From an uncultured Bacteroidota bacterium (GTDB lineage: Bacteria > Bacteroidota > Bacteroidia > Flavobacteriales > Flavobacteriaceae), in contig CACJHI010000001.1 of the NCBI GenBank assembly GCA_902593165.1, positions 62,001-126,000 on the forward strand: 64,000 nt of DNA, read 5' to 3'. The translations under genes and the position numbers were made by a program. The notes below the pieces were generated by a model that did no database searches, had not been told where the DNA came from, and worked only from the letters and a program-made list of their open reading frames with translations. Every line of letters starts with the position of its first letter. Within the stretch, counting starts at the first letter, position 1. Of the stretch, positions 1 through 64,000 are shown one piece after another.

Positions 1-131
1 ATCAATTTTCCATCTACCGGAGAAAAGCTTTCAATTTTTTCTCCTGAACCAAACCAATTATTTCCAGTAGAGCATCCACTGATTGATCCATTTAATTCAT
101 ATCTGTTTAATAATTGATCTATATTTTTCAT
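1..131 (-). CDS. Aldehyde dehydrogenase (ALDH7-like), N-terminal fragment
   Basis: Only the first 43 codons are inside the window; the gene runs off the left edge. Translating the minus strand from the ATG at 129-131 gives a short leader, then the motif GNNWFGSGEKIESFSPVDG. This resembles the N-terminus of family 7 aldehyde dehydrogenases (L-aminoadipate-semialdehyde dehydrogenase type), in which a W-x-(A/G)-S-G-E-x-I-x-(S/T)-x-(S/C)-P pattern precedes the NAD-binding domain. The start codon is only two bases after the pyruvate kinase stop, so it is probably the last visible gene of the acpP-fabF-pyk operon. The catalytic domain is not visible, so the substrate is inferred from N-terminal similarity alone. 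Confidence 0.62.
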   Translation of the reverse strand, partial: MKNIDQLLNRYELNGSISGCSTGNNWFGSGEKIESFSPVDGKL

Positions 132-133
132 AT

Positions 134-1564
134 TCAGATTTTTGAAACTCTAAGTGTATTAACCATACCTTTTTTATCAATTGGCATAGAAGTTAAATTA
201 ATTACTTTATCGTCTTTTTGTAGATAATTATTTTCAACAGCAATTCTATTTATTTCCTCAACTGTCCTATCTGTGCTTTCTGTTCCATCATAAAAAAATG
301 CTTTCACACCCCATAAAAGGTTAAGTTGAGTTAGAATTTTTTTATTTGATGTAAATACTAATACATGCGTCTTAGGTCTCCAAGAAGATATTTGATATGC
401 CGTATAACCACTATTTGTCAGTGTGCTTATTGCCTTAGCATTAGTATCATTAGCAACTTTTGCAGCGTAATAGCAAACTGATTTTGTTATAAATCTTTCA
501 GAGTCATAGTCTCTAGGATGTTTATGTTTAAGTGCAATTAAACTTGAATTTTCAACTTTGCTGATAATTTTTGAAATTGTTTGAACAACTTCTATTGGAT
601 GGCTTCCTACGGAAGTTTCTCCTGATAACATAACTGCATCTGCTCCATCCATTACAGAGTTTGCAACATCATTGACTTCAGCTCTGTTTGGATTTAGGCT
701 TTCCATCATGCTCTCCATCATTTGAGTTGCAATTATTACAGGTATTCTTGCTTTTTTTGCCTTATCCACAAGTTTTTTTTGGATCAATGGTACTTCTGCA
801 GCATTAATCTCTACTCCAAGATCTCCTCTAGCGACCATAATTCCACTTGCATGTTTCATTATATCATCAATATTTTTAACTCCCTCAGGCTTCTCAATCT
901 TTGCAATCACAGGAATTCTATGATCTGTATTGTCTTCTATAAGCTTAATTAATGATTTTATATCTGATTCATGTCTTACAAATGAAAGAGCAATCCAGTC
1001 AACACTTTGTTCAATCGAAAAAATAGCATCTTTTATGTCTTTATCTGTAAGTGCCGGTTGAGAAATATTTGTATTAGGTAGGTTAAAACCCTTTCGTGAA
1101 GATAAATCACCACCTTGAATTACTTCAGTAGAAATCTTATTCTTCTTATTAGTCTCAAGAACTTTAAGTATTATTTTCCCATCATCAATTAATATTTTTT
1201 CTCCTACATTAACATCAATTGGTAAGCTTTTATAGTCAACATAAATCTTATTTTCATCTCCAACGAATTCTTTACCAGTCTCAATTTCAATTTCATTCCC
1301 ATCGCTAAGAGACGTATCTGCCTTAACTTCACCAATTCTAAGCTTTGGGCCTTGAAGATCAGCAAGTATTGAAGTATTTGTATTTAACTCTTCATTAATT
1401 TTTCTTATGTCATTGATAAGTGACTTAGCTTCTTTATGAGTAGAGTGTGAAAAATTTATCCTTAATACATCCGCACCTTCTTTAATTAGCATCTCAATAC
1501 TATCTCTAGATGATGATGATGGGCCTAGTGTAGCAATAATTTTTGTTTTTTTTATCCTCCTCAT
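134..1564 (-). CDS. pyk: Pyruvate kinase
   Basis: Converts phosphoenolpyruvate and ADP to pyruvate and ATP, the last step of glycolysis, in the cytoplasm. The 476-residue length is normal. Visible family signatures are KIIATLGPSS near the N-terminus (residues 8-17), the barrel motif IAKIEKPEGV (220-229) carrying the catalytic lysine, the metal-binding MVARGDLGVEI (243-253) and MLSGETSVG (312-320). A B domain lies between about residues 70 and 170. The start ATG overlaps the stop of the upstream IPExxxVDY gene as ATGA, which indicates translational coupling and fixes the start. Confidence 0.97.
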   Translation of the reverse strand: MRRIKKTKIIATLGPSSSSRDSIEMLIKEGADVLRINFSHSTHKEAKSLINDIRKINEELNTNTSILADLQGPKLRIGEVKADTSLSDGNEIEIETGKEFVGDENKIYVDYKSLPIDVNVGEKILIDDGKIILKVLETNKKNKISTEVIQGGDLSSRKGFNLPNTNISQPALTDKDIKDAIFSIEQSVDWIALSFVRHESDIKSLIKLIEDNTDHRIPVIAKIEKPEGVKNIDDIMKHASGIMVARGDLGVEINAAEVPLIQKKLVDKAKKARIPVIIATQMMESMMESLNPNRAEVNDVANSVMDGADAVMLSGETSVGSHPIEVVQTISKIISKVENSSLIALKHKHPRDYDSERFITKSVCYYAAKVANDTNAKAISTLTNSGYTAYQISSWRPKTHVLVFTSNKKILTQLNLLWGVKAFFYDGTESTDRTVEEINRIAVENNYLQKDDKVINLTSMPIDKKGMVNTLRVSKI

Positions 1565-2019
1565 AAATCAAAATTAAAGTTTTCTGTAAGTTCATTAGTT
1601 GGAACTCTATAAATAAGCGAAATGTTTTGAATTTTTGACATCTTTTCAATCAAATTTGATGTTGAAAAAAAACAATTTTGTTTAATAAAGAAATCAACTT
1701 CTTTATGTGATTCTATCAAAGATAACTCTTTTGAAATTGACAAACTAAAAAGAGAATCCTTTAGTCCAGAATCTTTATCTTTAACAATAAACTTATTCTC
1801 AAAAAGCTCAAAGCTTATCCCTTTTTTTTCATTATTCCAGTTGAAAAGGGGTATCATAAATTTATTATCTACTTTTAAATCATCATTTGATCTTACAAAC
1901 TCAGTAAAACAGTACTTATTTAGTTGATATACAAGTGAGAATATTGATATGTTAGAATGAATTGCTATTAGCTTGTAGTTCTCAATGTGGGATAAATCTA
2001 ATTTAAATACTTTTTTGAT
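1561..2019 (-). CDS. IPExxxVDY family protein, non-standard start
   Basis: Small cytoplasmic protein of unknown function that in flavobacteria normally sits between rnc and pyk. From the first ATG (1857) only 98 residues would be made. The open frame continues upstream to a stop at 2032-2034, and that extra stretch contains the motif NYKLIAIHSNISIF, which resembles the family N-terminus (TLIAIHCSLEDY type), followed by LVYQLNKY. The full family length of about 150 residues is reached only by starting near the ATC codon at 2017-2019, because no ATG, GTG or TTG occurs in frame upstream of 1857. The fabF stop is 16 bases before that ATC. Start coordinate is inferred; ATC initiation, translational coupling or a decayed start are all possible. 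Confidence 0.6.
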   Translation of the reverse strand: MKKVFKLDLSHIENYKLIAIHSNISIFSLVYQLNKYCFTEFVRSNDDLKVDNKFMIPLFNWNNEKKGISFELFENKFIVKDKDSGLKDSLFSLSISKELSLIESHKEVDFFIKQNCFFSTSNLIEKMSKIQNISLIYRVPTNELTENFNFDL

Positions 2020-2035
2020 ACTACTGAGATTTTAT

Positions 2036-3286
2036 CTAATCTAACTTTCTAAATATTACACATGCATTATGTCCGCCAAAACCAAATGTATTTGACATTG
2101 CAATATTAACTGGTTTCTTTTGAGGGTATGTAAATGTAAAATTAAGTTTAGGGTCAATATTTTCATCATCATTAAAATGATTAATTGTAGGAGGGATAAT
2201 GCCATGTTTTATCGCCATAATACATGATATAGCTTCTACTGCCCCAGCGGCACCAAGTAGATGACCTGTCATAGATTTAGTAGAATTTATATTTAGATTG
2301 TAAGCATCTTCTTGAAAAACATCTTTTACAGCTTTACTTTCTGCTACGTCTCCTAGAGGAGTTGAAGTACCATGCATATTAATTAGATCGACGTCACTTG
2401 TATTTATATTTGCATCATCAAGACAATTCTTCATTACTTTAACCGCTCCTCTTCCATCAGGATGAGGCGCTGTCATGTGGTAAGCATCACAAGACAGACC
2501 ACCACCTATAAGTTCTGCATAAATTCTAGCACCTCTATTTACTGCATGCTCATACTCTTCCAGAATTAATGCGCCTGCTCCTTCACCAAGAACAAAACCA
2601 TCTCTGTCTCTATCAAATGGTCTTGATGCTGTTGAAGCATCTTCATTTCTTGTAGACAATGCATGCATTGCGTTAAATCCACCCACTCCAGCAATAGTCA
2701 CTGGAGCTTCTGAACCCCCTGCAACAATGACATCAGCATATCCAACCCTAATATATGTTAGAGCATCAATTAAGGCATTTGAAGATGAAGCACAAGCTGA
2801 TACTGTAGCATAATTTGGTCCCTGAAAACCATATTTCATGGCAATTAATCCCGCAGCAATATCAGGTATCATTTTAGGAATCATAAAGGGGTTAAACCTT
2901 GGAGTTCCATCACCATCAGAAAAATTTAGTACTTCATTCTGGAATGTTTCTAGTCCACCAATTCCTGCTCCCCAAATTACTCCTGTCCTATCATGGTTTA
3001 GACTAGACTCAATTATTTTTGAATCATCAATAGCCTCTGATGCAGCAACAATACCATACTGAGAAAACTTATCATACCTTCTATACTCTTTTCTCTCGAA
3101 GTGATCAGCAGGATCAAATCCTTTTAATTCACAAGCAAATTTTGTTTTAAAATTTGATGCATCAAATTGAGTAATACTAGCACAACCAGAGGTTCCACTA
3201 ATAAGACCATTCCAATATGAATTTAGATTATTACCAATTGGAGTTAGAGCTCCCATTCCAGTAACTACAACTCTTCTTGAAGACAT
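2036..3286 (-). CDS. fabF: Beta-ketoacyl-ACP synthase II
   Basis: Condenses malonyl-ACP with a growing acyl-ACP in type II fatty-acid elongation. At 416 residues it is full length. The thiolase-fold catalytic triad is visible: Cys165 in TVSACASSSN, His305 in NMHGTSTPLGD and His342 in MTGHLLGAAGA; the C-terminal glycine-rich NTFGFGGHNA loop is also present. It begins 11 bases after the stop of acpP, so the two are cotranscribed. The next gene downstream is the IPExxxVDY gene, with no room for rnc, which usually lies here in flavobacteria. Confidence 0.97.
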   Translation of the reverse strand: MSSRRVVVTGMGALTPIGNNLNSYWNGLISGTSGCASITQFDASNFKTKFACELKGFDPADHFERKEYRRYDKFSQYGIVAASEAIDDSKIIESSLNHDRTGVIWGAGIGGLETFQNEVLNFSDGDGTPRFNPFMIPKMIPDIAAGLIAMKYGFQGPNYATVSACASSSNALIDALTYIRVGYADVIVAGGSEAPVTIAGVGGFNAMHALSTRNEDASTASRPFDRDRDGFVLGEGAGALILEEYEHAVNRGARIYAELIGGGLSCDAYHMTAPHPDGRGAVKVMKNCLDDANINTSDVDLINMHGTSTPLGDVAESKAVKDVFQEDAYNLNINSTKSMTGHLLGAAGAVEAISCIMAIKHGIIPPTINHFNDDENIDPKLNFTFTYPQKKPVNIAMSNTFGFGGHNACVIFRKLD

Positions 3287-3297
3287 TAATTAAATTT

Positions 3298-3531
3298 TTA
3301 TTTTGATTTTTCTATAAACTCAATAGCCTGACCAACAGAGACAATGTTTTCTGCTTGGTCATCTGGAATTTGTATATCGAACTCTTTTTCAAATTCCATT
3401 ATAAGCTCTACTGTATCTAGAGAGTCTGCCCCTAAATCGTTAGTAAAACTAGCCTCAGGAACTACTTCGTTCTCATCAACTCCTAATTTATCTACTATTA
3501 TTGCTTTAACTCTTGAAGAAATATCTGACAT
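3298..3531 (-). CDS. acpP: Acyl carrier protein
   Basis: Carries growing acyl chains on a 4'-phosphopantetheine arm for FabF and the other FAS II enzymes. The protein from the ATG at 3529-3531 is 77 residues, the usual ACP size. The attachment serine is Ser37 in the motif [12 protein letters not shown], and the chain is acidic as expected. A longer frame would add ten residues (start 3561), but those precede the conserved N-terminus and run into the predicted promoter -7 element at 3559-3566, so the shorter start is preferred. Confidence 0.95.
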
Positions 3532-3554
3532 AATATTTTTGTTTATTAGTTCAG

Positions 3555-3583
3555 TTGACAAAATTAAAAAACTTTTGACAAAA
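3555..3583 (-). promoter_or_regulatory. acpP-fabF promoter with TTGACAAAA direct repeats
   Basis: On the minus strand the sequence TAATTTTG (plus-strand 3559-3566) fits the Bacteroidetes -7 consensus TAnnTTTG, about 28 bases before the acpP start. The nonamer TTGACAAAA (plus strand) occurs at 3555-3563 and again at 3575-3583, exactly 20 bases apart, the inner copy overlapping the -7 element. Two same-face copies suggest a regulator site, but this is inference from spacing only. Confidence 0.45.
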
Positions 3584-3664
3584 CTGGTCTTTAATTCGAA
3601 ATTATACCTTTATTTGTTAAATAAAAAAGTTTTTTTCAAATATATTGGACCTTGTCATTATTAA

Positions 3665-4228
3665 ATGAAAAAAAAAATTGTAATATTTATTTCAGGTAAA
3701 GGAACAAATGCTCTAAATATTATAAATCAGTTTAGAGATTCAGATGAAATATCAGTTACAAATGTATACTCAAACAATAAAAACTCACCTTTTTTTAAAA
3801 GTCAGGATGATTCAAAAGTTAGTACTTCATGTTTCAGCAATGATCAGTTATCTTCTAGTGTATTTGAAGAATTAAAAACTATTGATCCTGATTTAATAGT
3901 TTTAGCTGGGTTTTTAAGAAAAATACCTGATACATACATAGATTATTTTGAAAATAAGATAATAAATATTCATCCATCGATTTTACCAAGTTATGGGGGG
4001 AAAGGAATGTATGGGTCAAAAATTCATAATAAAGTAATTGAAAATAATGAATCAGAAACAGGGATAACAATTCATTATGTTTCAAATCAATATGATTCTG
4101 GAGAGATAATATTTCAAAAAAAAATAATTATTGAAGACAATGACACGGCTAAATCAATAGAAGAAAAGATTCATATATTAGAATATGAATATTATCCTAA
4201 AGTCATTCAATCACTGCTAATCAAATGA
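3665..4228 (+). CDS. purN: Phosphoribosylglycinamide formyltransferase
   Basis: Transfers a formyl group from 10-formyl-tetrahydrofolate to GAR, the third step of purine synthesis. The 187-residue chain has the phosphate-binding loop ISGKGTN (residues 9-15; most homologues have SGSGTN) and the catalytic residues Asn101 and His103 in INIHPSILPSYGG and Asp144 in YVSNQYDSGEI. It is transcribed divergently from acpP, an arrangement familiar in flavobacteria, and its stop overlaps the rnhA start (ATGA). Confidence 0.95.
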   Translation: MKKKIVIFISGKGTNALNIINQFRDSDEISVTNVYSNNKNSPFFKSQDDSKVSTSCFSNDQLSSSVFEELKTIDPDLIVLAGFLRKIPDTYIDYFENKIINIHPSILPSYGGKGMYGSKIHNKVIENNESETGITIHYVSNQYDSGEIIFQKKIIIEDNDTAKSIEEKIHILEYEYYPKVIQSLLIK

Positions 4229-4689
4229 GTAAGCTAATAAAAATTTATACAGATGGTTCGTCTATTGGAAATCCAGGGCCGGGTGGATATGGAATTGTGA
4301 TGTTATCTGGAGATGGAGAATATAAAAAAGAGTTTAGCCAAGGCTTCAAGTTAACAACTAATAATAGAATGGAATTACTTGCTGTTATAATAGGCCTTGA
4401 AAATCTTAAACTTAAAAATTGTAATGTCAAAATATATACTGATTCTAAATATGTTTCAGATGCAGTAGAGAAAGGTTGGTTATTTGATTGGGAAAAAAAA
4501 GATTTTAAAAACAAAAAAAATCCAGATTTATGGAGAAGATTTTTAGAGATTTATAAGGATCATAAAATAAAATTCCAATGGATAAAAGGACATAATAATG
4601 ATTTTTATAATGAAAGATGTGATTTTTTAGCTAATCTTGCAGCTAAGAACTCAAATCTATTAGAGGACAAAGGTTACACCATTAATTAA
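4225..4689 (+). CDS. rnhA: Ribonuclease HI
   Basis: Degrades the RNA strand of RNA-DNA hybrids during replication and R-loop removal. The 154-residue length matches the bacterial type 1 enzyme. The catalytic acids are visible: Asp10 in IYTDGSSIGNPG, Glu50 in NNRMELLAV, Asp73 in YTDSKYV and Asp133 in NERCDFLA; the loop histidine is His123 in WIKGHNND. The start overlaps the purN stop by four bases, showing coupling in the purN-rnhA-kinase-purF operon. Confidence 0.96.
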   Translation: MSKLIKIYTDGSSIGNPGPGGYGIVMLSGDGEYKKEFSQGFKLTTNNRMELLAVIIGLENLKLKNCNVKIYTDSKYVSDAVEKGWLFDWEKKDFKNKKNPDLWRRFLEIYKDHKIKFQWIKGHNNDFYNERCDFLANLAAKNSNLLEDKGYTIN

Positions 4690-4699
4690 ATTTAAAAAA

Positions 4700-5602
4700 A
4701 TGTCAAAAAAATCTGTTTTAGTTGTAGCATCATTAGCTTATGATGGTATTGACACTATTGAAAATAAGGTAGATAATGTACTAGGTGGAGCAGGAACTTA
4801 TATATGTTTATCACTTAAAAATTTTAGTAGTGAGTACTCAATCGTGTCTGTGGTTGGTAAAGATTTTAAGGAAGAGGATTTAAATCTTTTAGAAAATTGC
4901 GGTGTTGATATATCAGGAATAAAGATTGAAAAAAATAATAAGACATTTTATTGGAGTTGTATTTATACTAATAATTTTAAAGAAAGAATTACAACAAAGA
5001 CTGAGCTTAATGTAATGGAAAATTTTAATCCAATAATTTCTAAAAATAAATCAAATCCAGATATTCTTCTACTTGGAAATCTTCATCCTGAAATTCAGCT
5101 ATCTGCTATTAATCAATTAAACAACAAACCATCTGCGATAATTCTCGATACAATGAACTATTGGATAGAAAATTTCTGGGATACAGTAAAAGAGGTAATA
5201 TCAAAAGTTGATATTATATCAATTAATGATGAGGAATCAGAGATGATAACAGGTCATAAAGACTTAATTAAGGCTGCAGAAGTCCTTCATAAAATGGGAC
5301 CTAGATATGTCATAATAAAGAAAGGAAAAGATGGAGCGGAGTTATTTAATTATGAAAAAAGATATGTTGCAAATGCGTATGAAGTAGATAAAGTAATTGA
5401 TCCGACAGGAGCTGGAGATTGCTTCATCGGAGGAATAACAGGTTATTTATCTCAATCATCTGAAGTCTCTTTTGAGTCTATTAAATCTGCAATTGATTAT
5501 GGAACCTCATTAGCATCATTTAATGTTGAAAATATGGCAACCAAAAACTTGTTAAATTTGTCAATGTCTGATATTGAAAAAAGAATTAATAAATTAAAAT
5601 AG
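4700..5602 (+). CDS. PfkB-family carbohydrate or nucleoside kinase
   Basis: A ribokinase-fold sugar/nucleoside kinase of 300 residues. N-terminal GGAGTYICLSLKNF binds the sugar-type substrate, and the C-terminal signature DPTGAGDCFIGG (about residues 234-245) contains the catalytic aspartate and anion hole. The substrate cannot be told from sequence. Its conserved place just before a purF-type gene hints at a role linked to purine or ribose metabolism. The stop codon TAG abuts the GTG start of the next gene with no spacing. Confidence 0.85.
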   Translation: MSKKSVLVVASLAYDGIDTIENKVDNVLGGAGTYICLSLKNFSSEYSIVSVVGKDFKEEDLNLLENCGVDISGIKIEKNNKTFYWSCIYTNNFKERITTKTELNVMENFNPIISKNKSNPDILLLGNLHPEIQLSAINQLNNKPSAIILDTMNYWIENFWDTVKEVISKVDIISINDEESEMITGHKDLIKAAEVLHKMGPRYVIIKKGKDGAELFNYEKRYVANAYEVDKVIDPTGAGDCFIGGITGYLSQSSEVSFESIKSAIDYGTSLASFNVENMATKNLLNLSMSDIEKRINKLK

Positions 5603-7417
5603 GTGAGTGATCAATTAAAACATGAATGTGGAATTGCATTAGTTCATCTAAAAAAGCCACTCAACCATTACAAAGAAAAATATGGCTCCCATATGTATGG
5701 GATTGATAAGATGTTCTTAATGATGGAGAAGCAAAAGAATCGAGGCCAAGATGGTGCAGGATTTGCGAGTCTAAAGTTAGATTTAAAGCCTGGAGATAAA
5801 TATTTTTTTAGAGTTAGGTCTTTTGATCAACAAGCTATTCATTCAGTATTTAAAAAAATTAATAAAAAAATAAATCAATTTTTGATATCTGAAAAAGTAA
5901 GTGATGATTCGGATGAATTTTTTAATAAGGCTCCCTTTATTGGCCAAGTCATGCTGGGTCATGTTAGGTACGGCACCTATGGAAAAAATTCTATAGAATA
6001 TGTTCATCCTGTTATGCGACAAAATAATTGGATGAACAGAAATTTGATTCTAGCAGGAAATTTTAATATGACTAACAATGATGAATTGTTTGAAAGCCTT
6101 GTTAAATTAGGTCAACACCCAAGGGAACAATCTGATACAATAACAATAATGGAAAAGATAGGTCATTTCTTAGACACAGAAGTTATAGCTGGTTATAAAA
6201 AATTAAAAAGGAAAGGGATAGATAAGTCAGATATGCCACCATTAATTGAAAAGAATCTTGATATACAAAAAGTACTAAAAAAATCTTCAAAGAAATGGGA
6301 TGGAGGATATGCAATAGCAGGAATGCTTGGGCACGGTGATTCTTTTGTTATGAGAGATCCTCACGGTATTAGGCCTGCATATTATTTTGAGGATGAAGAG
6401 TTAGTAGTTGTAGCCTCAGAGAGGCCAGCAATTCAAACAGTTTTTGATATATCATTTAAACAGATAAATGAGATTCCAAGAGGAAACGCCTTAATAATAA
6501 AAAAAGATGGAAAGACATCAATTAAAGAAATATTAAAACCTAAAATAAATAAATCATGTTCATTTGAAAGAATATATTTTTCAAGAGGATCTGATGCAGA
6601 TATTTACAAGGAAAGAAAAATGTTAGGAAGTCTATTGATATCTCAAGTAGAGAAATCTATAAAAAAAGATTATTCAAATACTGTTTTTTCATTTATACCT
6701 AATACAGCAGAAACGTCATTTTATGGTTTAATAGAAAAAGCTAAGAAACATAATCCAAGAATTGAAAAAATAGCGATTAAAGATGCCAAATTAAGAACGT
6801 TTATCTCTGAAGATAAAGGAAGGGAAGATCTTGTTGCCCATGTTTATGATATCACCTACGGAGTTGTAAAAACATCAGATAATCTTGTAATCATTGATGA
6901 CAGCATTGTTCGAGGAACTACTTTAAGAGAAAGTATTTTAAAAATGCTATTTAGGCTAAATCCAAAAAAAATAGTTGTAGTTTCGAGTGCTCCTCAAATT
7001 AGATATCCAGATTGCTATGGAATCGATATGGCTAAAATTGAAGATTTTATTGCATTTAAAGCAGCAATTGAACTCCACAAAGATTCTATGACATATGAGA
7101 AGATTATAGACTCTACATATAAAAAGTGTATTGAATCAAAAAAACTTGGAGTTTATAAGAAGAATCATGTTAAAGATTTTTACAAAGATTTTACAGCAGA
7201 ACAAATTTCTTCAAAGATGTCGGAGATGTTGATGGATGTAGATTGTAATGTAGAGCTGGATATAATATTTCAAAAGGTTGAAAATCTTCATAAGGCATGT
7301 AAAAATCATAAGGGTGACTGGTATTTTACTGGAAACTATCCAACACCTGGTGGTAATAAGGTAGTAAATCAAGCCTTTATAAACTTTGTGGAAGGAAAGT
7401 CAGGAAGAGCTTATTAA
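5603..7417 (+). CDS. purF: Amidophosphoribosyltransferase, long flavobacterial form
   Basis: Glutamine PRPP amidotransferase, the committed step of purine synthesis. The start is GTG at 5603, immediately after the kinase stop; it places the nucleophile at Cys9 (KHECGIALVHL) after a short leader typical of this long form. N-terminal Ntn amidotransferase spans about residues 9-300 (GQVMLGHVRYGTYG is visible) and the phosphoribosyltransferase domain follows, with the PRPP loop VIIDDSIVRGTTLRES near residue 432. At 604 residues it is longer than the roughly 470-500-residue classical PurF because of insertions and a C-terminal extension. Many flavobacteria carry this form beside a shorter PurF. 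Confidence 0.9.
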   Translation: MSDQLKHECGIALVHLKKPLNHYKEKYGSHMYGIDKMFLMMEKQKNRGQDGAGFASLKLDLKPGDKYFFRVRSFDQQAIHSVFKKINKKINQFLISEKVSDDSDEFFNKAPFIGQVMLGHVRYGTYGKNSIEYVHPVMRQNNWMNRNLILAGNFNMTNNDELFESLVKLGQHPREQSDTITIMEKIGHFLDTEVIAGYKKLKRKGIDKSDMPPLIEKNLDIQKVLKKSSKKWDGGYAIAGMLGHGDSFVMRDPHGIRPAYYFEDEELVVVASERPAIQTVFDISFKQINEIPRGNALIIKKDGKTSIKEILKPKINKSCSFERIYFSRGSDADIYKERKMLGSLLISQVEKSIKKDYSNTVFSFIPNTAETSFYGLIEKAKKHNPRIEKIAIKDAKLRTFISEDKGREDLVAHVYDITYGVVKTSDNLVIIDDSIVRGTTLRESILKMLFRLNPKKIVVVSSAPQIRYPDCYGIDMAKIEDFIAFKAAIELHKDSMTYEKIIDSTYKKCIESKKLGVYKKNHVKDFYKDFTAEQISSKMSEMLMDVDCNVELDIIFQKVENLHKACKNHKGDWYFTGNYPTPGGNKVVNQAFINFVEGKSGRAY

Positions 7418-7483
7418 TCATTATAATTAAAAATAATTTCTAAATAAGTTTTATTTATAAAAAAAAATCTATAAATTGAGTTC

Positions 7484-7552
7484 ACCTGAACATAAGTAGG
7501 TTAAGTTCATGGTAAGATTTGGGGCAAAAAAGGGGATTTATCCCCTTTTTTT
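7484..7552 (+). other. Structured purF 3' region with terminator
   Basis: The 133 bases between purF and sodA are not coding. A hairpin can form between ACCTGAAC (7484-7491) and GTTCATGGT (7505-7513), with one bulged base and a 13-base loop. It is followed by the strong hairpin GGGGA-TTTA-TCCCC with flanking A and T runs (7526-7552), which works as an intrinsic terminator in both directions, for purF and for sodA. Whether the first hairpin is part of a small RNA or just the purF 3' end cannot be told; no good -7 element precedes it. Confidence 0.5.
7526..7552. terminator. Bidirectional terminator between purF and sodA
   Basis: A GC stem of five pairs (GGGGA / TCCCC, four-base loop) is extended by A-run/T-run pairing on both sides, giving U-tracts in both transcripts. 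It lies directly after the sodA stop on one side and 108 bases after purF on the other. Confidence 0.85.
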
Positions 7553-8153
7553 ATTTATTTATGAATCTGTTATTAACTTCATCCCAATTAATTACATTAA
7601 AAAATGCATTAATATAATCAGGTCTCCTGTTTTGATAATTTAAATAATAAGCATGCTCCCATACATCAAGACATAGAATTGGATTTCCACCACAACCATT
7701 TGGCATAAGAGGATTATCTTGATTAGCTGTTGAACATATTTCTAATTTACCGTCTGGATGTGCACATAACCAAGCCCACCCTGAACCAAATCTTGTAGCA
7801 GCTGCTTTACTAAATTCATCTTTAAAATTTTCAAATGAACCAAAATTTGAATTTATGGATTCACTTATTTCTCCACTAGGTTCTCCACCTCCATTAGGTC
7901 CCATAATTTCCCAGAAAAGATTATGATTATAGAAACCCCCACCGTTGTTTCTCAATCCTTTATTTTCAAGGTCTAAAGAGTTTAATATATCCTCAATACT
8001 CTTTCCTTCATTATCAGTACCTGATATAATGTTATTTAGGTTATTTGTGTAACCATTATGGTGTTTTCCATAATGAATTTCCATAGTTTTTGCATCTATG
8101 TTTGGTTCTAACGCGTCAAAAGCATAATTTAATTTAGGTAATTCGAAAGCCAT
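7551..8153 (-). CDS. sodA: Superoxide dismutase, Mn/Fe family
   Basis: Dismutates superoxide to hydrogen peroxide and oxygen. The 200-residue chain carries the four metal ligands His27 (MEIHYGKHH), His77 (FYNHNLFW), Asp163 and His167 ([10 protein letters not shown]). The second-shell pattern, glycines in NNGGGFYNH and Gln145 in TANQDNPLM, is that of Mn-type rather than Fe-type enzymes, though metal use can be cambialistic. The frame extends upstream to 8216, but the preferred ATG at 8151-8153 starts the conserved [10 protein letters not shown] and lies just downstream of a clear promoter at 8166-8195. Confidence 0.94.
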
Positions 8154-8165
8154 AATTTTTTTATA

Positions 8166-8195
8166 CAAAATTAGGATTATTTTATTAAGTTTCAA
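8166..8195 (-). promoter_or_regulatory. sodA promoter (TTG-N19-TAnnTTTG)
   Basis: Reading the minus strand, TTG (8193-8195) is followed after 19 bases by TAATTTTG (8166-8173), an exact match to the Bacteroidetes housekeeping promoter in sequence and spacing. Transcription would start around 8158-8161, just before the ATG at 8153, which supports the shorter SOD start. Confidence 0.7.
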
Positions 8196-8203
8196 CACTA
8201 AAT

Positions 8204-11200
8204 ATGAACTACTCATTTAAGATTATAAACTCGTCTGCAGGATCTGGTAAAACCTTCAAACTAGCAATTGAGTTTATATCAAAGCTATTGGTTACAGAAG
8301 ATGATAATCACTTTAAATCGATGCTCGCTCTTACATTTACTAATAAGGCCTCTGCTGAGATGAAAGATAGAATTCTTTTATATCTATTGGATTTAAAGGA
8401 ACAAAGAAATGATGTAATTAAAGAACTAGTATTAAAAAAAACAAGTTTAGATGAGTTATATGTTGTTAAAAGGTCAGCCAAAATTTTAGAAAAAATACTC
8501 TATAACTATTCAAATTTTAATGTAATAACAATCGATAGCTTTACAAATAACATTATCAGTAGTATTGATGAGTCTAATCATAATGAAGATTCATTAGTTG
8601 AGTTAGACTCCGACATATATATTGATTTAGCAATCGATGATTTAATTTCAGAAATAGATGGTAATGAAGAATTAAAAAACTTACTAATTGAATTTGCCAA
8701 GTTTAAAATTACCGTTAATAAAAGTTGGGATATTACATATGACTTAAAAGATTTTAGCGTTTTTATTGATAAAGAATCAAATAAAGATCAGATTGAGTAT
8801 TTTAAAAAAATGGATAATAATCTATTATCTAAACTAAGAAAACAGATCTTAGATTTTAAGATTAAAAAGAAACATGAAATTATGTCTTTATTTGATCGAA
8901 CACTAAATATGATTTATGAAAATGGTTTAGTCGATAGTGATTTTAGAGGAGGTTATTTTCCAAAATATCTTAAGTCACAATTAAATGATTATAAATTTAT
9001 AATTAATGAATCTATAGAAAAATCTCTTACAGGTAAGTCAAATCTTTACAATAAAACTCTTGAAAAAATTAAAATTGAGAGAATTGAGTCAATCAGAAAA
9101 AATTTAATCAATAATTATCTTGAAATAAAGCAATTAGTATTAGAACTCTATAAAATTAATTCAACTCTACATTATCTTCCTTCCTTTTCTATTATTTCAA
9201 AACTTGAAGAAAAAATTCAAAAAATTCAAGATGAAAATGGCATTAGGTTAATTAGTAAGTTTAATAAACAACTTAATTTACTAATTCAACAAAACGATAC
9301 ACCATATATATATGAAAAATTAGGCTCAAGATTTACAGATTTTTATATAGATGAGTTCCAAGACACCTCTGAGCTTCAATGGAATAATTTAATCCCTTTA
9401 ATTTCAAACTCTATTCATAGTGAGTCACATGATGGTTTAAAAGGTTCGCTTTTAATTGTAGGTGATCCAAAGCAATCAATATATAGATGGCGAGGAGGTA
9501 AGTTTAATCAGTTTATAAATCTAATTTATGGTCAGACAAATCCATTTCATTTCAAACCAGATATTGAGAAAATAGATTCTAACTATAGAAGCTCAAGAGA
9601 AATTATAAATTTTAATTCTGATTTTTTTACTTATTTATCAAACCATTTAGAGCTAGATATATATGACTCAGATGATTTAAATTTTAAACAAGAATCATAT
9701 AAAAAAGAAGTTGGTCATGTATCTATAACTTCTTGTGAAAGTGAAATATTTTATTCAAAAATTGAAAACGAAATCTTGGACATTTTGGATAGAGGTTATG
9801 AACCAAATGAAATAGCTATTCTTGTAAGATTTAATAAACATGCCAAGGATTTAATAGAAAACATTAATAGTCCAAAATTCAATTTAATATCAAGTGAGGT
9901 TTTACAAATAACAAGTTCAAAGAAAATTCAATTTCTTATATCAATACTCAAATTAAGTAAATCTAAAAATGACTATTCAGAAAGAAAGCGAGTGATAGAT
10001 TTTTTATTTAAACATAATTATTTTGGCAATAACTATGAAAATTTAAACAAGTGTTTTCATATTAATCTTTCAAGAACTGATATAATTGATTTTTTTAGAA
10101 ATATTTCAAATCAAAAGTTTGATTTTAAATATTTTACTTCGCTAAATATTTTAGATGCAGTCAAATACTGTATAGACAATTTCCATATTAATATTAATGA
10201 TGCATATTTATATGCTTTTATAGATAATATCTTTGAATTTATTGAATCACATGATGACTCAATAAGTTCATATATCGAATATTGGGAAAAAAAATCAGAT
10301 AGTATTCATCTAAATATTCCGGAACACAGAGATTCAATAGTTATATCAACCATTCATAAAGCTAAGGGTCTTGAGTTCCCTTTTGTAATTGTGCCAATCT
10401 ATAATGACAGAATTAATGACAATAGAAATTCAGATCCAATATGGTTATATGAACCATTTAAAAGTTTTGATAGTCTAAAGTGGACATTAGTCCCAAAATC
10501 ACAAAACTTAATTCATATGGGAGATAATGCTAAAGAAATTTATGAAAGTAGTGAGCTTAACATCAAATTAGATACAATTAATCTATTATATGTAGCTTTT
10601 TCAAGGGCAGAAAGTGAGCTCAGTGTTATTTCCAAAAAAGATAATTTAAATAACAATTCACTTTCGTCAATCATACACGATTTTCTTGAATATAAAAAAG
10701 CAACGGAGGAATATAAAATTGGGCAAAAAACAATTAAAAAAAATGACCAAAACAAAATTGAGTCTAGTAATACTGAAAATAAAAAAATTAATATTATTTC
10801 AGCTTTAAAGAATTTAAGTCAAGCAGAATATATATCAGAACTACTTTCAAAAGTATTTGCTAAAGATAAGTCCTCTAAGGTTTACATATTTTTTCCAAAT
10901 CCAGATTTAATTAAATTAATTAAGCTTTTCGATGATGAATTAAATATAGAATTATGTAATTCATCACATCTCTTCAATACAAAGATTTTAGACTATGATC
11001 ATGCCTTGTTCCCAAACATGAATGAAGGATTATTTCCTTTCATAAAATTAAATGATTCTTGTATATCGGATTCTGAAAAAAAGAAATTTGAAAGCTTATC
11101 GCAAAATGAACAAGAAAAAAAGATCTCAGATATATTTTATAGAATAATAAATAAGGCTAAACAAGTTCACTTAATTTATGATTCAAGCATAAATTCTTTT

Positions 11201-12154
11201 GGGAGTGGAGAAGAAAGTAGGTTTGTTAAGCAAATTAAAATGTTAAGTTCTGGATTGACATTCATAAATAAAAAAGTGATTCAACAAAATCTAATTATAT
11301 CTGAAGATGAAGAAGTAAAAATTGTTAAGGACGATTTAATTTCCAAAAAAATTGAAAGCATATTGTCAGAGGGAGTATCCGCATCTTCATTGTCACTTTT
11401 TATCAAGAACCCATATTTATTCTATGAACAAAAAATACTTGGAGTAGATAATAAAGATGAATCAAAATACCTAAACTATATGGATCAAGGTACCCTTATC
11501 CATAGAGTAATTGAAAAACTCTACAAACCTTTTATCGGTAAAAATCTTGATGTTAGTGATATTAATTTTATGAAAAATCAATTACAAAATGAATCACGCA
11601 ACACATTTACTGAACTCTATTCAAAGGAGCCGACAGGGAAAAATTTAATATTTATTGAGGTTGTAAAAGAGTATATTGAGAACACACTTAATTTCGAGTT
11701 AGACCAAATAAAAAATCAAAATGCTAGGATCAAAATAATCTCTTTAGAAAAGAAACTGGAATATAATTTGAAGATAAAAAATCAAAATATAAAGCTTAAA
11801 GGTATAATTGACAGAATTGATATGTTCAATGATGGAGTTAGAATAATTGACTATAAATCTGGTAATGTTAATTCAGGAGTATTAGATATTAGAAATATTG
11901 ATAAAGTAAAAATAGACCATAAATATTCATATCTACTACAGTTACTTTTTTATAAATATTTGTTTGGATTGAATGATAAAAACATTCAGATAAAAGAAAT
12001 AGGAATATGTTCACTCAAGAAAAGAAACTTACCATTTGAATTTATAAAAAATCAAGCTATTTTATCAGTAGAAGAAATTCAAATGATTATTTCAGACATA
12101 ATAATTGATATAATGCAGACAGATGAATTTATTGATTCGGGTAATCCTTTATAA
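8204..12154 (+). CDS. Fused AddA-type helicase / AddB-type nuclease
   Basis: Predicted ATP-dependent helicase-exonuclease for processing DNA double-strand ends. The 1316-residue chain has a UvrD/AddA helicase: Walker [14 protein letters not shown] (9-21), Walker [15 protein letters not shown] (about 378-391), [14 protein letters not shown] (about 420), [11 protein letters not shown] (about 715) and motif [12 protein letters not shown] (about 792). After a Lys/Asn-rich linker (about 835-900) it changes to a sequence like the flavobacterial AddB-like protein: [11 protein letters not shown] (about 937), [18 protein letters not shown] (about 1059), [14 protein letters not shown], and a PD-(D/E)XK nuclease with IIDYKSGNV (about 1215) and QLLFYKY (about 1246). 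Other flavobacteria usually have these as two separate proteins. The AddA nuclease and AddB N-terminal helicase-like half seem to be missing. The 3' end overlaps the convergent crtI by 26 bases. Confidence 0.85.
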
Positions 12155-13601
12155 CTTCACTAGATACAATTTTTCCTGATATTAAAGATGGAGGCACTCC
12201 AGGACCTGGAACAGTTAGCTGTCCAGTAAAATATAGTCCCTTTATTTTCTTGCTTTTCATCTTTGGTTTAAAGATTGAGGTTTGAAATAATGTGTTTGCT
12301 AACCCATAAGCATTTCCTTTGTATGAGTTATAATCATCCATAAAGTCTTTAACACAAAATGATTTTTTAAAGATTATATTATCACTTATTTTTTCGCCTG
12401 AGATATCCTCTATCCTTTTTAGAACAATATTTAAATATTTTTCTCTTATTTCTTCTTTATCTTCTAGGTCTGGAGCAATGGGAATTAGTATAAAACAATT
12501 TTCACAGCCATCTGGTGCCATACTTTTATCACTTAATGAAGGGAAATTCAGATAGAAAAGTGGAGATTCAGGCCATTTTGGATTATCATATATTTCAGAA
12601 GCATGTTTATTAAAGTCAACATCAAAGAACAAATTATGATGAGGTAATTTTTTTACTTTTTTATTTAAGCCTATGTAAAATAGAAGTGAAGAAGGTGCAA
12701 AAACTTTTTTATCCCAAAATGAATCATCATAATTTTTTAAATGATTAGGAATTAGTTTCTCGGTGTGATTATAATCAGCTCCACTAATAACAATATCTGC
12801 AGGAAATTCTTTGCCACTTGAAATGACACCTTTAATTCTTTTATTACTAACCATTATCTCATCTACATTTTGATCTGATTTAAAATTTACTCCTTTTTCT
12901 TTTGCAAGTTTAATCATTGACTCAACAACTTTATACATACCTCCTTTTTCTGGGAACCAGGTACCCAGGCCTAAATCTGCATGATTCATTATATTATAAA
13001 AAGCAGGAGTGTTTTCTGGTTTAGCACCAAGAAATAAAACAGGGAATTCCATTATTTGACGTAGCTTCTTATTTTTAAAATATCTACTAACCTCTGATTT
13101 AATATTAGTTGTAAAGTATCTCAACCTTTTGATAGTTCCAGGAGTAACTAATTCTAGAATTGATTTCCCAGGTTTATAAACTACCTTTTCCATAGCAACA
13201 GAATAATTATTCTTAGCCTCAGCCATAAATTTTAAAAGATTTTTTGAAGCGCCTTTTTCAATCTTTTCAAACGTTTCACTTATTTTTTCAAGGCTATCTT
13301 CAATCTCTATGTAATCATTTTTTCCAAAATAAACTCTGTAAGCTGGATCTAATTTTTTCAAATTATAGAAGTCACTAACAGACTTGTCAAAGTCATTAAA
13401 ATATTTTTCAAAAACATCTGGCATCCAATACCATGATGGCCCCATATCAAAGGTAAATCCCTCTGCTTTAAACTTTCTAGCACGTCCACCAAACGAGTTA
13501 TTCTTTTCAAGTATTGTTACATCATATCCACTATCAGCAAGATATGTTGCTGCTGAAATTGAAGAAAACCCAGAACCAATAATTATAATTTTTTTAGTCA
13601 T
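12129..13601 (-). CDS. crtI: Phytoene desaturase
   Basis: FAD-dependent desaturase that turns phytoene into lycopene in carotenoid synthesis, associated with the membrane. The 490-residue chain starts with the dinucleotide-binding fold KIIIIGSGFSSISAATYLA and continues with ILEKNNSFGGRARKF and FDMGPSWYWMPDVF, typical of bacterial CrtI. The C-terminal signature FTGQLTVPGPGVPPSLISGK is present. No crtB or crtZ lies next to it; the only other carotenoid gene in the window is at 24295-24936. The start overlaps the end of a 31-codon membrane ORF, and the 3' end overlaps the helicase gene. Confidence 0.93.
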   Translation of the reverse strand: MTKKIIIIGSGFSSISAATYLADSGYDVTILEKNNSFGGRARKFKAEGFTFDMGPSWYWMPDVFEKYFNDFDKSVSDFYNLKKLDPAYRVYFGKNDYIEIEDSLEKISETFEKIEKGASKNLLKFMAEAKNNYSVAMEKVVYKPGKSILELVTPGTIKRLRYFTTNIKSEVSRYFKNKKLRQIMEFPVLFLGAKPENTPAFYNIMNHADLGLGTWFPEKGGMYKVVESMIKLAKEKGVNFKSDQNVDEIMVSNKRIKGVISSGKEFPADIVISGADYNHTEKLIPNHLKNYDDSFWDKKVFAPSSLLFYIGLNKKVKKLPHHNLFFDVDFNKHASEIYDNPKWPESPLFYLNFPSLSDKSMAPDGCENCFILIPIAPDLEDKEEIREKYLNIVLKRIEDISGEKISDNIIFKKSFCVKDFMDDYNSYKGNAYGLANTLFQTSIFKPKMKSKKIKGLYFTGQLTVPGPGVPPSLISGKIVSSEVIKDYPNQ

Positions 13602-13689
13602 TTTTAGTAGTCATGTAGTCATAAAAAATAGAACCTAAAACTACTATCATAGAGAGAATAACTATAAATACAACAAACGATTTACTCAT
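13594..13689 (-). CDS. Small single-pass membrane protein, 31 residues
   Basis: A short minus-strand frame from the ATG at 13687-13689 to TAA at 13594-13596 encodes MSKSFVVFIVILSMIVVLGS followed by IFYDYMTTKND. It is one hydrophobic helix with a charged C-terminal tail. Its last eight bases overlap the crtI start, which suggests coupled translation. I do not recognise a family. The coding claim rests on the clean transmembrane composition, correct strand and coupling; conservation is untested. Confidence 0.5.
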   Translation of the reverse strand: MSKSFVVFIVILSMIVVLGSIFYDYMTTKND

Positions 13690-13741
13690 ATTTAAAATAT
13701 TGAATGATAAAAGTATAAAATATCGTAGATTTAGTTCAATT

Positions 13742-14254
13742 ATGACAGTCTTTTTAGATAAGAAATATTTATTTATAATAATATTATTTATATCGTGTAA
13801 TCAAACACCAGAGAATAAGACTGAAGAAGTCTCAGAAACAAAAGGATCCCTAGAGGCAATTTATGAAATTCCAATTAAGCTTAATGAAGATTTTATTTCT
13901 AATTATAATCTAGATGATTGGTCTGAATTTAAATTCTTAGAGTCATATATTTTTGTCCTTGCTAATTCAATTTCTGGATACCTTGAAAATGATGCTACTT
14001 ACCTAGATGAAACCTTAAATTCACTAAGTAGATATTCATCAGATATATCCAAGTCAGAATTCCAACTTTATAATAATAGACCTGAAATAAAGGGAAGATT
14101 TAAGTTGCTAAATATCCAGATCCAAAAGACAAAATTAAATTTAAATGATTGGAGTAAAGAGAAAGGGCTTGAGGAATTAAATAAAATATTTATTTTTTTT
14201 AACTATTCAATCAATACAATTAAATCAATTTTAGAGGATAGTATAATTAGTTGA
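13742..14254 (+). CDS. Hypothetical lipoprotein
   Basis: About 170 residues starting [11 protein letters not shown], with a type II signal peptide: a hydrophobic run and the lipobox LFISC, then a polar acidic stretch. The mature part is predicted helical with many Leu, Asn and Ser and no known domain that I can name. The frame can be extended to a TTG at 13700, but the ATG at 13742 gives a normal lipoprotein leader. The 3' end overlaps metG by eight bases. Confidence 0.75.
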
Positions 14255-15938
14255 TTCCCTTATTTAGTTTACTTTTTTGAAACTCAATCTCAGAGTCTTC
14301 GATTCTTCTAAATAACATCTCTTTATTATTTATTTTAAAATCAAAATCTATATGATCATTAAGATTATCCAGATCTTTCCAATGAACTTCTTTCAATCCA
14401 ATCATATCCTTCAGTTTTTTAGAAGTAAAAGGAATAAATGGTTCAGATATAACAGCTAAATATGAAACAATTACAAAGGATACATTAAGAATTTCTTCCA
14501 CTCTTTTGGGATTATCATTTTTAATTTTCCAAGGTTCATTATCTGCAAGATATTTGTTACCTAGTCTTGCAATATTCATAAGATCCTTAAGTGCTTCTCT
14601 AAATTTAAAATTATCCAATGAGATCATTAATTGATTCTTAAAACTTATTACCTCTTTTAAAACTTCTTGGTCATTTGTATCTGTTGAGTTGGATTTTGGG
14701 ATATTTCCATCATAATATTTATCAATTAATGATAAGACTCTGTTAGTAAAATTTCCATATATAGAAACTAATTCACTATTATTTCTTGTCTGAAACTCCT
14801 TCCAGGTAAAGTCATTATCCTTTGTCTCAGGACAGGTAGCTGTTAAAACATATCTTAAAACATCCTGCATATTTGGAAACTCCACTAAATATTCATGTAA
14901 CCAAACTGCCCAGTTTTTTGATGTAGATATTTTATCTCCCTCTAGGTTAAGAAATTCATTAGCTGGAACATTTTTAGGTAGAATAAAATCCCCAAACATT
15001 TTTAACATAATTGGAAATATTATACAGTGGAACACAATATTATCTTTACCTATAAAATGAATTAAATTCGAATCAGGATTTTTCCAATAATGTTCCCAAT
15101 CTTTATTATTTTTTAGTGCCCATTCCTTGGTAGATGATATATAGCCAATAGGTGCTTCAAACCAAACATAGAGAACTTTACCATCATCACCATCAACTTC
15201 AATCGGAATACCCCAGTCTAAATCTCTAGTTACAGCTCTTGGTTTAAGTCCATTATCTAGCCATGATTTAACTTGTCCGATAACATTAGCTTTCCAAATG
15301 TCTTTATTATCTATAGTGATCCAATCTCTTAAGAAATCTTCAAACTCATTTAGCTTTATATAATAGTGTTTTGTATTTCTTAAAACAGGAATAGAATCTG
15401 AAATTGTAGATTTAGGATTCTTCAATTCTTCAGGACTTAATGCTGAACCACATTTCTCACATTGATCTCCATAAGCTCCTGCTGAACCACACACAGGACA
15501 ATCACCGGTAATATATCTATCAGCTAAAAATTGATTTTCATTTACATCAAAAAATTGCTCAGACTCTATTAATGAAAACAGATCCTTTTCTTTTAGTAAA
15601 TTAAATAAATCTATTGATGTTTCGTGATGAATTTTTTTTGATGTTCTGGAATAATTGTCAAATGAAATACCAAATTCTTGGAAAGATGATTTAATCATTT
15701 CATCATATTTGTCAATTAATTCTTTTGGACTTATGGATGCTTTTTTTGAAGCTAATGATATAGCTACACCATGCTCGTCACTTCCACAAATAAATGCAAC
15801 ATCATTTTCAGTCAATCTCTTATATCTTGCATATATATCAGCAGGTATATATACACCTGCTAAATGTCCAATATGAATAGGTCCATTTGCATAAGGTAAA
15901 GCAGCAGTAATCGTAAAAGTTTCCTTACTTTTTTTCAT
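14247..15938 (-). CDS. metG: Methionyl-tRNA synthetase, short form
   Basis: Charges tRNA-Met with methionine. The class I signature is [14 protein letters not shown] (residues 15-28, HIGH region); zinc knuckle cysteines are in [18 protein letters not shown] (about 147-164); the KMSKS loop is DKISTSKNW. The anticodon-binding helical domain is present, with motifs NEPWKIK and [11 protein letters not shown]. The chain stops at 563 residues, whereas most flavobacterial MetRS are close to 690 and end in an EMAPII/Arc1p-like tRNA-binding dimerisation domain; that domain is absent here. A fully active monomeric form is plausible, since such forms exist in other bacteria. Confidence 0.95.
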
Positions 15939-16010
15939 TAAAAACTATTAATAACTATTCAAAACCAATCCAAGATAAAATATTAAATTAGTAATTGAAA
16001 CTATTCCTAA

Positions 16011-19000
16011 ATGTTTTTAATTTTTGATACTGAAACTACCGGTTTACCAAAAAAATGGAGTGCTCCATTAACTGATTTTGATAATTGGCCAAGAGCAATT
16101 CAAGTTGCATGGCAGGTTCATGATTTGTCTGGAAAATGTATTTCTAATCAAAGTTATATTGTTTATCCTGATGGGTTCTCAATTCCATATGACTCAGAAA
16201 AAATTCATGGAATTTCAACACAACTAGGAAAAAAGATTGGAGTAGAAATTAGTTTTGTCCTGGATAAATTTCATGAAGACTTAGAAAGATCAAAATTTAT
16301 ATGTGGTCATAACTTAAACTTTGATGAAAAAATTCTAGGTTCCGAATACTTAAGATCCAAAGGAACTAATCCTCTTCAAGACTTCCCAAAAATTGACACA
16401 TGTACTGAAGAAACAGCTGGAATATGTATGCTAACTGGAGGACGAGGGAGAAAATTTAAGTTACCTACCCTTATGGAACTTTACAAGCATCTATTTAATG
16501 AAAAATTTGAGTCTGCTCATAATGCATCTGCTGATGTTGAAGCAACAGCACTATGTTTATTCAAATTATTAAAAGAGAGAAAAATTCATCCAAGTTCTCT
16601 TGTAAATAATAATGAAATTTTAGATGAGCTAACCAAGCTTGATCTCTCAAAAGTAATCGTTCCAGATATTAATCATATAGACTTATTTGAGGAGTCTAGA
16701 AAATTAAAAATAAATCAAAATGTTGAAAAAAATGAAGAACATGTAAAAGCTGAAATCAATAAACAGGAATTTAAATTTGGTCATCTTCACTCATATACTC
16801 AATTTTCAATACTTCAATCAACTTCAAAAATATCAGATTTATTAAAATACTCAATTGAATATTCTCATGATGCAATAGCTATTACTGATAAATCAAATCT
16901 GATGGGCGCTTTTCATTTTATCAAAACTCTAAAAAGTTACAATGAAAATCTGACTGAAGGACAAAAATATATTAAGCCAATAGTTGGTTGTGAATTAAAC
17001 ATTTGTGATAATCATTTAGATAAATCTAATAGAGATGATGGTTATCAAATGATCTTTTTGGCCAAAAATAAGAATGGTTTTAGAAACTTATCAAAACTAA
17101 GTTCAATAGCAAATATTGATGGATTTTATTACTTACCCAGAATTGATAAAAAAGTCCTTGAAGAATATTCTGAGGATATTATAGTACTCTCAGGTGGATT
17201 AAGAGGAGAGATATCATCTAAGATTTTGAATCAAGGAGAAGAAAAGGCTGAAGAATCATTAAGTTGGTGGAAGGATACATTTGGATCAGATTTTTATTTG
17301 GAGATTCAAAGACATAATCAGGAGAATGAAGATTATATAATACCAATTATTAAAGAGTTTAGCTCCAAATACGACATAAAAATTATAGCTACTAATAACA
17401 CCTTTTACACTACAAAGACAGAAGCTAATGCTCATGATATATTACTATGTGTTAGAGATGGTGAAAAGCAGTCAGTACCAATTGGAAAAGGAAGAGGTTT
17501 TAGATATGGACTACCTAATGAGGAATATTGGTATAAGTCAAAAGATGAAATGTTTGAATTATTCAAAGATATCCCTAATAGCATCTATAATATATCCGAG
17601 ATAATAGATAAAGTCGAACCATTTGAACTAGCAAGAGAAGTACTACTTCCAGACTTTAAAATTCCCAAAAAATTTGTTCAAGATAATGACTTCGATAACC
17701 AGAAAGGTCAAAATCTTTATTTGAGACATCTAACTCTTGAGGGAGTAAAATCAAAATATAAAGAAATAGACAAAGATCTACAAGAAAGAATAGATTTTGA
17801 ACTTGATGTAATTTCTAAAACAGGTTATCCAGGATATTTTCTAATTGTTCAGGACTTTATTAGCGCTGCAAGAGAGATGGGGGTATCTGTTGGACCAGGA
17901 AGAGGATCAGCAGCAGGTTCTGTTGTTGCATATGCTCTTGGTATAACGAGTATTGACCCAATAAAGTATAACCTTCTCTTTGAGAGATTCCTAAACCCCG
18001 ATAGAGTTAGCTTGCCTGATATTGATATAGACTTTGATGATGAAGGAAGAAATAAAGTAATAGAATATGTTGTAAATAAATATGGCTCTCAACAAGTTGC
18101 TCAAATAATAACATACGGAAGGATGGCTGCTAAGTCATCAATAAGAGATACAGGGAGAGTACTTGACCTGTCATTATCTGAAGTTGATAGGATATCTAAA
18201 TTAGTTCCAAACATGAAGTTAGGTGAGATTTTTTCAAAAAAAGAGATAGACTTAAAATCTGAGCTAAGAACTGATGAGTTTAGTAGAGTTAGTGAATTAA
18301 AAAAATTATATAATTCAAAAGATCTATCTGCTCAGACTCTCAAACAAGCTAGTCTATTAGAGGGTTCTCTCAGAAATACTGGTATTCATGCATGTGGAGT
18401 AATTATTACACCAAGTGATATCTCAGAATTTGTACCCATTACCAAAGCTAAAGATTCAGATTTTTATGTTACTCAATTTGATAATTCAGTTGTTGAAGAT
18501 GCGGGATTACTTAAAATGGATTTCTTAGGTTTAAAGACACTAACCATTATTAAAGATACTGTAAAGCTTATCAAATATAAGTATGATAAACAGCTATATC
18601 CAGAAGACTTTCCATTAGATGATAAAAAAACATATGAACTCTTTCAAAGAGGTGAAACAGTAGGAATTTTTCAATATGAATCACTTGGAATGCAAAAGTA
18701 TTTAAAAGACTTAAAGCCTTCCAATTTTAATGATTTAATAGCTATGAATGCTCTATACAGGCCTGGACCTCTAGAGTATATTCCATCATTTATATCAAGA
18801 AAAAATGGATCTGAACCTATTGCATATGATATACCAGAGATGGAGGAATTTTTAAATGAAACATATGGAATAACTGTTTATCAGGAGCAGGTTATGTCTC
18901 TATCTCAGAAAATATCAGGTTTCTCAAAAGGTGAAGCTGACTTATTAAGGAAAGCCATGGGAAAAAAAATATTTTCTTTAATTGAAAAATTGAAGCCAAA

Positions 19001-20330
19001 ATTTATGACAGGTGGACAAGAGAATGGTCATAGTGTTGAAATACTTGAAAAAATATGGAAAGACTGGGAGGCTTTTGCATCTTATGCATTTAATAAATCA
19101 CATTCCACATGTTATGCCTTAATAGGATACCAAACAGCATATCTAAAAGCAAACTATCCTTCAGAATATATGGCTGCTGTTCTGTCAAATAACATGAATG
19201 ATATAAAACAAGTTACCTTTTTTATGGAAGAATGTAAAAGAATGGGAGTTACAGTATTAGGCCCTGATATTAACGAATCATTCTATAAGTTTAATGTCAA
19301 TGAAGATAAGGCAATTCGATTTGGGATGGGAGCTATTAAAGGAGTAGGAAAAGGTGCTGTTGAAACAATCGTGAAGAATAGAAAAGATGGATCATATAAA
19401 GATATATATGATTTTGCCAAAAGAATTGATCTTAGACTAGCAAATAAAAAAACTTTTGAAAATCTAGTATTAGCAGGAGGTTTAGATTCATTTAATAATA
19501 AAAGAGCACAATATTTCCATGTGGATACAGATGGTTTAACTTTTCTGGAAAAAGCTATAAAACATGGAGCAAAACATCAAGAACTATTAAATTCATCTCA
19601 GATTAGTATGTTCGAGGATGGCGCAATTGATAGCCAATTAGACTTGACAATGCCTGATTGTGATGAATGGATTAATCTAGAAAGATTAAAAAAAGAAAGA
19701 GAAGTCGTAGGGATATATATATCTGCACATCCTCTAGATGATTATATAAGAGAGATAAATAATTTTACTTCAACAGGACTCTCATCTTTAAATGATTTAA
19801 GCCTTATAATTAATAAAGACATATATGTAGCTGGGATTATTAATGAAGTTGAACATCTACTAACAAAAACAGGAAATGGATTTGCAGTTTTCTCATTTGA
19901 AGACTTTAATGATCAATATCAATTTAGAATTTTTGGAGAGGATTATCTTAAATACAAGCATCTCTTAGTTGAGAATAAGATATTAAGACTTAGAATCTCA
20001 GTTAGGGAAGGTTGGGTTAATAGAGAAACAGGGAGAGTAGGTGACCCAAGAATTCAATTTTTGAACATGGAATTATTAGATGGAATTATTGACTCAAGTT
20101 CAAAAAAAATAACTCTTAAAATAGATTCTACTTCTTTAAATTTAGATGAAGTTCAAAAACTAAAAAAAACATTATCAAAGCACAAAGGTTCAAAGCCAGT
20201 TTACTTTGATATTATTGATCCAAAAAATGAATTTAAATTAAATATGATATCAGAACAGGCCAGAGTCTCAATTACCAAAGAACTTTTAGTATCTCTTGAA
20301 AAAGATGAGTTCATATATAAGCTTAATTGA
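16011..20330 (+). CDS. dnaE: DNA polymerase III alpha subunit with N-terminal exonuclease
   Basis: Main replicative polymerase. The 1439-residue chain starts with a DnaQ-type 3'-5' exonuclease domain (about 1-190): FDTETTGLP, HNLNFDEKIL and HNASADVEAT supply the DEDDh-type acids and histidine. A PHP domain follows from FGHLHSYTQFSILQST (about 256). The polymerase core has GPGRGSAAGSVVAYALG (about 628) and the catalytic aspartates in PDIDIDFDDEGR (about 670). An OB domain lies near 1266-1370. This exonuclease fusion is usual in Bacteroidetes DnaE and differs from Proteobacteria. The gene is divergent from metG, 72 bases apart. Confidence 0.96.
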   Translation: MFLIFDTETTGLPKKWSAPLTDFDNWPRAIQVAWQVHDLSGKCISNQSYIVYPDGFSIPYDSEKIHGISTQLGKKIGVEISFVLDKFHEDLERSKFICGHNLNFDEKILGSEYLRSKGTNPLQDFPKIDTCTEETAGICMLTGGRGRKFKLPTLMELYKHLFNEKFESAHNASADVEATALCLFKLLKERKIHPSSLVNNNEILDELTKLDLSKVIVPDINHIDLFEESRKLKINQNVEKNEEHVKAEINKQEFKFGHLHSYTQFSILQSTSKISDLLKYSIEYSHDAIAITDKSNLMGAFHFIKTLKSYNENLTEGQKYIKPIVGCELNICDNHLDKSNRDDGYQMIFLAKNKNGFRNLSKLSSIANIDGFYYLPRIDKKVLEEYSEDIIVLSGGLRGEISSKILNQGEEKAEESLSWWKDTFGSDFYLEIQRHNQENEDYIIPIIKEFSSKYDIKIIATNNTFYTTKTEANAHDILLCVRDGEKQSVPIGKGRGFRYGLPNEEYWYKSKDEMFELFKDIPNSIYNISEIIDKVEPFELAREVLLPDFKIPKKFVQDNDFDNQKGQNLYLRHLTLEGVKSKYKEIDKDLQERIDFELDVISKTGYPGYFLIVQDFISAAREMGVSVGPGRGSAAGSVVAYALGITSIDPIKYNLLFERFLNPDRVSLPDIDIDFDDEGRNKVIEYVVNKYGSQQVAQIITYGRMAAKSSIRDTGRVLDLSLSEVDRISKLVPNMKLGEIFSKKEIDLKSELRTDEFSRVSELKKLYNSKDLSAQTLKQASLLEGSLRNTGIHACGVIITPSDISEFVPITKAKDSDFYVTQFDNSVVEDAGLLKMDFLGLKTLTIIKDTVKLIKYKYDKQLYPEDFPLDDKKTYELFQRGETVGIFQYESLGMQKYLKDLKPSNFNDLIAMNALYRPGPLEYIPSFISRKNGSEPIAYDIPEMEEFLNETYGITVYQEQVMSLSQKISGFSKGEADLLRKAMGKKIFSLIEKLKPKFMTGGQENGHSVEILEKIWKDWEAFASYAFNKSHSTCYALIGYQTAYLKANYPSEYMAAVLSNNMNDIKQVTFFMEECKRMGVTVLGPDINESFYKFNVNEDKAIRFGMGAIKGVGKGAVETIVKNRKDGSYKDIYDFAKRIDLRLANKKTFENLVLAGGLDSFNNKRAQYFHVDTDGLTFLEKAIKHGAKHQELLNSSQISMFEDGAIDSQLDLTMPDCDEWINLERLKKEREVVGIYISAHPLDDYIREINNFTSTGLSSLNDLSLIINKDIYVAGIINEVEHLLTKTGNGFAVFSFEDFNDQYQFRIFGEDYLKYKHLLVENKILRLRISVREGWVNRETGRVGDPRIQFLNMELLDGIIDSSSKKITLKIDSTSLNLDEVQKLKKTLSKHKGSKPVYFDIIDPKNEFKLNMISEQARVSITKELLVSLEKDEFIYKLN

Positions 20331-20610
20331 TATTCTCACAAGAGTCATAAATTGAATTCAAACTACTATTCTCTATTAAATATTTTTCAGCTTCTTGTTT
20401 GCTCTCAAATCTATTAACTAAAACTCTTAGGGTACAACTGCAATATCTATTTGATTGGTTTAGACTTAATTCATTAAAGTCTAATGAATAATTTACACAC
20501 TCTTTAAATATTAATTCTTTTTCTTCTTGAGTCCAATTGGATTTTTTTACCTGATTTGTGTTACAAGAGATAAAACAAATCATTGAAAGAATTGAAAGTA
20601 TAATTTTCAT
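20323..20610 (-). CDS. Small cysteine-containing lipoprotein
   Basis: A 95-residue chain with a lipoprotein signal (lipobox CFISC, residues 12-16). The mature part has three further cysteines: one in KECVNYS, and the CSC pair in NRYCSCTLRV, with another in YDSCENIN near the end. The pattern of a helical segment, CxC, then a long amphipathic helix resembles small envelope lipoproteins found in many flavobacteria, but I cannot name a function. It overlaps the dnaE 3' end by eight bases. Confidence 0.72.
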   Translation of the reverse strand: MKIILSILSMICFISCNTNQVKKSNWTQEEKELIFKECVNYSLDFNELSLNQSNRYCSCTLRVLVNRFESKQEAEKYLIENSSLNSIYDSCENIN

Positions 20611-20678
20611 TAGTCTAAATTAATTTAAAAATTTTGAATTTTCTTTTTTAAAAAAATGAGTGTTGAAATAAATTATAT

Positions 20679-20686
20679 TAAATTTG
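20679..20686 (+). promoter_or_regulatory. trxA promoter -7 element
   Basis: TAAATTTG matches TAnnTTTG and lies 20 bases before the ATG at 20707. It falls inside the extended open frame that begins at 20656, so the shorter start is more likely. No well-spaced TTG was found at -33. Confidence 0.5.
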
Positions 20687-20706
20687 AACTGCAAAAAACT
20701 AATAAT

Positions 20707-21024
20707 ATGGCACTAGAATTAAATGATTCAATATTTGAAGAAAAAGTATTAAAATCTGATAAACCTGTTCTTGTTGATTTTTGGGCAGAGTGGTGTGGAC
20801 CTTGCAGAATGGTAGGTCCAATTATTGATGAATTAAGTAAAGACTTTGAGGGTAAAGCAGTAGTTGGTAAAATTGATGTTGATGCAAACCAAGAGTTTGC
20901 AGCTAAGTATGGAGTTAGGAATATACCAACTGTTCTTCTATTCAAGGATGGAGAGCTTGTATCTAGACAAGTAGGTGTAGCTCCTAAAAAAACATATGAG
21001 GATGCAATTAATGCAGCTTTATAA
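20707..21024 (+). CDS. trxA: Thioredoxin
   Basis: Reduces disulfides in cytoplasmic proteins and is recharged by thioredoxin reductase (trxB at 61725-62648). The 105-residue protein from the ATG at 20707 has the active site WAEWCGPCRM (Cys30, Cys33), the cis-proline RNIPTVLLF and the KDGELV turn. A 17-residue upstream extension is possible from 20656 but is not part of the thioredoxin fold and contains the promoter -7 element. Confidence 0.95.
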   Translation: MALELNDSIFEEKVLKSDKPVLVDFWAEWCGPCRMVGPIIDELSKDFEGKAVVGKIDVDANQEFAAKYGVRNIPTVLLFKDGELVSRQVGVAPKKTYEDAINAAL

Positions 21025-21035
21025 CTCAAAATAAT

Positions 21036-21043
21036 TATATTTG
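21036..21043 (+). promoter_or_regulatory. tRNA-Asp promoter -7 element
   Basis: TATATTTG matches the TAnnTTTG consensus and ends 11 bases before the tRNA 5' end, the expected distance for transcription to start just upstream of the mature tRNA. Confidence 0.6.
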
Positions 21044-21054
21044 CAACCGTTTTT

Positions 21055-21128
21055 GGTCTGGTAGTTCAGTTGGTTAGAATATCTGCCTGTCACGCAGGGG
21101 GTCGCGGGTTCGAGTCCCGTCCAGACCG
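21055..21128 (+). tRNA. tRNA-Asp (GTC)
   Basis: A complete cloverleaf: acceptor arm GGTCTGG paired with CCAGACC, D-arm AGTTCAGTTGGTTAGA, anticodon loop CTGTCAC with anticodon GTC, and T-arm GCGGGTTCGAGTCCCGT. The discriminator base is G, as in Asp tRNAs. CCA is not encoded. It is followed at once by an intrinsic terminator. Confidence 0.97.
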
Positions 21129-21136
21129 CAACATAT

Positions 21137-21168
21137 AAACCCTCTATAAAGAGGGTTTTCTTTTTTAT
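21137..21168 (+). terminator. Terminator after tRNA-Asp
   Basis: AAACCCTC and GAGGGTTT form an eight-pair stem around a six-base loop, followed by a T-rich tract, nine bases after the tRNA. Confidence 0.88.
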
Positions 21169-21180
21169 TATATTGTCAGA

Positions 21181-22413
21181 GTGAAAAAAGCTTTAATTCT
21201 AATATTCATATGCACAAATGTTTACTCTCAAATTTCGAGTAAAAAGATTGACAGATGGGTTTCTAAAAATGAAAATTTAAAAAATTCGATTGTCTCGATT
21301 GCAGTTAAACAATTAGACAAGAAAAAAAAGATTTCGGGAATTAACATAAACACCTTTATGACTCCGGCATCAAATACAAAAATTTTAACTGTTTTTGGTT
21401 CAATAAGTGCTGGTGACACTATCCCTTCAATTAAATATAGAATTTCTAATGACACATTAAGAATTTCACCAACTGGGTATCCTTTTATTGCACATCCAAA
21501 ATATGATGATGCAGATCTTGAAAAATTTATAAAGTCCTTTAGCCATATTGTATATCATAAACCTAGTTCTGATATAGATAAATATGGTCCAGCTTGGGCA
21601 TGGGATGATTTTAAATATTATTATCAAGCTGAAAGATCAGAAATGCCGATTTATGGAAATGTAATACAAATTGTTAAACTACCTAATGACTCTATAAAAG
21701 TATCCCCTGATATTTTCAAAATGAAGTTGAATATGGAGCAGAAAGAAAAAGTATCTAGAGATGATAAAGAGAACAATTTCTTTATTAACCCTTCTTTGAT
21801 AAAAGTTGGCGATACAATTTATCATCCATTTGTTACATCAAGGAAAAATACAATCAATCTACTTAAAGAGTTTTTTAACACCCCAGTTAGCTTTGATGAA
21901 GAAGGTTTAAATAATTATAAAATATGGAATAGTACTGTAAAGGCTAAGATATACTCTGCTATATTAAAAGACTCTGATAATTTGGTTTCTGAAAGCTTGG
22001 CTGCAAACGTATCTCTTCGTTATAATGATACTGTATCCGTAGAAAAAGGTCTTAAAAAAATACTAGATAATTTAGATAATAATAAAATACAGTTATATGA
22101 TGGCTCTGGACTTTCAAGATATAATTTGACTCAGCCATCATCAATAGTTTCATCTTTAGAAAAGATAGAATACTATTATGATTTTGAAACAATCAAAGAA
22201 ATTTTTCCTAATAATTATATTATAACTGATACTGAGGCTTTTGTCTGGGGTAAAACAGGAACATTAAAAAATAATCATAACTATTCTGGATACTTGACTA
22301 CAGATAAAGGAAAACGATATGTCTTTAGCATTATGATTAATCATTTTACAGAAGATTTAGATAAAATCAAGAGTGCTATCGCGGACTTTTTAATCTTCTT
22401 AAAGACAAGTTGA
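21181..22413 (+). CDS. dacB: D-alanyl-D-alanine carboxypeptidase, PBP4 / S13 family
   Basis: Periplasmic penicillin-binding protein that trims peptidoglycan stems. It starts at GTG and has a signal peptide (hydrophobic run ending about CTNVYSQ). The active-site serine and lysine are Ser64 and Lys67 in TPASNTKILT; the SxN motif is in DSDNLVSESL; the family motif DGSGLSRYNL and the KTG box WGKTGTLKN follow. At 410 residues it is somewhat shorter than E. coli PBP4. Confidence 0.88.
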   Translation: MKKALILIFICTNVYSQISSKKIDRWVSKNENLKNSIVSIAVKQLDKKKKISGININTFMTPASNTKILTVFGSISAGDTIPSIKYRISNDTLRISPTGYPFIAHPKYDDADLEKFIKSFSHIVYHKPSSDIDKYGPAWAWDDFKYYYQAERSEMPIYGNVIQIVKLPNDSIKVSPDIFKMKLNMEQKEKVSRDDKENNFFINPSLIKVGDTIYHPFVTSRKNTINLLKEFFNTPVSFDEEGLNNYKIWNSTVKAKIYSAILKDSDNLVSESLAANVSLRYNDTVSVEKGLKKILDNLDNNKIQLYDGSGLSRYNLTQPSSIVSSLEKIEYYYDFETIKEIFPNNYIITDTEAFVWGKTGTLKNNHNYSGYLTTDKGKRYVFSIMINHFTEDLDKIKSAIADFLIFLKTS

Positions 22414-22423
22414 TAAAAATCAT

Positions 22424-22489
22424 TACATTTGCACGTTGTGTGTTGCTAAGGCAACTAAATAAGCTTTCCAATTGGAGGGCTTTTTTTTT
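22424..22489 (+). ncRNA. Putative small RNA with its own promoter and terminator
   Basis: The 74-base gap between dacB and rmuC contains a perfect -7 element TACATTTG (22424-22431), a small hairpin GTTGC-TAAG-GCAAC (22442-22455) and then a terminator AAGCTTTCC-AATT-GGAGGGCTT with a nine-T tract (22461-22489). The transcript would be about 50 bases, with no ORF. It is not clearly homologous to any RNA that I recognise. It could also be a transcription end of dacB with a chance promoter match. Confidence 0.42.
22461..22489 (+). terminator. Terminator downstream of dacB / putative small RNA
   Basis: Stem AAGCTTTCC with GGAGGGCTT (two G-T pairs) around AATT, followed by nine T on the plus strand. 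The other strand lacks a U-tract, so it acts in the plus direction. Confidence 0.8.
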
Positions 22490-23537
22490 AGTCTTCGATC
22501 AAAGGTCTCTCTAGACTTTCGCTCTCAATACCAATGCTAGCTCTATTTGAAGTTAGCTTAGTGATATCTTTGTCAATTTTTTTAAACTCTTTACTACTAA
22601 CATTATAATGATTAACTACAGTACCGAGACTATTACCCAACTTTTCATGATAAGTTAAATATGCTTTTAAATGATTTCCTAGTTTTTCAATATTCATCTG
22701 AATCTCTTGAATAGACTCTTCAACTTTCATGTTATTTAATGCCTTACTAGTAACTTGAAGCATTGGGAATAAACTCATCGGAGATACTATCATTACCTTT
22801 TTTTGATATGCATATGAAACGAGATCTCTTTGGTTAATTTTTAGCGATCCAACTTTGTTATTTAGTAAGTCTTGATATAGCCCATCAGCAGGAATAAACA
22901 TATAAGCATAATCTACCGTACCCTCATTAGGTCTAATATATTTTGAGGTTTCATCAATCCTATTTTTTATATCATTTTTAAATTTTTTCTCAAGATCACT
23001 TAACCTATCCGTATCTGTTTCGTCACTTTCAATCATTTTATTATAATTATCCAAAGAGAATTTTGCATCAATAGGTATGATAAACTCACCAACTTTAATT
23101 ATTGCATCAACAGCTTCATTATTACTAAATGAATATTGCATCTGAAACAATTCAGGAGGCAAAACATTTGCTAGTAAGTTTTCTAATTGAATCTCACCTA
23201 ATATCCCCCTTTGCTTTTGATTTCCTAGAATTTTTTCAAGGGTTTTCATCTGATTTGCAAATGTTAATACTTGCTCATTAGTTCCTTTAATTTTTTCAAG
23301 TTCTTTAGTAACCTTCTCTAAAGTATCAGACATATTTTTTTGATCTTGCTTTGAATCTTTAATTTGATCTGCTAGATTTTTTGCAGACTCTAGCTTAAAC
23401 GCATCTACCAAATTATCAAGCTTAGATTCAATCTCCTTATTCCTTTCCTCAGAGTTAGACTCAATCTGTTTTTTAATAAAAAAATAAAGTCCAAAGAGAG
23501 AACCAATTAGTACTATTATTACTAGTAAATATTCCAT
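22488..23537 (-). CDS. rmuC: DNA recombination protein RmuC
   Basis: RmuC-family protein, thought to limit inversions at short inverted repeats and predicted to have a nuclease-like core. The 349-residue chain has one N-terminal membrane helix (LLVIIVLIGSLFGLYFFI), a coiled-coil region (about 25-110) and the RmuC domain with GILGEIQLENLLANVLP and FIIPIDAKFSLDNYNKM, followed by YMFIPADGLYQDLLN. Length is short relative to E. coli (475) but usual for Bacteroidetes. Confidence 0.9.
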   Translation of the reverse strand: MEYLLVIIVLIGSLFGLYFFIKKQIESNSEERNKEIESKLDNLVDAFKLESAKNLADQIKDSKQDQKNMSDTLEKVTKELEKIKGTNEQVLTFANQMKTLEKILGNQKQRGILGEIQLENLLANVLPPELFQMQYSFSNNEAVDAIIKVGEFIIPIDAKFSLDNYNKMIESDETDTDRLSDLEKKFKNDIKNRIDETSKYIRPNEGTVDYAYMFIPADGLYQDLLNNKVGSLKINQRDLVSYAYQKKVMIVSPMSLFPMLQVTSKALNNMKVEESIQEIQMNIEKLGNHLKAYLTYHEKLGNSLGTVVNHYNVSSKEFKKIDKDITKLTSNRASIGIESESLERPLIED

Positions 23538-23580
23538 TAATTAAATTTAATCAAAACACAGTTATTTCTTAGATAATTAT

Positions 23581-23613
23581 AAAAAAAAACCCTCAACATG
23601 TGAGGGTTTTTTT
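23581..23613. terminator. Bidirectional terminator
   Basis: ACCCTCA and TGAGGGT pair around a five-base loop, with A runs on one side and T runs on the other, so it works on both strands. It ends the lipoprotein transcript from 24272 and isolates rmuC from it. Confidence 0.85.
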
Positions 23614-23627
23614 AATTGTATGTTAAT

Positions 23628-24272
23628 TTATTTAGGAGCAGATTCTGGTTGATAATCATAATAACCTGCCATAGGATACATTACATGTGCATAAATAGTA
23701 CCTCCAAACATTACATAAGGCGCACCTGATGTAAAGTCAGTAGTCATGCCATCTAATGATGAAGGATCAGCAGGCATTCTCATTAAATGTGGTCCTGACT
23801 CTATCCATTGACCCTCAGCTGAATCTTCTTTCATCATTACCCCAGCCATAGTATTGTCTTCTCCCATGTCTCCGTGAAGCATCCATGCATATCCATCTTT
23901 ATCCATTACTGGAGTTTCTCCAGCAAAGTATGCACCGATCCATTTAAATACCTCTGAATCACCACATAGAGGCATAGCTTCATGTGCATCAACCCATCCA
24001 TTTTCAGGGTCAGACTGTCCTCTTGGGTTAGCAGGTAAGCAAGTCCATCCATTTGTGCCTTCCCTTAAAAGATTACCCCCCATGTCTGGTGGACCGTCAA
24101 ATACAGTTGCATCAGCAGCTATATAATCTGGAGCAGCTGTTGAATAAGCCCAGATTTGCCACTCTGCAGATGTATGAGGACCTTCAGGCTCTCCATTATT
24201 TGTTTGATTTTCCGCTGGCATATTACAGCCTGTAATTAAAGCCAGTGATAAGATTGTATATATATATTTCAT
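23628..24272 (-). CDS. Met- and Trp-rich lipoprotein of unknown function
   Basis: 214 residues with a lipoprotein signal (lipobox LITGC, residues 12-16) then a Asn/Glu/Gly linker and a compact domain starting SAEWQIWAYSTAAPDYIA. The protein is rich in Met, Gly, Trp and Pro, including HGDMGEDNTMAGVMM, and has only two cysteines besides the lipid one (CLPAN and LCGDS). Similar domains occur as uncharacterised secreted proteins; I do not know a function. GC content by eye is higher than in neighbours. It stands alone with its own terminator, so it is probably an independently expressed gene. Confidence 0.82.
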   Translation of the reverse strand: MKYIYTILSLALITGCNMPAENQTNNGEPEGPHTSAEWQIWAYSTAAPDYIAADATVFDGPPDMGGNLLREGTNGWTCLPANPRGQSDPENGWVDAHEAMPLCGDSEVFKWIGAYFAGETPVMDKDGYAWMLHGDMGEDNTMAGVMMKEDSAEGQWIESGPHLMRMPADPSSLDGMTTDFTSGAPYVMFGGTIYAHVMYPMAGYYDYQPESAPK

Positions 24273-24294
24273 GATAGATTAATTTATTATAAAT

Positions 24295-24936
24295 CTACAG
24301 AAAAAGCGCTAACATCCCAAAAAATAAAAAATGAACGACTAAAATATTCGTAGATACTACGAATTCTTTATTACTATCAGACTGATATATTAAGTGGAAA
24401 AAAAATGAGAAAACAAACCACCATAAATAATTTGATAATGGAACAGGATGAATTGTAAATTCCCAATAATCAAGCTTAGGAGCACTAATCTCAATTAGGA
24501 GATCTAACAGAATCATTAAAATTGAACCAAATAATACCTTGCTAAGTTTTGACTTTGGAAATAATCTATGAGCAAAGTTACCAGTTAGAACTATTAATAG
24601 AACCCAATTAAAACCTATTACTAGAGGTACTCCAAAAAATTTTATACCAAGATTATTTCCGTATTGATACTCACCAAAAAAAAAGGAATAATTTACTCCG
24701 ATAATTTCAACAATTAACCCTAACAAGAAAATAAGAGACAACTTTATTAAAAACTTTTTATCAGAGTTGTTATTTACTATTAATAATAAGAGTGTAAGAG
24801 TTAAAACATATGGAGAAGATGAAAGAAAAAAATCTTTCTCATCGGATAACATTCCGAAAAAACCACTAATATTTATAAGCCAAATAATAAAAATTGAAAT
24901 ATTTTTCAATTCGTTATTATCAAGTAATTTTAACAT
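24295..24936 (-). CDS. Carotenoid biosynthesis membrane protein (CruF-like)
   Basis: A 213-residue polytopic membrane protein with about seven hydrophobic segments. The motif IIGVNYSFFFGEYQYGNN, followed by FGVPLVIGFNWVLL and YWEFTIHPVPLSNYLWW, is that of the family containing CruF carotenoid 1',2'-hydratases (PF04240). A longer frame reaches 25089, but it would run through tRNA-Phe; the ATG at 24934-24936 gives the proper membrane N-terminus MLKLLDNNELK. With crtI at 12129, it points to carotenoid production from separate loci. Exact reaction is inferred from family only. Confidence 0.82.
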   Translation of the reverse strand: MLKLLDNNELKNISIFIIWLINISGFFGMLSDEKDFFLSSSPYVLTLTLLLLIVNNNSDKKFLIKLSLIFLLGLIVEIIGVNYSFFFGEYQYGNNLGIKFFGVPLVIGFNWVLLIVLTGNFAHRLFPKSKLSKVLFGSILMILLDLLIEISAPKLDYWEFTIHPVPLSNYLWWFVFSFFFHLIYQSDSNKEFVVSTNILVVHFLFFGMLALFL

Positions 24937-24973
24937 ATTAGTCAAGTATATAGATTTAGGAATTGTAATATAC

Positions 24974-25000
24974 AAAAAAACCCTACTTAGTAGGGTTTTT
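24974..25000 (-). terminator. Terminator after tRNA-Phe
   Basis: On the minus strand AAACCCTAC and GTAGGGTTT form a stem followed by a T tract directly downstream of tRNA-Phe. Confidence 0.85.
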
Positions 25001-25001
25001 G

Positions 25002-25074
25002 TGGTACCACCAGGAATCGAACCAGGGACACAAGGATTTTCAGTCCTTTGCTCTACCAACTGAGCTATGGTACC
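25002..25074 (-). tRNA. tRNA-Phe (GAA)
   Basis: A complete 73-base cloverleaf on the minus strand: acceptor GGTACCA with TGGTACC, D-arm GCTCAGTTGGTAGAGC, anticodon loop CTGAAAA with anticodon GAA, T-arm CCTGGTTCGATTCCTGG, discriminator A. CCA is not encoded. Confidence 0.97.
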
Positions 25075-25086
25075 AAAAAGCAAAGG

Positions 25087-25094
25087 CAAATATA
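25087..25094 (-). promoter_or_regulatory. tRNA-Phe promoter -7 element
   Basis: TATATTTG on the minus strand, identical to the element before tRNA-Asp, ends 12 bases before the tRNA-Phe 5' end. Confidence 0.6.
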
Positions 25095-25150
25095 TTAATT
25101 TTAAACAAAGCTGTATTCAAATGTTTCTGTAATTTTATAAAAAATGTAGT

Positions 25151-25882
25151 ATGAACCTGGTGATTGATATAGGAAATACTTTGGTTAAAGTTTATTTATT
25201 TGAAAATGATGAAATTATTTCAAAAAAAACTTTAGATGAGATGTCTATTATCTCATATGTTAAGTCTCTTTCAAAAGATTATGAAATCAAAAACATTATT
25301 TGCTCAACTGTAACCAAAAGTTACAGGACCGAATTGAACGGGCTAAATGAATATATAAATTACTGTGAATTATCAGATAAGGACCTTAAAATTCCTTTTC
25401 ATAATAACTACAAAACAAAAACTTCTTTAGGTCAAGATAGAATTGGATTAGTTTCAGCTGCATATTTTAAACTTCCAAGCGAAAACACGTTAGTGGTTGA
25501 TATGGGAACATGTATTACTTATGATTTCATTGACTCCAAAAATATATATCATGGAGGGGCTATTTCTCCAGGAATTAATATGAGATATAAAAGCCTTTCA
25601 GAGTTTACATCAAATTTACCTTTGCTTGAATTTAATGATGAAAATAAAATAATAGGGTCTACTACAGATGAGTCAATTCACATTGGAGTTTTAACAGGAA
25701 TTATTGGAGAAATTAATCAATATATAAATCGTTTAGAACAAAAATATTTAAAGCTTAATATCATTATCACAGGAGGTGATTCTACCTTTTTGCTTAATAA
25801 GATAAAAAATGCAATCTTTGCGGACCAAGACTTTTTAGCAATAGGTCTAAACAATATTTTAAAATATAATGAAGAGCATTAA
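25151..25882 (+). CDS. coaX: Type III pantothenate kinase
   Basis: First step of coenzyme A synthesis, ATP-dependent phosphorylation of pantothenate. The 243-residue ASKHA-fold protein has LVIDIGNTLVKVYLF at the N-terminus (phosphate 1), GQDRIGLVSAAYF, the catalytic region VVDMGTCITYDFID and GGAISPGINMRYKSL. Its last codons overlap the next gene by 14 bases, so the envelope genes downstream are translationally coupled to it. Confidence 0.94.
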   Translation: MNLVIDIGNTLVKVYLFENDEIISKKTLDEMSIISYVKSLSKDYEIKNIICSTVTKSYRTELNGLNEYINYCELSDKDLKIPFHNNYKTKTSLGQDRIGLVSAAYFKLPSENTLVVDMGTCITYDFIDSKNIYHGGAISPGINMRYKSLSEFTSNLPLLEFNDENKIIGSTTDESIHIGVLTGIIGEINQYINRLEQKYLKLNIIITGGDSTFLLNKIKNAIFADQDFLAIGLNNILKYNEEH

Positions 25883-27140
25883 AAACTACTTATTAGTAAT
25901 ATTAATATTTTCATGTTTCTCTGTTTTTTCCCAGACAAATACTGGCTCTCCATATTCTTTGAATGAATTAGGGGAAATAAATTTTACAGGGAATGTATCT
26001 TATCAATCAATGGGGGGAATAGATTCATCAATTGACTCAATTGAGTTCAATATTAATAACCCATCATCTTTAGCCAAAATAAAAACAACCAACTATTTAA
26101 TAGGTACTTTTTATAAGTCTTCAAGCATTTCAAACAGTTTATTAAAAGAAAATATAAAAACATCTAATATTAACTATATAGCAATTGGTATTCCAGTGAA
26201 AAACTTTGGTTTTGGATTTGGTGTTCTTCCATACTCATCAGTTGGATTTAATCTACAAACTACAGAGGAGTATAATGATGACAATTCTATAAGCTCAAGA
26301 CTTTTTGGTGCAGAGGGAAATATTAACAAGGCATTTTTATCAGTTGGTATACCTTTTTTAAAATACTTTTCACTTGGAGCTAGTGCAAACTATAACTTTG
26401 GAAAATTTAATTACGAGAAATTTAACTTGATGAATGGTGTAAATTATGGGGTTTTTTCTAATAGTAGTTCTGAAATCACAGGATTTACCTACAACTTCTC
26501 ATCAAATGTGTTAATCCCATTAAAAAATGATTTATCGTTAAGCCTACTATTTAGTCTCTACCCAGAAGGTGAGCTAGATTCCTATAATATTGAGTCATTA
26601 TATACATCAAATGCATCCTCAATTTCACTTGAATCTCTAGGGGATTTTGTAGATATTGACCTTGATGCTAGAGGATTAGAAAATACTAAACTTCCAGTGC
26701 CAAAAAAGTCAATTTATTCAATTGGATTAGAAAAGAAAAATTCATGGTTTATTGGTGCCCAATATGAAAATAAATTATCCTCAGGATTCGAAAATGTTTT
26801 CTTAGATATAAGAAATGTATCCTACAGAGATGCAAATTCTATATCATTTGGTGGGTATTTTATTCCAGATAGCTCATCTTTAGTTAGTTACTGGAAAAGA
26901 GTAAAATATAGATTTGGAATTAAAAATGATAAAAAAAGTATTATTGTAAATAATTTGCCTATAAATCAATTTAGTTTAAATTTGGGACTTGGTTTACCAA
27001 TAGCAGGGCTTTCAAAAGCAAATCTTGGCCTTGAAATAGGTAAAATTGGAAATGATGATTTGATAAAAGAAAACTATTTTTCTTTGAAATTAGGTCTCTC
27101 ATTAAATGATGTTTGGTTTATTAAAAGAAAGTATAATTAG
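25869..27140 (+). CDS. Putative outer-membrane beta-barrel protein
   Basis: A 423-residue exported protein with a signal peptide (hydrophobic run ending CFSVFSQ). The mature chain has alternating hydrophobic/Gly-Ser stretches, as in FGFGFGVLPYSSVGFNL and LGASANYNFGKFNYEKF, with repeated beta-strand character typical of an FadL/OMPP1-like outer-membrane barrel. Substrate is unknown. In flavobacteria a gene of this kind commonly sits between coaX and a TPR-lptC cluster, as here. Confidence 0.72.
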   Translation: MKSIKNYLLVILIFSCFSVFSQTNTGSPYSLNELGEINFTGNVSYQSMGGIDSSIDSIEFNINNPSSLAKIKTTNYLIGTFYKSSSISNSLLKENIKTSNINYIAIGIPVKNFGFGFGVLPYSSVGFNLQTTEEYNDDNSISSRLFGAEGNINKAFLSVGIPFLKYFSLGASANYNFGKFNYEKFNLMNGVNYGVFSNSSSEITGFTYNFSSNVLIPLKNDLSLSLLFSLYPEGELDSYNIESLYTSNASSISLESLGDFVDIDLDARGLENTKLPVPKKSIYSIGLEKKNSWFIGAQYENKLSSGFENVFLDIRNVSYRDANSISFGGYFIPDSSSLVSYWKRVKYRFGIKNDKKSIIVNNLPINQFSLNLGLGLPIAGLSKANLGLEIGKIGNDDLIKENYFSLKLGLSLNDVWFIKRKYN

Positions 27141-27151
27141 ATTTAAACTTT

Positions 27152-28543
27152 ATGAATAACGTTAAGTTTTTTAGAAATTTATTTTTAATATTATTTACAA
27201 CACCTTTGTTCTCTCAGCTAAGTTCAGATGAGTGTTTAGAGCAATTATCTATTTTTGCAGAATCGGCAAAAATTAAAAATTATCAGGCTGCATATGAACC
27301 ATGGAAAACAGTCTTGGATAATTGTCCGACATTAAGTCTTGCTACTTATCAATATGGAGAGATAATACTTAAGGACTTTGTTAAGAAATCTGAATCTGAA
27401 GAGGATAAATCTAAATATTTAAATGATTTATTGTCTTTATATGATCAGTGGGCTGAAAACTTTCCTGAAAGAAAAGGTGTAAGACAAATAGGGAAAATAT
27501 ATAGTAGTAAGGGTCAAGCTATGCTTGATAATGGTATAAAAGATAAAGAATTGATATATGATACTTTTGATTATGCATTTAAGAATGACCCTGTAAGTTT
27601 CACAAATCCAAAATCACTAGCATACTATTTTCAAACAGGGTATGATTTATACAAGCTTGGTTCTAAAATAAATCTCGAAACTTTATTTGAAAAGTATGAG
27701 GAATTGACTGAAAAATTTGAACTTTTAAAAACTAACATATCAAAAAATATTGATATAATATTAAAGAAAGAAGAGTCTGGAACAGCACTCACATCAAAAG
27801 AAGTCAGAAATAAAAGAATATACGATACAAACTCAAATGCGGTAAGTGCATACCTTCAATTAATTGATCAGTTAATTGCAAAAGAAGCAACTTGTGATAT
27901 ACTTATCCCCTTGTATACTAAGAACTTTGAAGAGAACAAAAATAATCCACTTTGGATTAGAAGAGCAGCAGGAAGGCTAGATGGGAAAGATTGCTCTGAT
28001 GACCCTTTATTTGTTACTTTGGTAGAACAACTCCACAGTCTTGAACCTTCAGCTGACTCAGCTTATTATTTAGGAATACTTAATGACAAGCAAGGAAACT
28101 CTGAAGACGCATTAAAATATTATCAAGAATCAGTTTCACTACAGACTGATAATTATAAGAAGGCTAACATACTGTATAAGATTGCAGTTAAATTTAAAAA
28201 TGCTGGAAGAAGAGTATCTGCTCGTAATTATGCTGAGCAGGCTTTATCATATCAACCATCTTTAGGAAGAGCTTATCTTTTGATAGCTAATATGTATGCT
28301 GATAGTGCAAATGGGTGTGGAGATACTCAGTTTAATAAAAGAGCTGTTTTTTGGTTAGCTGCGCAAACTGCAGTAAAAGCTGGAAGGGTGGATGCCTCAC
28401 TTAAAAAGTTATCTGATAGAACTGCAGCTGCATTTAATGGAAGAGCTCCCTCTAAAACTGATATATTTACGGAAGGTAACCAAGGAACAAGTATTACCTT
28501 TTCCTGTTGGATTGGAAGAAGTATTAAGGTTCCAAGCCTTTAA
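27152..28543 (+). CDS. Exported tetratricopeptide-repeat protein
   Basis: 463 residues with a signal peptide (hydrophobic run ending TPLFSQ). N-terminal helices include CLEQLSIFAESAKIKNYQAA. TPR-type repeats follow, clearest at DSAYYLGILNDKQGNSEDAL and YKKANILYKIAVKFKNAGR in the last third. Predicted to act in the periplasm as a scaffold. The position before lptC suggests an envelope role, inferred from context. Confidence 0.8.
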   Translation: MNNVKFFRNLFLILFTTPLFSQLSSDECLEQLSIFAESAKIKNYQAAYEPWKTVLDNCPTLSLATYQYGEIILKDFVKKSESEEDKSKYLNDLLSLYDQWAENFPERKGVRQIGKIYSSKGQAMLDNGIKDKELIYDTFDYAFKNDPVSFTNPKSLAYYFQTGYDLYKLGSKINLETLFEKYEELTEKFELLKTNISKNIDIILKKEESGTALTSKEVRNKRIYDTNSNAVSAYLQLIDQLIAKEATCDILIPLYTKNFEENKNNPLWIRRAAGRLDGKDCSDDPLFVTLVEQLHSLEPSADSAYYLGILNDKQGNSEDALKYYQESVSLQTDNYKKANILYKIAVKFKNAGRRVSARNYAEQALSYQPSLGRAYLLIANMYADSANGCGDTQFNKRAVFWLAAQTAVKAGRVDASLKKLSDRTAAAFNGRAPSKTDIFTEGNQGTSITFSCWIGRSIKVPSL

Positions 28544-28544
28544 A

Positions 28545-29072
28545 ATGAAATATTCCAATTTTTTATTCTTTCTTTTTATCATATGTCTTTCATGTAATAC
28601 TGAATCTGCTTCATTAAACTATAACAATGAGAAAGTGCCTGTCAGTATTGCCAAAAACTTTACTATGACATATACTGATTCAATGCTTACTAAATCATTT
28701 GTTTCAGGTAAAATTCACTATGATTTTACAAATGATGTACTAAACTATTCTGAATTTTTTGAAGATGTGGAGCTAGTAATATATGATGAAAACAAAACTT
28801 CAACAATTAGGTCAGAATATGCAATTGTCTACAACTCGTTTAGATTTATGGAGTTTAATAATAATGTAAAAATTACCACAACTGATGGAGAAGTATTAAC
28901 AACTGATAAGCTATATTATGATACTGAGAATGAATGGCTTTTTACTGAAAATGATTTTGAGTATATTGATAAAACAAATAAAATAATTGCTAATAGGCTT
29001 GACTCAAATAGAGACTTTACCGATCTTGTAACTGGAAGCCTTACAGGTTCTATAAATATAACAGAAGAATGA
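28545..29072 (+). CDS. lptC: LPS export protein LptC, lipoprotein form
   Basis: Member of the LPS transport bridge between inner and outer membrane. The chosen ATG at 28545 follows the TPR gene by one base; the 175-residue product has a lipobox (ICLSC) and the OstA/LptC-type beta-jellyroll, with MTYTDSMLTKSFVSGKIHYD and LTTDKLYYDTENEWLFT. Homologues in flavobacteria are annotated as LPS export ABC transporter periplasmic protein LptC. The frame extends upstream into the TPR gene, but that part is not conserved coding. Confidence 0.82.
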   Translation: MKYSNFLFFLFIICLSCNTESASLNYNNEKVPVSIAKNFTMTYTDSMLTKSFVSGKIHYDFTNDVLNYSEFFEDVELVIYDENKTSTIRSEYAIVYNSFRFMEFNNNVKITTTDGEVLTTDKLYYDTENEWLFTENDFEYIDKTNKIIANRLDSNRDFTDLVTGSLTGSINITEE

Positions 29073-29254
29073 AACATTATCTAATTTCAGAAATAATATA
29101 TTGGGTGATTGCTGTTATTTCAATTTTCAGTTTTTTTGAGAACTGGGGCATAAATGAGAATAGAGCTTATATATTTTTAGGGTTCTCAGTTCTTTCAGTT
29201 TTTATGGCTCTTTTTAGAAGACACTTCAGAAGAAAATATTCAAAGAAAAATTAA
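29069..29254 (+). CDS. Small two-helix membrane protein
   Basis: 61 residues: two hydrophobic helices (IIYWVIAVISIFSFF and AYIFLGFSVLSVFMALF) and a basic tail ending RRHFRRKYSKKN. The start overlaps the lptC stop by ATGA and the stop abuts the hemolysin-family start. It is a recurrent small gene in this flavobacterial operon. Function unknown. Confidence 0.8.
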   Translation: MKHYLISEIIYWVIAVISIFSFFENWGINENRAYIFLGFSVLSVFMALFRRHFRRKYSKKN

Positions 29255-30505
29255 ATGATAATTTTACTAAGCCTTCTTTCTTCAGCATTCTTCTCAGGAA
29301 TGGAAATAGCATATGTCTCATCAAATAGACTTAACCTAGAGATTGAAAAAAAACAAAAAGGTCTAATTCCAAAGCTTTTATCCATAATTACTAAGGATCC
29401 ATCAAGGTTTATATCTACTATGTTAATAGGGAATAGTTTTGCTCTGGTTATTTATGGGTTATTTATGGGTCAATTTATTGTAGAAAACTTATCATTTTTG
29501 TTTTTGCCATCAATGAACGAATTGACAACCCTTCTACTTCAAACAATAATTTCTACATCACTTATATTAATCGCAGCTGAATTTATTCCAAAAGTGTTAT
29601 TTCAAATTTATTCGAACCTCTCTATGAAAATATTTTCAATTCCTGCATTTATTTTTTATGTAATTCTCTATCCTATAACTAGCCTAGTAACAATAACTTC
29701 AAATTTTATATTAAAAACTTTTTTTAAGGTAACTAATCAAGAATCTCAGTTCTCCTTTTCAAAGTTAGAACTAGAAAACTATATTGAAAATGAAATAGAT
29801 AAATCTGATGATAATTTAGATTCAGAAATTGAAATTTTTCAGAATGCCCTAGAGCTATCGGAAATTAAGGCTAGGGATGTAATGGTTCCAAGAGCAGAAA
29901 TTATTGCTTTAGAAAATACTTCAAATATTGAAAATGCAAAAAAAATACTAATTGAAACTGGACTTTCAAAGATTCCTATATATAGAGATTCAATAGATGA
30001 TATAATAGGATATATTCATTCTTTTGATTTTTTAAAAAAACCCAAGAAAATTAGTGAGTTCATTTTACCAGTTGTTTTTGTTCCAGAACCTATGTTGGTA
30101 AATGATGTTTTAGAAAAACTAACTAGACAAAGAAAGAGTATTGCTGTTGTAATTGATGAATATGGTGGAACATCTGGAATTATAACTGTAGAAGATATAG
30201 TTGAAGAACTATTTGGAGAGATTGAGGATGAACATGATAATTATGATCTACATGAAAAAAAGATATCTGAAGGTGTTTATGAACTTTCTTCTAGACTTGA
30301 GATAGAATACTTAAATAAATCATATGATTTAAGCTTACCAGAGTCTGAGTCCTATGATACTTTGGGAGGATTAATCGTCTTCAATAAAGAGGAAATCCCT
30401 AAGGTTGGTGATGAAATTATAATTAATGGATATACAATTCAAATTCTTCATGCTTCATCATCAAAAATTGAAAAAGTGGTTTTAAAAAAAACTCATCAGG
30501 AGTAG
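29255..30505 (+). CDS. CNNM/CorC (hemolysin family) transport protein
   Basis: 416 residues. An N-terminal DUF21 membrane domain (about 1-150) begins ILLSLLSSAFFSGMEIAYVS, followed by a CBS pair (about 200-320; ARDVMVPRAEIIALE and VIDEYGGTSGIITVEDIVEE) and a C-terminal CorC/HlyC domain. These proteins are linked to magnesium or other divalent-cation efflux; the hemolysin name is historical. Coupled to the small upstream gene. Confidence 0.9.
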   Translation: MIILLSLLSSAFFSGMEIAYVSSNRLNLEIEKKQKGLIPKLLSIITKDPSRFISTMLIGNSFALVIYGLFMGQFIVENLSFLFLPSMNELTTLLLQTIISTSLILIAAEFIPKVLFQIYSNLSMKIFSIPAFIFYVILYPITSLVTITSNFILKTFFKVTNQESQFSFSKLELENYIENEIDKSDDNLDSEIEIFQNALELSEIKARDVMVPRAEIIALENTSNIENAKKILIETGLSKIPIYRDSIDDIIGYIHSFDFLKKPKKISEFILPVVFVPEPMLVNDVLEKLTRQRKSIAVVIDEYGGTSGIITVEDIVEELFGEIEDEHDNYDLHEKKISEGVYELSSRLEIEYLNKSYDLSLPESESYDTLGGLIVFNKEEIPKVGDEIIINGYTIQILHASSSKIEKVVLKKTHQE

Positions 30506-30548
30506 TATAAATTAATACTAAGTTGTAATTTCGAAAATTATTTAGATT

Positions 30549-32336
30549 ATGGCAGTACTTGGACAAATTAGAAAAAGATCAATATTCCTTATAATAGTTA
30601 TTGGGATGGCATTATTTGCCTTTGTGATTTCGGGTGTTTTTACATCCAATGGTGGATTTGGAGCAAATAAACCAATAGGTGAGATTAATGGAGAAGAAAT
30701 TGATTATGAGACTTTTAATATGATGGTAGAACAAGCTCAGACGGTTTACGGACTTAATACTTTAAGCGCAGTTAATTTAGCATGGAATCAAGGCATAAAG
30801 AATCAAGCACTACTTCAAGAGTTAGATAAGCTTGGAATAGATGCTGGAAAAGATCAACTTGAACAAATAATTTCAAGTGACCAATCCATAGTGCTGAATC
30901 CTCTTTTTCAAAATGAAATTGGCCTTTTTGATTTTAATAAATTCTCAAACTATATATCACAATTAAAGTCGTCAAATCCAAACATGTACAATCAATGGAG
31001 GCTTCAGGAACAAAGTATAATTTCACTAGCCAAACAAAAAATTTACTTTGATCTGATTAAATCAAGTGTCATATATACTGATGTTGAGTCAAATATCCAA
31101 TATCATCTTGAAAATGATAAAGTAAATATTGAATATTTAAGAATTCCCTACGATATAATTCCTGACTCCATTGTTCAAATTAAAGACTCGGAGATTTCAT
31201 CATATATAAAAAATAATAGAGATGATTTCGAAAAGGGAGAATACAGAAAAGTCGAATACGTATTTATTCCTGACGTTGCATCCTCACTTGATGAAGCAAG
31301 CATAAGATCTGACCTTGAACAATTAAGAGATGGTTTCTCTCAATTAAACCCTGTCTCAAACTCTATTGAACAAATTACTGGATTTAAAGATGTAAAAGAT
31401 TATTCAGAGTTTATTGAGATATATTCTGATGTAAGCTGGGACTCTATCTATGCAACTAAACAAGAAATTAGTGGAAGTTTTTCTGATATTTTATTTGGTT
31501 TAAGAGAGGGTGAAGTATTTGGTCCATATAAAGATGGCAATACATTAAAAATTTCTAGAATGATTGATAAAAAAAGGGATGGAAATTTAAATAAGGTTTT
31601 AATTGCTGATGTTGTAAAAGAGATAATACCATCTAACGAGTCTTCAAATAACAACTATAGAAGGGCCTCTCAAGCAGAGTTTGATGCAAATAATGACTTG
31701 CCTCTAAATAACAGCGATTCATCAGTTCGTATTAATTCATTTGATTCTTTTGAACAATTTGATTCTGGCTTGCCAGAAATAGAAAACTCAAGACAGGTAA
31801 TTAAATGGCTCTATGAAGATCAAACTAAAGAGGGAAATGTCAAAAGATTCACATTGAATGAAGGATATCTAGTAGCCAAGGCTTTAAGCTTTAATAATAA
31901 GTCATTGCCAAATGTTGATGAAGTTAGAGATGAAGTTTCAAATACTCTTTTAAAAAATAAAAAATTTGAATTTTTTGTGAAAAAATATAAAAGTTCAAAT
32001 GATATTGAATTAATCTCACAAGATTATGACATTGAATTAGAGAGAGCCTCTGCTGTTACTCAAAATGACCCTATCCTTGTTGGTGCAGGTGATGAGCCTT
32101 ATATAATTGGCTCTTCATTCTCTTTAGATGTATATGAAACATCCAAAATTCTTAAAGGTAATAATGGTATCTATCTAATAAGACTTCTATCAAAAGAGAT
32201 TGCAGAAGATATAAGTATAGGTGCAGCAATCTCTAATTCTTTGAGTGATCGAGAAATTGAGAGAATTTCAACATTAATACCAGAAGTTCTTGAGTCTAAA
32301 GCTGAAATAGTTGATAATAGAAGTTTATATTACTAA
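30549..32336 (+). CDS. PpiD/SurA-like periplasmic folding protein without parvulin domain
   Basis: 595 residues. The N-terminus MAVLGQIRKRSIFLIIVIGM and one membrane helix, then a SurA-N-type chaperone domain (about 40-200) with EINGEEIDYETFNMMVEQAQ, identify it as the flavobacterial PpiD-like peptidyl-prolyl isomerase. Homologues are about 700 residues with a parvulin PPIase domain in the middle. Here the text passes from SRMIDKKRD directly to NLNKVLIADVVKEIIPSNE near residue 340, with no HILI...GGDLGFF parvulin motifs. It is therefore probably a chaperone without catalytic isomerase activity. The 3' end overlaps the GHMP kinase by four bases. Confidence 0.82.
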   Translation: MAVLGQIRKRSIFLIIVIGMALFAFVISGVFTSNGGFGANKPIGEINGEEIDYETFNMMVEQAQTVYGLNTLSAVNLAWNQGIKNQALLQELDKLGIDAGKDQLEQIISSDQSIVLNPLFQNEIGLFDFNKFSNYISQLKSSNPNMYNQWRLQEQSIISLAKQKIYFDLIKSSVIYTDVESNIQYHLENDKVNIEYLRIPYDIIPDSIVQIKDSEISSYIKNNRDDFEKGEYRKVEYVFIPDVASSLDEASIRSDLEQLRDGFSQLNPVSNSIEQITGFKDVKDYSEFIEIYSDVSWDSIYATKQEISGSFSDILFGLREGEVFGPYKDGNTLKISRMIDKKRDGNLNKVLIADVVKEIIPSNESSNNNYRRASQAEFDANNDLPLNNSDSSVRINSFDSFEQFDSGLPEIENSRQVIKWLYEDQTKEGNVKRFTLNEGYLVAKALSFNNKSLPNVDEVRDEVSNTLLKNKKFEFFVKKYKSSNDIELISQDYDIELERASAVTQNDPILVGAGDEPYIIGSSFSLDVYETSKILKGNNGIYLIRLLSKEIAEDISIGAAISNSLSDREIERISTLIPEVLESKAEIVDNRSLYY

Positions 32337-33229
32337 ACTAGTAATTCTTCATACTTAAAAATAGTTGAGTAGCCTTTCTCTTTAAAATATCTATTTGGGT
32401 CATTATGGCTAGTTACCATAATCATATCACCTCCCCATGCTCCTAGGCTCTTTATACTCCCATTAAAATCTTTAAAAAGAGTTTCCTTTATAGTTGGCTT
32501 TGATATTAACTTTGATATAATTAACTCATGTGATTCTATCAATTTATCATATGCTTCGATAGAGTTACACTGCAATATCATAGAAGTGATATTAGAAATT
32601 TCATTAATAGTTGATTCGGAAACTTTCTTATTGTTATAATTTTTAATTTCTGAAATTGAACTTTGCTTTTTATTTAAATAAATAAAATATATTTTTTCAT
32701 AGAAAGGGGGCTTAAAACTTACTTCATCTATAATCCTCTGGCCTTCCTTTAATTGATAAACTATTGGTGAAATACTATTTGCACATGCAATATCATAACT
32801 ACTACCCTCAAAAATATGGTTATTTAGTATATATGGATCAACACCAGATAATGTTGCTAGGTTTGATATTAAAGTAGATGAAGAACCTAAACCCCAATTT
32901 TTATCAAATGTAAGATTAGTTGATATATCAGATCCATTATTCTTTAAAAAAGAGGGATTATATTCTCTAATTAGATTTATTATTCTAATTAATGTACCTG
33001 AAACTTTTTTTGATGAGGTTGATTTAATTTCTAAGTTTTCATTTCCCATTGAGCATTCAAACCAAATTTTTCCATCAAAATTTATACTCTTCCAATTAAT
33101 TAAGCTTGATTGATTCTCCTCAAATTTTAAATGTTGTCCAAACTTTGTAGGACTTGCTAGAGATAACGCACCGTCAAGAATAACGTACTCACCTGTAAGA
33201 AGAACTTTTCCGTTACTATAAATTTCCAT
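32333..33229 (-). CDS. GHMP kinase, GYDIA-type, mevalonate pathway context
   Basis: 298 residues. The GHMP ATP-binding motif is NWGLGSSSTLISNLATLSG (about 118-136); the N-terminal substrate strand is NGKVLLTGEYVILDGALS, and the motif SSYDIACANS corresponds to the GYDIA signature of a flavobacterial GHMP kinase family. It sits two bases after HMG-CoA reductase, so it most likely phosphorylates a mevalonate-pathway intermediate, though which one is not proven by sequence. Confidence 0.85.
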   Translation of the reverse strand: MEIYSNGKVLLTGEYVILDGALSLASPTKFGQHLKFEENQSSLINWKSINFDGKIWFECSMGNENLEIKSTSSKKVSGTLIRIINLIREYNPSFLKNNGSDISTNLTFDKNWGLGSSSTLISNLATLSGVDPYILNNHIFEGSSYDIACANSISPIVYQLKEGQRIIDEVSFKPPFYEKIYFIYLNKKQSSISEIKNYNNKKVSESTINEISNITSMILQCNSIEAYDKLIESHELIISKLISKPTIKETLFKDFNGSIKSLGAWGGDMIMVTSHNDPNRYFKEKGYSTIFKYEELLV

Positions 33230-33231
33230 AA

Positions 33232-34542
33232 TTAATTTTGGTTTAGGAAATCTTTTACTGATTGGTTGTTAATATCCTTATCTCTAAAATATTCTTCAGA
33301 TTTGTCAATTTGATCTTTAGTAGCATTCTGTTTAATCAGAAGATTTATCAGATGCATTTTCATATGCCCTTTTTGTATCCCTGAAGTAACTAATGATTTT
33401 ACAGCTGCAAAATTTTGTGCCAGTCCGACACAACAAATAATATTCATTAACTCATCTGATGTTGGATTATTTAAGAGTTTCAGTGATAGTTTTACCATGG
33501 GATGAACATCTGTTATGCCACCTACCGTTCCAATTGATAAAGGAACCTTTAGACTAATTTTAAAAATATTATCAATTATTGAGCAGTTTGATAGACTCTT
33601 GTACTTACCCTTACTTGACGCAAAAGCATGAACCCCAGCTTCAACAGCTCTAAAATCATTTCCTGTTGAAATTAAAACCGCATCAACACCATTCATTATT
33701 CCTTTATTATGAGTAACAGCTCTATTAATATCTATATCTGCAATATCAAATGCATCCTTAAATCTATGGGCAAATTCTTGTGAAGACATACCATCAAAAT
33801 TGCCTAGGTCTACTATTTCACACTCTAATGAAGATTCAACAATACACTCAGGAGTATAATTTGATAAAATTGACATTATCACTTCAATTTTTTTTTCAGA
33901 TTCTTTAAAATGAGATGAATCATTCAATAGTTGACGGAACTTCTTTGATATTATTTCTAAACATGAATTAATGAAATTTGCACCCATTGAATCTATTGTT
34001 TTAAAATCTATATGTAGCTGATAATAGGATTTTAATTCTGCAGATTTATTAATTAACTTAATATTTGATATACCACCACCTCTTTCTCTCATTTTTTTTG
34101 TTATTCTATCAGTTGCTTCTATTAATCTAGGCTTATTATCATTTATAAATTTTTCAAGATTTTCTATATTCCCATTATACTTGAAGTGCACCTGTCCTGT
34201 CTTAATTTTTGAAATTACTTTAGATTTAAAGCCTCCTCTATCATACCAATATTTTGAAGAATTTGATAATGCGGCAACTACTGAGCTTTCCTCAGTAACT
34301 AATGGAATGCAATAATTTTTATGATTTATTAAAAAATTAGGAGATACAGAATAGGGTAGATGAAAATTTGATACTGCATTTTCTGAAAGTGAATTATGAA
34401 TTAATTGGATATCTTTATCATCGTTTAAATATTTATTTAAAATACTTTCAAATTCATCTGAATTATTAAGAAAATTCTTACTAACCCAACTTATTTTCTC
34501 ATCTCTTGAAAGTTTTGAAAAACCAATTATTTTATCTGGCAT
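33232..34542 (-). CDS. mvaA: Hydroxymethylglutaryl-CoA reductase, class II
   Basis: Reduces HMG-CoA to mevalonate for isoprenoid synthesis. Class II features in the 436-residue chain: N-terminal GFSKLSRDEKISWVS, the substrate region ENAVSNFHLPYSVSPNFLIN, IDSMGANFINSCLE, the nucleotide-binding STGNDFRAVEAGVHAFAS, and GTVGGITDVHPMV. Together with the GHMP kinase downstream and carotenoid genes elsewhere, it indicates a mevalonate route for isoprenoids, as in other Flavobacteriia. Confidence 0.93.
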   Translation of the reverse strand: MPDKIIGFSKLSRDEKISWVSKNFLNNSDEFESILNKYLNDDKDIQLIHNSLSENAVSNFHLPYSVSPNFLINHKNYCIPLVTEESSVVAALSNSSKYWYDRGGFKSKVISKIKTGQVHFKYNGNIENLEKFINDNKPRLIEATDRITKKMRERGGGISNIKLINKSAELKSYYQLHIDFKTIDSMGANFINSCLEIISKKFRQLLNDSSHFKESEKKIEVIMSILSNYTPECIVESSLECEIVDLGNFDGMSSQEFAHRFKDAFDIADIDINRAVTHNKGIMNGVDAVLISTGNDFRAVEAGVHAFASSKGKYKSLSNCSIIDNIFKISLKVPLSIGTVGGITDVHPMVKLSLKLLNNPTSDELMNIICCVGLAQNFAAVKSLVTSGIQKGHMKMHLINLLIKQNATKDQIDKSEEYFRDKDINNQSVKDFLNQN

Positions 34543-34608
34543 AATTTTCTTTACTTTATGTAAATATAAGTGAAATCAATCTCAATTTAATCTTAGCAAA
34601 CACTATCT

Positions 34609-36162
34609 ATGGAAAAACTAAATATCTTTAATGGGGATGAGATAAATCAACGTACAATTTTAGGTCATCCTTCTGGTCTTTTTACTCTTTTCTTTACAGA
34701 GATGTGGGAAAGATTTTCTTATTATGGAATGAGAGCAATTTTAGTATTATTTCTGATCTCTTCAATAGACAATGAAGGCTGGGGTTGGGATAGGGCAGAG
34801 GCTTTGGAATTATATGCATTATATACAGGACTAGTATATGTTACCCCAATCTTTGGTGGGTTGATTGCTGACAGACTCACAGGGTACAGGAAGGCTATTG
34901 TTGCTGGAGCATTTTTAATGACACTTGGACATGCAGCTATGGCCCTTGAAGTTTTCAATGACTTTTATCTATACGTCGGATTAGCCCTATTAATATTGGG
35001 AAATGGTCTTTTTAAACCAAATATTAGTTCAATTGTTGGTCAATTGTATAAAGATGAGGGTAAACTAAAAGATGGGGCGTATACAATATTTTACATGGGG
35101 ATAAACTCTGGAGCATTTCTAGGAATTCTCTTGTGTGGTTATATAGGTGAGACAGTTAATTGGCACTATGGATTTGGTTTAGCTGGAATTTTCATGTTGT
35201 TTGGGATGCTCCAATTTCACTTTGGTCAAAATATATTTGGTAATGTAGGCTTGAGGCCAAATGAATCCAAAAAAATTGAAGAAAAAGACAATAATGTTCA
35301 GGCCTCAAGAAAAGTTACTATCGATAGACTACTTGTAATAGTAATTTTTTCATTTGTAACTATATTTTTTTGGTGGGGGTTTGAGCAAGCAGGAGGAAGT
35401 ATGACAATCTTTGCCAGTGATTATACAGCTAGAGACTTGGAGGGGACAGGTGCCCTAATATTTAAAATAGTTAATACACTCTTAACTATTGTCCCAATGA
35501 TTATTTTAACAATAATTCTTTATCTTCTTTTTAAAAATACATTTGAAAAGTATGCAGTTTCGAATATTTTTCTTGCATCAAGTTTTGTTATTATTTGGGG
35601 AATAGTGATTTGGATGCTATCAAGAGAGTTTCTTGAGGATGCAACAGAAGTACCTGCCTCTTGGTTCGCAATATTAAATTCCTTTTTTATAATTGTTTTT
35701 GCACCAATTCTATCTAAAGTATGGCAATCAAAATATAATCCAACTGGACCAATTAAATTTGGCCTAGGTTTAATTTTAATGGCAACAGGGTTTGCAATTT
35801 TAACTTATGGATCTATTGATATTCCTCTTGGAGCTTCAACAGCCTCTCAGAGTATGATATTCTTAATTTTGGCTTATTTATTTCATACACTCGGCGAGTT
35901 ATGTGTTTCACCTGTAGGACTATCCTATGTAAGTAAATTAGCTCCAAAAAAAATTGTTGGATTTATGTTTGCTATTTGGCTTCTATCTAGTGCAATCGCC
36001 AATTTTTTTGCTGGAATAACTGGGAGTTACATTGATCCAGTTGTACAAGACTATGGTATGGCTGCATTCTTTTTAATTTTTACAATTATACCCACAATTG
36101 TAGGTATGTTAATGATTTTTTCAAACAAAAAAATTGTTAGAATGATGCATGGTATCAATTAA
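34609..36162 (+). CDS. Proton-dependent oligopeptide transporter (POT family)
   Basis: 517-residue inner-membrane transporter with about 14 hydrophobic segments. The PTR2 signatures are FFTEMWERFSYYGMRAILVL (helix 1 ExxERFxYYG motif) and FYMGINSGAFLGILLCGYIG (helix 5). Imports di- and tripeptides with protons. The 3' end overlaps convergent lpxB by eight bases. Consistent with peptide use in a marine heterotroph. Confidence 0.93.
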   Translation: MEKLNIFNGDEINQRTILGHPSGLFTLFFTEMWERFSYYGMRAILVLFLISSIDNEGWGWDRAEALELYALYTGLVYVTPIFGGLIADRLTGYRKAIVAGAFLMTLGHAAMALEVFNDFYLYVGLALLILGNGLFKPNISSIVGQLYKDEGKLKDGAYTIFYMGINSGAFLGILLCGYIGETVNWHYGFGLAGIFMLFGMLQFHFGQNIFGNVGLRPNESKKIEEKDNNVQASRKVTIDRLLVIVIFSFVTIFFWWGFEQAGGSMTIFASDYTARDLEGTGALIFKIVNTLLTIVPMIILTIILYLLFKNTFEKYAVSNIFLASSFVIIWGIVIWMLSREFLEDATEVPASWFAILNSFFIIVFAPILSKVWQSKYNPTGPIKFGLGLILMATGFAILTYGSIDIPLGASTASQSMIFLILAYLFHTLGELCVSPVGLSYVSKLAPKKIVGFMFAIWLLSSAIANFFAGITGSYIDPVVQDYGMAAFFLIFTIIPTIVGMLMIFSNKKIVRMMHGIN

Positions 36163-37252
36163 CAATTGATGCTACAATCTTTTTTGAAGTTTCTTTACGT
36201 GATAACATTGAATATATCTTTGAATAAGCATTAAGCATATTTGAAATTTTATTACCACTAAGTAGATTAGATAACTCGCTTTTTAGTTTTTCTTCTGTTA
36301 AGTCATTTTGAATAAGTTCTTTAACAACTGCTTTTTTTAGTATGATATTAACAAGTGAAATAAAACTAATATTTACAAATGATTTTCCAATAAAGTAACT
36401 AATGCTACTTGTCTTATAACACACTATTTGTGGAACATTAAAAAGTGCACACTCAAGGGATGCTGTCCCACTAGTAACAATAGCTATTTTTGAATGAGAT
36501 AACAGATCATAAGTCTGATTATAAATCACTTTTACACTTAAGTCCAAGGCGGGTTTGTAAACACTATTGTTTACATTTTTAACACCAGCGACTATGAATT
36601 CATAATTTGAAAAATGTTTTTTTAATGTCAAAAAAATTGGGAGCATTGAATTAATCTCTTGTGATCTACTACCTGGTAATAAAGTAATTATACTTCTTTC
36701 TTTGTTAATATTGTTTTTTTTAATGAATTCATTACTAGAATTAAAATTATCAATTTGTTCAATTAGCGGATGACCATAAAACTCAACCTCCATTTTATGC
36801 TTTTCATGATAATACTCTTTTTCAAAAGGAAAGATTACAAATAGCTTATCAATATAATTTCTAATTGTTTTAATTCTATTCTCTTTCCAGGCCCATATTT
36901 GTGGGCTTATATAATAATAGTTTTTATACCCATTATTCTTTGCCCATTTACAAATTTTAAGATTAAAACCAGGGTAGTCTATATAAATTATTTTGTCAGG
37001 ATTAAACTCTTTGATATCATTTTTACAGAAGTTAATATTCCTAACAATAGTTATAATATTTTTTAAAACCTCGTAGAATCCCATAAAAGCAAGTTCCTTA
37101 ATGTGCTTAACATTATATCCTCCGCTTTTTATCATATTATCACCTCCCCAAAATCTTATTTTAGCTTTTTTATCAATTGAGAATATTTCATCAATTAATT
37201 TTGATCCATAAAGATCACCGGAAGCTTCCCCTGCAATTATGTAATATTTCAT
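36155..37252 (-). CDS. lpxB: Lipid-A-disaccharide synthase
   Basis: Glycosyltransferase (GT19) that joins UDP-2,3-diacylglucosamine and lipid X in lipid A synthesis at the inner membrane. The 365-residue chain begins MKYYIIAGEASGDLYGSKLI, the typical LpxB start, with YIDYPGFNLKICKWAK, YISPQIWAWKENRIKTI and ITLLPGSRSQEINSMLPIF. The start overlaps the surE stop as ATGA. Confidence 0.95.
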   Translation of the reverse strand: MKYYIIAGEASGDLYGSKLIDEIFSIDKKAKIRFWGGDNMIKSGGYNVKHIKELAFMGFYEVLKNIITIVRNINFCKNDIKEFNPDKIIYIDYPGFNLKICKWAKNNGYKNYYYISPQIWAWKENRIKTIRNYIDKLFVIFPFEKEYYHEKHKMEVEFYGHPLIEQIDNFNSSNEFIKKNNINKERSIITLLPGSRSQEINSMLPIFLTLKKHFSNYEFIVAGVKNVNNSVYKPALDLSVKVIYNQTYDLLSHSKIAIVTSGTASLECALFNVPQIVCYKTSSISYFIGKSFVNISFISLVNIILKKAVVKELIQNDLTEEKLKSELSNLLSGNKISNMLNAYSKIYSMLSRKETSKKIVASIVN

Positions 37253-38019
37253 TTAAAATTCCATTCATTTAATTCCTGAATGGCATGATGAGCAGTTAAG
37301 TCAAACTCAACAGGGACAATAGATATGTAATTTTGATTTAGCGCCCACTCGTCAGTATCCTCTCCATTATCTTTATTTACAAACTTTCCCGTTAGCCAAT
37401 AATATTCTTGTCCTAATGGGTTCTTTCTTTTATCGAACTCTTCTACCCATGAAGCATTAGCCTGTCTACAAACTTTAACCCCTTTAATCTTTGATTTTTC
37501 CACTGAAGGTATATTTACGTTTAAAACAACCCCTTTAGGTATTCCATTTTTTAAAGCGTTTTCAGTAATTTTTTTTATAAAATCTTTAGATTCATTAAAA
37601 TTTGCATTCCATCTATAATCAAGTAATGAAAAACCAATTGCTGGAACACCTTCAATACCAGCTTCAATAGCCGCACTCATAGTTCCTGAGTATATAACAT
37701 TAATTGATGAATTTGAACCATGATTAATTCCTGAAACACATAAATCAGGCTTTCTTGGCATAAGTTCATTTATTGCTAATTTAACACAATCTGCAGGAGT
37801 CCCTGAACAGCTATATTCAATAATTTCACTATCCTTTGGAGTAATCCTAGAAGAGTGAAGAGTAGAATTTATAGTTATAGCATGTCCCATACCTGATTGA
37901 GGGCTATCTGGAGCAACAACAATGATATCTCCTACATCTTTCATTACATTAATCAATGTTCTAATGCCCGGTGCATTTATACCATCATCATTTGTTACTA
38001 ATATTAGCGGTTTTGCCAT
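37249..38019 (-). CDS. surE: 5'/3'-nucleotidase SurE
   Basis: Metal-dependent nucleoside monophosphate phosphatase. The N-terminal metal site is LVTNDDGINAPGI (Asp11, Asp12), with VVAPDSPQSGMGHAIT and SGINHGSNSSINVIYSGTM supplying further ligands and substrate loops. 256 residues, standard length. First gene of a surE-lpxB pair. Confidence 0.95.
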   Translation of the reverse strand: MAKPLILVTNDDGINAPGIRTLINVMKDVGDIIVVAPDSPQSGMGHAITINSTLHSSRITPKDSEIIEYSCSGTPADCVKLAINELMPRKPDLCVSGINHGSNSSINVIYSGTMSAAIEAGIEGVPAIGFSLLDYRWNANFNESKDFIKKITENALKNGIPKGVVLNVNIPSVEKSKIKGVKVCRQANASWVEEFDKRKNPLGQEYYWLTGKFVNKDNGEDTDEWALNQNYISIVPVEFDLTAHHAIQELNEWNFK

Positions 38020-38126
38020 AAATTTTATTTGGTGTAAAGATATAAAAACGATTTACTACTTTAACTTTAACATAAAGTTTACTGTTATTCTGTCTTACTT
38101 GTATTTTTTTAAATTAATTTAGTATC

Positions 38127-40253
38127 ATGTTTTTAAGAATATTTGGCTTTTTAATATCTGCTGTAGTATCATTGGTTATTTACTTTGAGGTTTCAAACAC
38201 AAAATTTTCAAGTGACGAACCAAATAAAGATAAACTTCTTGTTGACTTAGTTTCATATGTGCTTGATAAATTACACTATGATCCTAAAATAATTAATGAT
38301 GATTTTTCAATAAATGTTTATGAGGACTTTATCGATGCAGTTGACTCACAAAAAAGATTTTTACTAAAGTCAGACATTGAATTATTTTCCCAATATAGAC
38401 TTTCAATAGATGATCAAATAAAATCATCTGATATTACTTTTTTTAACTTAGTTTATGAAACATTGGAAAGAAGAATGGATGAGGTTGAAAGTTTTTATCA
38501 GGAAGTCTTATTCACTCCTTTTAACTTTAATATAGACGAGGAAATTAATCTTGACTATGAAAATCAGGAATATGCTGACGGTATTGATGAACTAAAAAAA
38601 CTTTGGAGAAAAAGACTTAAGCTATCTGCTCTAGATGGGTTTGCCTCAAAAAAAGAAATAAATATTGAAGACGATAAAACAAAATCAGATTCAGAAATTG
38701 AGATTGAATCTAGAAAATCAATAAATGATAATCTAAAAGACTTTTTTCAGTTCAATAGTGAACTTGAGAGAAAAGATTGGTTCTCTATCTATCTAAATTC
38801 AATAGTGACTCAGTATGATCCTCACACAACTTATTTAGCTCCTGAAGCAAAAGAAGTCTTTGATCAAAATATTTCTGGAAAGTTTCAAGGTATAGGTGCA
38901 AGATTATTTAAAAGAAATCAACAGGTTGAAATTTCGGAAGTTATTATAGGTGGTCCAGTCTGGAGAGATAATCTATTGAATGTTGGAGATATAATTATTG
39001 CTGTTGCCCAGACTAAAGAAGAAGAACCACAAGAAATATCTTTGATGAAATTAAGTGATGCAACAGATCTAATAAAAGGAGAAAAGGGAACAAATGTATA
39101 CTTAACTGTAAAAAGGGTTGATGGTGGAATAGAACAAGTAGAAATAACTAGAGACATAGTTGAGCTTGAAGAGACATATGCTAAATCTTCAATTATAAAT
39201 GATGACACTAATAAATATGGATTAATAAACTTACCAAGATTTTATGTAGACTTTGATGATTATGGTGAGCGTAATGCAGCAAGTGATATAAAAAAAGAAA
39301 TTACTTCCCTGAAAAATAAAGGGATTGATGGCTTAATTTTAGATCTTAGGAATAATGGGGGTGGGTCTTTGAAAACTGTAGTTGATATTACTGGATTTTT
39401 TATAGAAAAAGGTCCAGTAGTTCAAGTTAAAAGTATTGGCGGAAGAAAAGAGATACTTAGAGATAATGATTCTTCAATATTATGGGATGGACCACTTGTC
39501 ATAATGGTTAACGAGTTTTCTGCATCTGCATCAGAAATTTTAGCAGCTGCTTTACAAGACTATAATAGAGCTGTAATACTTGGGAGTAAACAAACCTATG
39601 GAAAAGGAACAGTCCAAAATATTATTGACTTAAATAATGTTATTTCTGGAAATACCTACGGAGATTTAGGCTCTTTGAAGATTACAACAGATATGTTTTA
39701 CCGAGTAAATGGTGGATCTACTCAATTGGAAGGTGTTAAAAGCGATTTAATATTTCCAAATAGATATAGTTATGTTGATATCGGGGAAAAGGACTTAGAT
39801 AACCCGTTGAAATGGAATCAGATTGATCCAGCTAGATATGACAACTCCTCTAAAATATTTAATTATACACAAGCAATTGAAAAAAGTAAAAAAAGAATCA
39901 GTGAGAATGAGTACTTTTCTATAATTGATCAGCATGCTAAGCTTGTTAAGTCTAATCAAGACGATAAAATAATTTCTTTAGACTACAAATCTTATAAAGA
40001 AGATCAAGAAAATTTAAAATCACAAAGTGATAAATTAAAACTTATTGATGAATTCATTTCGCCTTATGTGTTTGATTGGAATGAAAGCAATCAAAATACT
40101 GATAGTTTATACAACGATGATATGAAAGAAAAAAGAGTTAGATGGATTAAGACTTTAGAAAAAGATATCTACGTTAATGAGGCAATGAATCTTTTAAAAG
40201 ATTTATCATCAATTGAGGGAGGTCAAATTTTATCTCAACTCAATAAAGATTAA
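38127..40253 (+). CDS. prc: C-terminal processing peptidase Tsp/Prc
   Basis: Periplasmic S41 protease that degrades or trims proteins from the C-terminus. 708 residues with an N-terminal hydrophobic anchor (FLRIFGFLISAVVSLVIYF), a helical Tsp N-domain, a PDZ domain (about 255-335; GKFQGIGARLF, GDIIIAVAQ), and the S41 core with catalytic Ser about 467 in EFSASASEILAAAL and Lys about 493 in QTYGKGTVQ. A Tsp-type C-terminal extension follows. Divergent from surE; convergent with rodA, four-base overlap. Confidence 0.92.
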   Translation: MFLRIFGFLISAVVSLVIYFEVSNTKFSSDEPNKDKLLVDLVSYVLDKLHYDPKIINDDFSINVYEDFIDAVDSQKRFLLKSDIELFSQYRLSIDDQIKSSDITFFNLVYETLERRMDEVESFYQEVLFTPFNFNIDEEINLDYENQEYADGIDELKKLWRKRLKLSALDGFASKKEINIEDDKTKSDSEIEIESRKSINDNLKDFFQFNSELERKDWFSIYLNSIVTQYDPHTTYLAPEAKEVFDQNISGKFQGIGARLFKRNQQVEISEVIIGGPVWRDNLLNVGDIIIAVAQTKEEEPQEISLMKLSDATDLIKGEKGTNVYLTVKRVDGGIEQVEITRDIVELEETYAKSSIINDDTNKYGLINLPRFYVDFDDYGERNAASDIKKEITSLKNKGIDGLILDLRNNGGGSLKTVVDITGFFIEKGPVVQVKSIGGRKEILRDNDSSILWDGPLVIMVNEFSASASEILAAALQDYNRAVILGSKQTYGKGTVQNIIDLNNVISGNTYGDLGSLKITTDMFYRVNGGSTQLEGVKSDLIFPNRYSYVDIGEKDLDNPLKWNQIDPARYDNSSKIFNYTQAIEKSKKRISENEYFSIIDQHAKLVKSNQDDKIISLDYKSYKEDQENLKSQSDKLKLIDEFISPYVFDWNESNQNTDSLYNDDMKEKRVRWIKTLEKDIYVNEAMNLLKDLSSIEGGQILSQLNKD

Positions 40254-41503
40254 TCTTCTTTTAGTCTACTTGAGTCAAAATTTAAGTAGATAAAAAACAT
40301 AATACTAAAAATTAATAGGCTAGATCCTCCATAACTAATAAATGGAAGAGGAATCCCAACAGAGGGTACTAAACCTATGGACATTCCAATATTTATAAAA
40401 AAGTGAATAAAAAGAAGACTTGAAAAACTAAGGCAATATATTCTTCTAAAATGAATTGGTTGTTTCTCAGCTCTAGATGCAATCCGTGTAATTAATATCG
40501 AAAATAAAAGTATCGTGCTAAAAGTACCCATAAACCCCCATTCCTCTCCAATTGTGCTAAATATGTAATCAGTATGTTGTCTGGGGACAAAATCACCTTT
40601 TGTTTGAGTACCTTCTAGAAAGCCAGTTCCAAATAAACCTCCATTGCTTATTGCAATTTTTGATTGATTTATATTATAACCAATTCCTTTGTCATCTACT
40701 TCTTTTCCCAGTATTAAATTAATTCTATCTCTATGTCTTTGCTCGAGTATATTTTCAAATAAATAGTTAGTTGAGAAGGATATACTAACTAGGAATAATA
40801 ATGATATAGAAGATTTAATAAAATTCAACCTTATTCTCTTTCTTCTTCTATATAGAATAATTATTAGAAATATAGATGAAAGTATTACACTAGATATAAA
40901 AAAGTTAAAAATTAATGTAAGAATTAGAATTGATAAAATTATTATTCCAAAATAGAAAAACCTTAAGTCTAAACCTTCACGTAAAATAGGAAAAATAAAC
41001 GCCAAAAAAACTAGTGCTGACCCTGGATCTGGTTGAAGAGTTATGAGTATAATAGGAACAAAGATTATAGCTCCAACAAAAATTATATCCCTAGTCTTAT
41101 TAAGATCTGTCTGAATAATACTTAGGAATTTTGCTAAAAATAGTGCTGTACATAATTTGGCAAACTCAGAAGGTTGAAAACTTATAGGGCCTAATATATA
41201 CCAAGATTTTGCTCCGCCTCTTTCAACACCAAAAAAGAAAAGACTTATCAATAAGATTAAAGATAAGAAATAAACTAATGAAGCTATATTATCAAAAAAT
41301 TTAGATTTCGTAAATATTATAATTAGTCCTGAAATCAAGCTTACAACTAGAAAAGTTAATTGTTTACCTACAAGTGTTCTGTAATCAAAAATGGAAGTAA
41401 ATGACTCAGTATAGCTTGAAGAATAGATATTTATAATTCCAAAAGTAGCAATAAGGGCATAAGTAATAAGTGATATTAAGTCATATTTTAATATTTTATT
41501 CAT
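40250..41503 (-). CDS. rodA: Rod shape-determining protein RodA (SEDS)
   Basis: Peptidoglycan glycosyltransferase that works with PBP2 in cell elongation. 417 residues with about ten membrane segments. SEDS motifs: GGAKSWYILGPISFQPSEF, the DPG region LQPDPGSALVFLAF and GTFSTILLFSILI with FISYGGSSLL near the C-terminus. Its start overlaps the PBP2 stop by eight bases. Confidence 0.95.
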   Translation of the reverse strand: MNKILKYDLISLITYALIATFGIINIYSSSYTESFTSIFDYRTLVGKQLTFLVVSLISGLIIIFTKSKFFDNIASLVYFLSLILLISLFFFGVERGGAKSWYILGPISFQPSEFAKLCTALFLAKFLSIIQTDLNKTRDIIFVGAIIFVPIILITLQPDPGSALVFLAFIFPILREGLDLRFFYFGIIILSILILTLIFNFFISSVILSSIFLIIILYRRRKRIRLNFIKSSISLLFLVSISFSTNYLFENILEQRHRDRINLILGKEVDDKGIGYNINQSKIAISNGGLFGTGFLEGTQTKGDFVPRQHTDYIFSTIGEEWGFMGTFSTILLFSILITRIASRAEKQPIHFRRIYCLSFSSLLFIHFFINIGMSIGLVPSVGIPLPFISYGGSSLLIFSIMFFIYLNFDSSRLKED

Positions 41504-43349
41504 TTATGCTAAAGTTTTCAAACTTATATGGCTTTTCATATTCTTCAACAAGACTTCCATTAACCATTCTATTTTCAAGCCACTTTCTTCTAACATCCTC
41601 TTTTAAATATTTTTCAATAATTAAACTTGCAATCGGTGCAGCCCACCTACTTCCCCAATATCCATTTTCAATGAATACAGATACAACAATCTTCGGATCT
41701 TCAGCAGGAGCGAAAGCTATAAAAGTTGAATGATCAGTTAGCTGTTTCTTCTCATTTTCAATCAAAATAAAATTTTCAACAGTACCTGTTTTGCCAGCAA
41801 CACTAATTCCATTAATCTTAGCAATTCTTGCAGTTCCTCTATCAACCACATCTACCATTCCATCAATTACAATTTCGAAGTTCTCCTTATCAATAGTAGT
41901 ATAATTCTTATCTCTATTATTCATTGATTTATTATCAATTCTTTTTACAAAATGAGGCTTAACATAAAAACCTCGATTAGCAATAGCAGTAGCAAAATTT
42001 GCCATTTGAATGGGAGTAGTTAGTATCTCTCCTTGGCCAATAGAATTTGAGATTGTTGTTGAAGATCCCCATCTATTATTACCATAAAATCGATTATAAT
42101 AATCTGATTCTGGAATAAATCCCTTTTTCCCAATAGATAAATCATATCCAAGATAATCTCCAAGACCAAAACTTTTTATATGATTCGCCCAGTTATCAAG
42201 TCCTTCACTTGGTGTTTCATATTTATCTATGATACCTCTATATGTTCTAGCAAAATATGTATTACATGAGTTATATATTCCTTTTCTTAAATTACTTACA
42301 GTTCCAAATGGGTTATGACATCCCATAAAAGCATTTCTTGCATAATAATGTCCAGCATTACATGTGAAAGTTGTGTTCTCATTAATTACACCTTCTTGAA
42401 GGCCAATTAAGGCATTTAATATTTTCATCGGAGAGCCAGGAGAGTATTGAGCTTGAAGTGATCTATCAAATAATGGCTTATTAATTGAATCATTTAAAAG
42501 TTTATTAAAATTTTCAGTTCGGTCCTGTCCAATAAATTGCTCTGATTTATATGTAGGTGAGCTAACTAAAGTAAGTATTTCTCCAGTTGAAGGTTCAATA
42601 GCAACAACACCACCTCTTTTATTTTGCAAAAGACTCTCAGCATATTCTTGAAGATCTATATCTATTGTAAGAGTAATATTTTTTGCTTTTGAAGGTTTTA
42701 TATCACTTAAAGAGTTATTAAATGGTCCAATAACCCTGTTAAATCTGTCTTTTTGATAATACTTTTTACCCTTAATACCTTTTAATTCATCTTCATAATA
42801 TTTTTCTATTCCTTGTTTTCCTATCATTTCTCCTTTTTCATAGTAAGAGTTATTCGCAATATCATTTCTGTCAACCTCTCCTGTGTATCCAATTACATTA
42901 CTTGCAAATGGTTTAATGTAATCTCTTACAGAATTTTTCCTCAAATAAAAACCTTCAAATAGCCATATTTTTTCCTGAAGAAATGCATTCTTCTCTTTTG
43001 ATATTTGTGATTTAATAATTGATGGAAGTTTTTTTGAGTATGCAACGGAACTATTAATTTTTCTCTTCAGTTCATCTGGATTCATATCAGTTAAATTAGC
43101 TAAAGAAATTGTGTCGAATTCAGAAGTGTTTTCGGGGATTATAATTAACTCATATGATGGCTGATTAGCTACTAGAAGATTTCCATTTCTATCAAAAATT
43201 AAGCCTCTTTCTGGATAAACAGATAATTCTTGTATGGCAAAATCGGAGTTAAAATAAGAATCACTTGACAATTGAAGAGAAGCTAATCTCATAATAAATA
43301 TTACTGAAACTATTATCGTTAACCAGATTAGTAAATACTTCTTTAACAT
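41496..43349 (-). CDS. mrdA: Penicillin-binding protein 2, transpeptidase
   Basis: Class B PBP of the elongasome. 617 residues: one N-terminal membrane helix, a dimerisation domain with ERGLIFDRNGNLLVANQPSY and IGYTGEV, and the transpeptidase domain with the SxxK box SPGSPMKILNAL (about 306), SNSIGQGEILTTP and KTG box VAGKTGTVENF. The SxxK surrounding (SPMK rather than STFK) is slightly unusual but retains Ser and Lys. Confidence 0.95.
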   Translation of the reverse strand: MLKKYLLIWLTIIVSVIFIMRLASLQLSSDSYFNSDFAIQELSVYPERGLIFDRNGNLLVANQPSYELIIIPENTSEFDTISLANLTDMNPDELKRKINSSVAYSKKLPSIIKSQISKEKNAFLQEKIWLFEGFYLRKNSVRDYIKPFASNVIGYTGEVDRNDIANNSYYEKGEMIGKQGIEKYYEDELKGIKGKKYYQKDRFNRVIGPFNNSLSDIKPSKAKNITLTIDIDLQEYAESLLQNKRGGVVAIEPSTGEILTLVSSPTYKSEQFIGQDRTENFNKLLNDSINKPLFDRSLQAQYSPGSPMKILNALIGLQEGVINENTTFTCNAGHYYARNAFMGCHNPFGTVSNLRKGIYNSCNTYFARTYRGIIDKYETPSEGLDNWANHIKSFGLGDYLGYDLSIGKKGFIPESDYYNRFYGNNRWGSSTTISNSIGQGEILTTPIQMANFATAIANRGFYVKPHFVKRIDNKSMNNRDKNYTTIDKENFEIVIDGMVDVVDRGTARIAKINGISVAGKTGTVENFILIENEKKQLTDHSTFIAFAPAEDPKIVVSVFIENGYWGSRWAAPIASLIIEKYLKEDVRRKWLENRMVNGSLVEEYEKPYKFENFSINE

Positions 43350-43849
43350 TACCTATTAGATATTAATCTTGAAATAATCCAAACTATTATAAAGGTAGCA
43401 ATTGAATTAATAAAAGCATACAAAAAGATTGTGCTAAAAAGACTAATATTAAATAATATAAATGAGTAGTATATAATAGAATGGATTGCAATTATTGATA
43501 AGAAGAATGAAATTCTGCTAAATAAAGGTGTGCCTTTAATCATAGCTAAAGGAGAATTAGCATTAACTCCAAATGAACTTTTTTCGATCCTGCTTCTTAA
43601 ATAACATATTGTTATTGTTGAAAAAGTATGACAACCATATGTTTGCATTGAAAGGTCAACAATAAAACCAATTAAGAATCCCAATAATAATAAAATAGTC
43701 TTGTCATAAGATATTCTATAATGAATGAAAATAATTAAATAAATGGATGGTGTAACGAAACCAAATAATTTAAATTGATTAAATACTAATAACTGTAATG
43801 CTAAAATTATAGTATAAAATGAAATATTTCTTAGTAGTTCTCTATTCAT
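43349..43849 (-). CDS. mreD: Rod shape-determining protein MreD
   Basis: 166-residue polytopic inner-membrane protein, about five hydrophobic segments, with the flavobacterial MreD pattern GFLIGFIVDLSMQTYGCHTF. It joins the Rod complex between MreC and PBP2. Start overlaps the mreC stop by eight bases and its stop overlaps the mrdA start. Confidence 0.9.
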   Translation of the reverse strand: MNRELLRNISFYTIILALQLLVFNQFKLFGFVTPSIYLIIFIHYRISYDKTILLLLGFLIGFIVDLSMQTYGCHTFSTITICYLRSRIEKSSFGVNANSPLAMIKGTPLFSRISFFLSIIAIHSIIYYSFILFNISLFSTIFLYAFINSIATFIIVWIISRLISNR

Positions 43850-44633
43850 CTAATAAACTTTGAATTTCATTGTTATCAGTTCTATTTAAGATATATAAGT
43901 TAGATAGTGAAGAAAAATCATTAAAAGTCTCAACATCTATTTCATAATACCCTTCCAAAGAGTTATTATCATAATTGACAATTTTACCTATGGGAATACC
44001 TTTAGGGAAATAAAAGGACATTCCCCCAGTCACAACTGTATCACCAACTTTTAGTGAACTGCTAAGCGGTATATCATTTAATTTTAAAATTCTTGCATTT
44101 ATACCATCCCATGTTATTGATCCAATAGTGGAAGAATTTTTAAGTATAGCATTCAATCTTAAATCTGTATTTAATAATGAGATTATTGAAGCGTAATTGT
44201 TTGTTACATTTTTCACAATTCCAACCACACCTTTTGAGGAGATTACACCCATCTCTAAATTTATGCTATCTAATTTACCCTTATCAATAATTATAATGTT
44301 TTTACTCTTATTTATTGAGTTCACAATTACTTTTGCATTATTGATAGAATTTAATGTGTCTTCATTAATTTGTGTGAACTTATAGTTTGACTCCATCTTT
44401 TTTAGTTGAAGATTTTCACTAACAAGTTTTTCATTTTCCTTTATAAGATTAAAATATGAAGTGATAGATGATGAAAATTTTGATGAAGTTGCAGATAAAT
44501 ATGTAGAAATTTTTCCAAGCTCATTGAAGTGTAATGAGCTATTGTTATATAAATAGCTAAATGTTATGAATGATAGAATTAAATAAATAATTAAGTTCCT
44601 ATTCTTAACTATGGAATTAATTATAGATTGCAT
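43842..44633 (-). CDS. mreC: Rod shape-determining protein MreC
   Basis: 263 residues: one N-terminal membrane helix (NLIIYLILSFITFSYLY), a periplasmic coiled coil (about 55-95) and the beta-barrel MreC domain with VISSKGVVGIVKNVT and VGDTVVTGGMSFYFPKGIPI. It bridges cytoplasmic MreB and periplasmic PBP2. Eight bases after mreB. Confidence 0.93.
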   Translation of the reverse strand: MQSIINSIVKNRNLIIYLILSFITFSYLYNNSSLHFNELGKISTYLSATSSKFSSSITSYFNLIKENEKLVSENLQLKKMESNYKFTQINEDTLNSINNAKVIVNSINKSKNIIIIDKGKLDSINLEMGVISSKGVVGIVKNVTNNYASIISLLNTDLRLNAILKNSSTIGSITWDGINARILKLNDIPLSSSLKVGDTVVTGGMSFYFPKGIPIGKIVNYDNNSLEGYYEIDVETFNDFSSLSNLYILNRTDNNEIQSLLDE

Positions 44634-44641
44634 TAAACTAT

Positions 44642-45661
44642 TTACTTAATTAAAACTGACTTAAATTTATCAATATTTTTAAGAGCTATTCCAGTTCCCC
44701 TAACTACTGCTTGTAAGGGGTCTTCAGCAATATAAACTGGAAGATCAGTTTTTTTTGATAACCTTTCATCAAGACCTCTAAGCAAAGCACCTCCACCAGC
44801 TAAATAGATTCCAGTGTTATAAATATCTGCGGCAAGTTCAGGAGGGGTCTGAGATAATGTTTCCATAATAGAGTCTTCAATTCTTATCACAGATTTATCA
44901 ATAGCCTTTGCTACTTCTATGTGCGAAATAATCTTTTCTTTTGGTTTACCTGATAAAAGATCTCTACCTTGAACATGCATATCTTCAGGTGGATCGTCTA
45001 AGGTTTCAGTTACAGAGCCAACTTCAATTTTAATTTTTTCAGCAGTTCTATCACCTATATATAAGTTATGTTTAGTTCTCATATAGTATACAATATCATT
45101 AGTAAGTACATCACCTGCAACCTTTAAAGATTTCTCACACACAATTCCTGATAATGCAATTACAGCAATCTCAGTGGTTCCCCCGCCAATATCAACGACC
45201 ATATTGCCTTTTGGTTTAACAATATCTATACCAATTCCAATAGCTGCAGCCATTGGTTCGTGAATCAAATATACTTCTTTACCATTTACTCTTTCTGCAG
45301 ATTCTTTTACAGCTCTCATCTCAACTTCAGTTATACCTGAGGGTATACAGATAACCATTGTTAATGAAGGAGAGAACCACCTTCTTTTTAGAGTAGGAAT
45401 ACTCTTTATTAACTCACTGATCATTTTTTCTGAAGCCTCAAAATCAGCAATCACCCCATCCTTCAGGGGTCTTATTGTCTTTATGTTTTCATGAGTTTTA
45501 CCCTGCATGAATTTAGCCTCTTCACCAATTGCTATAATTTTTTTTGTTGATCGATCCATTGCAACAATAGATGGGCTATTAATCACAACCTTATCATTAT
45601 GAATAATTAATGTATTCGCAGTACCTAAGTCAATTGCTATTTCTTCTGTAAAAAACCCCAT
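44642..45661 (-). CDS. mreB: Rod shape-determining protein MreB
   Basis: Bacterial actin that guides lateral wall synthesis. 339 residues from the ATG at 45659-45661 (MGFFTEEIAIDLGTANTLI); a TTG four codons upstream is less likely. Actin-fold nucleotide-binding motifs are DLGTANTLII, VVDIGGGTTEIAVIAL and IYLAGGGALLRGLDERL. First of the mreBCD-mrdA-rodA operon; purH lies upstream on the same strand, 33 bases away. Confidence 0.97.
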   Translation of the reverse strand: MGFFTEEIAIDLGTANTLIIHNDKVVINSPSIVAMDRSTKKIIAIGEEAKFMQGKTHENIKTIRPLKDGVIADFEASEKMISELIKSIPTLKRRWFSPSLTMVICIPSGITEVEMRAVKESAERVNGKEVYLIHEPMAAAIGIGIDIVKPKGNMVVDIGGGTTEIAVIALSGIVCEKSLKVAGDVLTNDIVYYMRTKHNLYIGDRTAEKIKIEVGSVTETLDDPPEDMHVQGRDLLSGKPKEKIISHIEVAKAIDKSVIRIEDSIMETLSQTPPELAADIYNTGIYLAGGGALLRGLDERLSKKTDLPVYIAEDPLQAVVRGTGIALKNIDKFKSVLIK

Positions 45662-45694
45662 AATAATCTGCAAAGGTAGTTAAATAATGGAAAT

Positions 45695-47182
45695 CTAGTG
45701 TTTAAAATGCCTTATTCCTGAAAACATCATTGACATTTTATTCTGATTGCAAAATTCTATTGAATCTATATCTCTTACAGATCCTCCTGGCTGAATAATC
45801 GATTTTATACCATTTTTAAATGAAATTTCAACACAATCAGAAAATGGAAAAAATGCATCACTAGCTAAACTTGCTCCGCCTAGATTAAATCCAAATTTCT
45901 TTGATTTATCTATTGCTTGATTTAATGCATCAATTCTCGAAACTTGTCCCATACCAGATCCAATTAATTGTTGATTCTTAGTGATAATAATACAATTGGA
46001 TTTTGTATGCTTGGCAATAATTGATGCAAGCACTAAATCATCAGAATTATTTTTATCTGGAGATACATTGGTTACAACTTTAAAGTCATCAAAATTTTCA
46101 GTCTTATTATCAAAATCTTGCTCCAGTTCACCATTAAGGCAAGTTCGTCTTTGAATACTTTCTTTTGGAATTTTTTTTAGTTTAATTAAAATCCTATTTT
46201 TTTTTGATTTTAATACTTTCAATGCTCCAGTTTCAAAATCAGGCGCAATTAATATCTCAAAGAATAATTTATTAATTTGATTGGCAGTATTTTCATCAAT
46301 AATCTTATTTGTTGTTAGAATTCCACCAAAAGCCGATATACTATCGCAAGCTAATGAATCATTAAATGCATCAGTTAAAGAATCTCTAATTGCTACTCCA
46401 CATGGGTTATTGTGTTTATGTATTAGAAAGATTGCTTTATCGGATACTAAATCTCTTAATAAATTAATCGAAGAATCAATATCGAGCAGATTGTTATATG
46501 AAATCTCTTTACCATTGATCTGCTCAAAACATTCATCAAAATTACCAATAAATCTACCTTTTTGATGAGGATTCTCTCCGTATCGTAACTCTATTTTTGT
46601 ATCGCTTTCATTTAAATATGAAAATATTTTTGAGTCATAATCTGAGCTTTTTTTAAATGCTTCAACTGCTAGTCTTTTTCTATAAGAAATGTCAGTTGAA
46701 CAATTATCATTTAAGACATCTGTTAACTCCTCATACTGAGATGAAGAACTTATACATACTGTATTTTCATAATTTTTTGCAGCTGCTCTTATTAGGGATA
46801 CTCCACCTATATCAATTTTTTCAATTATTTCATTATGGTCATTTGAGTTCTTTACTGTTTCTTCAAATGGATACAAGTCTACGATTACAAGATCAATATC
46901 TGGAATATCATATTTTTTAGAATCCTCAATGTCTGAGTCAGAATTTGTTTTTAATATGCCTCCAAAAACTTTAGGGTGAAGAGTCTTAACTCTTCCTTTA
47001 AGTATAGATGGATAAGAAGTTAGGTCCTCCACTTTTTCTAACTTAATATCTAGCTTTGAAATATAATCATAGGTCCCACCTGTTGAATAAATTTTTACAT
47101 TATTTTCAGATAGCAAAGAACAAATATTTTCAATTTTATCTTTGTTGAAAACTGAAATTAGAGCAGATTGTATTTTTTTCAT
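45695..47182 (-). CDS. purH: Bifunctional AICAR transformylase / IMP cyclohydrolase
   Basis: Last two steps of IMP synthesis. 495 residues: IMP cyclohydrolase N-domain (ALISVFNKDKIENICSLL, STGGTYDYISK, RVKTLHPKVFGGILK) and a transformylase domain with LRYGENPHQKG, the catalytic LIHKHNNPCGVAI (Lys-His pair) and the C-terminal FKNGIKSIIQPGGSVRD. It stands upstream of mreB as in other flavobacteria, with purN and purF elsewhere in the window. Confidence 0.95.
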   Translation of the reverse strand: MKKIQSALISVFNKDKIENICSLLSENNVKIYSTGGTYDYISKLDIKLEKVEDLTSYPSILKGRVKTLHPKVFGGILKTNSDSDIEDSKKYDIPDIDLVIVDLYPFEETVKNSNDHNEIIEKIDIGGVSLIRAAAKNYENTVCISSSSQYEELTDVLNDNCSTDISYRKRLAVEAFKKSSDYDSKIFSYLNESDTKIELRYGENPHQKGRFIGNFDECFEQINGKEISYNNLLDIDSSINLLRDLVSDKAIFLIHKHNNPCGVAIRDSLTDAFNDSLACDSISAFGGILTTNKIIDENTANQINKLFFEILIAPDFETGALKVLKSKKNRILIKLKKIPKESIQRRTCLNGELEQDFDNKTENFDDFKVVTNVSPDKNNSDDLVLASIIAKHTKSNCIIITKNQQLIGSGMGQVSRIDALNQAIDKSKKFGFNLGGASLASDAFFPFSDCVEISFKNGIKSIIQPGGSVRDIDSIEFCNQNKMSMMFSGIRHFKH

Positions 47183-47201
47183 AGTAGGAAAACTAATTTA
47201 C

Positions 47202-47232
47202 AAAAAAAACCTGCTCAGAGGCAGGTTTTTTT
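47202..47232 (-). terminator. Terminator after groEL
   Basis: On the minus strand AAACCTGC and GCAGGTTT form the stem, with a six-base loop and a long T run, 15 bases after the groEL stop. A runs on the other side would make it work in both directions, but purH reads away from it. Confidence 0.88.
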
Positions 47233-47246
47233 GATAGTTTGGAAGT

Positions 47247-48896
<1,650 letters not shown>

Positions 48897-49175
48897 TTAT
48901 ACAATTGCTAGAATATCACTTTCTTTCATAATTAAGTAATCAACACCATTATGGTGTAGCTCTGTACCTGCATATTTTCCATACAAGACAATATCACCTG
49001 CCTTAAGAGTAACAGGGTTTTCCTTAGTACCTGGTCCTGCTGCTACGATTTTTCCTCTTTGAGGTTTTTCTTTTGCAGAATCAGGAATTATTATTCCAGA
49101 CGAAGTTTTTGTCTCTGCTTCTGAGGGCTCAACCAAAACTCTATCTGCTAATGGTTTAATATTAATTTTACTCAT
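48897..49175 (-). CDS. groES: Co-chaperonin GroES
   Basis: Caps GroEL. 92 residues: [20 protein letters not shown], the mobile loop [19 protein letters not shown] and the C-terminal [14 protein letters not shown]. Its upstream region holds a palindrome and a tandem octamer (49230-49256) and no CIRCE element. Confidence 0.99.
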
Positions 49176-49229
49176 TTTTTTTATTTTATAATTTCACAAA
49201 CTATGCCAATTTTAAAATCTGCGCCATAG

Positions 49230-49256
49230 TAGATTAATCTATGACATCATGACATC
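49230..49256. promoter_or_regulatory. Palindrome and tandem octamer upstream of groES
   Basis: In the 81 bases between secG and groES there is a perfect 12-base palindrome TAGATTAATCTA (49230-49241), followed by two head-to-tail copies of ATGACATC (49241-49248 and 49249-49256). It sits about 55-80 bases upstream of the groES start. A degenerate -7 element (ATAGTTTG) lies closer to the gene. No CIRCE inverted repeat is present. A role as operator is inferred. Confidence 0.35.
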
Positions 49257-49598
49257 TTACTGATCTAGATCAGAAGGAATTTCTGGAATAGTTTGCTCAG
49301 GAATCTCTGGAATAGTTTGTTCAGGAATTGATTCATCAATAAGAATAGAGTCTGTATTGTCAGAGTCATTCATAAGAGTTACATTAGAAATCAATATTAG
49401 GATAAGGATTATAGCAGCAAGGACCCATGTGCTCTTATCAAGGAAGTCTGTCGTGCTTTTAACCCCTCCAATCTGTTGCTGACCCCCTCCAAAAGTTGAT
49501 GACAGACCACCACCTTTAGGGTTTTGAACCATAACAACAAGTATGAGTAGAATACAAACAAAGATTATAAGCGATACTAATATCCAAAAGGTTCCCAT
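49257..49598 (-). CDS. secG: Preprotein translocase subunit SecG
   Basis: Small membrane subunit of SecYEG. 113 residues with two helices (FWILVSLIIFVCILLILVVM and WVLAAIILILILIS) joined by the usual NPKGGGLSSTFGGGQQQ segment. The C-terminal tail contains a direct amino-acid repeat EQTIPEIP in two copies, encoded by a 24-base tandem repeat. Two bases separate it from the upstream gene. Confidence 0.93.
   Translation of the reverse strand: MGTFWILVSLIIFVCILLILVVMVQNPKGGGLSSTFGGGQQQIGGVKSTTDFLDKSTWVLAAIILILILISNVTLMNDSDNTDSILIDESIPEQTIPEIPEQTIPEIPSDLDQ
49276..49323. repeat. 24-base tandem repeat in secG tail
   Basis: Two units, 49276-49299 and 49300-49323, differ at two positions and a partial third unit follows (GGAATTG). 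They encode EQTIPEIP twice. In-frame length (24 = 3 x 8) allows copy-number change without frameshift. Confidence 0.85.
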
Positions 49599-49600
49599 GA

Positions 49601-50200
49601 TTAATCTTTACTTTTTAATTTTTTTATATAATTAATTTGGTCTGCAAAGAAACTACTTTTTTTTGGATATTTCAAGCTTAAAATCTCATATGCTTTTATG
49701 GCTTTATTGAACTTTTTTTGAGTTACATAGATCTTTGCAAGAGTCTCGGTAATTAGCTCATCCTTAATTTTTGTATCTATTGTTATCTCGTTACCAGACT
49801 TTTCCTCTTTAGAAAATTCTATTTTGGGCGAGTTTTTAATAAACTCATCAATTAAATCTAATTTTTTTTCAACTTGTGGTACTTCATCATTTATGATATC
49901 AAACCAATCAAGAAACGAATATTTTTCAATTTTTGAATTATTTGGAATATTGATCTCTTCAGAGGTAAATAGCCAATCTCTTAGGACTTTTCTGTTATAA
50001 GAAAGTAGCGCAGTTTTAGGCAGCAGCTCATTGTAAGATTCTTTTTCTTGGATCTTCAAAGATTTAAGTAAATGTGCAGATACAAATTGAAAATAAGGAT
50101 AAGAGTTTAAAATTTTTTTCAGTTCCAATGCCTGCTTCTCATCTTTTGGATCAAAATTTTTAATAGTTCTAGAAAATGAATTTTTAGAGCTCTCTACCAT
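49601..50200 (-). CDS. Hypothetical protein between lptE and secG
   Basis: 199 residues, mainly helical and charged. The C-terminal third (LAKIYVTQKKFNKAIKAYEI) reads like a TPR unit, AKIYxxQxxxxKAIxxYExL. A gene of this type is found at the same place in many flavobacterial secG-groESL clusters. It overlaps lptE by seven bases. No membrane helix or signal peptide is evident. Function unknown. Confidence 0.8.
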   Translation of the reverse strand: MVESSKNSFSRTIKNFDPKDEKQALELKKILNSYPYFQFVSAHLLKSLKIQEKESYNELLPKTALLSYNRKVLRDWLFTSEEINIPNNSKIEKYSFLDWFDIINDEVPQVEKKLDLIDEFIKNSPKIEFSKEEKSGNEITIDTKIKDELITETLAKIYVTQKKFNKAIKAYEILSLKYPKKSSFFADQINYIKKLKSKD

Positions 50201-50721
50201 TTTGCAAGAGTTTCATTAAAAATATCTTGTGTTATTCTTTCAAAAATTTCTTCTAAAGCAGAATCTTTAATATCATAAACTTGAAGATTTCCAGGAAAAT
50301 CATAATAAAATGAAAACCTTTTTTCAATGTTGTCTTCCTCATTGAGAACATTCTCATAACTAACCATTACAGCCATTGTGAGTCTGTTTTGAGCTGCTTT
50401 TATCTCTGCCGTAGCTGCCATTGGTGTTACACTATACTCAGTAATTTCACCACTATAAATAATATCTCCACCCTCATTGACAAGATTGAGACTAGTTTGA
50501 TTAACAATCAAATCCTGAAGAGCAATTGTAAAATCTCTATCAAGTCCAGGTTCAATTGTTGAACCAGGTTTACCACCTGCAGTATTTTCAAAATAATTTA
50601 CCTGAAATGTTTCCACTCCAATTGGAATTGAAGATCCTGTAAAGCTATATATTCCACAAGAAATAGCCATTATTGAGCAAATTATTACTATTAAAATTTG
50701 TTTATAATTCCGATACATCAC
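50194..50721 (-). CDS. lptE: LptE-family LPS assembly lipoprotein
   Basis: Outer-membrane lipoprotein that plugs LptD in LPS export. 175 residues with a lipobox (IMAISC) and the flavobacterial LptE pattern CGIYSFTGSSIPIGVETFQV, then TIALQDLIVNQTSLNLVNEG and SGEITEYSV. Its start overlaps the regulator 3' end by 20 bases. Together with lptC at 28545 it shows LPS transport functions scattered across the window. Confidence 0.86.
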   Translation of the reverse strand: MMYRNYKQILIVIICSIMAISCGIYSFTGSSIPIGVETFQVNYFENTAGGKPGSTIEPGLDRDFTIALQDLIVNQTSLNLVNEGGDIIYSGEITEYSVTPMAATAEIKAAQNRLTMAVMVSYENVLNEEDNIEKRFSFYYDFPGNLQVYDIKDSALEEIFERITQDIFNETLAKW

Positions 50722-51964
50722 CTAAGTTATGCTGTTTAATCTTTCTGTAGAGTGTTCTTTCAGAGATACCAAGTTCTTTTGCGGCATTTTTCCTTCTACC
50801 ATTTGTTCTAATTAAAGCTTGTTTAATCATCTCTACTTCTTTGTCATGCAGCGATAAAGTTTCTTCTTCTTCAATTGTCTCTGCATATTCAAATGAATTT
50901 TCAATGTTAGGAACAGTGTCAATTTTTACATCTGATTTGAAATCTATACTTTGTGAATCTTGACTCATTTCATCCTCCCCATATATCTTTTCTATTAAAC
51001 CTTGATTCTTTTCCTTAACATCACTAGAACTCTCACCCTGCATTAGCTCTAAAGTAAGCTTTTTTAGATCATTTAAATCATTCTTCATATCAAATAAAAC
51101 TTTATATAAAATCTCCCTTTCTGAGGAAAAAGAGGAACTGTCTTCCTTAATATCATTGATGGTAGCGGGTAATTTGGAAATTTTATTAGGTAAATAATTA
51201 TTTAGAGTCTCAGTATTTAAATTTCTTTCTTTTTCAAGTATTGACATTTGCTCAGCAATATTTCTTAACTGTCTTATATTACCTTTCCATTCTTGTTGAC
51301 ATAAAACTTGTTGAGCAGCTTCATCTAGTCTCAAAGTTGGCATATTATATTTTTGGGCAAAATCAGATGCAAATTTTCTGAATAAGATAGGGATATCATC
51401 TTTTCTATTCCTTAATGGAGGAATACCTATAATTATGGTGCTTAATCTGTAGAAAAGATCCTCTCTAAACTTACCTTTTTTAATTGCTTCTTCCATATTT
51501 ACATTTGTAGCAGCAACTATTCTAACATTTGTTTTTTCAACCTTTGAAGATCCAACTTTAATAAACTCTCCACTTTCTAAAACTCTTAAAAGCCTAACCT
51601 GTGTTGCTAGAGGAAGTTCTCCCACTTCGTCTAAAAAAATTGTACCACCATCAGCTACTTCGAAATAACCACTTCTATTGGAAGTAGCTCCTGTGAAGGC
51701 TCCTTTCTCATGACCAAAGAGCTCTGAATCAATAGTTCCATCTGGAATTGCACCACAGTTGACCGCAATGTATTTAGAATGTTTTCTATGAGAATATTGA
51801 TGAATAATCTTTGGGATATTTTCTTTACCTACACCACTTTCACCAGTTACCAATACTGAAATATCAGAGTTAGCAACTTGTATTGATTTTTCAATTGCTC
51901 TATTTAATTTAGGGTTATCCCCAATAATTCCAAATCTTTGTTTTACAGCAAGAATAGACTCCAT
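50702..51964 (-). CDS. Sigma-54-interacting transcriptional regulator, no receiver domain
   Basis: 420 residues. The AAA+ sigma-54 activator core starts near the N-terminus: Walker A VTGESGVGKENI (about 38-49), the sigma-54 loop GAFTGATSNRSGYFE (about 91), Walker B GTIFLDEVGELPL and R-finger region FREDLFYRLSTIIIGIPPLR. An acidic, low-complexity linker (about 265-370) leads to a Fis-type HTH, NAAKELGISERTLYRKIKQH. No N-terminal receiver or sensor domain exists, so activity is not controlled by phosphorylation in cis. The placement between miaB and lptE is conserved in flavobacteria. Confidence 0.92.
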   Translation of the reverse strand: MESILAVKQRFGIIGDNPKLNRAIEKSIQVANSDISVLVTGESGVGKENIPKIIHQYSHRKHSKYIAVNCGAIPDGTIDSELFGHEKGAFTGATSNRSGYFEVADGGTIFLDEVGELPLATQVRLLRVLESGEFIKVGSSKVEKTNVRIVAATNVNMEEAIKKGKFREDLFYRLSTIIIGIPPLRNRKDDIPILFRKFASDFAQKYNMPTLRLDEAAQQVLCQQEWKGNIRQLRNIAEQMSILEKERNLNTETLNNYLPNKISKLPATINDIKEDSSSFSSEREILYKVLFDMKNDLNDLKKLTLELMQGESSSDVKEKNQGLIEKIYGEDEMSQDSQSIDFKSDVKIDTVPNIENSFEYAETIEEEETLSLHDKEVEMIKQALIRTNGRRKNAAKELGISERTLYRKIKQHNLGDVSEL

Positions 51965-53352
51965 TAGACTTTAATTTTATTTACATTACCTATTAATGTT
52001 GCAGTTGTACAATCTTGAACTTTAACATTTACAATATCTCCTAATGAGAAATCATATTTTGGAAATACAACTACATTGTTTTCGCTAGTTCTACCACTCC
52101 AATATTCATTTGATTTTTTTGATGATTTATCAATTAAAACAGAACATTCACTATTTAAAAATCTTTTATTCCTCTCAAAGCTATGTTTTTGTTGAAGTGT
52201 AATGATTTCCTCAAGTCTTCTTTGCTTTAATTCAGGGCTAATATCGTCTTTAAAGTGCCTTGCAGCATATGTTCCAGGTCTTTCAGAGTAAGCAAACATA
52301 TATCCAAAGTCATATTTAACCTCTTCCATTAAAGAAAGAGTGTCTTGGTGATCTCTCTCAGTTTCAGTTGGAAACCCTGTAATCATATCATGTGAAATTC
52401 CACAATTAGGAATAATTTTCCTGATATTTATTATTAGATCAAGATACTCTTCTCTAGTATGCAATCTGTTCATTTTCTTGAGAATTCTATTGCTCCCGGA
52501 TTGAATTGGTAAATGAATATAGTTGCATATATTATCATATTTTGCCATGGTCTCTATCACGTCAATTGTCATATCCTGAGGGTTTGATGTAGAGAACCTT
52601 ATTCTTATTTCAGGGAAGTTTGAAGCTACTAAATCCAATAAGCCAGAGAATCTCTTTGCGTTTAATTTTTGTTCTTCACTAGCTTTTTTGAAATCTTTTT
52701 TTGGTCCACCACCATACCAGAGGTAGCTATCAACATTCTGTCCTAGAAGAGTTATTTCCTTATAGCCTTTTTCATTCAATTCATTTATTTCTCTTATAAT
52801 GCTGTCAGGGTTTCTGCTTCTTTCTCTTCCTCTTGTAAATGGTACTACACAAAAAGTACACATATTATCGCACCCTCTTGTTATTGAAACAAATGCATTA
52901 ATACCATTATTATGAATTCTAACTGGAGAAATATCACCGTAGGTTTCGGACTTTGATAGAATTACATTAACCGCTCTTTGATTATGTTCAACTTCATCTA
53001 ATAGATTTGGAAGATCTTTATAAGAATCAGGACCAACTACTAAATCAACAATTTTTTCCTCATCAAGAAGTTTTTCTTTAAGTCTTTCAGCCATACAGCC
53101 TAATAAGCCAACCTTAAGATCTTTATTTTCTTTTTTTTGAGAATTAAAATTTTTTAGTTTATTTCTTACAGTTTGTTCTGCTTTGTCCCTTATTGAACAA
53201 GTATTTAATAATACAAGATTAGCATCTTTTGCCTTGTCGGTTAGCTCGTATCCATCCTTCTTAAGGATTGACGCAACTACTTCGCTATCAGCAAAATTCA
53301 TCTGACAACCATATGTCTCGATATATAAAGACTTCTTTTTAATATCAATCAA
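51964..53352 (-). CDS. miaB: tRNA-2-methylthio-N6-dimethylallyladenosine synthase
   Basis: Radical SAM methylthiotransferase that modifies A37 of tRNAs. 462 residues: N-terminal UPF0004 domain with ETYGCQMNFADSEVV, LLNTCSIRDKAEQ and GLLGCMAERL (Fe-S cluster cysteines), the radical SAM motif RGCDNMCTFCVVPFTRGRE and a C-terminal TRAM domain. Shares one base with the downstream regulator start. Confidence 0.96.
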   Translation of the reverse strand: MIDIKKKSLYIETYGCQMNFADSEVVASILKKDGYELTDKAKDANLVLLNTCSIRDKAEQTVRNKLKNFNSQKKENKDLKVGLLGCMAERLKEKLLDEEKIVDLVVGPDSYKDLPNLLDEVEHNQRAVNVILSKSETYGDISPVRIHNNGINAFVSITRGCDNMCTFCVVPFTRGRERSRNPDSIIREINELNEKGYKEITLLGQNVDSYLWYGGGPKKDFKKASEEQKLNAKRFSGLLDLVASNFPEIRIRFSTSNPQDMTIDVIETMAKYDNICNYIHLPIQSGSNRILKKMNRLHTREEYLDLIINIRKIIPNCGISHDMITGFPTETERDHQDTLSLMEEVKYDFGYMFAYSERPGTYAARHFKDDISPELKQRRLEEIITLQQKHSFERNKRFLNSECSVLIDKSSKKSNEYWSGRTSENNVVVFPKYDFSLGDIVNVKVQDCTTATLIGNVNKIKV

Positions 53353-53407
53353 TTTAGCTTGTAAAATTAATTAATTAATTGAAAATATGCCAATTTGTCA
53401 GTAATTT

Positions 53408-56400
53408 TCAGTTCTTTAAAGAAATTAATTCAATTTTATTTTTCATTAAATAGTCCTCAATCTTCTGTGAATGCTTTTCAATTAGAGCGTTTAAATTATT
53501 TATTTCGATATTAAGTTCTTCTTTCACTTGACTAAAGAATTCTTTAGATTGATCTGTGGGTGGATAATCTCCTCTCTGAGAATCTGCCAGTAAAAAAGCA
53601 ATTCTGTTATTTATTCGAATCCCAAAATTTAAAGGATCTTGTCTGCTTTGATTTTTAGTCATATGAATATTATTTTCAACTACAGAAATATCATCTAAAT
53701 ATTTATTTATCATTTCTTTTAATTCATTGTTGTCTTTAGTTTTATCCAAAATAAAGTTCATATTATTTTTAATACTTCTTATATCAATAATTTGTTGGTT
53801 TGCTTTACTAACCTCATCTCTTACATCAATCAAAAATTCTAGTTGATCTTGATAATCAGCTTGAGAAATTTTAACTCTAGGATCTTTTACTATCTCAAAT
53901 TCTTCTTGGAAGACTATATCATTATAGGTCATCTTAATATTATACTTTCCTGGGGTTACTTTTGGACCTACATTTGGTGAAGAATATAAAACCATACCTT
54001 CAAAAGATTTAAATCCTGGATACCTCATATCCCAAATAAGCCTATTCCCCCCATTTCTAGGAGATAATGATTCAATGTTATCTGAACTCAGTGCACTATC
54101 AATATCATTTGGATTACTTAATACGGGGTTGCCTACCATTACACTCTTATCATCATTGCCAGCTTGAGAATATTTATCTTGATTATTTGTAAAAGATCTG
54201 ATAATTGATCCGTCCATGTTTAGGATATCAATTCTTAAGTAATCGTCTTCTTGAAGTTTTTTTATATAATAATTAATAATTACTCCATTAGGGTGATTCT
54301 GACCAGATAAAAGATTGTTAGGCCTATTCCAACCTCCTGATTGTGCCATTCTATATGACAGATCAGGCTGAAATAGAATGGCATCATCATCATGATTATT
54401 TTCATTCAATTGGTGTAGTGGAGTTAAATCATCTATAATCCAAAAACTTCTTCCATGAGTAGCCACGACAAGGTCGTTATCCTTAACTTCTAGGTCTCTA
54501 ATAGATGTTACAGGAAGATTTAACTGAAACTCAGACCATGAATTTCCATCATCGAAACTAATATACATTCCCCACTCAGTCCCCGCATAAAGAAGTCCTT
54601 CTCTTTTTTTATCACTTCTAACAACCCTTGTATAATAACTTGAGTTAATACCATCTGTTATTAAAGTCCAACTTTTCCCATAATCTTCAGTTTTATATAG
54701 ATAAGGTGTATAATCACCGAACTTATATGAAGTTGCAGCAATGTATGCTTTACCCTTTTTAAAGGGGCTTGGATCAATACTATTTATCATATTTAATTCA
54801 GGAGACAATTTCTTTGGCGGGGTAATATTTTCCCATGTTTTGCCTCCATCCTTTGTGATATGGATTAAACCATCATCGCTACCTACCCAAATAACACCTT
54901 CTTCAAGCTTTGACTCAGCAATTGCAAAAATATTTGCATAATACTCGGCACCTGTATTATCTTGAGTGATGGGTCCACCAGATGACATTATTGTCTCTGG
55001 AATATTTCTTGTTAAGTCAGGAGATATTGTTTTCCATGTCTGTCCACTGTTCTCTGAAACATGCAGATAGTTTGAACCTGCATATAGCTTATTAGGATTG
55101 TTTGGGCTAAACATAACAGGAAAATTCCAATTAAACCTGTATTTCATTACTTCTGCACCTGACCCTGCCGGATTATCTGGCCATACATTAACTGATCTAA
55201 TTTGACCATTTGAATGATCTTGCATCATCATATAGCCTTTGTAAGTTCCACCAAATACTATGTCATTATTCTTAGGATCAGGTGCTAAATGAGCACTTTC
55301 ACCACCAGCACTCGGTTCCCAGTCTCTCTCAGTTATAGAAGATGAAGAAGTTCTATGTTTTATTCTAACTGTACTATTATCTTGTTGAGCACCATATATC
55401 CTGTATGGAAAAGAATTATCTGTCGATACTCTATAAAATTGAGCCGTTGGTTGATTAAAGTATGTTGACCAGTTATCCCCTCCGTCATTTGAAACTTGAG
55501 CACCTCCGTCATCTGCCATTACCATTCTCATATTATTATTAGGATCAATCCATAAATCATGGTGATCACCATGTGGAGCATTTTTTAGAGTAAAAGTTTT
55601 ACCCCCATCAGTTGATACTCCATAACTTACATTTAAGACAAATACTTTATCTTCATTTTGAGTATCAGCATAAATTCTAGTATAGTACCAAGCTCTTTGT
55701 CTTAATGCTCTATTAGAGTTAACTTTCTCCCAGTTATTTCCTCCATCATCGGATCTAAATAAACCTCCATTATCAGCTTCAACCATTACCCAAATTCTTT
55801 TTGAATTTACAGGAGATATTGCTACCCCAACTATACCCCAAGGAAATGATGGTAATCCATTAAATTCTGAAATATCTTCCCAAGTTTTACCACTGTCGTA
55901 ACTTCTAAAAATTTTTGAATCTGGACCTCCACTGTCCATTCTATAACCATTTCTTTTCATTTGCCAAGTAGTAGCATAGATTATTCTGGAATTATTAGGA
56001 TCAATTACTAGATCTCCAATTCCAGCTTTATCTGAAACATATAGGATTTTTTCCCATGTCAATCCACCATTATTAGTCTTATAAAGTCCTCTTTCAGAAT
56101 TAGGCTTCCATAAATTTCCAATAACTCCAACATAAACAATATCTGGATTTTCAGGATGAATTCTAATTCTAGAAATATGCTCAGATTTTGGCAAGCCAAT
56201 ATATTTCCAGGTCTCACCTGCATCTGTACTTTTCCACATTCCGTGTCCGGAAGAGACATTCCCCCTCAGGGTTTGTTCCCCTTCACCAACATAAATTATA
56301 TTTTCATCTGACTCACTTACTGCAATAGCACCAATACTACCGCCATAATAACCATCACTTATAGGCTCCCATGTAGAACCTGAATCTTCAGTCTTCCAGA

Positions 56401-56614
56401 CTCCGCCACCAGCTGTACCCATATAATATAGGTTAGGATTATTTAAAACTCCAACAGCAGTTCCTGCTCGTCCACCTCTGAACGGACCGATAAGCCTGTA
56501 CTCAATTGAGTTATAAAGGCTTTGATCATAATTTAATTTAGATTTTTTTGACTGTCCAAAAGAGTTAATAGAAAAGATTAGAGCAACTGCGGGCAATAAG
56601 TATTTTATCCTCAT
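53408..56614 (-). CDS. Large secreted beta-propeller protein (BNR/VPS10-like)
   Basis: 1068 residues with a signal peptide (MRIKYLLPAVALIFSINSFG). The first 700 residues contain many Asp-box/BNR repeats such as SDDGGNNWEKV, TTDG-like SYDSGKTWEDI and TKDGGKTWENITPP, typical of sialidase-type or sortilin-type propellers and annotated in Bacteroidetes as glycosyl hydrolase or VPS10 domain proteins. A linker beta domain (NRLIWDMRYPGFKSFEGM) and a helical/coiled-coil end follow. No T9SS C-terminal sorting domain is visible. The substrate is unknown; it may be a sensor or peptidase-associated propeller rather than an enzyme. Confidence 0.82.
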   Translation of the reverse strand: MRIKYLLPAVALIFSINSFGQSKKSKLNYDQSLYNSIEYRLIGPFRGGRAGTAVGVLNNPNLYYMGTAGGGVWKTEDSGSTWEPISDGYYGGSIGAIAVSESDENIIYVGEGEQTLRGNVSSGHGMWKSTDAGETWKYIGLPKSEHISRIRIHPENPDIVYVGVIGNLWKPNSERGLYKTNNGGLTWEKILYVSDKAGIGDLVIDPNNSRIIYATTWQMKRNGYRMDSGGPDSKIFRSYDSGKTWEDISEFNGLPSFPWGIVGVAISPVNSKRIWVMVEADNGGLFRSDDGGNNWEKVNSNRALRQRAWYYTRIYADTQNEDKVFVLNVSYGVSTDGGKTFTLKNAPHGDHHDLWIDPNNNMRMVMADDGGAQVSNDGGDNWSTYFNQPTAQFYRVSTDNSFPYRIYGAQQDNSTVRIKHRTSSSSITERDWEPSAGGESAHLAPDPKNNDIVFGGTYKGYMMMQDHSNGQIRSVNVWPDNPAGSGAEVMKYRFNWNFPVMFSPNNPNKLYAGSNYLHVSENSGQTWKTISPDLTRNIPETIMSSGGPITQDNTGAEYYANIFAIAESKLEEGVIWVGSDDGLIHITKDGGKTWENITPPKKLSPELNMINSIDPSPFKKGKAYIAATSYKFGDYTPYLYKTEDYGKSWTLITDGINSSYYTRVVRSDKKREGLLYAGTEWGMYISFDDGNSWSEFQLNLPVTSIRDLEVKDNDLVVATHGRSFWIIDDLTPLHQLNENNHDDDAILFQPDLSYRMAQSGGWNRPNNLLSGQNHPNGVIINYYIKKLQEDDYLRIDILNMDGSIIRSFTNNQDKYSQAGNDDKSVMVGNPVLSNPNDIDSALSSDNIESLSPRNGGNRLIWDMRYPGFKSFEGMVLYSSPNVGPKVTPGKYNIKMTYNDIVFQEEFEIVKDPRVKISQADYQDQLEFLIDVRDEVSKANQQIIDIRSIKNNMNFILDKTKDNNELKEMINKYLDDISVVENNIHMTKNQSRQDPLNFGIRINNRIAFLLADSQRGDYPPTDQSKEFFSQVKEELNIEINNLNALIEKHSQKIEDYLMKNKIELISLKN

Positions 56615-56679
56615 TTTTTAAAAATTTAAAATATAAATTACAAAAAAAGATAAAATCTTGATGAAGAAATAGACAACGA

Positions 56680-58050
56680 TTATATCAAAGTTGAAATTTT
56701 GTCGTATCCACCTTTGATATTTGCAATGTTTGTTTTAGATTTTGAATTAAGAATTGAACAAGCAATCATGCTCCTATATCCTCCTTTACAATGAATATAT
56801 AGTTTATCTTTTTCATTAATACTTTCGACTTTATCTTTCAAATTAATCAAAGGTATATTTAATGATTCTCTCATTGAACTGATATTATTTTCACTTTGAG
56901 ATCTTACATCAAGAATATTTAAATCATTTTTGGAGTATAAAGCTGCAAAATCTTCAGGATCAACATTTTCAATTGATTCTATATTTTTATTAGCTTCAAT
57001 CCAAGACTTAATACCACCTAATAAGTATCCCATGATGTTATCAAATCCAACTCTAGATAGTCTCAGGATTGCCTCTTTTTCTTTCCCATTAGGAGTTATC
57101 AAAATTATAGGCTGATTTATATCCTCAAGAATCTCACCGGCCCATGGAGCAAACCTCCCTTCCAAACCAATAAAAATTGATCCTGGTATGTGAGATTCTG
57201 CAAATTCATCTGGATTTCTTACATCAAGAACTGTTGCATTTCTCATCATATTCTCAACAAACTCTACATTTAAAGGTTTCAGTGATTGATTTAAAATTGT
57301 AGCAGAATCTAAATATCCCTCTTTGTTTAAACTAACATTGTAGGGAAAATATTTAGGAGGGTCTAATAATCCGTCAAGAACTTCATTCACAAACTCATCC
57401 TTAGTCATATTTTCTCTTAATGCATAATTTGTTAATTTTTGATCTCCAAGTTTACCTACTGTTTCGTAACTTAAATCTTTACCACATGAAGTTCCTTGAC
57501 CATGACCTGGATATACAATCACCTCGTCATCTAAAACCATAATTTTATTTCTAAGACTATCAAAGAGCATTGAAGCAAGATCTTTATTACTTAAGCTTGA
57601 ATTTTGAGAGAGATCAGGCCTTCCTACATCACCAAGAAATAAAGTATCACCAGTAAATATTGCATGATCTTTACCAAGACTATCTCTTAACAAATAAGTT
57701 GTACTTTCTATAGTATGACCAGGCGTATGTATAGCAACTATACTAACATCACCTAATTTAAATTCTTCGTAGTCCTTTGCATTTTTAGTTTCAAAACTGG
57801 TTTCAGCTTTTGGGCCATAAATTATCTTTGCACCAGTTTTTTTGGCTAGGTTTAAATGTCCACTTATGAAGTCTGCATGAATATGTGTTTCAAATATATA
57901 TTTAATTGAGGCACCAGAAATTTTAGCTTTTTCTATATATGCGTCAATCTCTCTTATAGGGTCAATAATAGCAACCTCATTATTACTTTCTATATAGTAA
58001 GACCCTTGAGATAGACATTTTGTATATATCTGTTCAACTTTCATATTCAT
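56680..58050 (-). CDS. MBL-fold hydrolase with two rhodanese domains
   Basis: 456 residues of the persulfide-dioxygenase-like (ETHE1/BlH) type. The MBL domain has THIHADFISGHL (His56, His58, Asp60), VAIHTPGHTIESTTYLL, FTGDTLFLGDVGRPDL and VYPGHGQGTSCG. Rhodanese 1 (about 262-360; TVLDVRNPDEFAESHIPGS) has LITPNGKEKE at its active-site loop, with no cysteine. Rhodanese 2 (about 370-456; NILDVRSQSENNISSM) has the active-site cysteine in IHCKGGYRSM. Likely a sulfide/persulfide oxidation enzyme; the substrate is inferred. Confidence 0.9.
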   Translation of the reverse strand: MNMKVEQIYTKCLSQGSYYIESNNEVAIIDPIREIDAYIEKAKISGASIKYIFETHIHADFISGHLNLAKKTGAKIIYGPKAETSFETKNAKDYEEFKLGDVSIVAIHTPGHTIESTTYLLRDSLGKDHAIFTGDTLFLGDVGRPDLSQNSSLSNKDLASMLFDSLRNKIMVLDDEVIVYPGHGQGTSCGKDLSYETVGKLGDQKLTNYALRENMTKDEFVNEVLDGLLDPPKYFPYNVSLNKEGYLDSATILNQSLKPLNVEFVENMMRNATVLDVRNPDEFAESHIPGSIFIGLEGRFAPWAGEILEDINQPIILITPNGKEKEAILRLSRVGFDNIMGYLLGGIKSWIEANKNIESIENVDPEDFAALYSKNDLNILDVRSQSENNISSMRESLNIPLINLKDKVESINEKDKLYIHCKGGYRSMIACSILNSKSKTNIANIKGGYDKISTLI

Positions 58051-58057
58051 ACAAAAT

Positions 58058-58074
58058 TAGTTTCTTTGAAACTA
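58058..58074. promoter_or_regulatory. Inverted repeat upstream of MBL/rhodanese gene
   Basis: TAGTTTC-TTT-GAAACTA is a perfect inverted repeat with seven-base arms, ending eight bases before the ATG of the MBL/rhodanese gene. It lies in the divergent region shared with topA and could be an operator or an mRNA hairpin over the start. Confidence 0.4.
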
Positions 58075-58165
58075 TATAGCAATAATGTTAAACAAATTTT
58101 AAAATTTTAATATTTTTTTTAATCATAACAATAAATCTAATTACATTTAGGCCCAAAATTAAATT

Positions 58166-60616
58166 ATGCCAAAAAATTTAGTTATAGTTGAATCTGCTAC
58201 AAAAGCTAAGACAATTGAAAAAATTTTAGGACAAGATTTTAAGGTAGTTTCTTGTGTTGGTCATATTTCAGACCTTCCAGTTAAAGAGCTAGGTGTTGAT
58301 GTTACGAATGATTTTAAACCCAAATATGTTGTCCCAACCGAAAAGAAACCAATAATAAGAGACCTGAAGAAATTTGTTAAAGATTCTGATAAAGTTTGGC
58401 TAGCAAGTGATGAGGATAGAGAAGGTGAAGCTATAGCTTGGCATTTATATGAAAATCTTGATTTAGCTAACAAAGATTATGAAAGAATTGTTTTTCATGA
58501 AATTACTAAGAATGCTATTTTAAATGCTCTTGAGTCTCCAAGAGATATTAATTTTAATTTGGTTAATGCTCAGCAAGCTAGAAGAGTGCTTGATAGACTG
58601 GTAGGTTATGAATTATCCCCTGTTCTATGGAGAAAAGTTAAGGCGGGGTTATCAGCAGGAAGAGTACAGTCTGTTTCTGTAAGGCTTATTGTTGAAAAGG
58701 AAAGAGAAATTAAAAATTTTACATCCAAGAGTTCATATAAATTAATTGGAGTTTTTGAAAATAAAGCAGGAGTTAAATTAAAGGCCGAATTAAATGAAAA
58801 GTATTTCTCTGTTCAGGAGGTAAAACAGTTTTTAGAAAAAAATTACAATTCTGTTTATAATGTGTCAAGCATTGATCAAAAACCTGCAAAAAAATCACCA
58901 ACTCCACCATTTACAACGTCTACACTTCAGCAAGAAGCTTCAAGAAAACTAGGATTTGGAGTAACAAGAACAATGTCAACTGCTCAGAAACTTTATGAGG
59001 CGGGACTTATAACCTATATGAGAACTGATAGTGTAACTATTTCAAATGATGCAAAGACATCAATTGTTCAAAAGATTGAGAGTAAGTATGGTGAAAATTA
59101 TGTAAACACTAGAGATTATAAAAATAAAAACAAGTCAGCTCAAGAAGCACATGAAGCAGTAAGACCTACTGATATTAATGTGGAGGAAATAACATCTGAT
59201 TATGATCAGCAAAGATTATATCAATTAATCTGGAAAAGAACAATTTCATCTCAAATGTCAGATGCTCAAATTGAGAGGACAGTAGTAAATATTAACACAA
59301 ATACTTACTCTCAATTCTTTGTTGCAAGGGGAGAGGTTATAAAGTTTGATGGTTTTCTTAGAGTTTACAATGAAGGAACAGATGATGAAATAGAAGAAGA
59401 GAAAGGTGTCCTACCTGCACTTAGTATTGATGAGAATATTAATTTGTTATCTATTTCCTCAAGGGAATCTTTCTCAAGACCTCCTTCTAGATATACTGAG
59501 GCTTCTTTAGTAAAGAAACTTGAAGAATTAGGAATTGGAAGGCCTGCGACATATGCCACAACTATTTCAACAATTCAAAATAGAGGATATATTGCTAAAG
59601 GATTTAATGATGGAGTTGATCGAAGTTATAACTTTATTGAGTTTAGTCAAAAGGGTATTAAAGAGACAGAGTTAAAAGAAAAAACAGGTTCAAACAAAGG
59701 AAAACTAGTTCCTACTGATATAGGAATGATAGTAAATGATTTTTTGGTTGATAATTTCAATAATATTTTAGATTATGGGTTTACTGCAGAGGTTGAAAAG
59801 AATTTTGATAAAATTGCTACTGGAGATCAGAATTGGACAGATATAATAAAGCAATTCTATAATGATTTTCATGAAAATGTAAACGAGGTTAAAGACAATG
59901 CAGAAAGACAGTCTGGAGAAAAGATTTTAGGATCTGATCCTGTCTCTGGTAGAGTTGTTAAGGTAAGACTTGGAAAGTTTGGGCCAATTGCACAAATCGG
60001 AACAATTGATGAAGAGGAAAAACCATTATTTGCAAGTTTGACTAAGGATCAACAGCTTGACACTATATCTCTTGAAGAAGCACTTGAGTTATTTAAGTTC
60101 CCTAAGGAAATTGGAAATTACAAAGATGAGGTTGTAACTGTAAATAATGGAAGATATGGCCCTTACATTAAGTTCTCTAGTAAATCCATATCAATTCCAA
60201 ACGGAATTGATCCTCACTCTGTTGATCTAAATTTAGCAATAGAGTTAATAAACGAAAAATTAAAATCTGAGGAACCTATTCACATGTATGAAAATAAACC
60301 TGTAACTAAGGGCAAGGGAAGATTTGGTCCATTCATAAAATGGAACGATATGTTTATAAATGTCAATAAGACCTATGATTTTGATAACCTGGCAATAACT
60401 GAAATTGAAGAACTTATTGAATTAAAAATTAAAAAAGAAAAAGAAAAGCTTATATCCGAATGGACTGATGAGGGTATTAAAGTTGAAAAAGGTAGATGGG
60501 GAAGGTCCATTATCTCTATGGGAAAAAAGAAAGTAGAAATTCCAAAAGAAATAGATCCAAAAACAATTACATTAGATATTGCTAAACAATATCTTAATCC
60601 AAAAAAGAAAAAATGA
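58166..60616 (+). CDS. topA: DNA topoisomerase I
   Basis: Type IA topoisomerase that relaxes negative supercoils. 816 residues: TOPRIM domain (LVIVESATKAKTIEKIL; ASDEDREGEAIAWHL), the active-site tyrosine in GLITYMRTDSVTISND, and AEVEKNFDKIATG. The C-terminus has no zinc cysteines but carries Topo_C-type repeats GKFGPIAQIG, GRYGPYIKFS, GRFGPFIKW and GRWGRSI. It overlaps the next gene's start by four bases. Confidence 0.97.
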   Translation: MPKNLVIVESATKAKTIEKILGQDFKVVSCVGHISDLPVKELGVDVTNDFKPKYVVPTEKKPIIRDLKKFVKDSDKVWLASDEDREGEAIAWHLYENLDLANKDYERIVFHEITKNAILNALESPRDINFNLVNAQQARRVLDRLVGYELSPVLWRKVKAGLSAGRVQSVSVRLIVEKEREIKNFTSKSSYKLIGVFENKAGVKLKAELNEKYFSVQEVKQFLEKNYNSVYNVSSIDQKPAKKSPTPPFTTSTLQQEASRKLGFGVTRTMSTAQKLYEAGLITYMRTDSVTISNDAKTSIVQKIESKYGENYVNTRDYKNKNKSAQEAHEAVRPTDINVEEITSDYDQQRLYQLIWKRTISSQMSDAQIERTVVNINTNTYSQFFVARGEVIKFDGFLRVYNEGTDDEIEEEKGVLPALSIDENINLLSISSRESFSRPPSRYTEASLVKKLEELGIGRPATYATTISTIQNRGYIAKGFNDGVDRSYNFIEFSQKGIKETELKEKTGSNKGKLVPTDIGMIVNDFLVDNFNNILDYGFTAEVEKNFDKIATGDQNWTDIIKQFYNDFHENVNEVKDNAERQSGEKILGSDPVSGRVVKVRLGKFGPIAQIGTIDEEEKPLFASLTKDQQLDTISLEEALELFKFPKEIGNYKDEVVTVNNGRYGPYIKFSSKSISIPNGIDPHSVDLNLAIELINEKLKSEEPIHMYENKPVTKGKGRFGPFIKWNDMFINVNKTYDFDNLAITEIEELIELKIKKEKEKLISEWTDEGIKVEKGRWGRSIISMGKKKVEIPKEIDPKTITLDIAKQYLNPKKKK

Positions 60617-61728
60617 GTCTTGAATTGCTCAAACCTTTAACAGATAGTTTTCTTGATAATATAAAAGAGAACTATTTGCAAGGTTCCCTGTTCAATAAAA
60701 TAGATATTCATACTGTATCAAGTGGTTTTCCTAACATTGAGTTACCGAATGTTTGTATAATTGGAGTTGAAGAGGACAGAAATTCTTTTTTTGAATCCCA
60801 AGGACAAGATTTAAATTCTATTAGAGAAGAATTATACAAACTGAAATTTGGTAACTGGAAAATAGAAATTTCAGATCTTGGAGATTTACCAAATGGAGAC
60901 ACTGTTGATGATACATATCATGCACTTTATGATATATGTAGGGAATTGCTTTCAAAAAAAATAATCTTAGTTATAATTGGAGGGAGTAATGATTTAATAT
61001 ATCCAATCTTTAAATCATTTGATTCGTACAATGAAAAAGTCAATATTGTATCCATAGATAATCAATTTGATCTTTATCAGGAATCTGATTTGATATCCGG
61101 TAGAACTTATATGAATAAAATAATTGTTGATGACTCAAACAATTTGAATGATTTCACAAATATTGGATTTCAAAGGCATTTATGCTCAAATGACGAAATG
61201 CAGTTAATGGAAAAATTATTTTTTGAATATATCTCATTGGGAGAAATTACTGAGGATAATATGAAGGCAGAGCCTTTAATGCGAAATGCTAATATTGTTG
61301 GCTTTGACATGAAATCCTTAAACAATCAAGGTAATCCAAATGGAATTGACCCTAGGTTATCATGTATTCTTGCTAAATATGCTGGTCAAAGTAATAAAAC
61401 TAATTTCCTTGGTTTATTCGAGTTATATGATAATGCAATTTCAAATAAATTATACTCCGAAATTGTTTGGTATTTTATTGATGGAATTAATAAAAGAATT
61501 GTGGAGACTGATTTTAATGATTCTCAGACCTTTAATAAATATATTGTTCAAACATCTGGAAGGGACATTACCTTTTTTAAGAGTAAGATTTCCGAAAAAT
61601 GGTGGATGTTAATTGATTCTCCAAATAGTTCTTATTCCAGTTATTTGCCCTGCTTAGAGGGAGATTATCAATATGCTCTTAATGATAATATTCCAATTAG
61701 ATGGCTCAAGGCAACCAAAAGAATTTAA
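60613..61728 (+). CDS. Arginase-fold (formimidoylglutamase-like) protein, degenerate metal site
   Basis: 371 residues. By position after topA and pattern it belongs to the flavobacterial formimidoylglutamase-annotated family. The arginase metal motifs are altered: GGSNDLIYP stands where GGxH is expected, VSIDNQFDLYQ where DxHxD is expected, and VGFDMKSLNN where SxDxD is expected. So the dinuclear manganese site seems lost and the protein may not hydrolyse formimidoylglutamate. Family members in Flavobacteria show a similar loss in my recollection. Coupled to topA by ATGA overlap; 3' end overlaps trxB. Confidence 0.8.
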   Translation: MSLELLKPLTDSFLDNIKENYLQGSLFNKIDIHTVSSGFPNIELPNVCIIGVEEDRNSFFESQGQDLNSIREELYKLKFGNWKIEISDLGDLPNGDTVDDTYHALYDICRELLSKKIILVIIGGSNDLIYPIFKSFDSYNEKVNIVSIDNQFDLYQESDLISGRTYMNKIIVDDSNNLNDFTNIGFQRHLCSNDEMQLMEKLFFEYISLGEITEDNMKAEPLMRNANIVGFDMKSLNNQGNPNGIDPRLSCILAKYAGQSNKTNFLGLFELYDNAISNKLYSEIVWYFIDGINKRIVETDFNDSQTFNKYIVQTSGRDITFFKSKISEKWWMLIDSPNSSYSSYLPCLEGDYQYALNDNIPIRWLKATKRI

Positions 61729-62648
61729 ACCTCTTGTAGATACCTCTCTGCATCAAGTGCTGCCATACATCCCGTCCCAGCAGCTGTTATCGCCTGACGA
61801 TAATCTTTATCTTGTACATCTCCTGCTGCAAATACACCAGGAATATTAGTCTTAGTAGAAGTTTTGTCTGTAAGTATATATCCACTTTCATCCATGTCGA
61901 CGAGCCCTTTAAAAATATCAGTATTTGGAGAATGACCAATGGCAATAAATAAACCTGTAATTTTTAATTCTGATATATCATTAGTAAGGTTATTCTTTAT
62001 TTTTAAACCATCAACAACATTTTCACCAATAACCTCCTCAACTTCATGGTTAAACAACACTTTAATATTATCAAAATTTGATAATCTATTTTGCATTGCT
62101 TTTGATGCTCTGAAATGATCTTTTCTTACTAGCATAGTTACATTAGTGCATATTTTTGCAAGATAAGTAGCTTCCTCTATTGCTGTATCACCTCCGCCAA
62201 CAATTGCTACATCTTGATTTTTATAAAAAAAGCCATCACAAACTGCACATGCTGATACTCCTCCACCTATTAACCTCTGTTCACTTGGTAGACCAAGATA
62301 CTTTGCAGATGCACCGGTACTAATTATGACTGTTTTAGATTTTATTTCATCTCCATTTTGAGTATATAACTTATGAATTCCACCCTTATCTTTTGAAAAA
62401 TCAACTTTTGATATAAAATCAATTTCAACTTTTGTACCGAATCTTTCGGCTTGTTCTTTAAGCTCATTCATCATAGTAGGACCATCTACACCTTGAGGAT
62501 AACCTGGGAAATTATCAACCTCAGTTGTAGTAGTTAATTGCCCGCCAGGTTCTAATCCAGTATATATAATTGGCTTAAGATCTGCTCTTGCAGCATATAT
62601 AGCCGCTGTATAACCCGCTGGTCCACTTCCTATAATTATTGTATTCAT
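61725..62648 (-). CDS. trxB: Thioredoxin-disulfide reductase
   Basis: FAD- and NADPH-dependent reductase that recharges thioredoxin. 307 residues: FAD motif IIGSGPAGYTAAIYAARA, redox centre VSACAVCDGFF (Cys134, Cys137), NADPH motif AIVGGGDTAIEEATYL and C-terminal GVFAAGDVQDKDYRQAITAA. Its partner trxA lies at 20707-21024. Divergent from nagB. Confidence 0.97.
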   Translation of the reverse strand: MNTIIIGSGPAGYTAAIYAARADLKPIIYTGLEPGGQLTTTTEVDNFPGYPQGVDGPTMMNELKEQAERFGTKVEIDFISKVDFSKDKGGIHKLYTQNGDEIKSKTVIISTGASAKYLGLPSEQRLIGGGVSACAVCDGFFYKNQDVAIVGGGDTAIEEATYLAKICTNVTMLVRKDHFRASKAMQNRLSNFDNIKVLFNHEVEEVIGENVVDGLKIKNNLTNDISELKITGLFIAIGHSPNTDIFKGLVDMDESGYILTDKTSTKTNIPGVFAAGDVQDKDYRQAITAAGTGCMAALDAERYLQEV

Positions 62649-62722
62649 ACTAAGATTTTTGAGATATTATTTCAATTAGGTAAAATTAAAAAAACATAAT
62701 TATAAATTGATTAAAACATTAT

Positions 62723-62730
62723 TAACTTTG
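62723..62730 (+). promoter_or_regulatory. nagB promoter -7 element
   Basis: TAACTTTG matches TAnnTTTG and ends 18 bases before the nagB ATG at 62749, giving a short leader. Confidence 0.5.
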
Positions 62731-62748
62731 TTATTTCATAATATATAT

Positions 62749-64000
62749 ATGAAAAACACAAAAAAAAGCCTTAAGTATCAATCTCCTGGAATTAATGAGG
62801 AAACTAGATACGAAAAACTTCATACTGTTACTTTTGAAAACTCTGAAGATGGGTCAGTTTTAATTGCAAGAGAAATTTGTGACTTAGTTAAGTCAAAACA
62901 AGAAAAAAATAAAAATTGTGTTATAGGCTTTGCAACAGGTTCTTCACCAACTAAAGTTTACCAAGAAATAATTAGGATTCACAAACAAGAATCTTTAAGC
63001 TTTAATAACGTAATAGCTTTTAACCTAGATGAATATTTTCCAATAAAGAAAGATGATAAAAATAGCTATCATCAATTTATGAATGAAAACTTATTTGATC
63101 ATATAGATATTCCGAAAGAAAACATAAATATTCCTTCTGGGGAAATAAAAGAAAAAGAGATCAAAAATTTTTGCCTACAATATGAAAAGAAAATTCAAGA
63201 AAGCGGAGGAATTGATATTCAACTTCTGGGAATAGGTAGAACAGGTCATATTGGCTTTAATGAACCAGGGTCTCACTTTAACTCTAAAACTAGATTAATT
63301 ACACTTGATCATACTACGAGGTTTGATGCTAGCAAAAGCTTTAATGGAATTGAAAATGTTCCTTCTAAGGCGATTACAATGGGTGTTAGAACAATCTTCA
63401 ACTCTAAGAGAATTATAGTTATGGCTTGGGGAATACAGAAAAGCCATATAGTTAAAAAGTCAGTTGAAAATAATGTCTCATCTCTAATACCGACAACATA
63501 TATTCAAAAACATAAGAACGCTACTTTAGTTCTTGATAAAGAATGTTCAAGTGAGCTAACAAGGTTTAAGACACCTTGGTTAGTCGGTCCCTGTGATTGG
63601 ACAGATTTAATGAAAAGAAAAGCAATCGTATGGTTGTGTAGTGTAACAGAAAAATCTATTTTAAAATTAACAGATGAAGATTATAATAAAAATGGATTAT
63701 CCGACCTGCTTGCTCTGGAGGGTTCAGCATATGGATTAAACATAAAAATGTTTAACCACTTTCAAAATACCATAAGTGGATGGCCAGGAGGTAAGCCAGG
63801 TGCAGATGATTCAACAAGGCCTGAAAGAAAAAGTCCAAGTTCTAAGAGAGTAATTATCTTCAGTCCACATCCAGACGATGATGTAATTTCAATGGGAGGT
63901 ACATTTGATAGGTTAGTCTCTCAAGGTCATGATGTCCACATTGCATATCAGGCATCTGGAAATGTAGCAGTTTCTGATCACGATGCGCTAAAGTTTATTG
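62749..64000 (+). CDS. nagB: Glucosamine-6-phosphate deaminase with PIG-L tail, partial
   Basis: Converts glucosamine-6-phosphate to fructose-6-phosphate and ammonia. From the ATG at 62749 the frame stays open to the window edge (417 codons, stop not seen). NagB signatures: IGFATGSSPTKVYQEI, AFNLDEYFPI, GIGRTGHIGFNEPGS. From about residue 367 a PIG-L/LmbE-type deacetylase domain begins with VIIFSPHPDDDVISMGGTFD. This fusion, about 640 residues in full, is common in Bacteroidetes and links amino-sugar use to N-deacetylation. The 3' end lies outside the window. Confidence 0.92.
   Translation, partial: MKNTKKSLKYQSPGINEETRYEKLHTVTFENSEDGSVLIAREICDLVKSKQEKNKNCVIGFATGSSPTKVYQEIIRIHKQESLSFNNVIAFNLDEYFPIKKDDKNSYHQFMNENLFDHIDIPKENINIPSGEIKEKEIKNFCLQYEKKIQESGGIDIQLLGIGRTGHIGFNEPGSHFNSKTRLITLDHTTRFDASKSFNGIENVPSKAITMGVRTIFNSKRIIVMAWGIQKSHIVKKSVENNVSSLIPTTYIQKHKNATLVLDKECSSELTRFKTPWLVGPCDWTDLMKRKAIVWLCSVTEKSILKLTDEDYNKNGLSDLLALEGSAYGLNIKMFNHFQNTISGWPGGKPGADDSTRPERKSPSSKRVIIFSPHPDDDVISMGGTFDRLVSQGHDVHIAYQASGNVAVSDHDALKFI

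What the first reader, a model, noticed from the sequence alone, without database searches (positions are those of the whole stretch)
8204..12154. Single-chain fusion of an AddA-type helicase and an AddB-type nuclease
Helicase motifs of an AddA-like UvrD protein are complete up to motif VI near residue 792, but the expected AddA nuclease tail does not follow. After a low-complexity linker the chain continues as the C-terminal half of the flavobacterial AddB-like protein: [11 protein letters not shown], then [32 protein letters not shown] and a PD-(D/E)XK nuclease (IIDYKSG, QLLFYKY). The AddB inactive-helicase half is missing. One gene may replace two, giving a compact end-resection enzyme. The two-gene arrangement in relatives is recalled from family knowledge.
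Basis: partly seen in the sequence, partly recalled or inferred. Interest (0 to 1): 0.72.

Follow-up and report, generated by a model that had tools for sequence, protein, structure and literature searches.

The report
Single-chain fusion of AddA and AddB
A group of small-genome, apparently marine bacteria has collapsed the usual two-protein DNA-break-processing machine into one shorter protein that keeps the motor and one of its two cutting domains and has lost the parts that normally read the stop signal, which makes it a natural test of whether that signal is needed.

Summary
The 1316-aa ORF at 8204–12154 is real and is a true AddA–AddB fusion. Residues 2–847 align end to end with AddA (hhalign E 1e-165); 921–1307 align with AddB 506–908 (E 6e-63). 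The chain is AddA motor, AddB 2A lobe, AddB nuclease; the AddA nuclease, AddB 1A/1B and AddB 2B are gone. Of 25 genus genomes, 19 carry it (14 intact, 1 frame-broken, 4 cut by contig ends), and no AddB piece was found outside it. Five two-gene relatives have addA and addB at the same place, between sodA and crtI, so it arose in place by deletion. It is under purifying selection. No other AddA–AddB fusion was seen in family, order and phylum samples; the first two row lists were cut off. Proposed mechanism, inferred and untested: a 3'→5' motor with only the 5'-strand nuclease and no Chi scanner, hence Chi-independent resection to 3' tails. A new variant of the AddAB kind.

The parts
8204..10744 (+). 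AddA-derived SF1A motor (residues 1-847): Walker A SAGSGKT 11-17, DEFQDT 383-388, motif [11 protein letters not shown] 794-802
   Evidence: hhalign: fusion 2-847 to AddA 17-883 of 1060, E 1e-165; Pfam UvrD-helicase and UvrD_C; motif conservation in 14 fused proteins
10745..10774 (+). junction (residues ~848-857); AddA nuclease tail (AddA 884-1060) and AddB 1A/1B (AddB 1-~260) missing here
   Evidence: gap between the AddA and AddB profile matches
10775..10963 (+). first half of the AddB 2A lobe (residues ~858-920; AddB ~266-330); AddB 2B (~330-505) missing at its end
   Evidence: AddB profile segment 243-338 found in 16 of 25 genus genomes at E 4e-8 to 2e-3; hhalign 88% probability, E 3e-6; alignment of 8 fused and 20 AddB proteins
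10964..11374 (+). second half of the AddB 2A lobe (residues 921-1057; NMNEGLFPF to the SRF region)
   Evidence: hhalign fusion 921-1307 = AddB 506-908, E 6e-63; AddB versus AddA profile maps this part onto AddA motifs V-VI
11375..12151 (+). AddB PD-(D/E)XK nuclease (residues 1058-1316): GTLIH, GIIDRID, IIDYKSG, QLLFY
   Evidence: Pfam PDDEXK_1 1058-1261 E 9e-21; GTLxH, DR and DYKS found in 14 of 14 fused proteins, Q and Y of QLLxY invariant
7551..8216 (-). sodA (Fe/Mn superoxide dismutase), left neighbour; next to addA in 12 of 18 two-gene loci
   Evidence: Pfam Sod_Fe; synteny
12129..13601 (-). crtI-like (name inferred) amine oxidoreductase, right neighbour, overlapping the fusion's end; also downstream of addB in 5 of 18 two-gene loci
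   Evidence: Pfam Amino_oxidase; synteny

Best explanation
A genus-wide, natural one-polypeptide version of AddAB. In an ancestor with adjacent addA and addB, deletions removed the AddA nuclease, AddB 1A/1B and AddB 2B, joining the AddA motor in frame to AddB's 2A lobe and nuclease (anatomy shown; order of events inferred). Proposed working (inferred): the AddA motor pulls the 3'-ended strand and unwinds a DNA end; the AddB nuclease, which in B. subtilis AddAB cuts the 5'-ended strand, degrades that strand; the 3' strand is left intact because its nuclease (AddA's) is gone. The domains that hold the Chi scanner are also gone, so nothing needs switching: the enzyme would behave permanently like Chi-modified AddAB and make 3' tails for RecA without Chi. 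The 2A lobe is probably kept because it packs against the nuclease and/or carries the 5' strand.
For: Anatomy. Intact and under selection: 14 intact ORFs in 25 genomes; dN/dS over 8 chosen pairs 0.115–0.195 for the motor, 0.11–0.25 for the 2A lobe, 0.11–0.28 for the nuclease. In-place origin: sodA–addA–addB–crtI synteny in 5 of 18 two-gene loci. Strand assignment and Chi role: passages of PMC4824097 and PMC4027173. RecA binds the helicase half of AddA, not AddB, in a two-hybrid assay (PMC5443536 passages), and that half is kept here. RecA (PF00154) is found in 18 of 25 genus genomes. Loss of the AddA nuclease tail with AddB's C-terminal part still matched: 22 of 22 genomes examined of a 0.5–0.6 Mb genus (g57), and G708.
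Against: No biochemistry. The strand roles are carried over from B. subtilis AddAB, whose AddB nuclease has a four-cysteine iron–sulphur cluster (PMC7430649 passages); the 3 fused proteins printed have at most one cysteine in the nuclease. The predicted structure is poor (pLDDT 43.7), so the 2A lobe rests on sequence profiles only. RecA was not found in the own genome (75% complete) or in 6 others. The AddB-part tree does not resolve where the fusion belongs. One of 15 full-span copies is frame-broken (G007). In at least 1 of the 22 g57 genomes (G535) the AddB match is in a frame with a stop. Whether two-gene relatives use Chi is unknown to me and untested.
Confidence: 0.6

Rival explanations
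1. One flexible nuclease serves both strands, as the single RecB nuclease does in RecBCD (recalled): the fusion is an unregulated exonuclease used for DNA degradation or defence, not a clean 5'-strand resector.
For: Only one nuclease remains; without a Chi scanner nothing known would restrain it. The geometry of the single chain is unknown (model unusable).
Against: The retained nuclease is the one assigned to the 5' strand in AddAB; unregulated double-strand degradation would be costly in cells that keep RecA (18 of 25 genomes).
Confidence: 0.2
2. The fusion works as a homodimer or with an unrecognised partner that supplies the lost AddB 1A/1B function.
For: AddAB, AdnAB and RecBCD are all multi-subunit (recalled); the AddA face that normally contacts AddB would be exposed.
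Against: No AddB 1-242 or 339-507 match at E <= 1 in 25 genus genomes; the immediate neighbours are sodA and an amine oxidoreductase. A diverged partner would be missed.
Confidence: 0.12
3. The motor belongs to a defence system (GajB-like) rather than to end resection.
For: PADLOC lists 19 hits, 18 GajB and one RTasHel.
Against: These hits lie within residues 7-819, the generic UvrD motor; AddA profile E 1e-165; no GajA-like neighbour among the flanking proteins scanned; locus syntenic with addAB.
Confidence: 0.04
4. Assembly artefact or decaying gene.
For: One genome (G007) has a frame break near residue 100 and six genus genomes have no copy.
Against: 14 intact ORFs at 52-97% identity, low dN/dS. 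Of the six genomes without a copy, four show no match to the locus and its flanks, one a 46-base match, and one a contig that starts within the right flank (a DNA search can miss diverged flanks).
Confidence: 0.02

Closest known systems
AddAB helicase-nuclease (two-gene flavobacterial AddA + AddB; B. subtilis AddAB)
   Same: AddA SF1A motor, AddB 2A lobe and AddB PD-(D/E)XK nuclease are homologous and, in relatives, in the same chromosomal place
   Different: One chain averaging 1316 aa (14 proteins) against 1965 aa for the pair (18 loci); no AddA nuclease, no AddB 1A/1B, no AddB 2B, hence no recognisable Chi-binding region
Tail-less AddA + separate AddB (22 of 22 examined g57 genomes of 0.5-0.6 Mb, G708, G059)
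   Same: AddA nuclease lost; AddB C-terminal part matched in the 22 and in G708, full-length AddB with PDDEXK_1 read in G086
   Different: AddB is still a separate gene; in G059 it runs off the contig before the nuclease
RecBCD / RecB
   Same: 3'->5' SF1A motor and one nuclease in the same chain (recalled)
   Different: The nuclease here is AddB-type; RecB equivalog cut-off not met (123.9 of 696 bits); RecC and RecD not searched
DNA2 and bacterial Bad (PMC7430649, passages read)
   Same: Single-chain helicase-nuclease
   Different: In DNA2/Bad an iron-staple nuclease precedes an SF1B motor; here an SF1A motor precedes a nuclease with at most one cysteine in the 3 proteins printed

Membership tests
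AddAB | AddA SF1A motor with motifs I-VI | tested here: met
AddAB | RecB-family nuclease at the C-terminus of AddA | tested here: not met
   AddA alignment stops at AddA 883 of 1060; the fusion's nuclease is AddB-type; the two-gene relatives scanned do have it (L040, L049)
AddAB | AddB C-terminal PD-(D/E)XK nuclease | tested here: met
AddAB | Separate AddB subunit with complete UvrD-like fold (1A/1B/2A/2B) | tested here: not met
   AddB profile over 25 genus genomes finds only the 2A pieces and nuclease inside the fusion (18 genomes); 7 of 25 have no AddB match at all (54-81% complete)
AddAB | Chi recognition region and its latch partner in AddB 1A/1B | tested here: not met
   the region is absent from the sequence; its location from PMC4824097 passages; Chi response itself not testable here
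AddAB | Four-cysteine iron staple in the AddB nuclease | tested here: not met
   at most one cysteine in the nuclease of the 3 fused proteins printed; the 6 two-gene AddBs printed also have fewer than four there, so this looks like a trait of the lineage and not of the fusion
AddAB | Heterodimer with helicase and dual nuclease activity | not testable with these tools
   needs purified protein
RecB (TIGR00609) | score above the curated equivalog cut-off | tested here: not met
   123.9 bits against 696.05
DNA2/Bad | iron-staple nuclease followed by C-terminal SF1B motor | tested here: not met
   domain order is reversed
Gabija GajB | GajB motor beside a GajA gene | tested here: not met
   the hits are generic motor matches; flanking proteins scanned are SOD and amine oxidoreductase

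The most novel reading that the evidence does not exclude
A whole genus of apparently marine bacteria has abandoned Chi-regulated end processing: deletions that follow domain borders turned the switchable two-subunit, two-nuclease AddAB into a single-chain, one-motor, one-nuclease machine locked in the recombination-promoting (5'-strand-only) mode.
Probability: 0.45. Interest if true: 0.77.

Novelty: new variant of a known kind. Interest (0 to 1): 0.64.

Why it matters
AddAB, AdnAB and RecBCD are large because they combine motor, nucleases and (AddAB, RecBCD) a Chi scanner (recalled). This natural enzyme keeps the motor, one nuclease and a bare 2A lobe, and drops the Chi-scanner domains and the nuclease that Chi controls. 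If it works as proposed it shows which parts are essential for end resection, gives a single-gene resection enzyme for structural and biochemical work, and offers a lineage in which the need for Chi regulation can be tested by comparative genomics.

Tried and rejected
A PDB sequence search with the AddB alignment found nothing at E ≤ 0.01, so the AddB pieces could not be mapped onto the B. subtilis structure; the fusion alone matches UvrD, AddA, PcrA, Rep, RecB, GajB and similar motor chains.

Rejected: 'linker' as low-complexity spacer (searches show AddB homology). Rejected: C-terminal nuclease derived from AddA. Rejected as another AddA–AddB fusion: G458, open frame 1438 aa (ORF 1408), is an AddB with ~470 extra N-terminal residues that give no AddA-profile match. 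G252's AddA open frame of 1494 aa contains an ordinary 1067-aa ORF with a separate AddB. The AddB-part tree places the fused clade beside L050/L051 with 0.05 support and is not used; the AddA-part tree groups the fused clade with L041, L081, L084, L078, L079, L040 and L083 at 0.975 support, without a resolved nearest sister.

Literature: searches (four words together; six phrases) returned 0 papers. A mention in an unread body, or in a subscription paper, is not excluded.

Rows left out: the AddA profile used 19 of 21 AddA proteins collected (tail-less L041, L042 left out); the AddB profile used all 20 (one cut by a contig end); alignments A2 and A3 used 18 loci (L058, L041, L042/L043, L052, L057 left out). 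dN/dS used 8 of the 91 possible pairs. The alignment used 8 of 14 fused proteins. G007 was left out of the 14.

Full report
OBSERVATION. The window carries an ORF of 1316 codons at 8204–12154 (+). Pfam finds UvrD-helicase (7–439), UvrD_C (best stretch 708–811) and PDDEXK_1 (1058–1261, E 9e-21). NCBIfam finds RecB/AddA-like helicase models on the first ~850 residues and an AddB model on 1059–1222, all below their curated cut-offs.

WHERE THE PIECES COME FROM. I took AddA and AddB proteins from relatives (19 tailed AddA; 20 AddB, one cut by a contig end) and compared their profiles with that of the 14 intact fused proteins. Fusion 2–847 aligns without a large gap to AddA 17–883 of 1060 (E 1e-165). 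Fusion 921–1307 aligns to AddB 506–908 of 915 (E 6e-63). A second AddB match (fusion 798–950 to AddB 201–362, 88% probability, E 3e-6) covers the supposed linker; its convincing part is fusion ~858–920 on AddB ~266–330, and I judge its two ends spurious. An independent test, the AddB alignment A2 (18 proteins) run over 25 genus genomes at E ≤ 1, found the same two collinear pieces inside the fusion ORF and nothing else: AddB 243–338 (E 4e-8 to 2e-3, 16 genomes) and AddB 508–909 (best E 1e-88, 18 genomes; one starts at 570 because its contig does). Nothing matched AddB 1–242 or 339–507. A direct alignment of 8 fused and 20 AddB proteins shows the shared pattern around 'KN-x-x-QAKY'. The AddB-to-AddA profile comparison maps AddB ~266–335 onto AddA ~529–602 and AddB ~498–590 onto AddA ~737–851 (94.5% probability, E 8e-8), that is, onto the two halves of the 2A lobe on either side of the 2B insertion (the domain names are recalled SF1 topology). 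So the chain is AddA 1A/1B/2A/2B, then AddB 2A, then AddB nuclease. The losses (AddA nuclease; AddB 1A/1B; AddB 2B) follow domain borders. The fused chain averages 1316 aa (14) against 1965 aa for the pair (18 loci).

HOW COMMON. In 25 genomes of the genus, 19 match: 14 intact full-length ORFs (1313–1320 aa), 1 with a frame break (G007), and 4 cut by contig ends (G014, G015, G018, G022). Six have no match (G001, G002, G003, G012, G013, G023; 54–81% complete). A DNA search with the whole locus and flanks found nothing in four of these, a 46-base match in G003, and in G023 a contig beginning in the right flank. These look like assembly gaps, though a DNA search can miss diverged flanks. Named records that hold the fusion or part of it are isolates AG-912-I19, AG-894-I17, AG-893-K11, AG-916-L03, AG-447-K04 and AG-893-B06 (some titled MAG) and the Flavobacteriaceae bin UltraPac_3515_G_bin_18. 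PMC12416821 uses AG-893 and AG-894 names for GORG-Tropics ocean single cells (passages); that these records belong to it, and the marine habitat, are inference.

Elsewhere the genes are two. In one search (100 genomes, 75 of them outside the genus, 71 of these with a match; row list cut off) AddA lies in frames mostly of 986–1103 aa and AddB in frames of 889–1003 aa, with short or split exceptions (among them G059, G085, G086, G094, G095). Family sample: 397 genomes, 390 with a match; among the rows listed only the 3 genus members match beyond AddA's end (one of the three in two contig pieces); the list is the best-scoring part. Order sample with the C-terminal 502 residues: 395 genomes, 350 with a match; listed rows other than the own lie in frames of 458–1051 aa, except G458 at 1438 aa (not an AddA fusion); list cut off. 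Phylum sample with the AddB alignment: 395 genomes, 103 with a match at E ≤ 1e-15; only the own genome exceeds 1148 aa.

ORIGIN. In the window and in four other fused loci with both flanks read (L053, L055, L056, L059) the fusion lies between sodA and the crtI-like gene. In 18 two-gene loci, sodA is next to addA in 12; addB is followed by a ~280–310-aa gene and then crtI in 5 (L040, L079, L081, L083, L084); addA and addB have no ORF of 120 codons or more between them in 7. So the fusion replaced a neighbouring pair in place. The AddA-part tree puts the fused clade with relatives of the same family (0.975, nearest sister unresolved); the AddB-part tree is unresolved.

IS IT FUNCTIONAL. Over 8 chosen pairs of fused genes dN/dS is 0.115–0.195 (motor), 0.11–0.25 (2A lobe), 0.11–0.28 (nuclease); residues 813–857 range from 0.11 to 1.21, on few sites. 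Core motor motifs and the nuclease GTLxH, DR and DYKS patterns are kept in 14 of 14. RecA (PF00154) is found in 18 of 25 genus genomes, not in the own, 75%-complete one.

MECHANISM (inferred). In B. subtilis AddAB one AddA motor moves on the 3' strand; the AddA nuclease cuts the 3' strand, the AddB nuclease the 5' strand; Chi, bound in the N-terminal helicase-like part of AddB, keeps the 3' strand away from the AddA nuclease (PMC4824097 passages; PMC4027173 passages). The fusion lacks the Chi-reading domains and the nuclease that Chi restrains, and keeps the motor and the 5'-strand nuclease. The simplest reading is a permanently 'post-Chi' resection enzyme. RecA was reported to bind the N-terminal, helicase part of AddA and not AddB (PMC5443536 passages), so that interface could survive. 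Two-gene relatives keep an intact-looking AddA nuclease: D, R, D, K, Q and Y of the motifs are invariant over 18 proteins, and PDDEXK_1 is found in both AddA proteins scanned that have a tail. So the loss is derived.

A PARALLEL. I searched 56 genomes, chosen mostly for small size, with the AddA alignment. AddA stops before the nuclease (match end 862–870 of 1049) in 22 of 22 genomes of a 0.5–0.6 Mb genus in another family (g57), in G708 of that family (881) and in G059 of the window's family (833); G130 ends at 841 in an 880-aa frame and was not examined further. Of the other 31, 25 match to position 1040 or beyond in one piece, 4 reach the tail in pieces or with a missing start, 1 (G395) is cut early and 1 (G144) has no match. 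All 22 g57 genomes and G708 have a C-terminal AddB match, though in G535 it is in a frame with a stop and in G594 there are two matches; in G086 AddB is 890 aa with PDDEXK_1. In G059 AddB runs off the contig before the nuclease. The 3'-strand nuclease is thus lost more than once while the 5'-strand nuclease mostly stays, which is what the proposed mechanism would allow.

WHAT IS NOT SHOWN. No activity, no oligomeric state, no structure: the predicted model is unusable. Whether two-gene flavobacteria use Chi was not tested. Other resection genes (RecJ, RecQ, RecF/O/R) were not searched.

VERDICT. A real, clade-wide gene fusion by deletion; best filed as a new variant of AddAB, not as a member in the strict sense: the AddA nuclease, a separate complete AddB and the Chi-reading region were tested and not met (a fourth feature, the iron staple, is missing too, but also from the two-gene AddBs printed). 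Interest 0.64.

Noticed in passing
L042, L041 and genomes G086 etc.: AddA lacking its C-terminal nuclease, with a separate AddB, in 22 of 22 examined genomes of a 0.5-0.6 Mb genus and in G708 and G059: repeated loss of the AddA nuclease.
   Followed up: partly
L087:3560-7541 (G007): The fused gene of G007 breaks frame at a homopolymer run near residue 100, and no crtI ORF follows it; real decay or sequencing error not settled.
   Followed up: partly
L040:10346-11182; L083:11915-12769; L084:2452-3306: A ~280-aa gene between addB and crtI in two-gene relatives has no counterpart at that place in the fused loci read; its function was not looked up.
   Followed up: no
window 16011-20330: DNA polymerase III alpha of 1439 aa whose first ~255 residues match no Pfam family at E 1e-5 but begin like a DEDD exonuclease (FLIFDTETTG; recalled motif).
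   Followed up: no
window 8154-8216: The sodA ORF's first 21 codons are absent from the sodA ORFs seen in relatives (which start at MAFELP or MSFELP), so its true start is probably at 8153, leaving a short divergent region before the fusion.
   Followed up: no
L088:1493-5719 (G458): An AddB with about 470 extra N-terminal residues in one open frame; origin of the extension not examined.
   Followed up: partly
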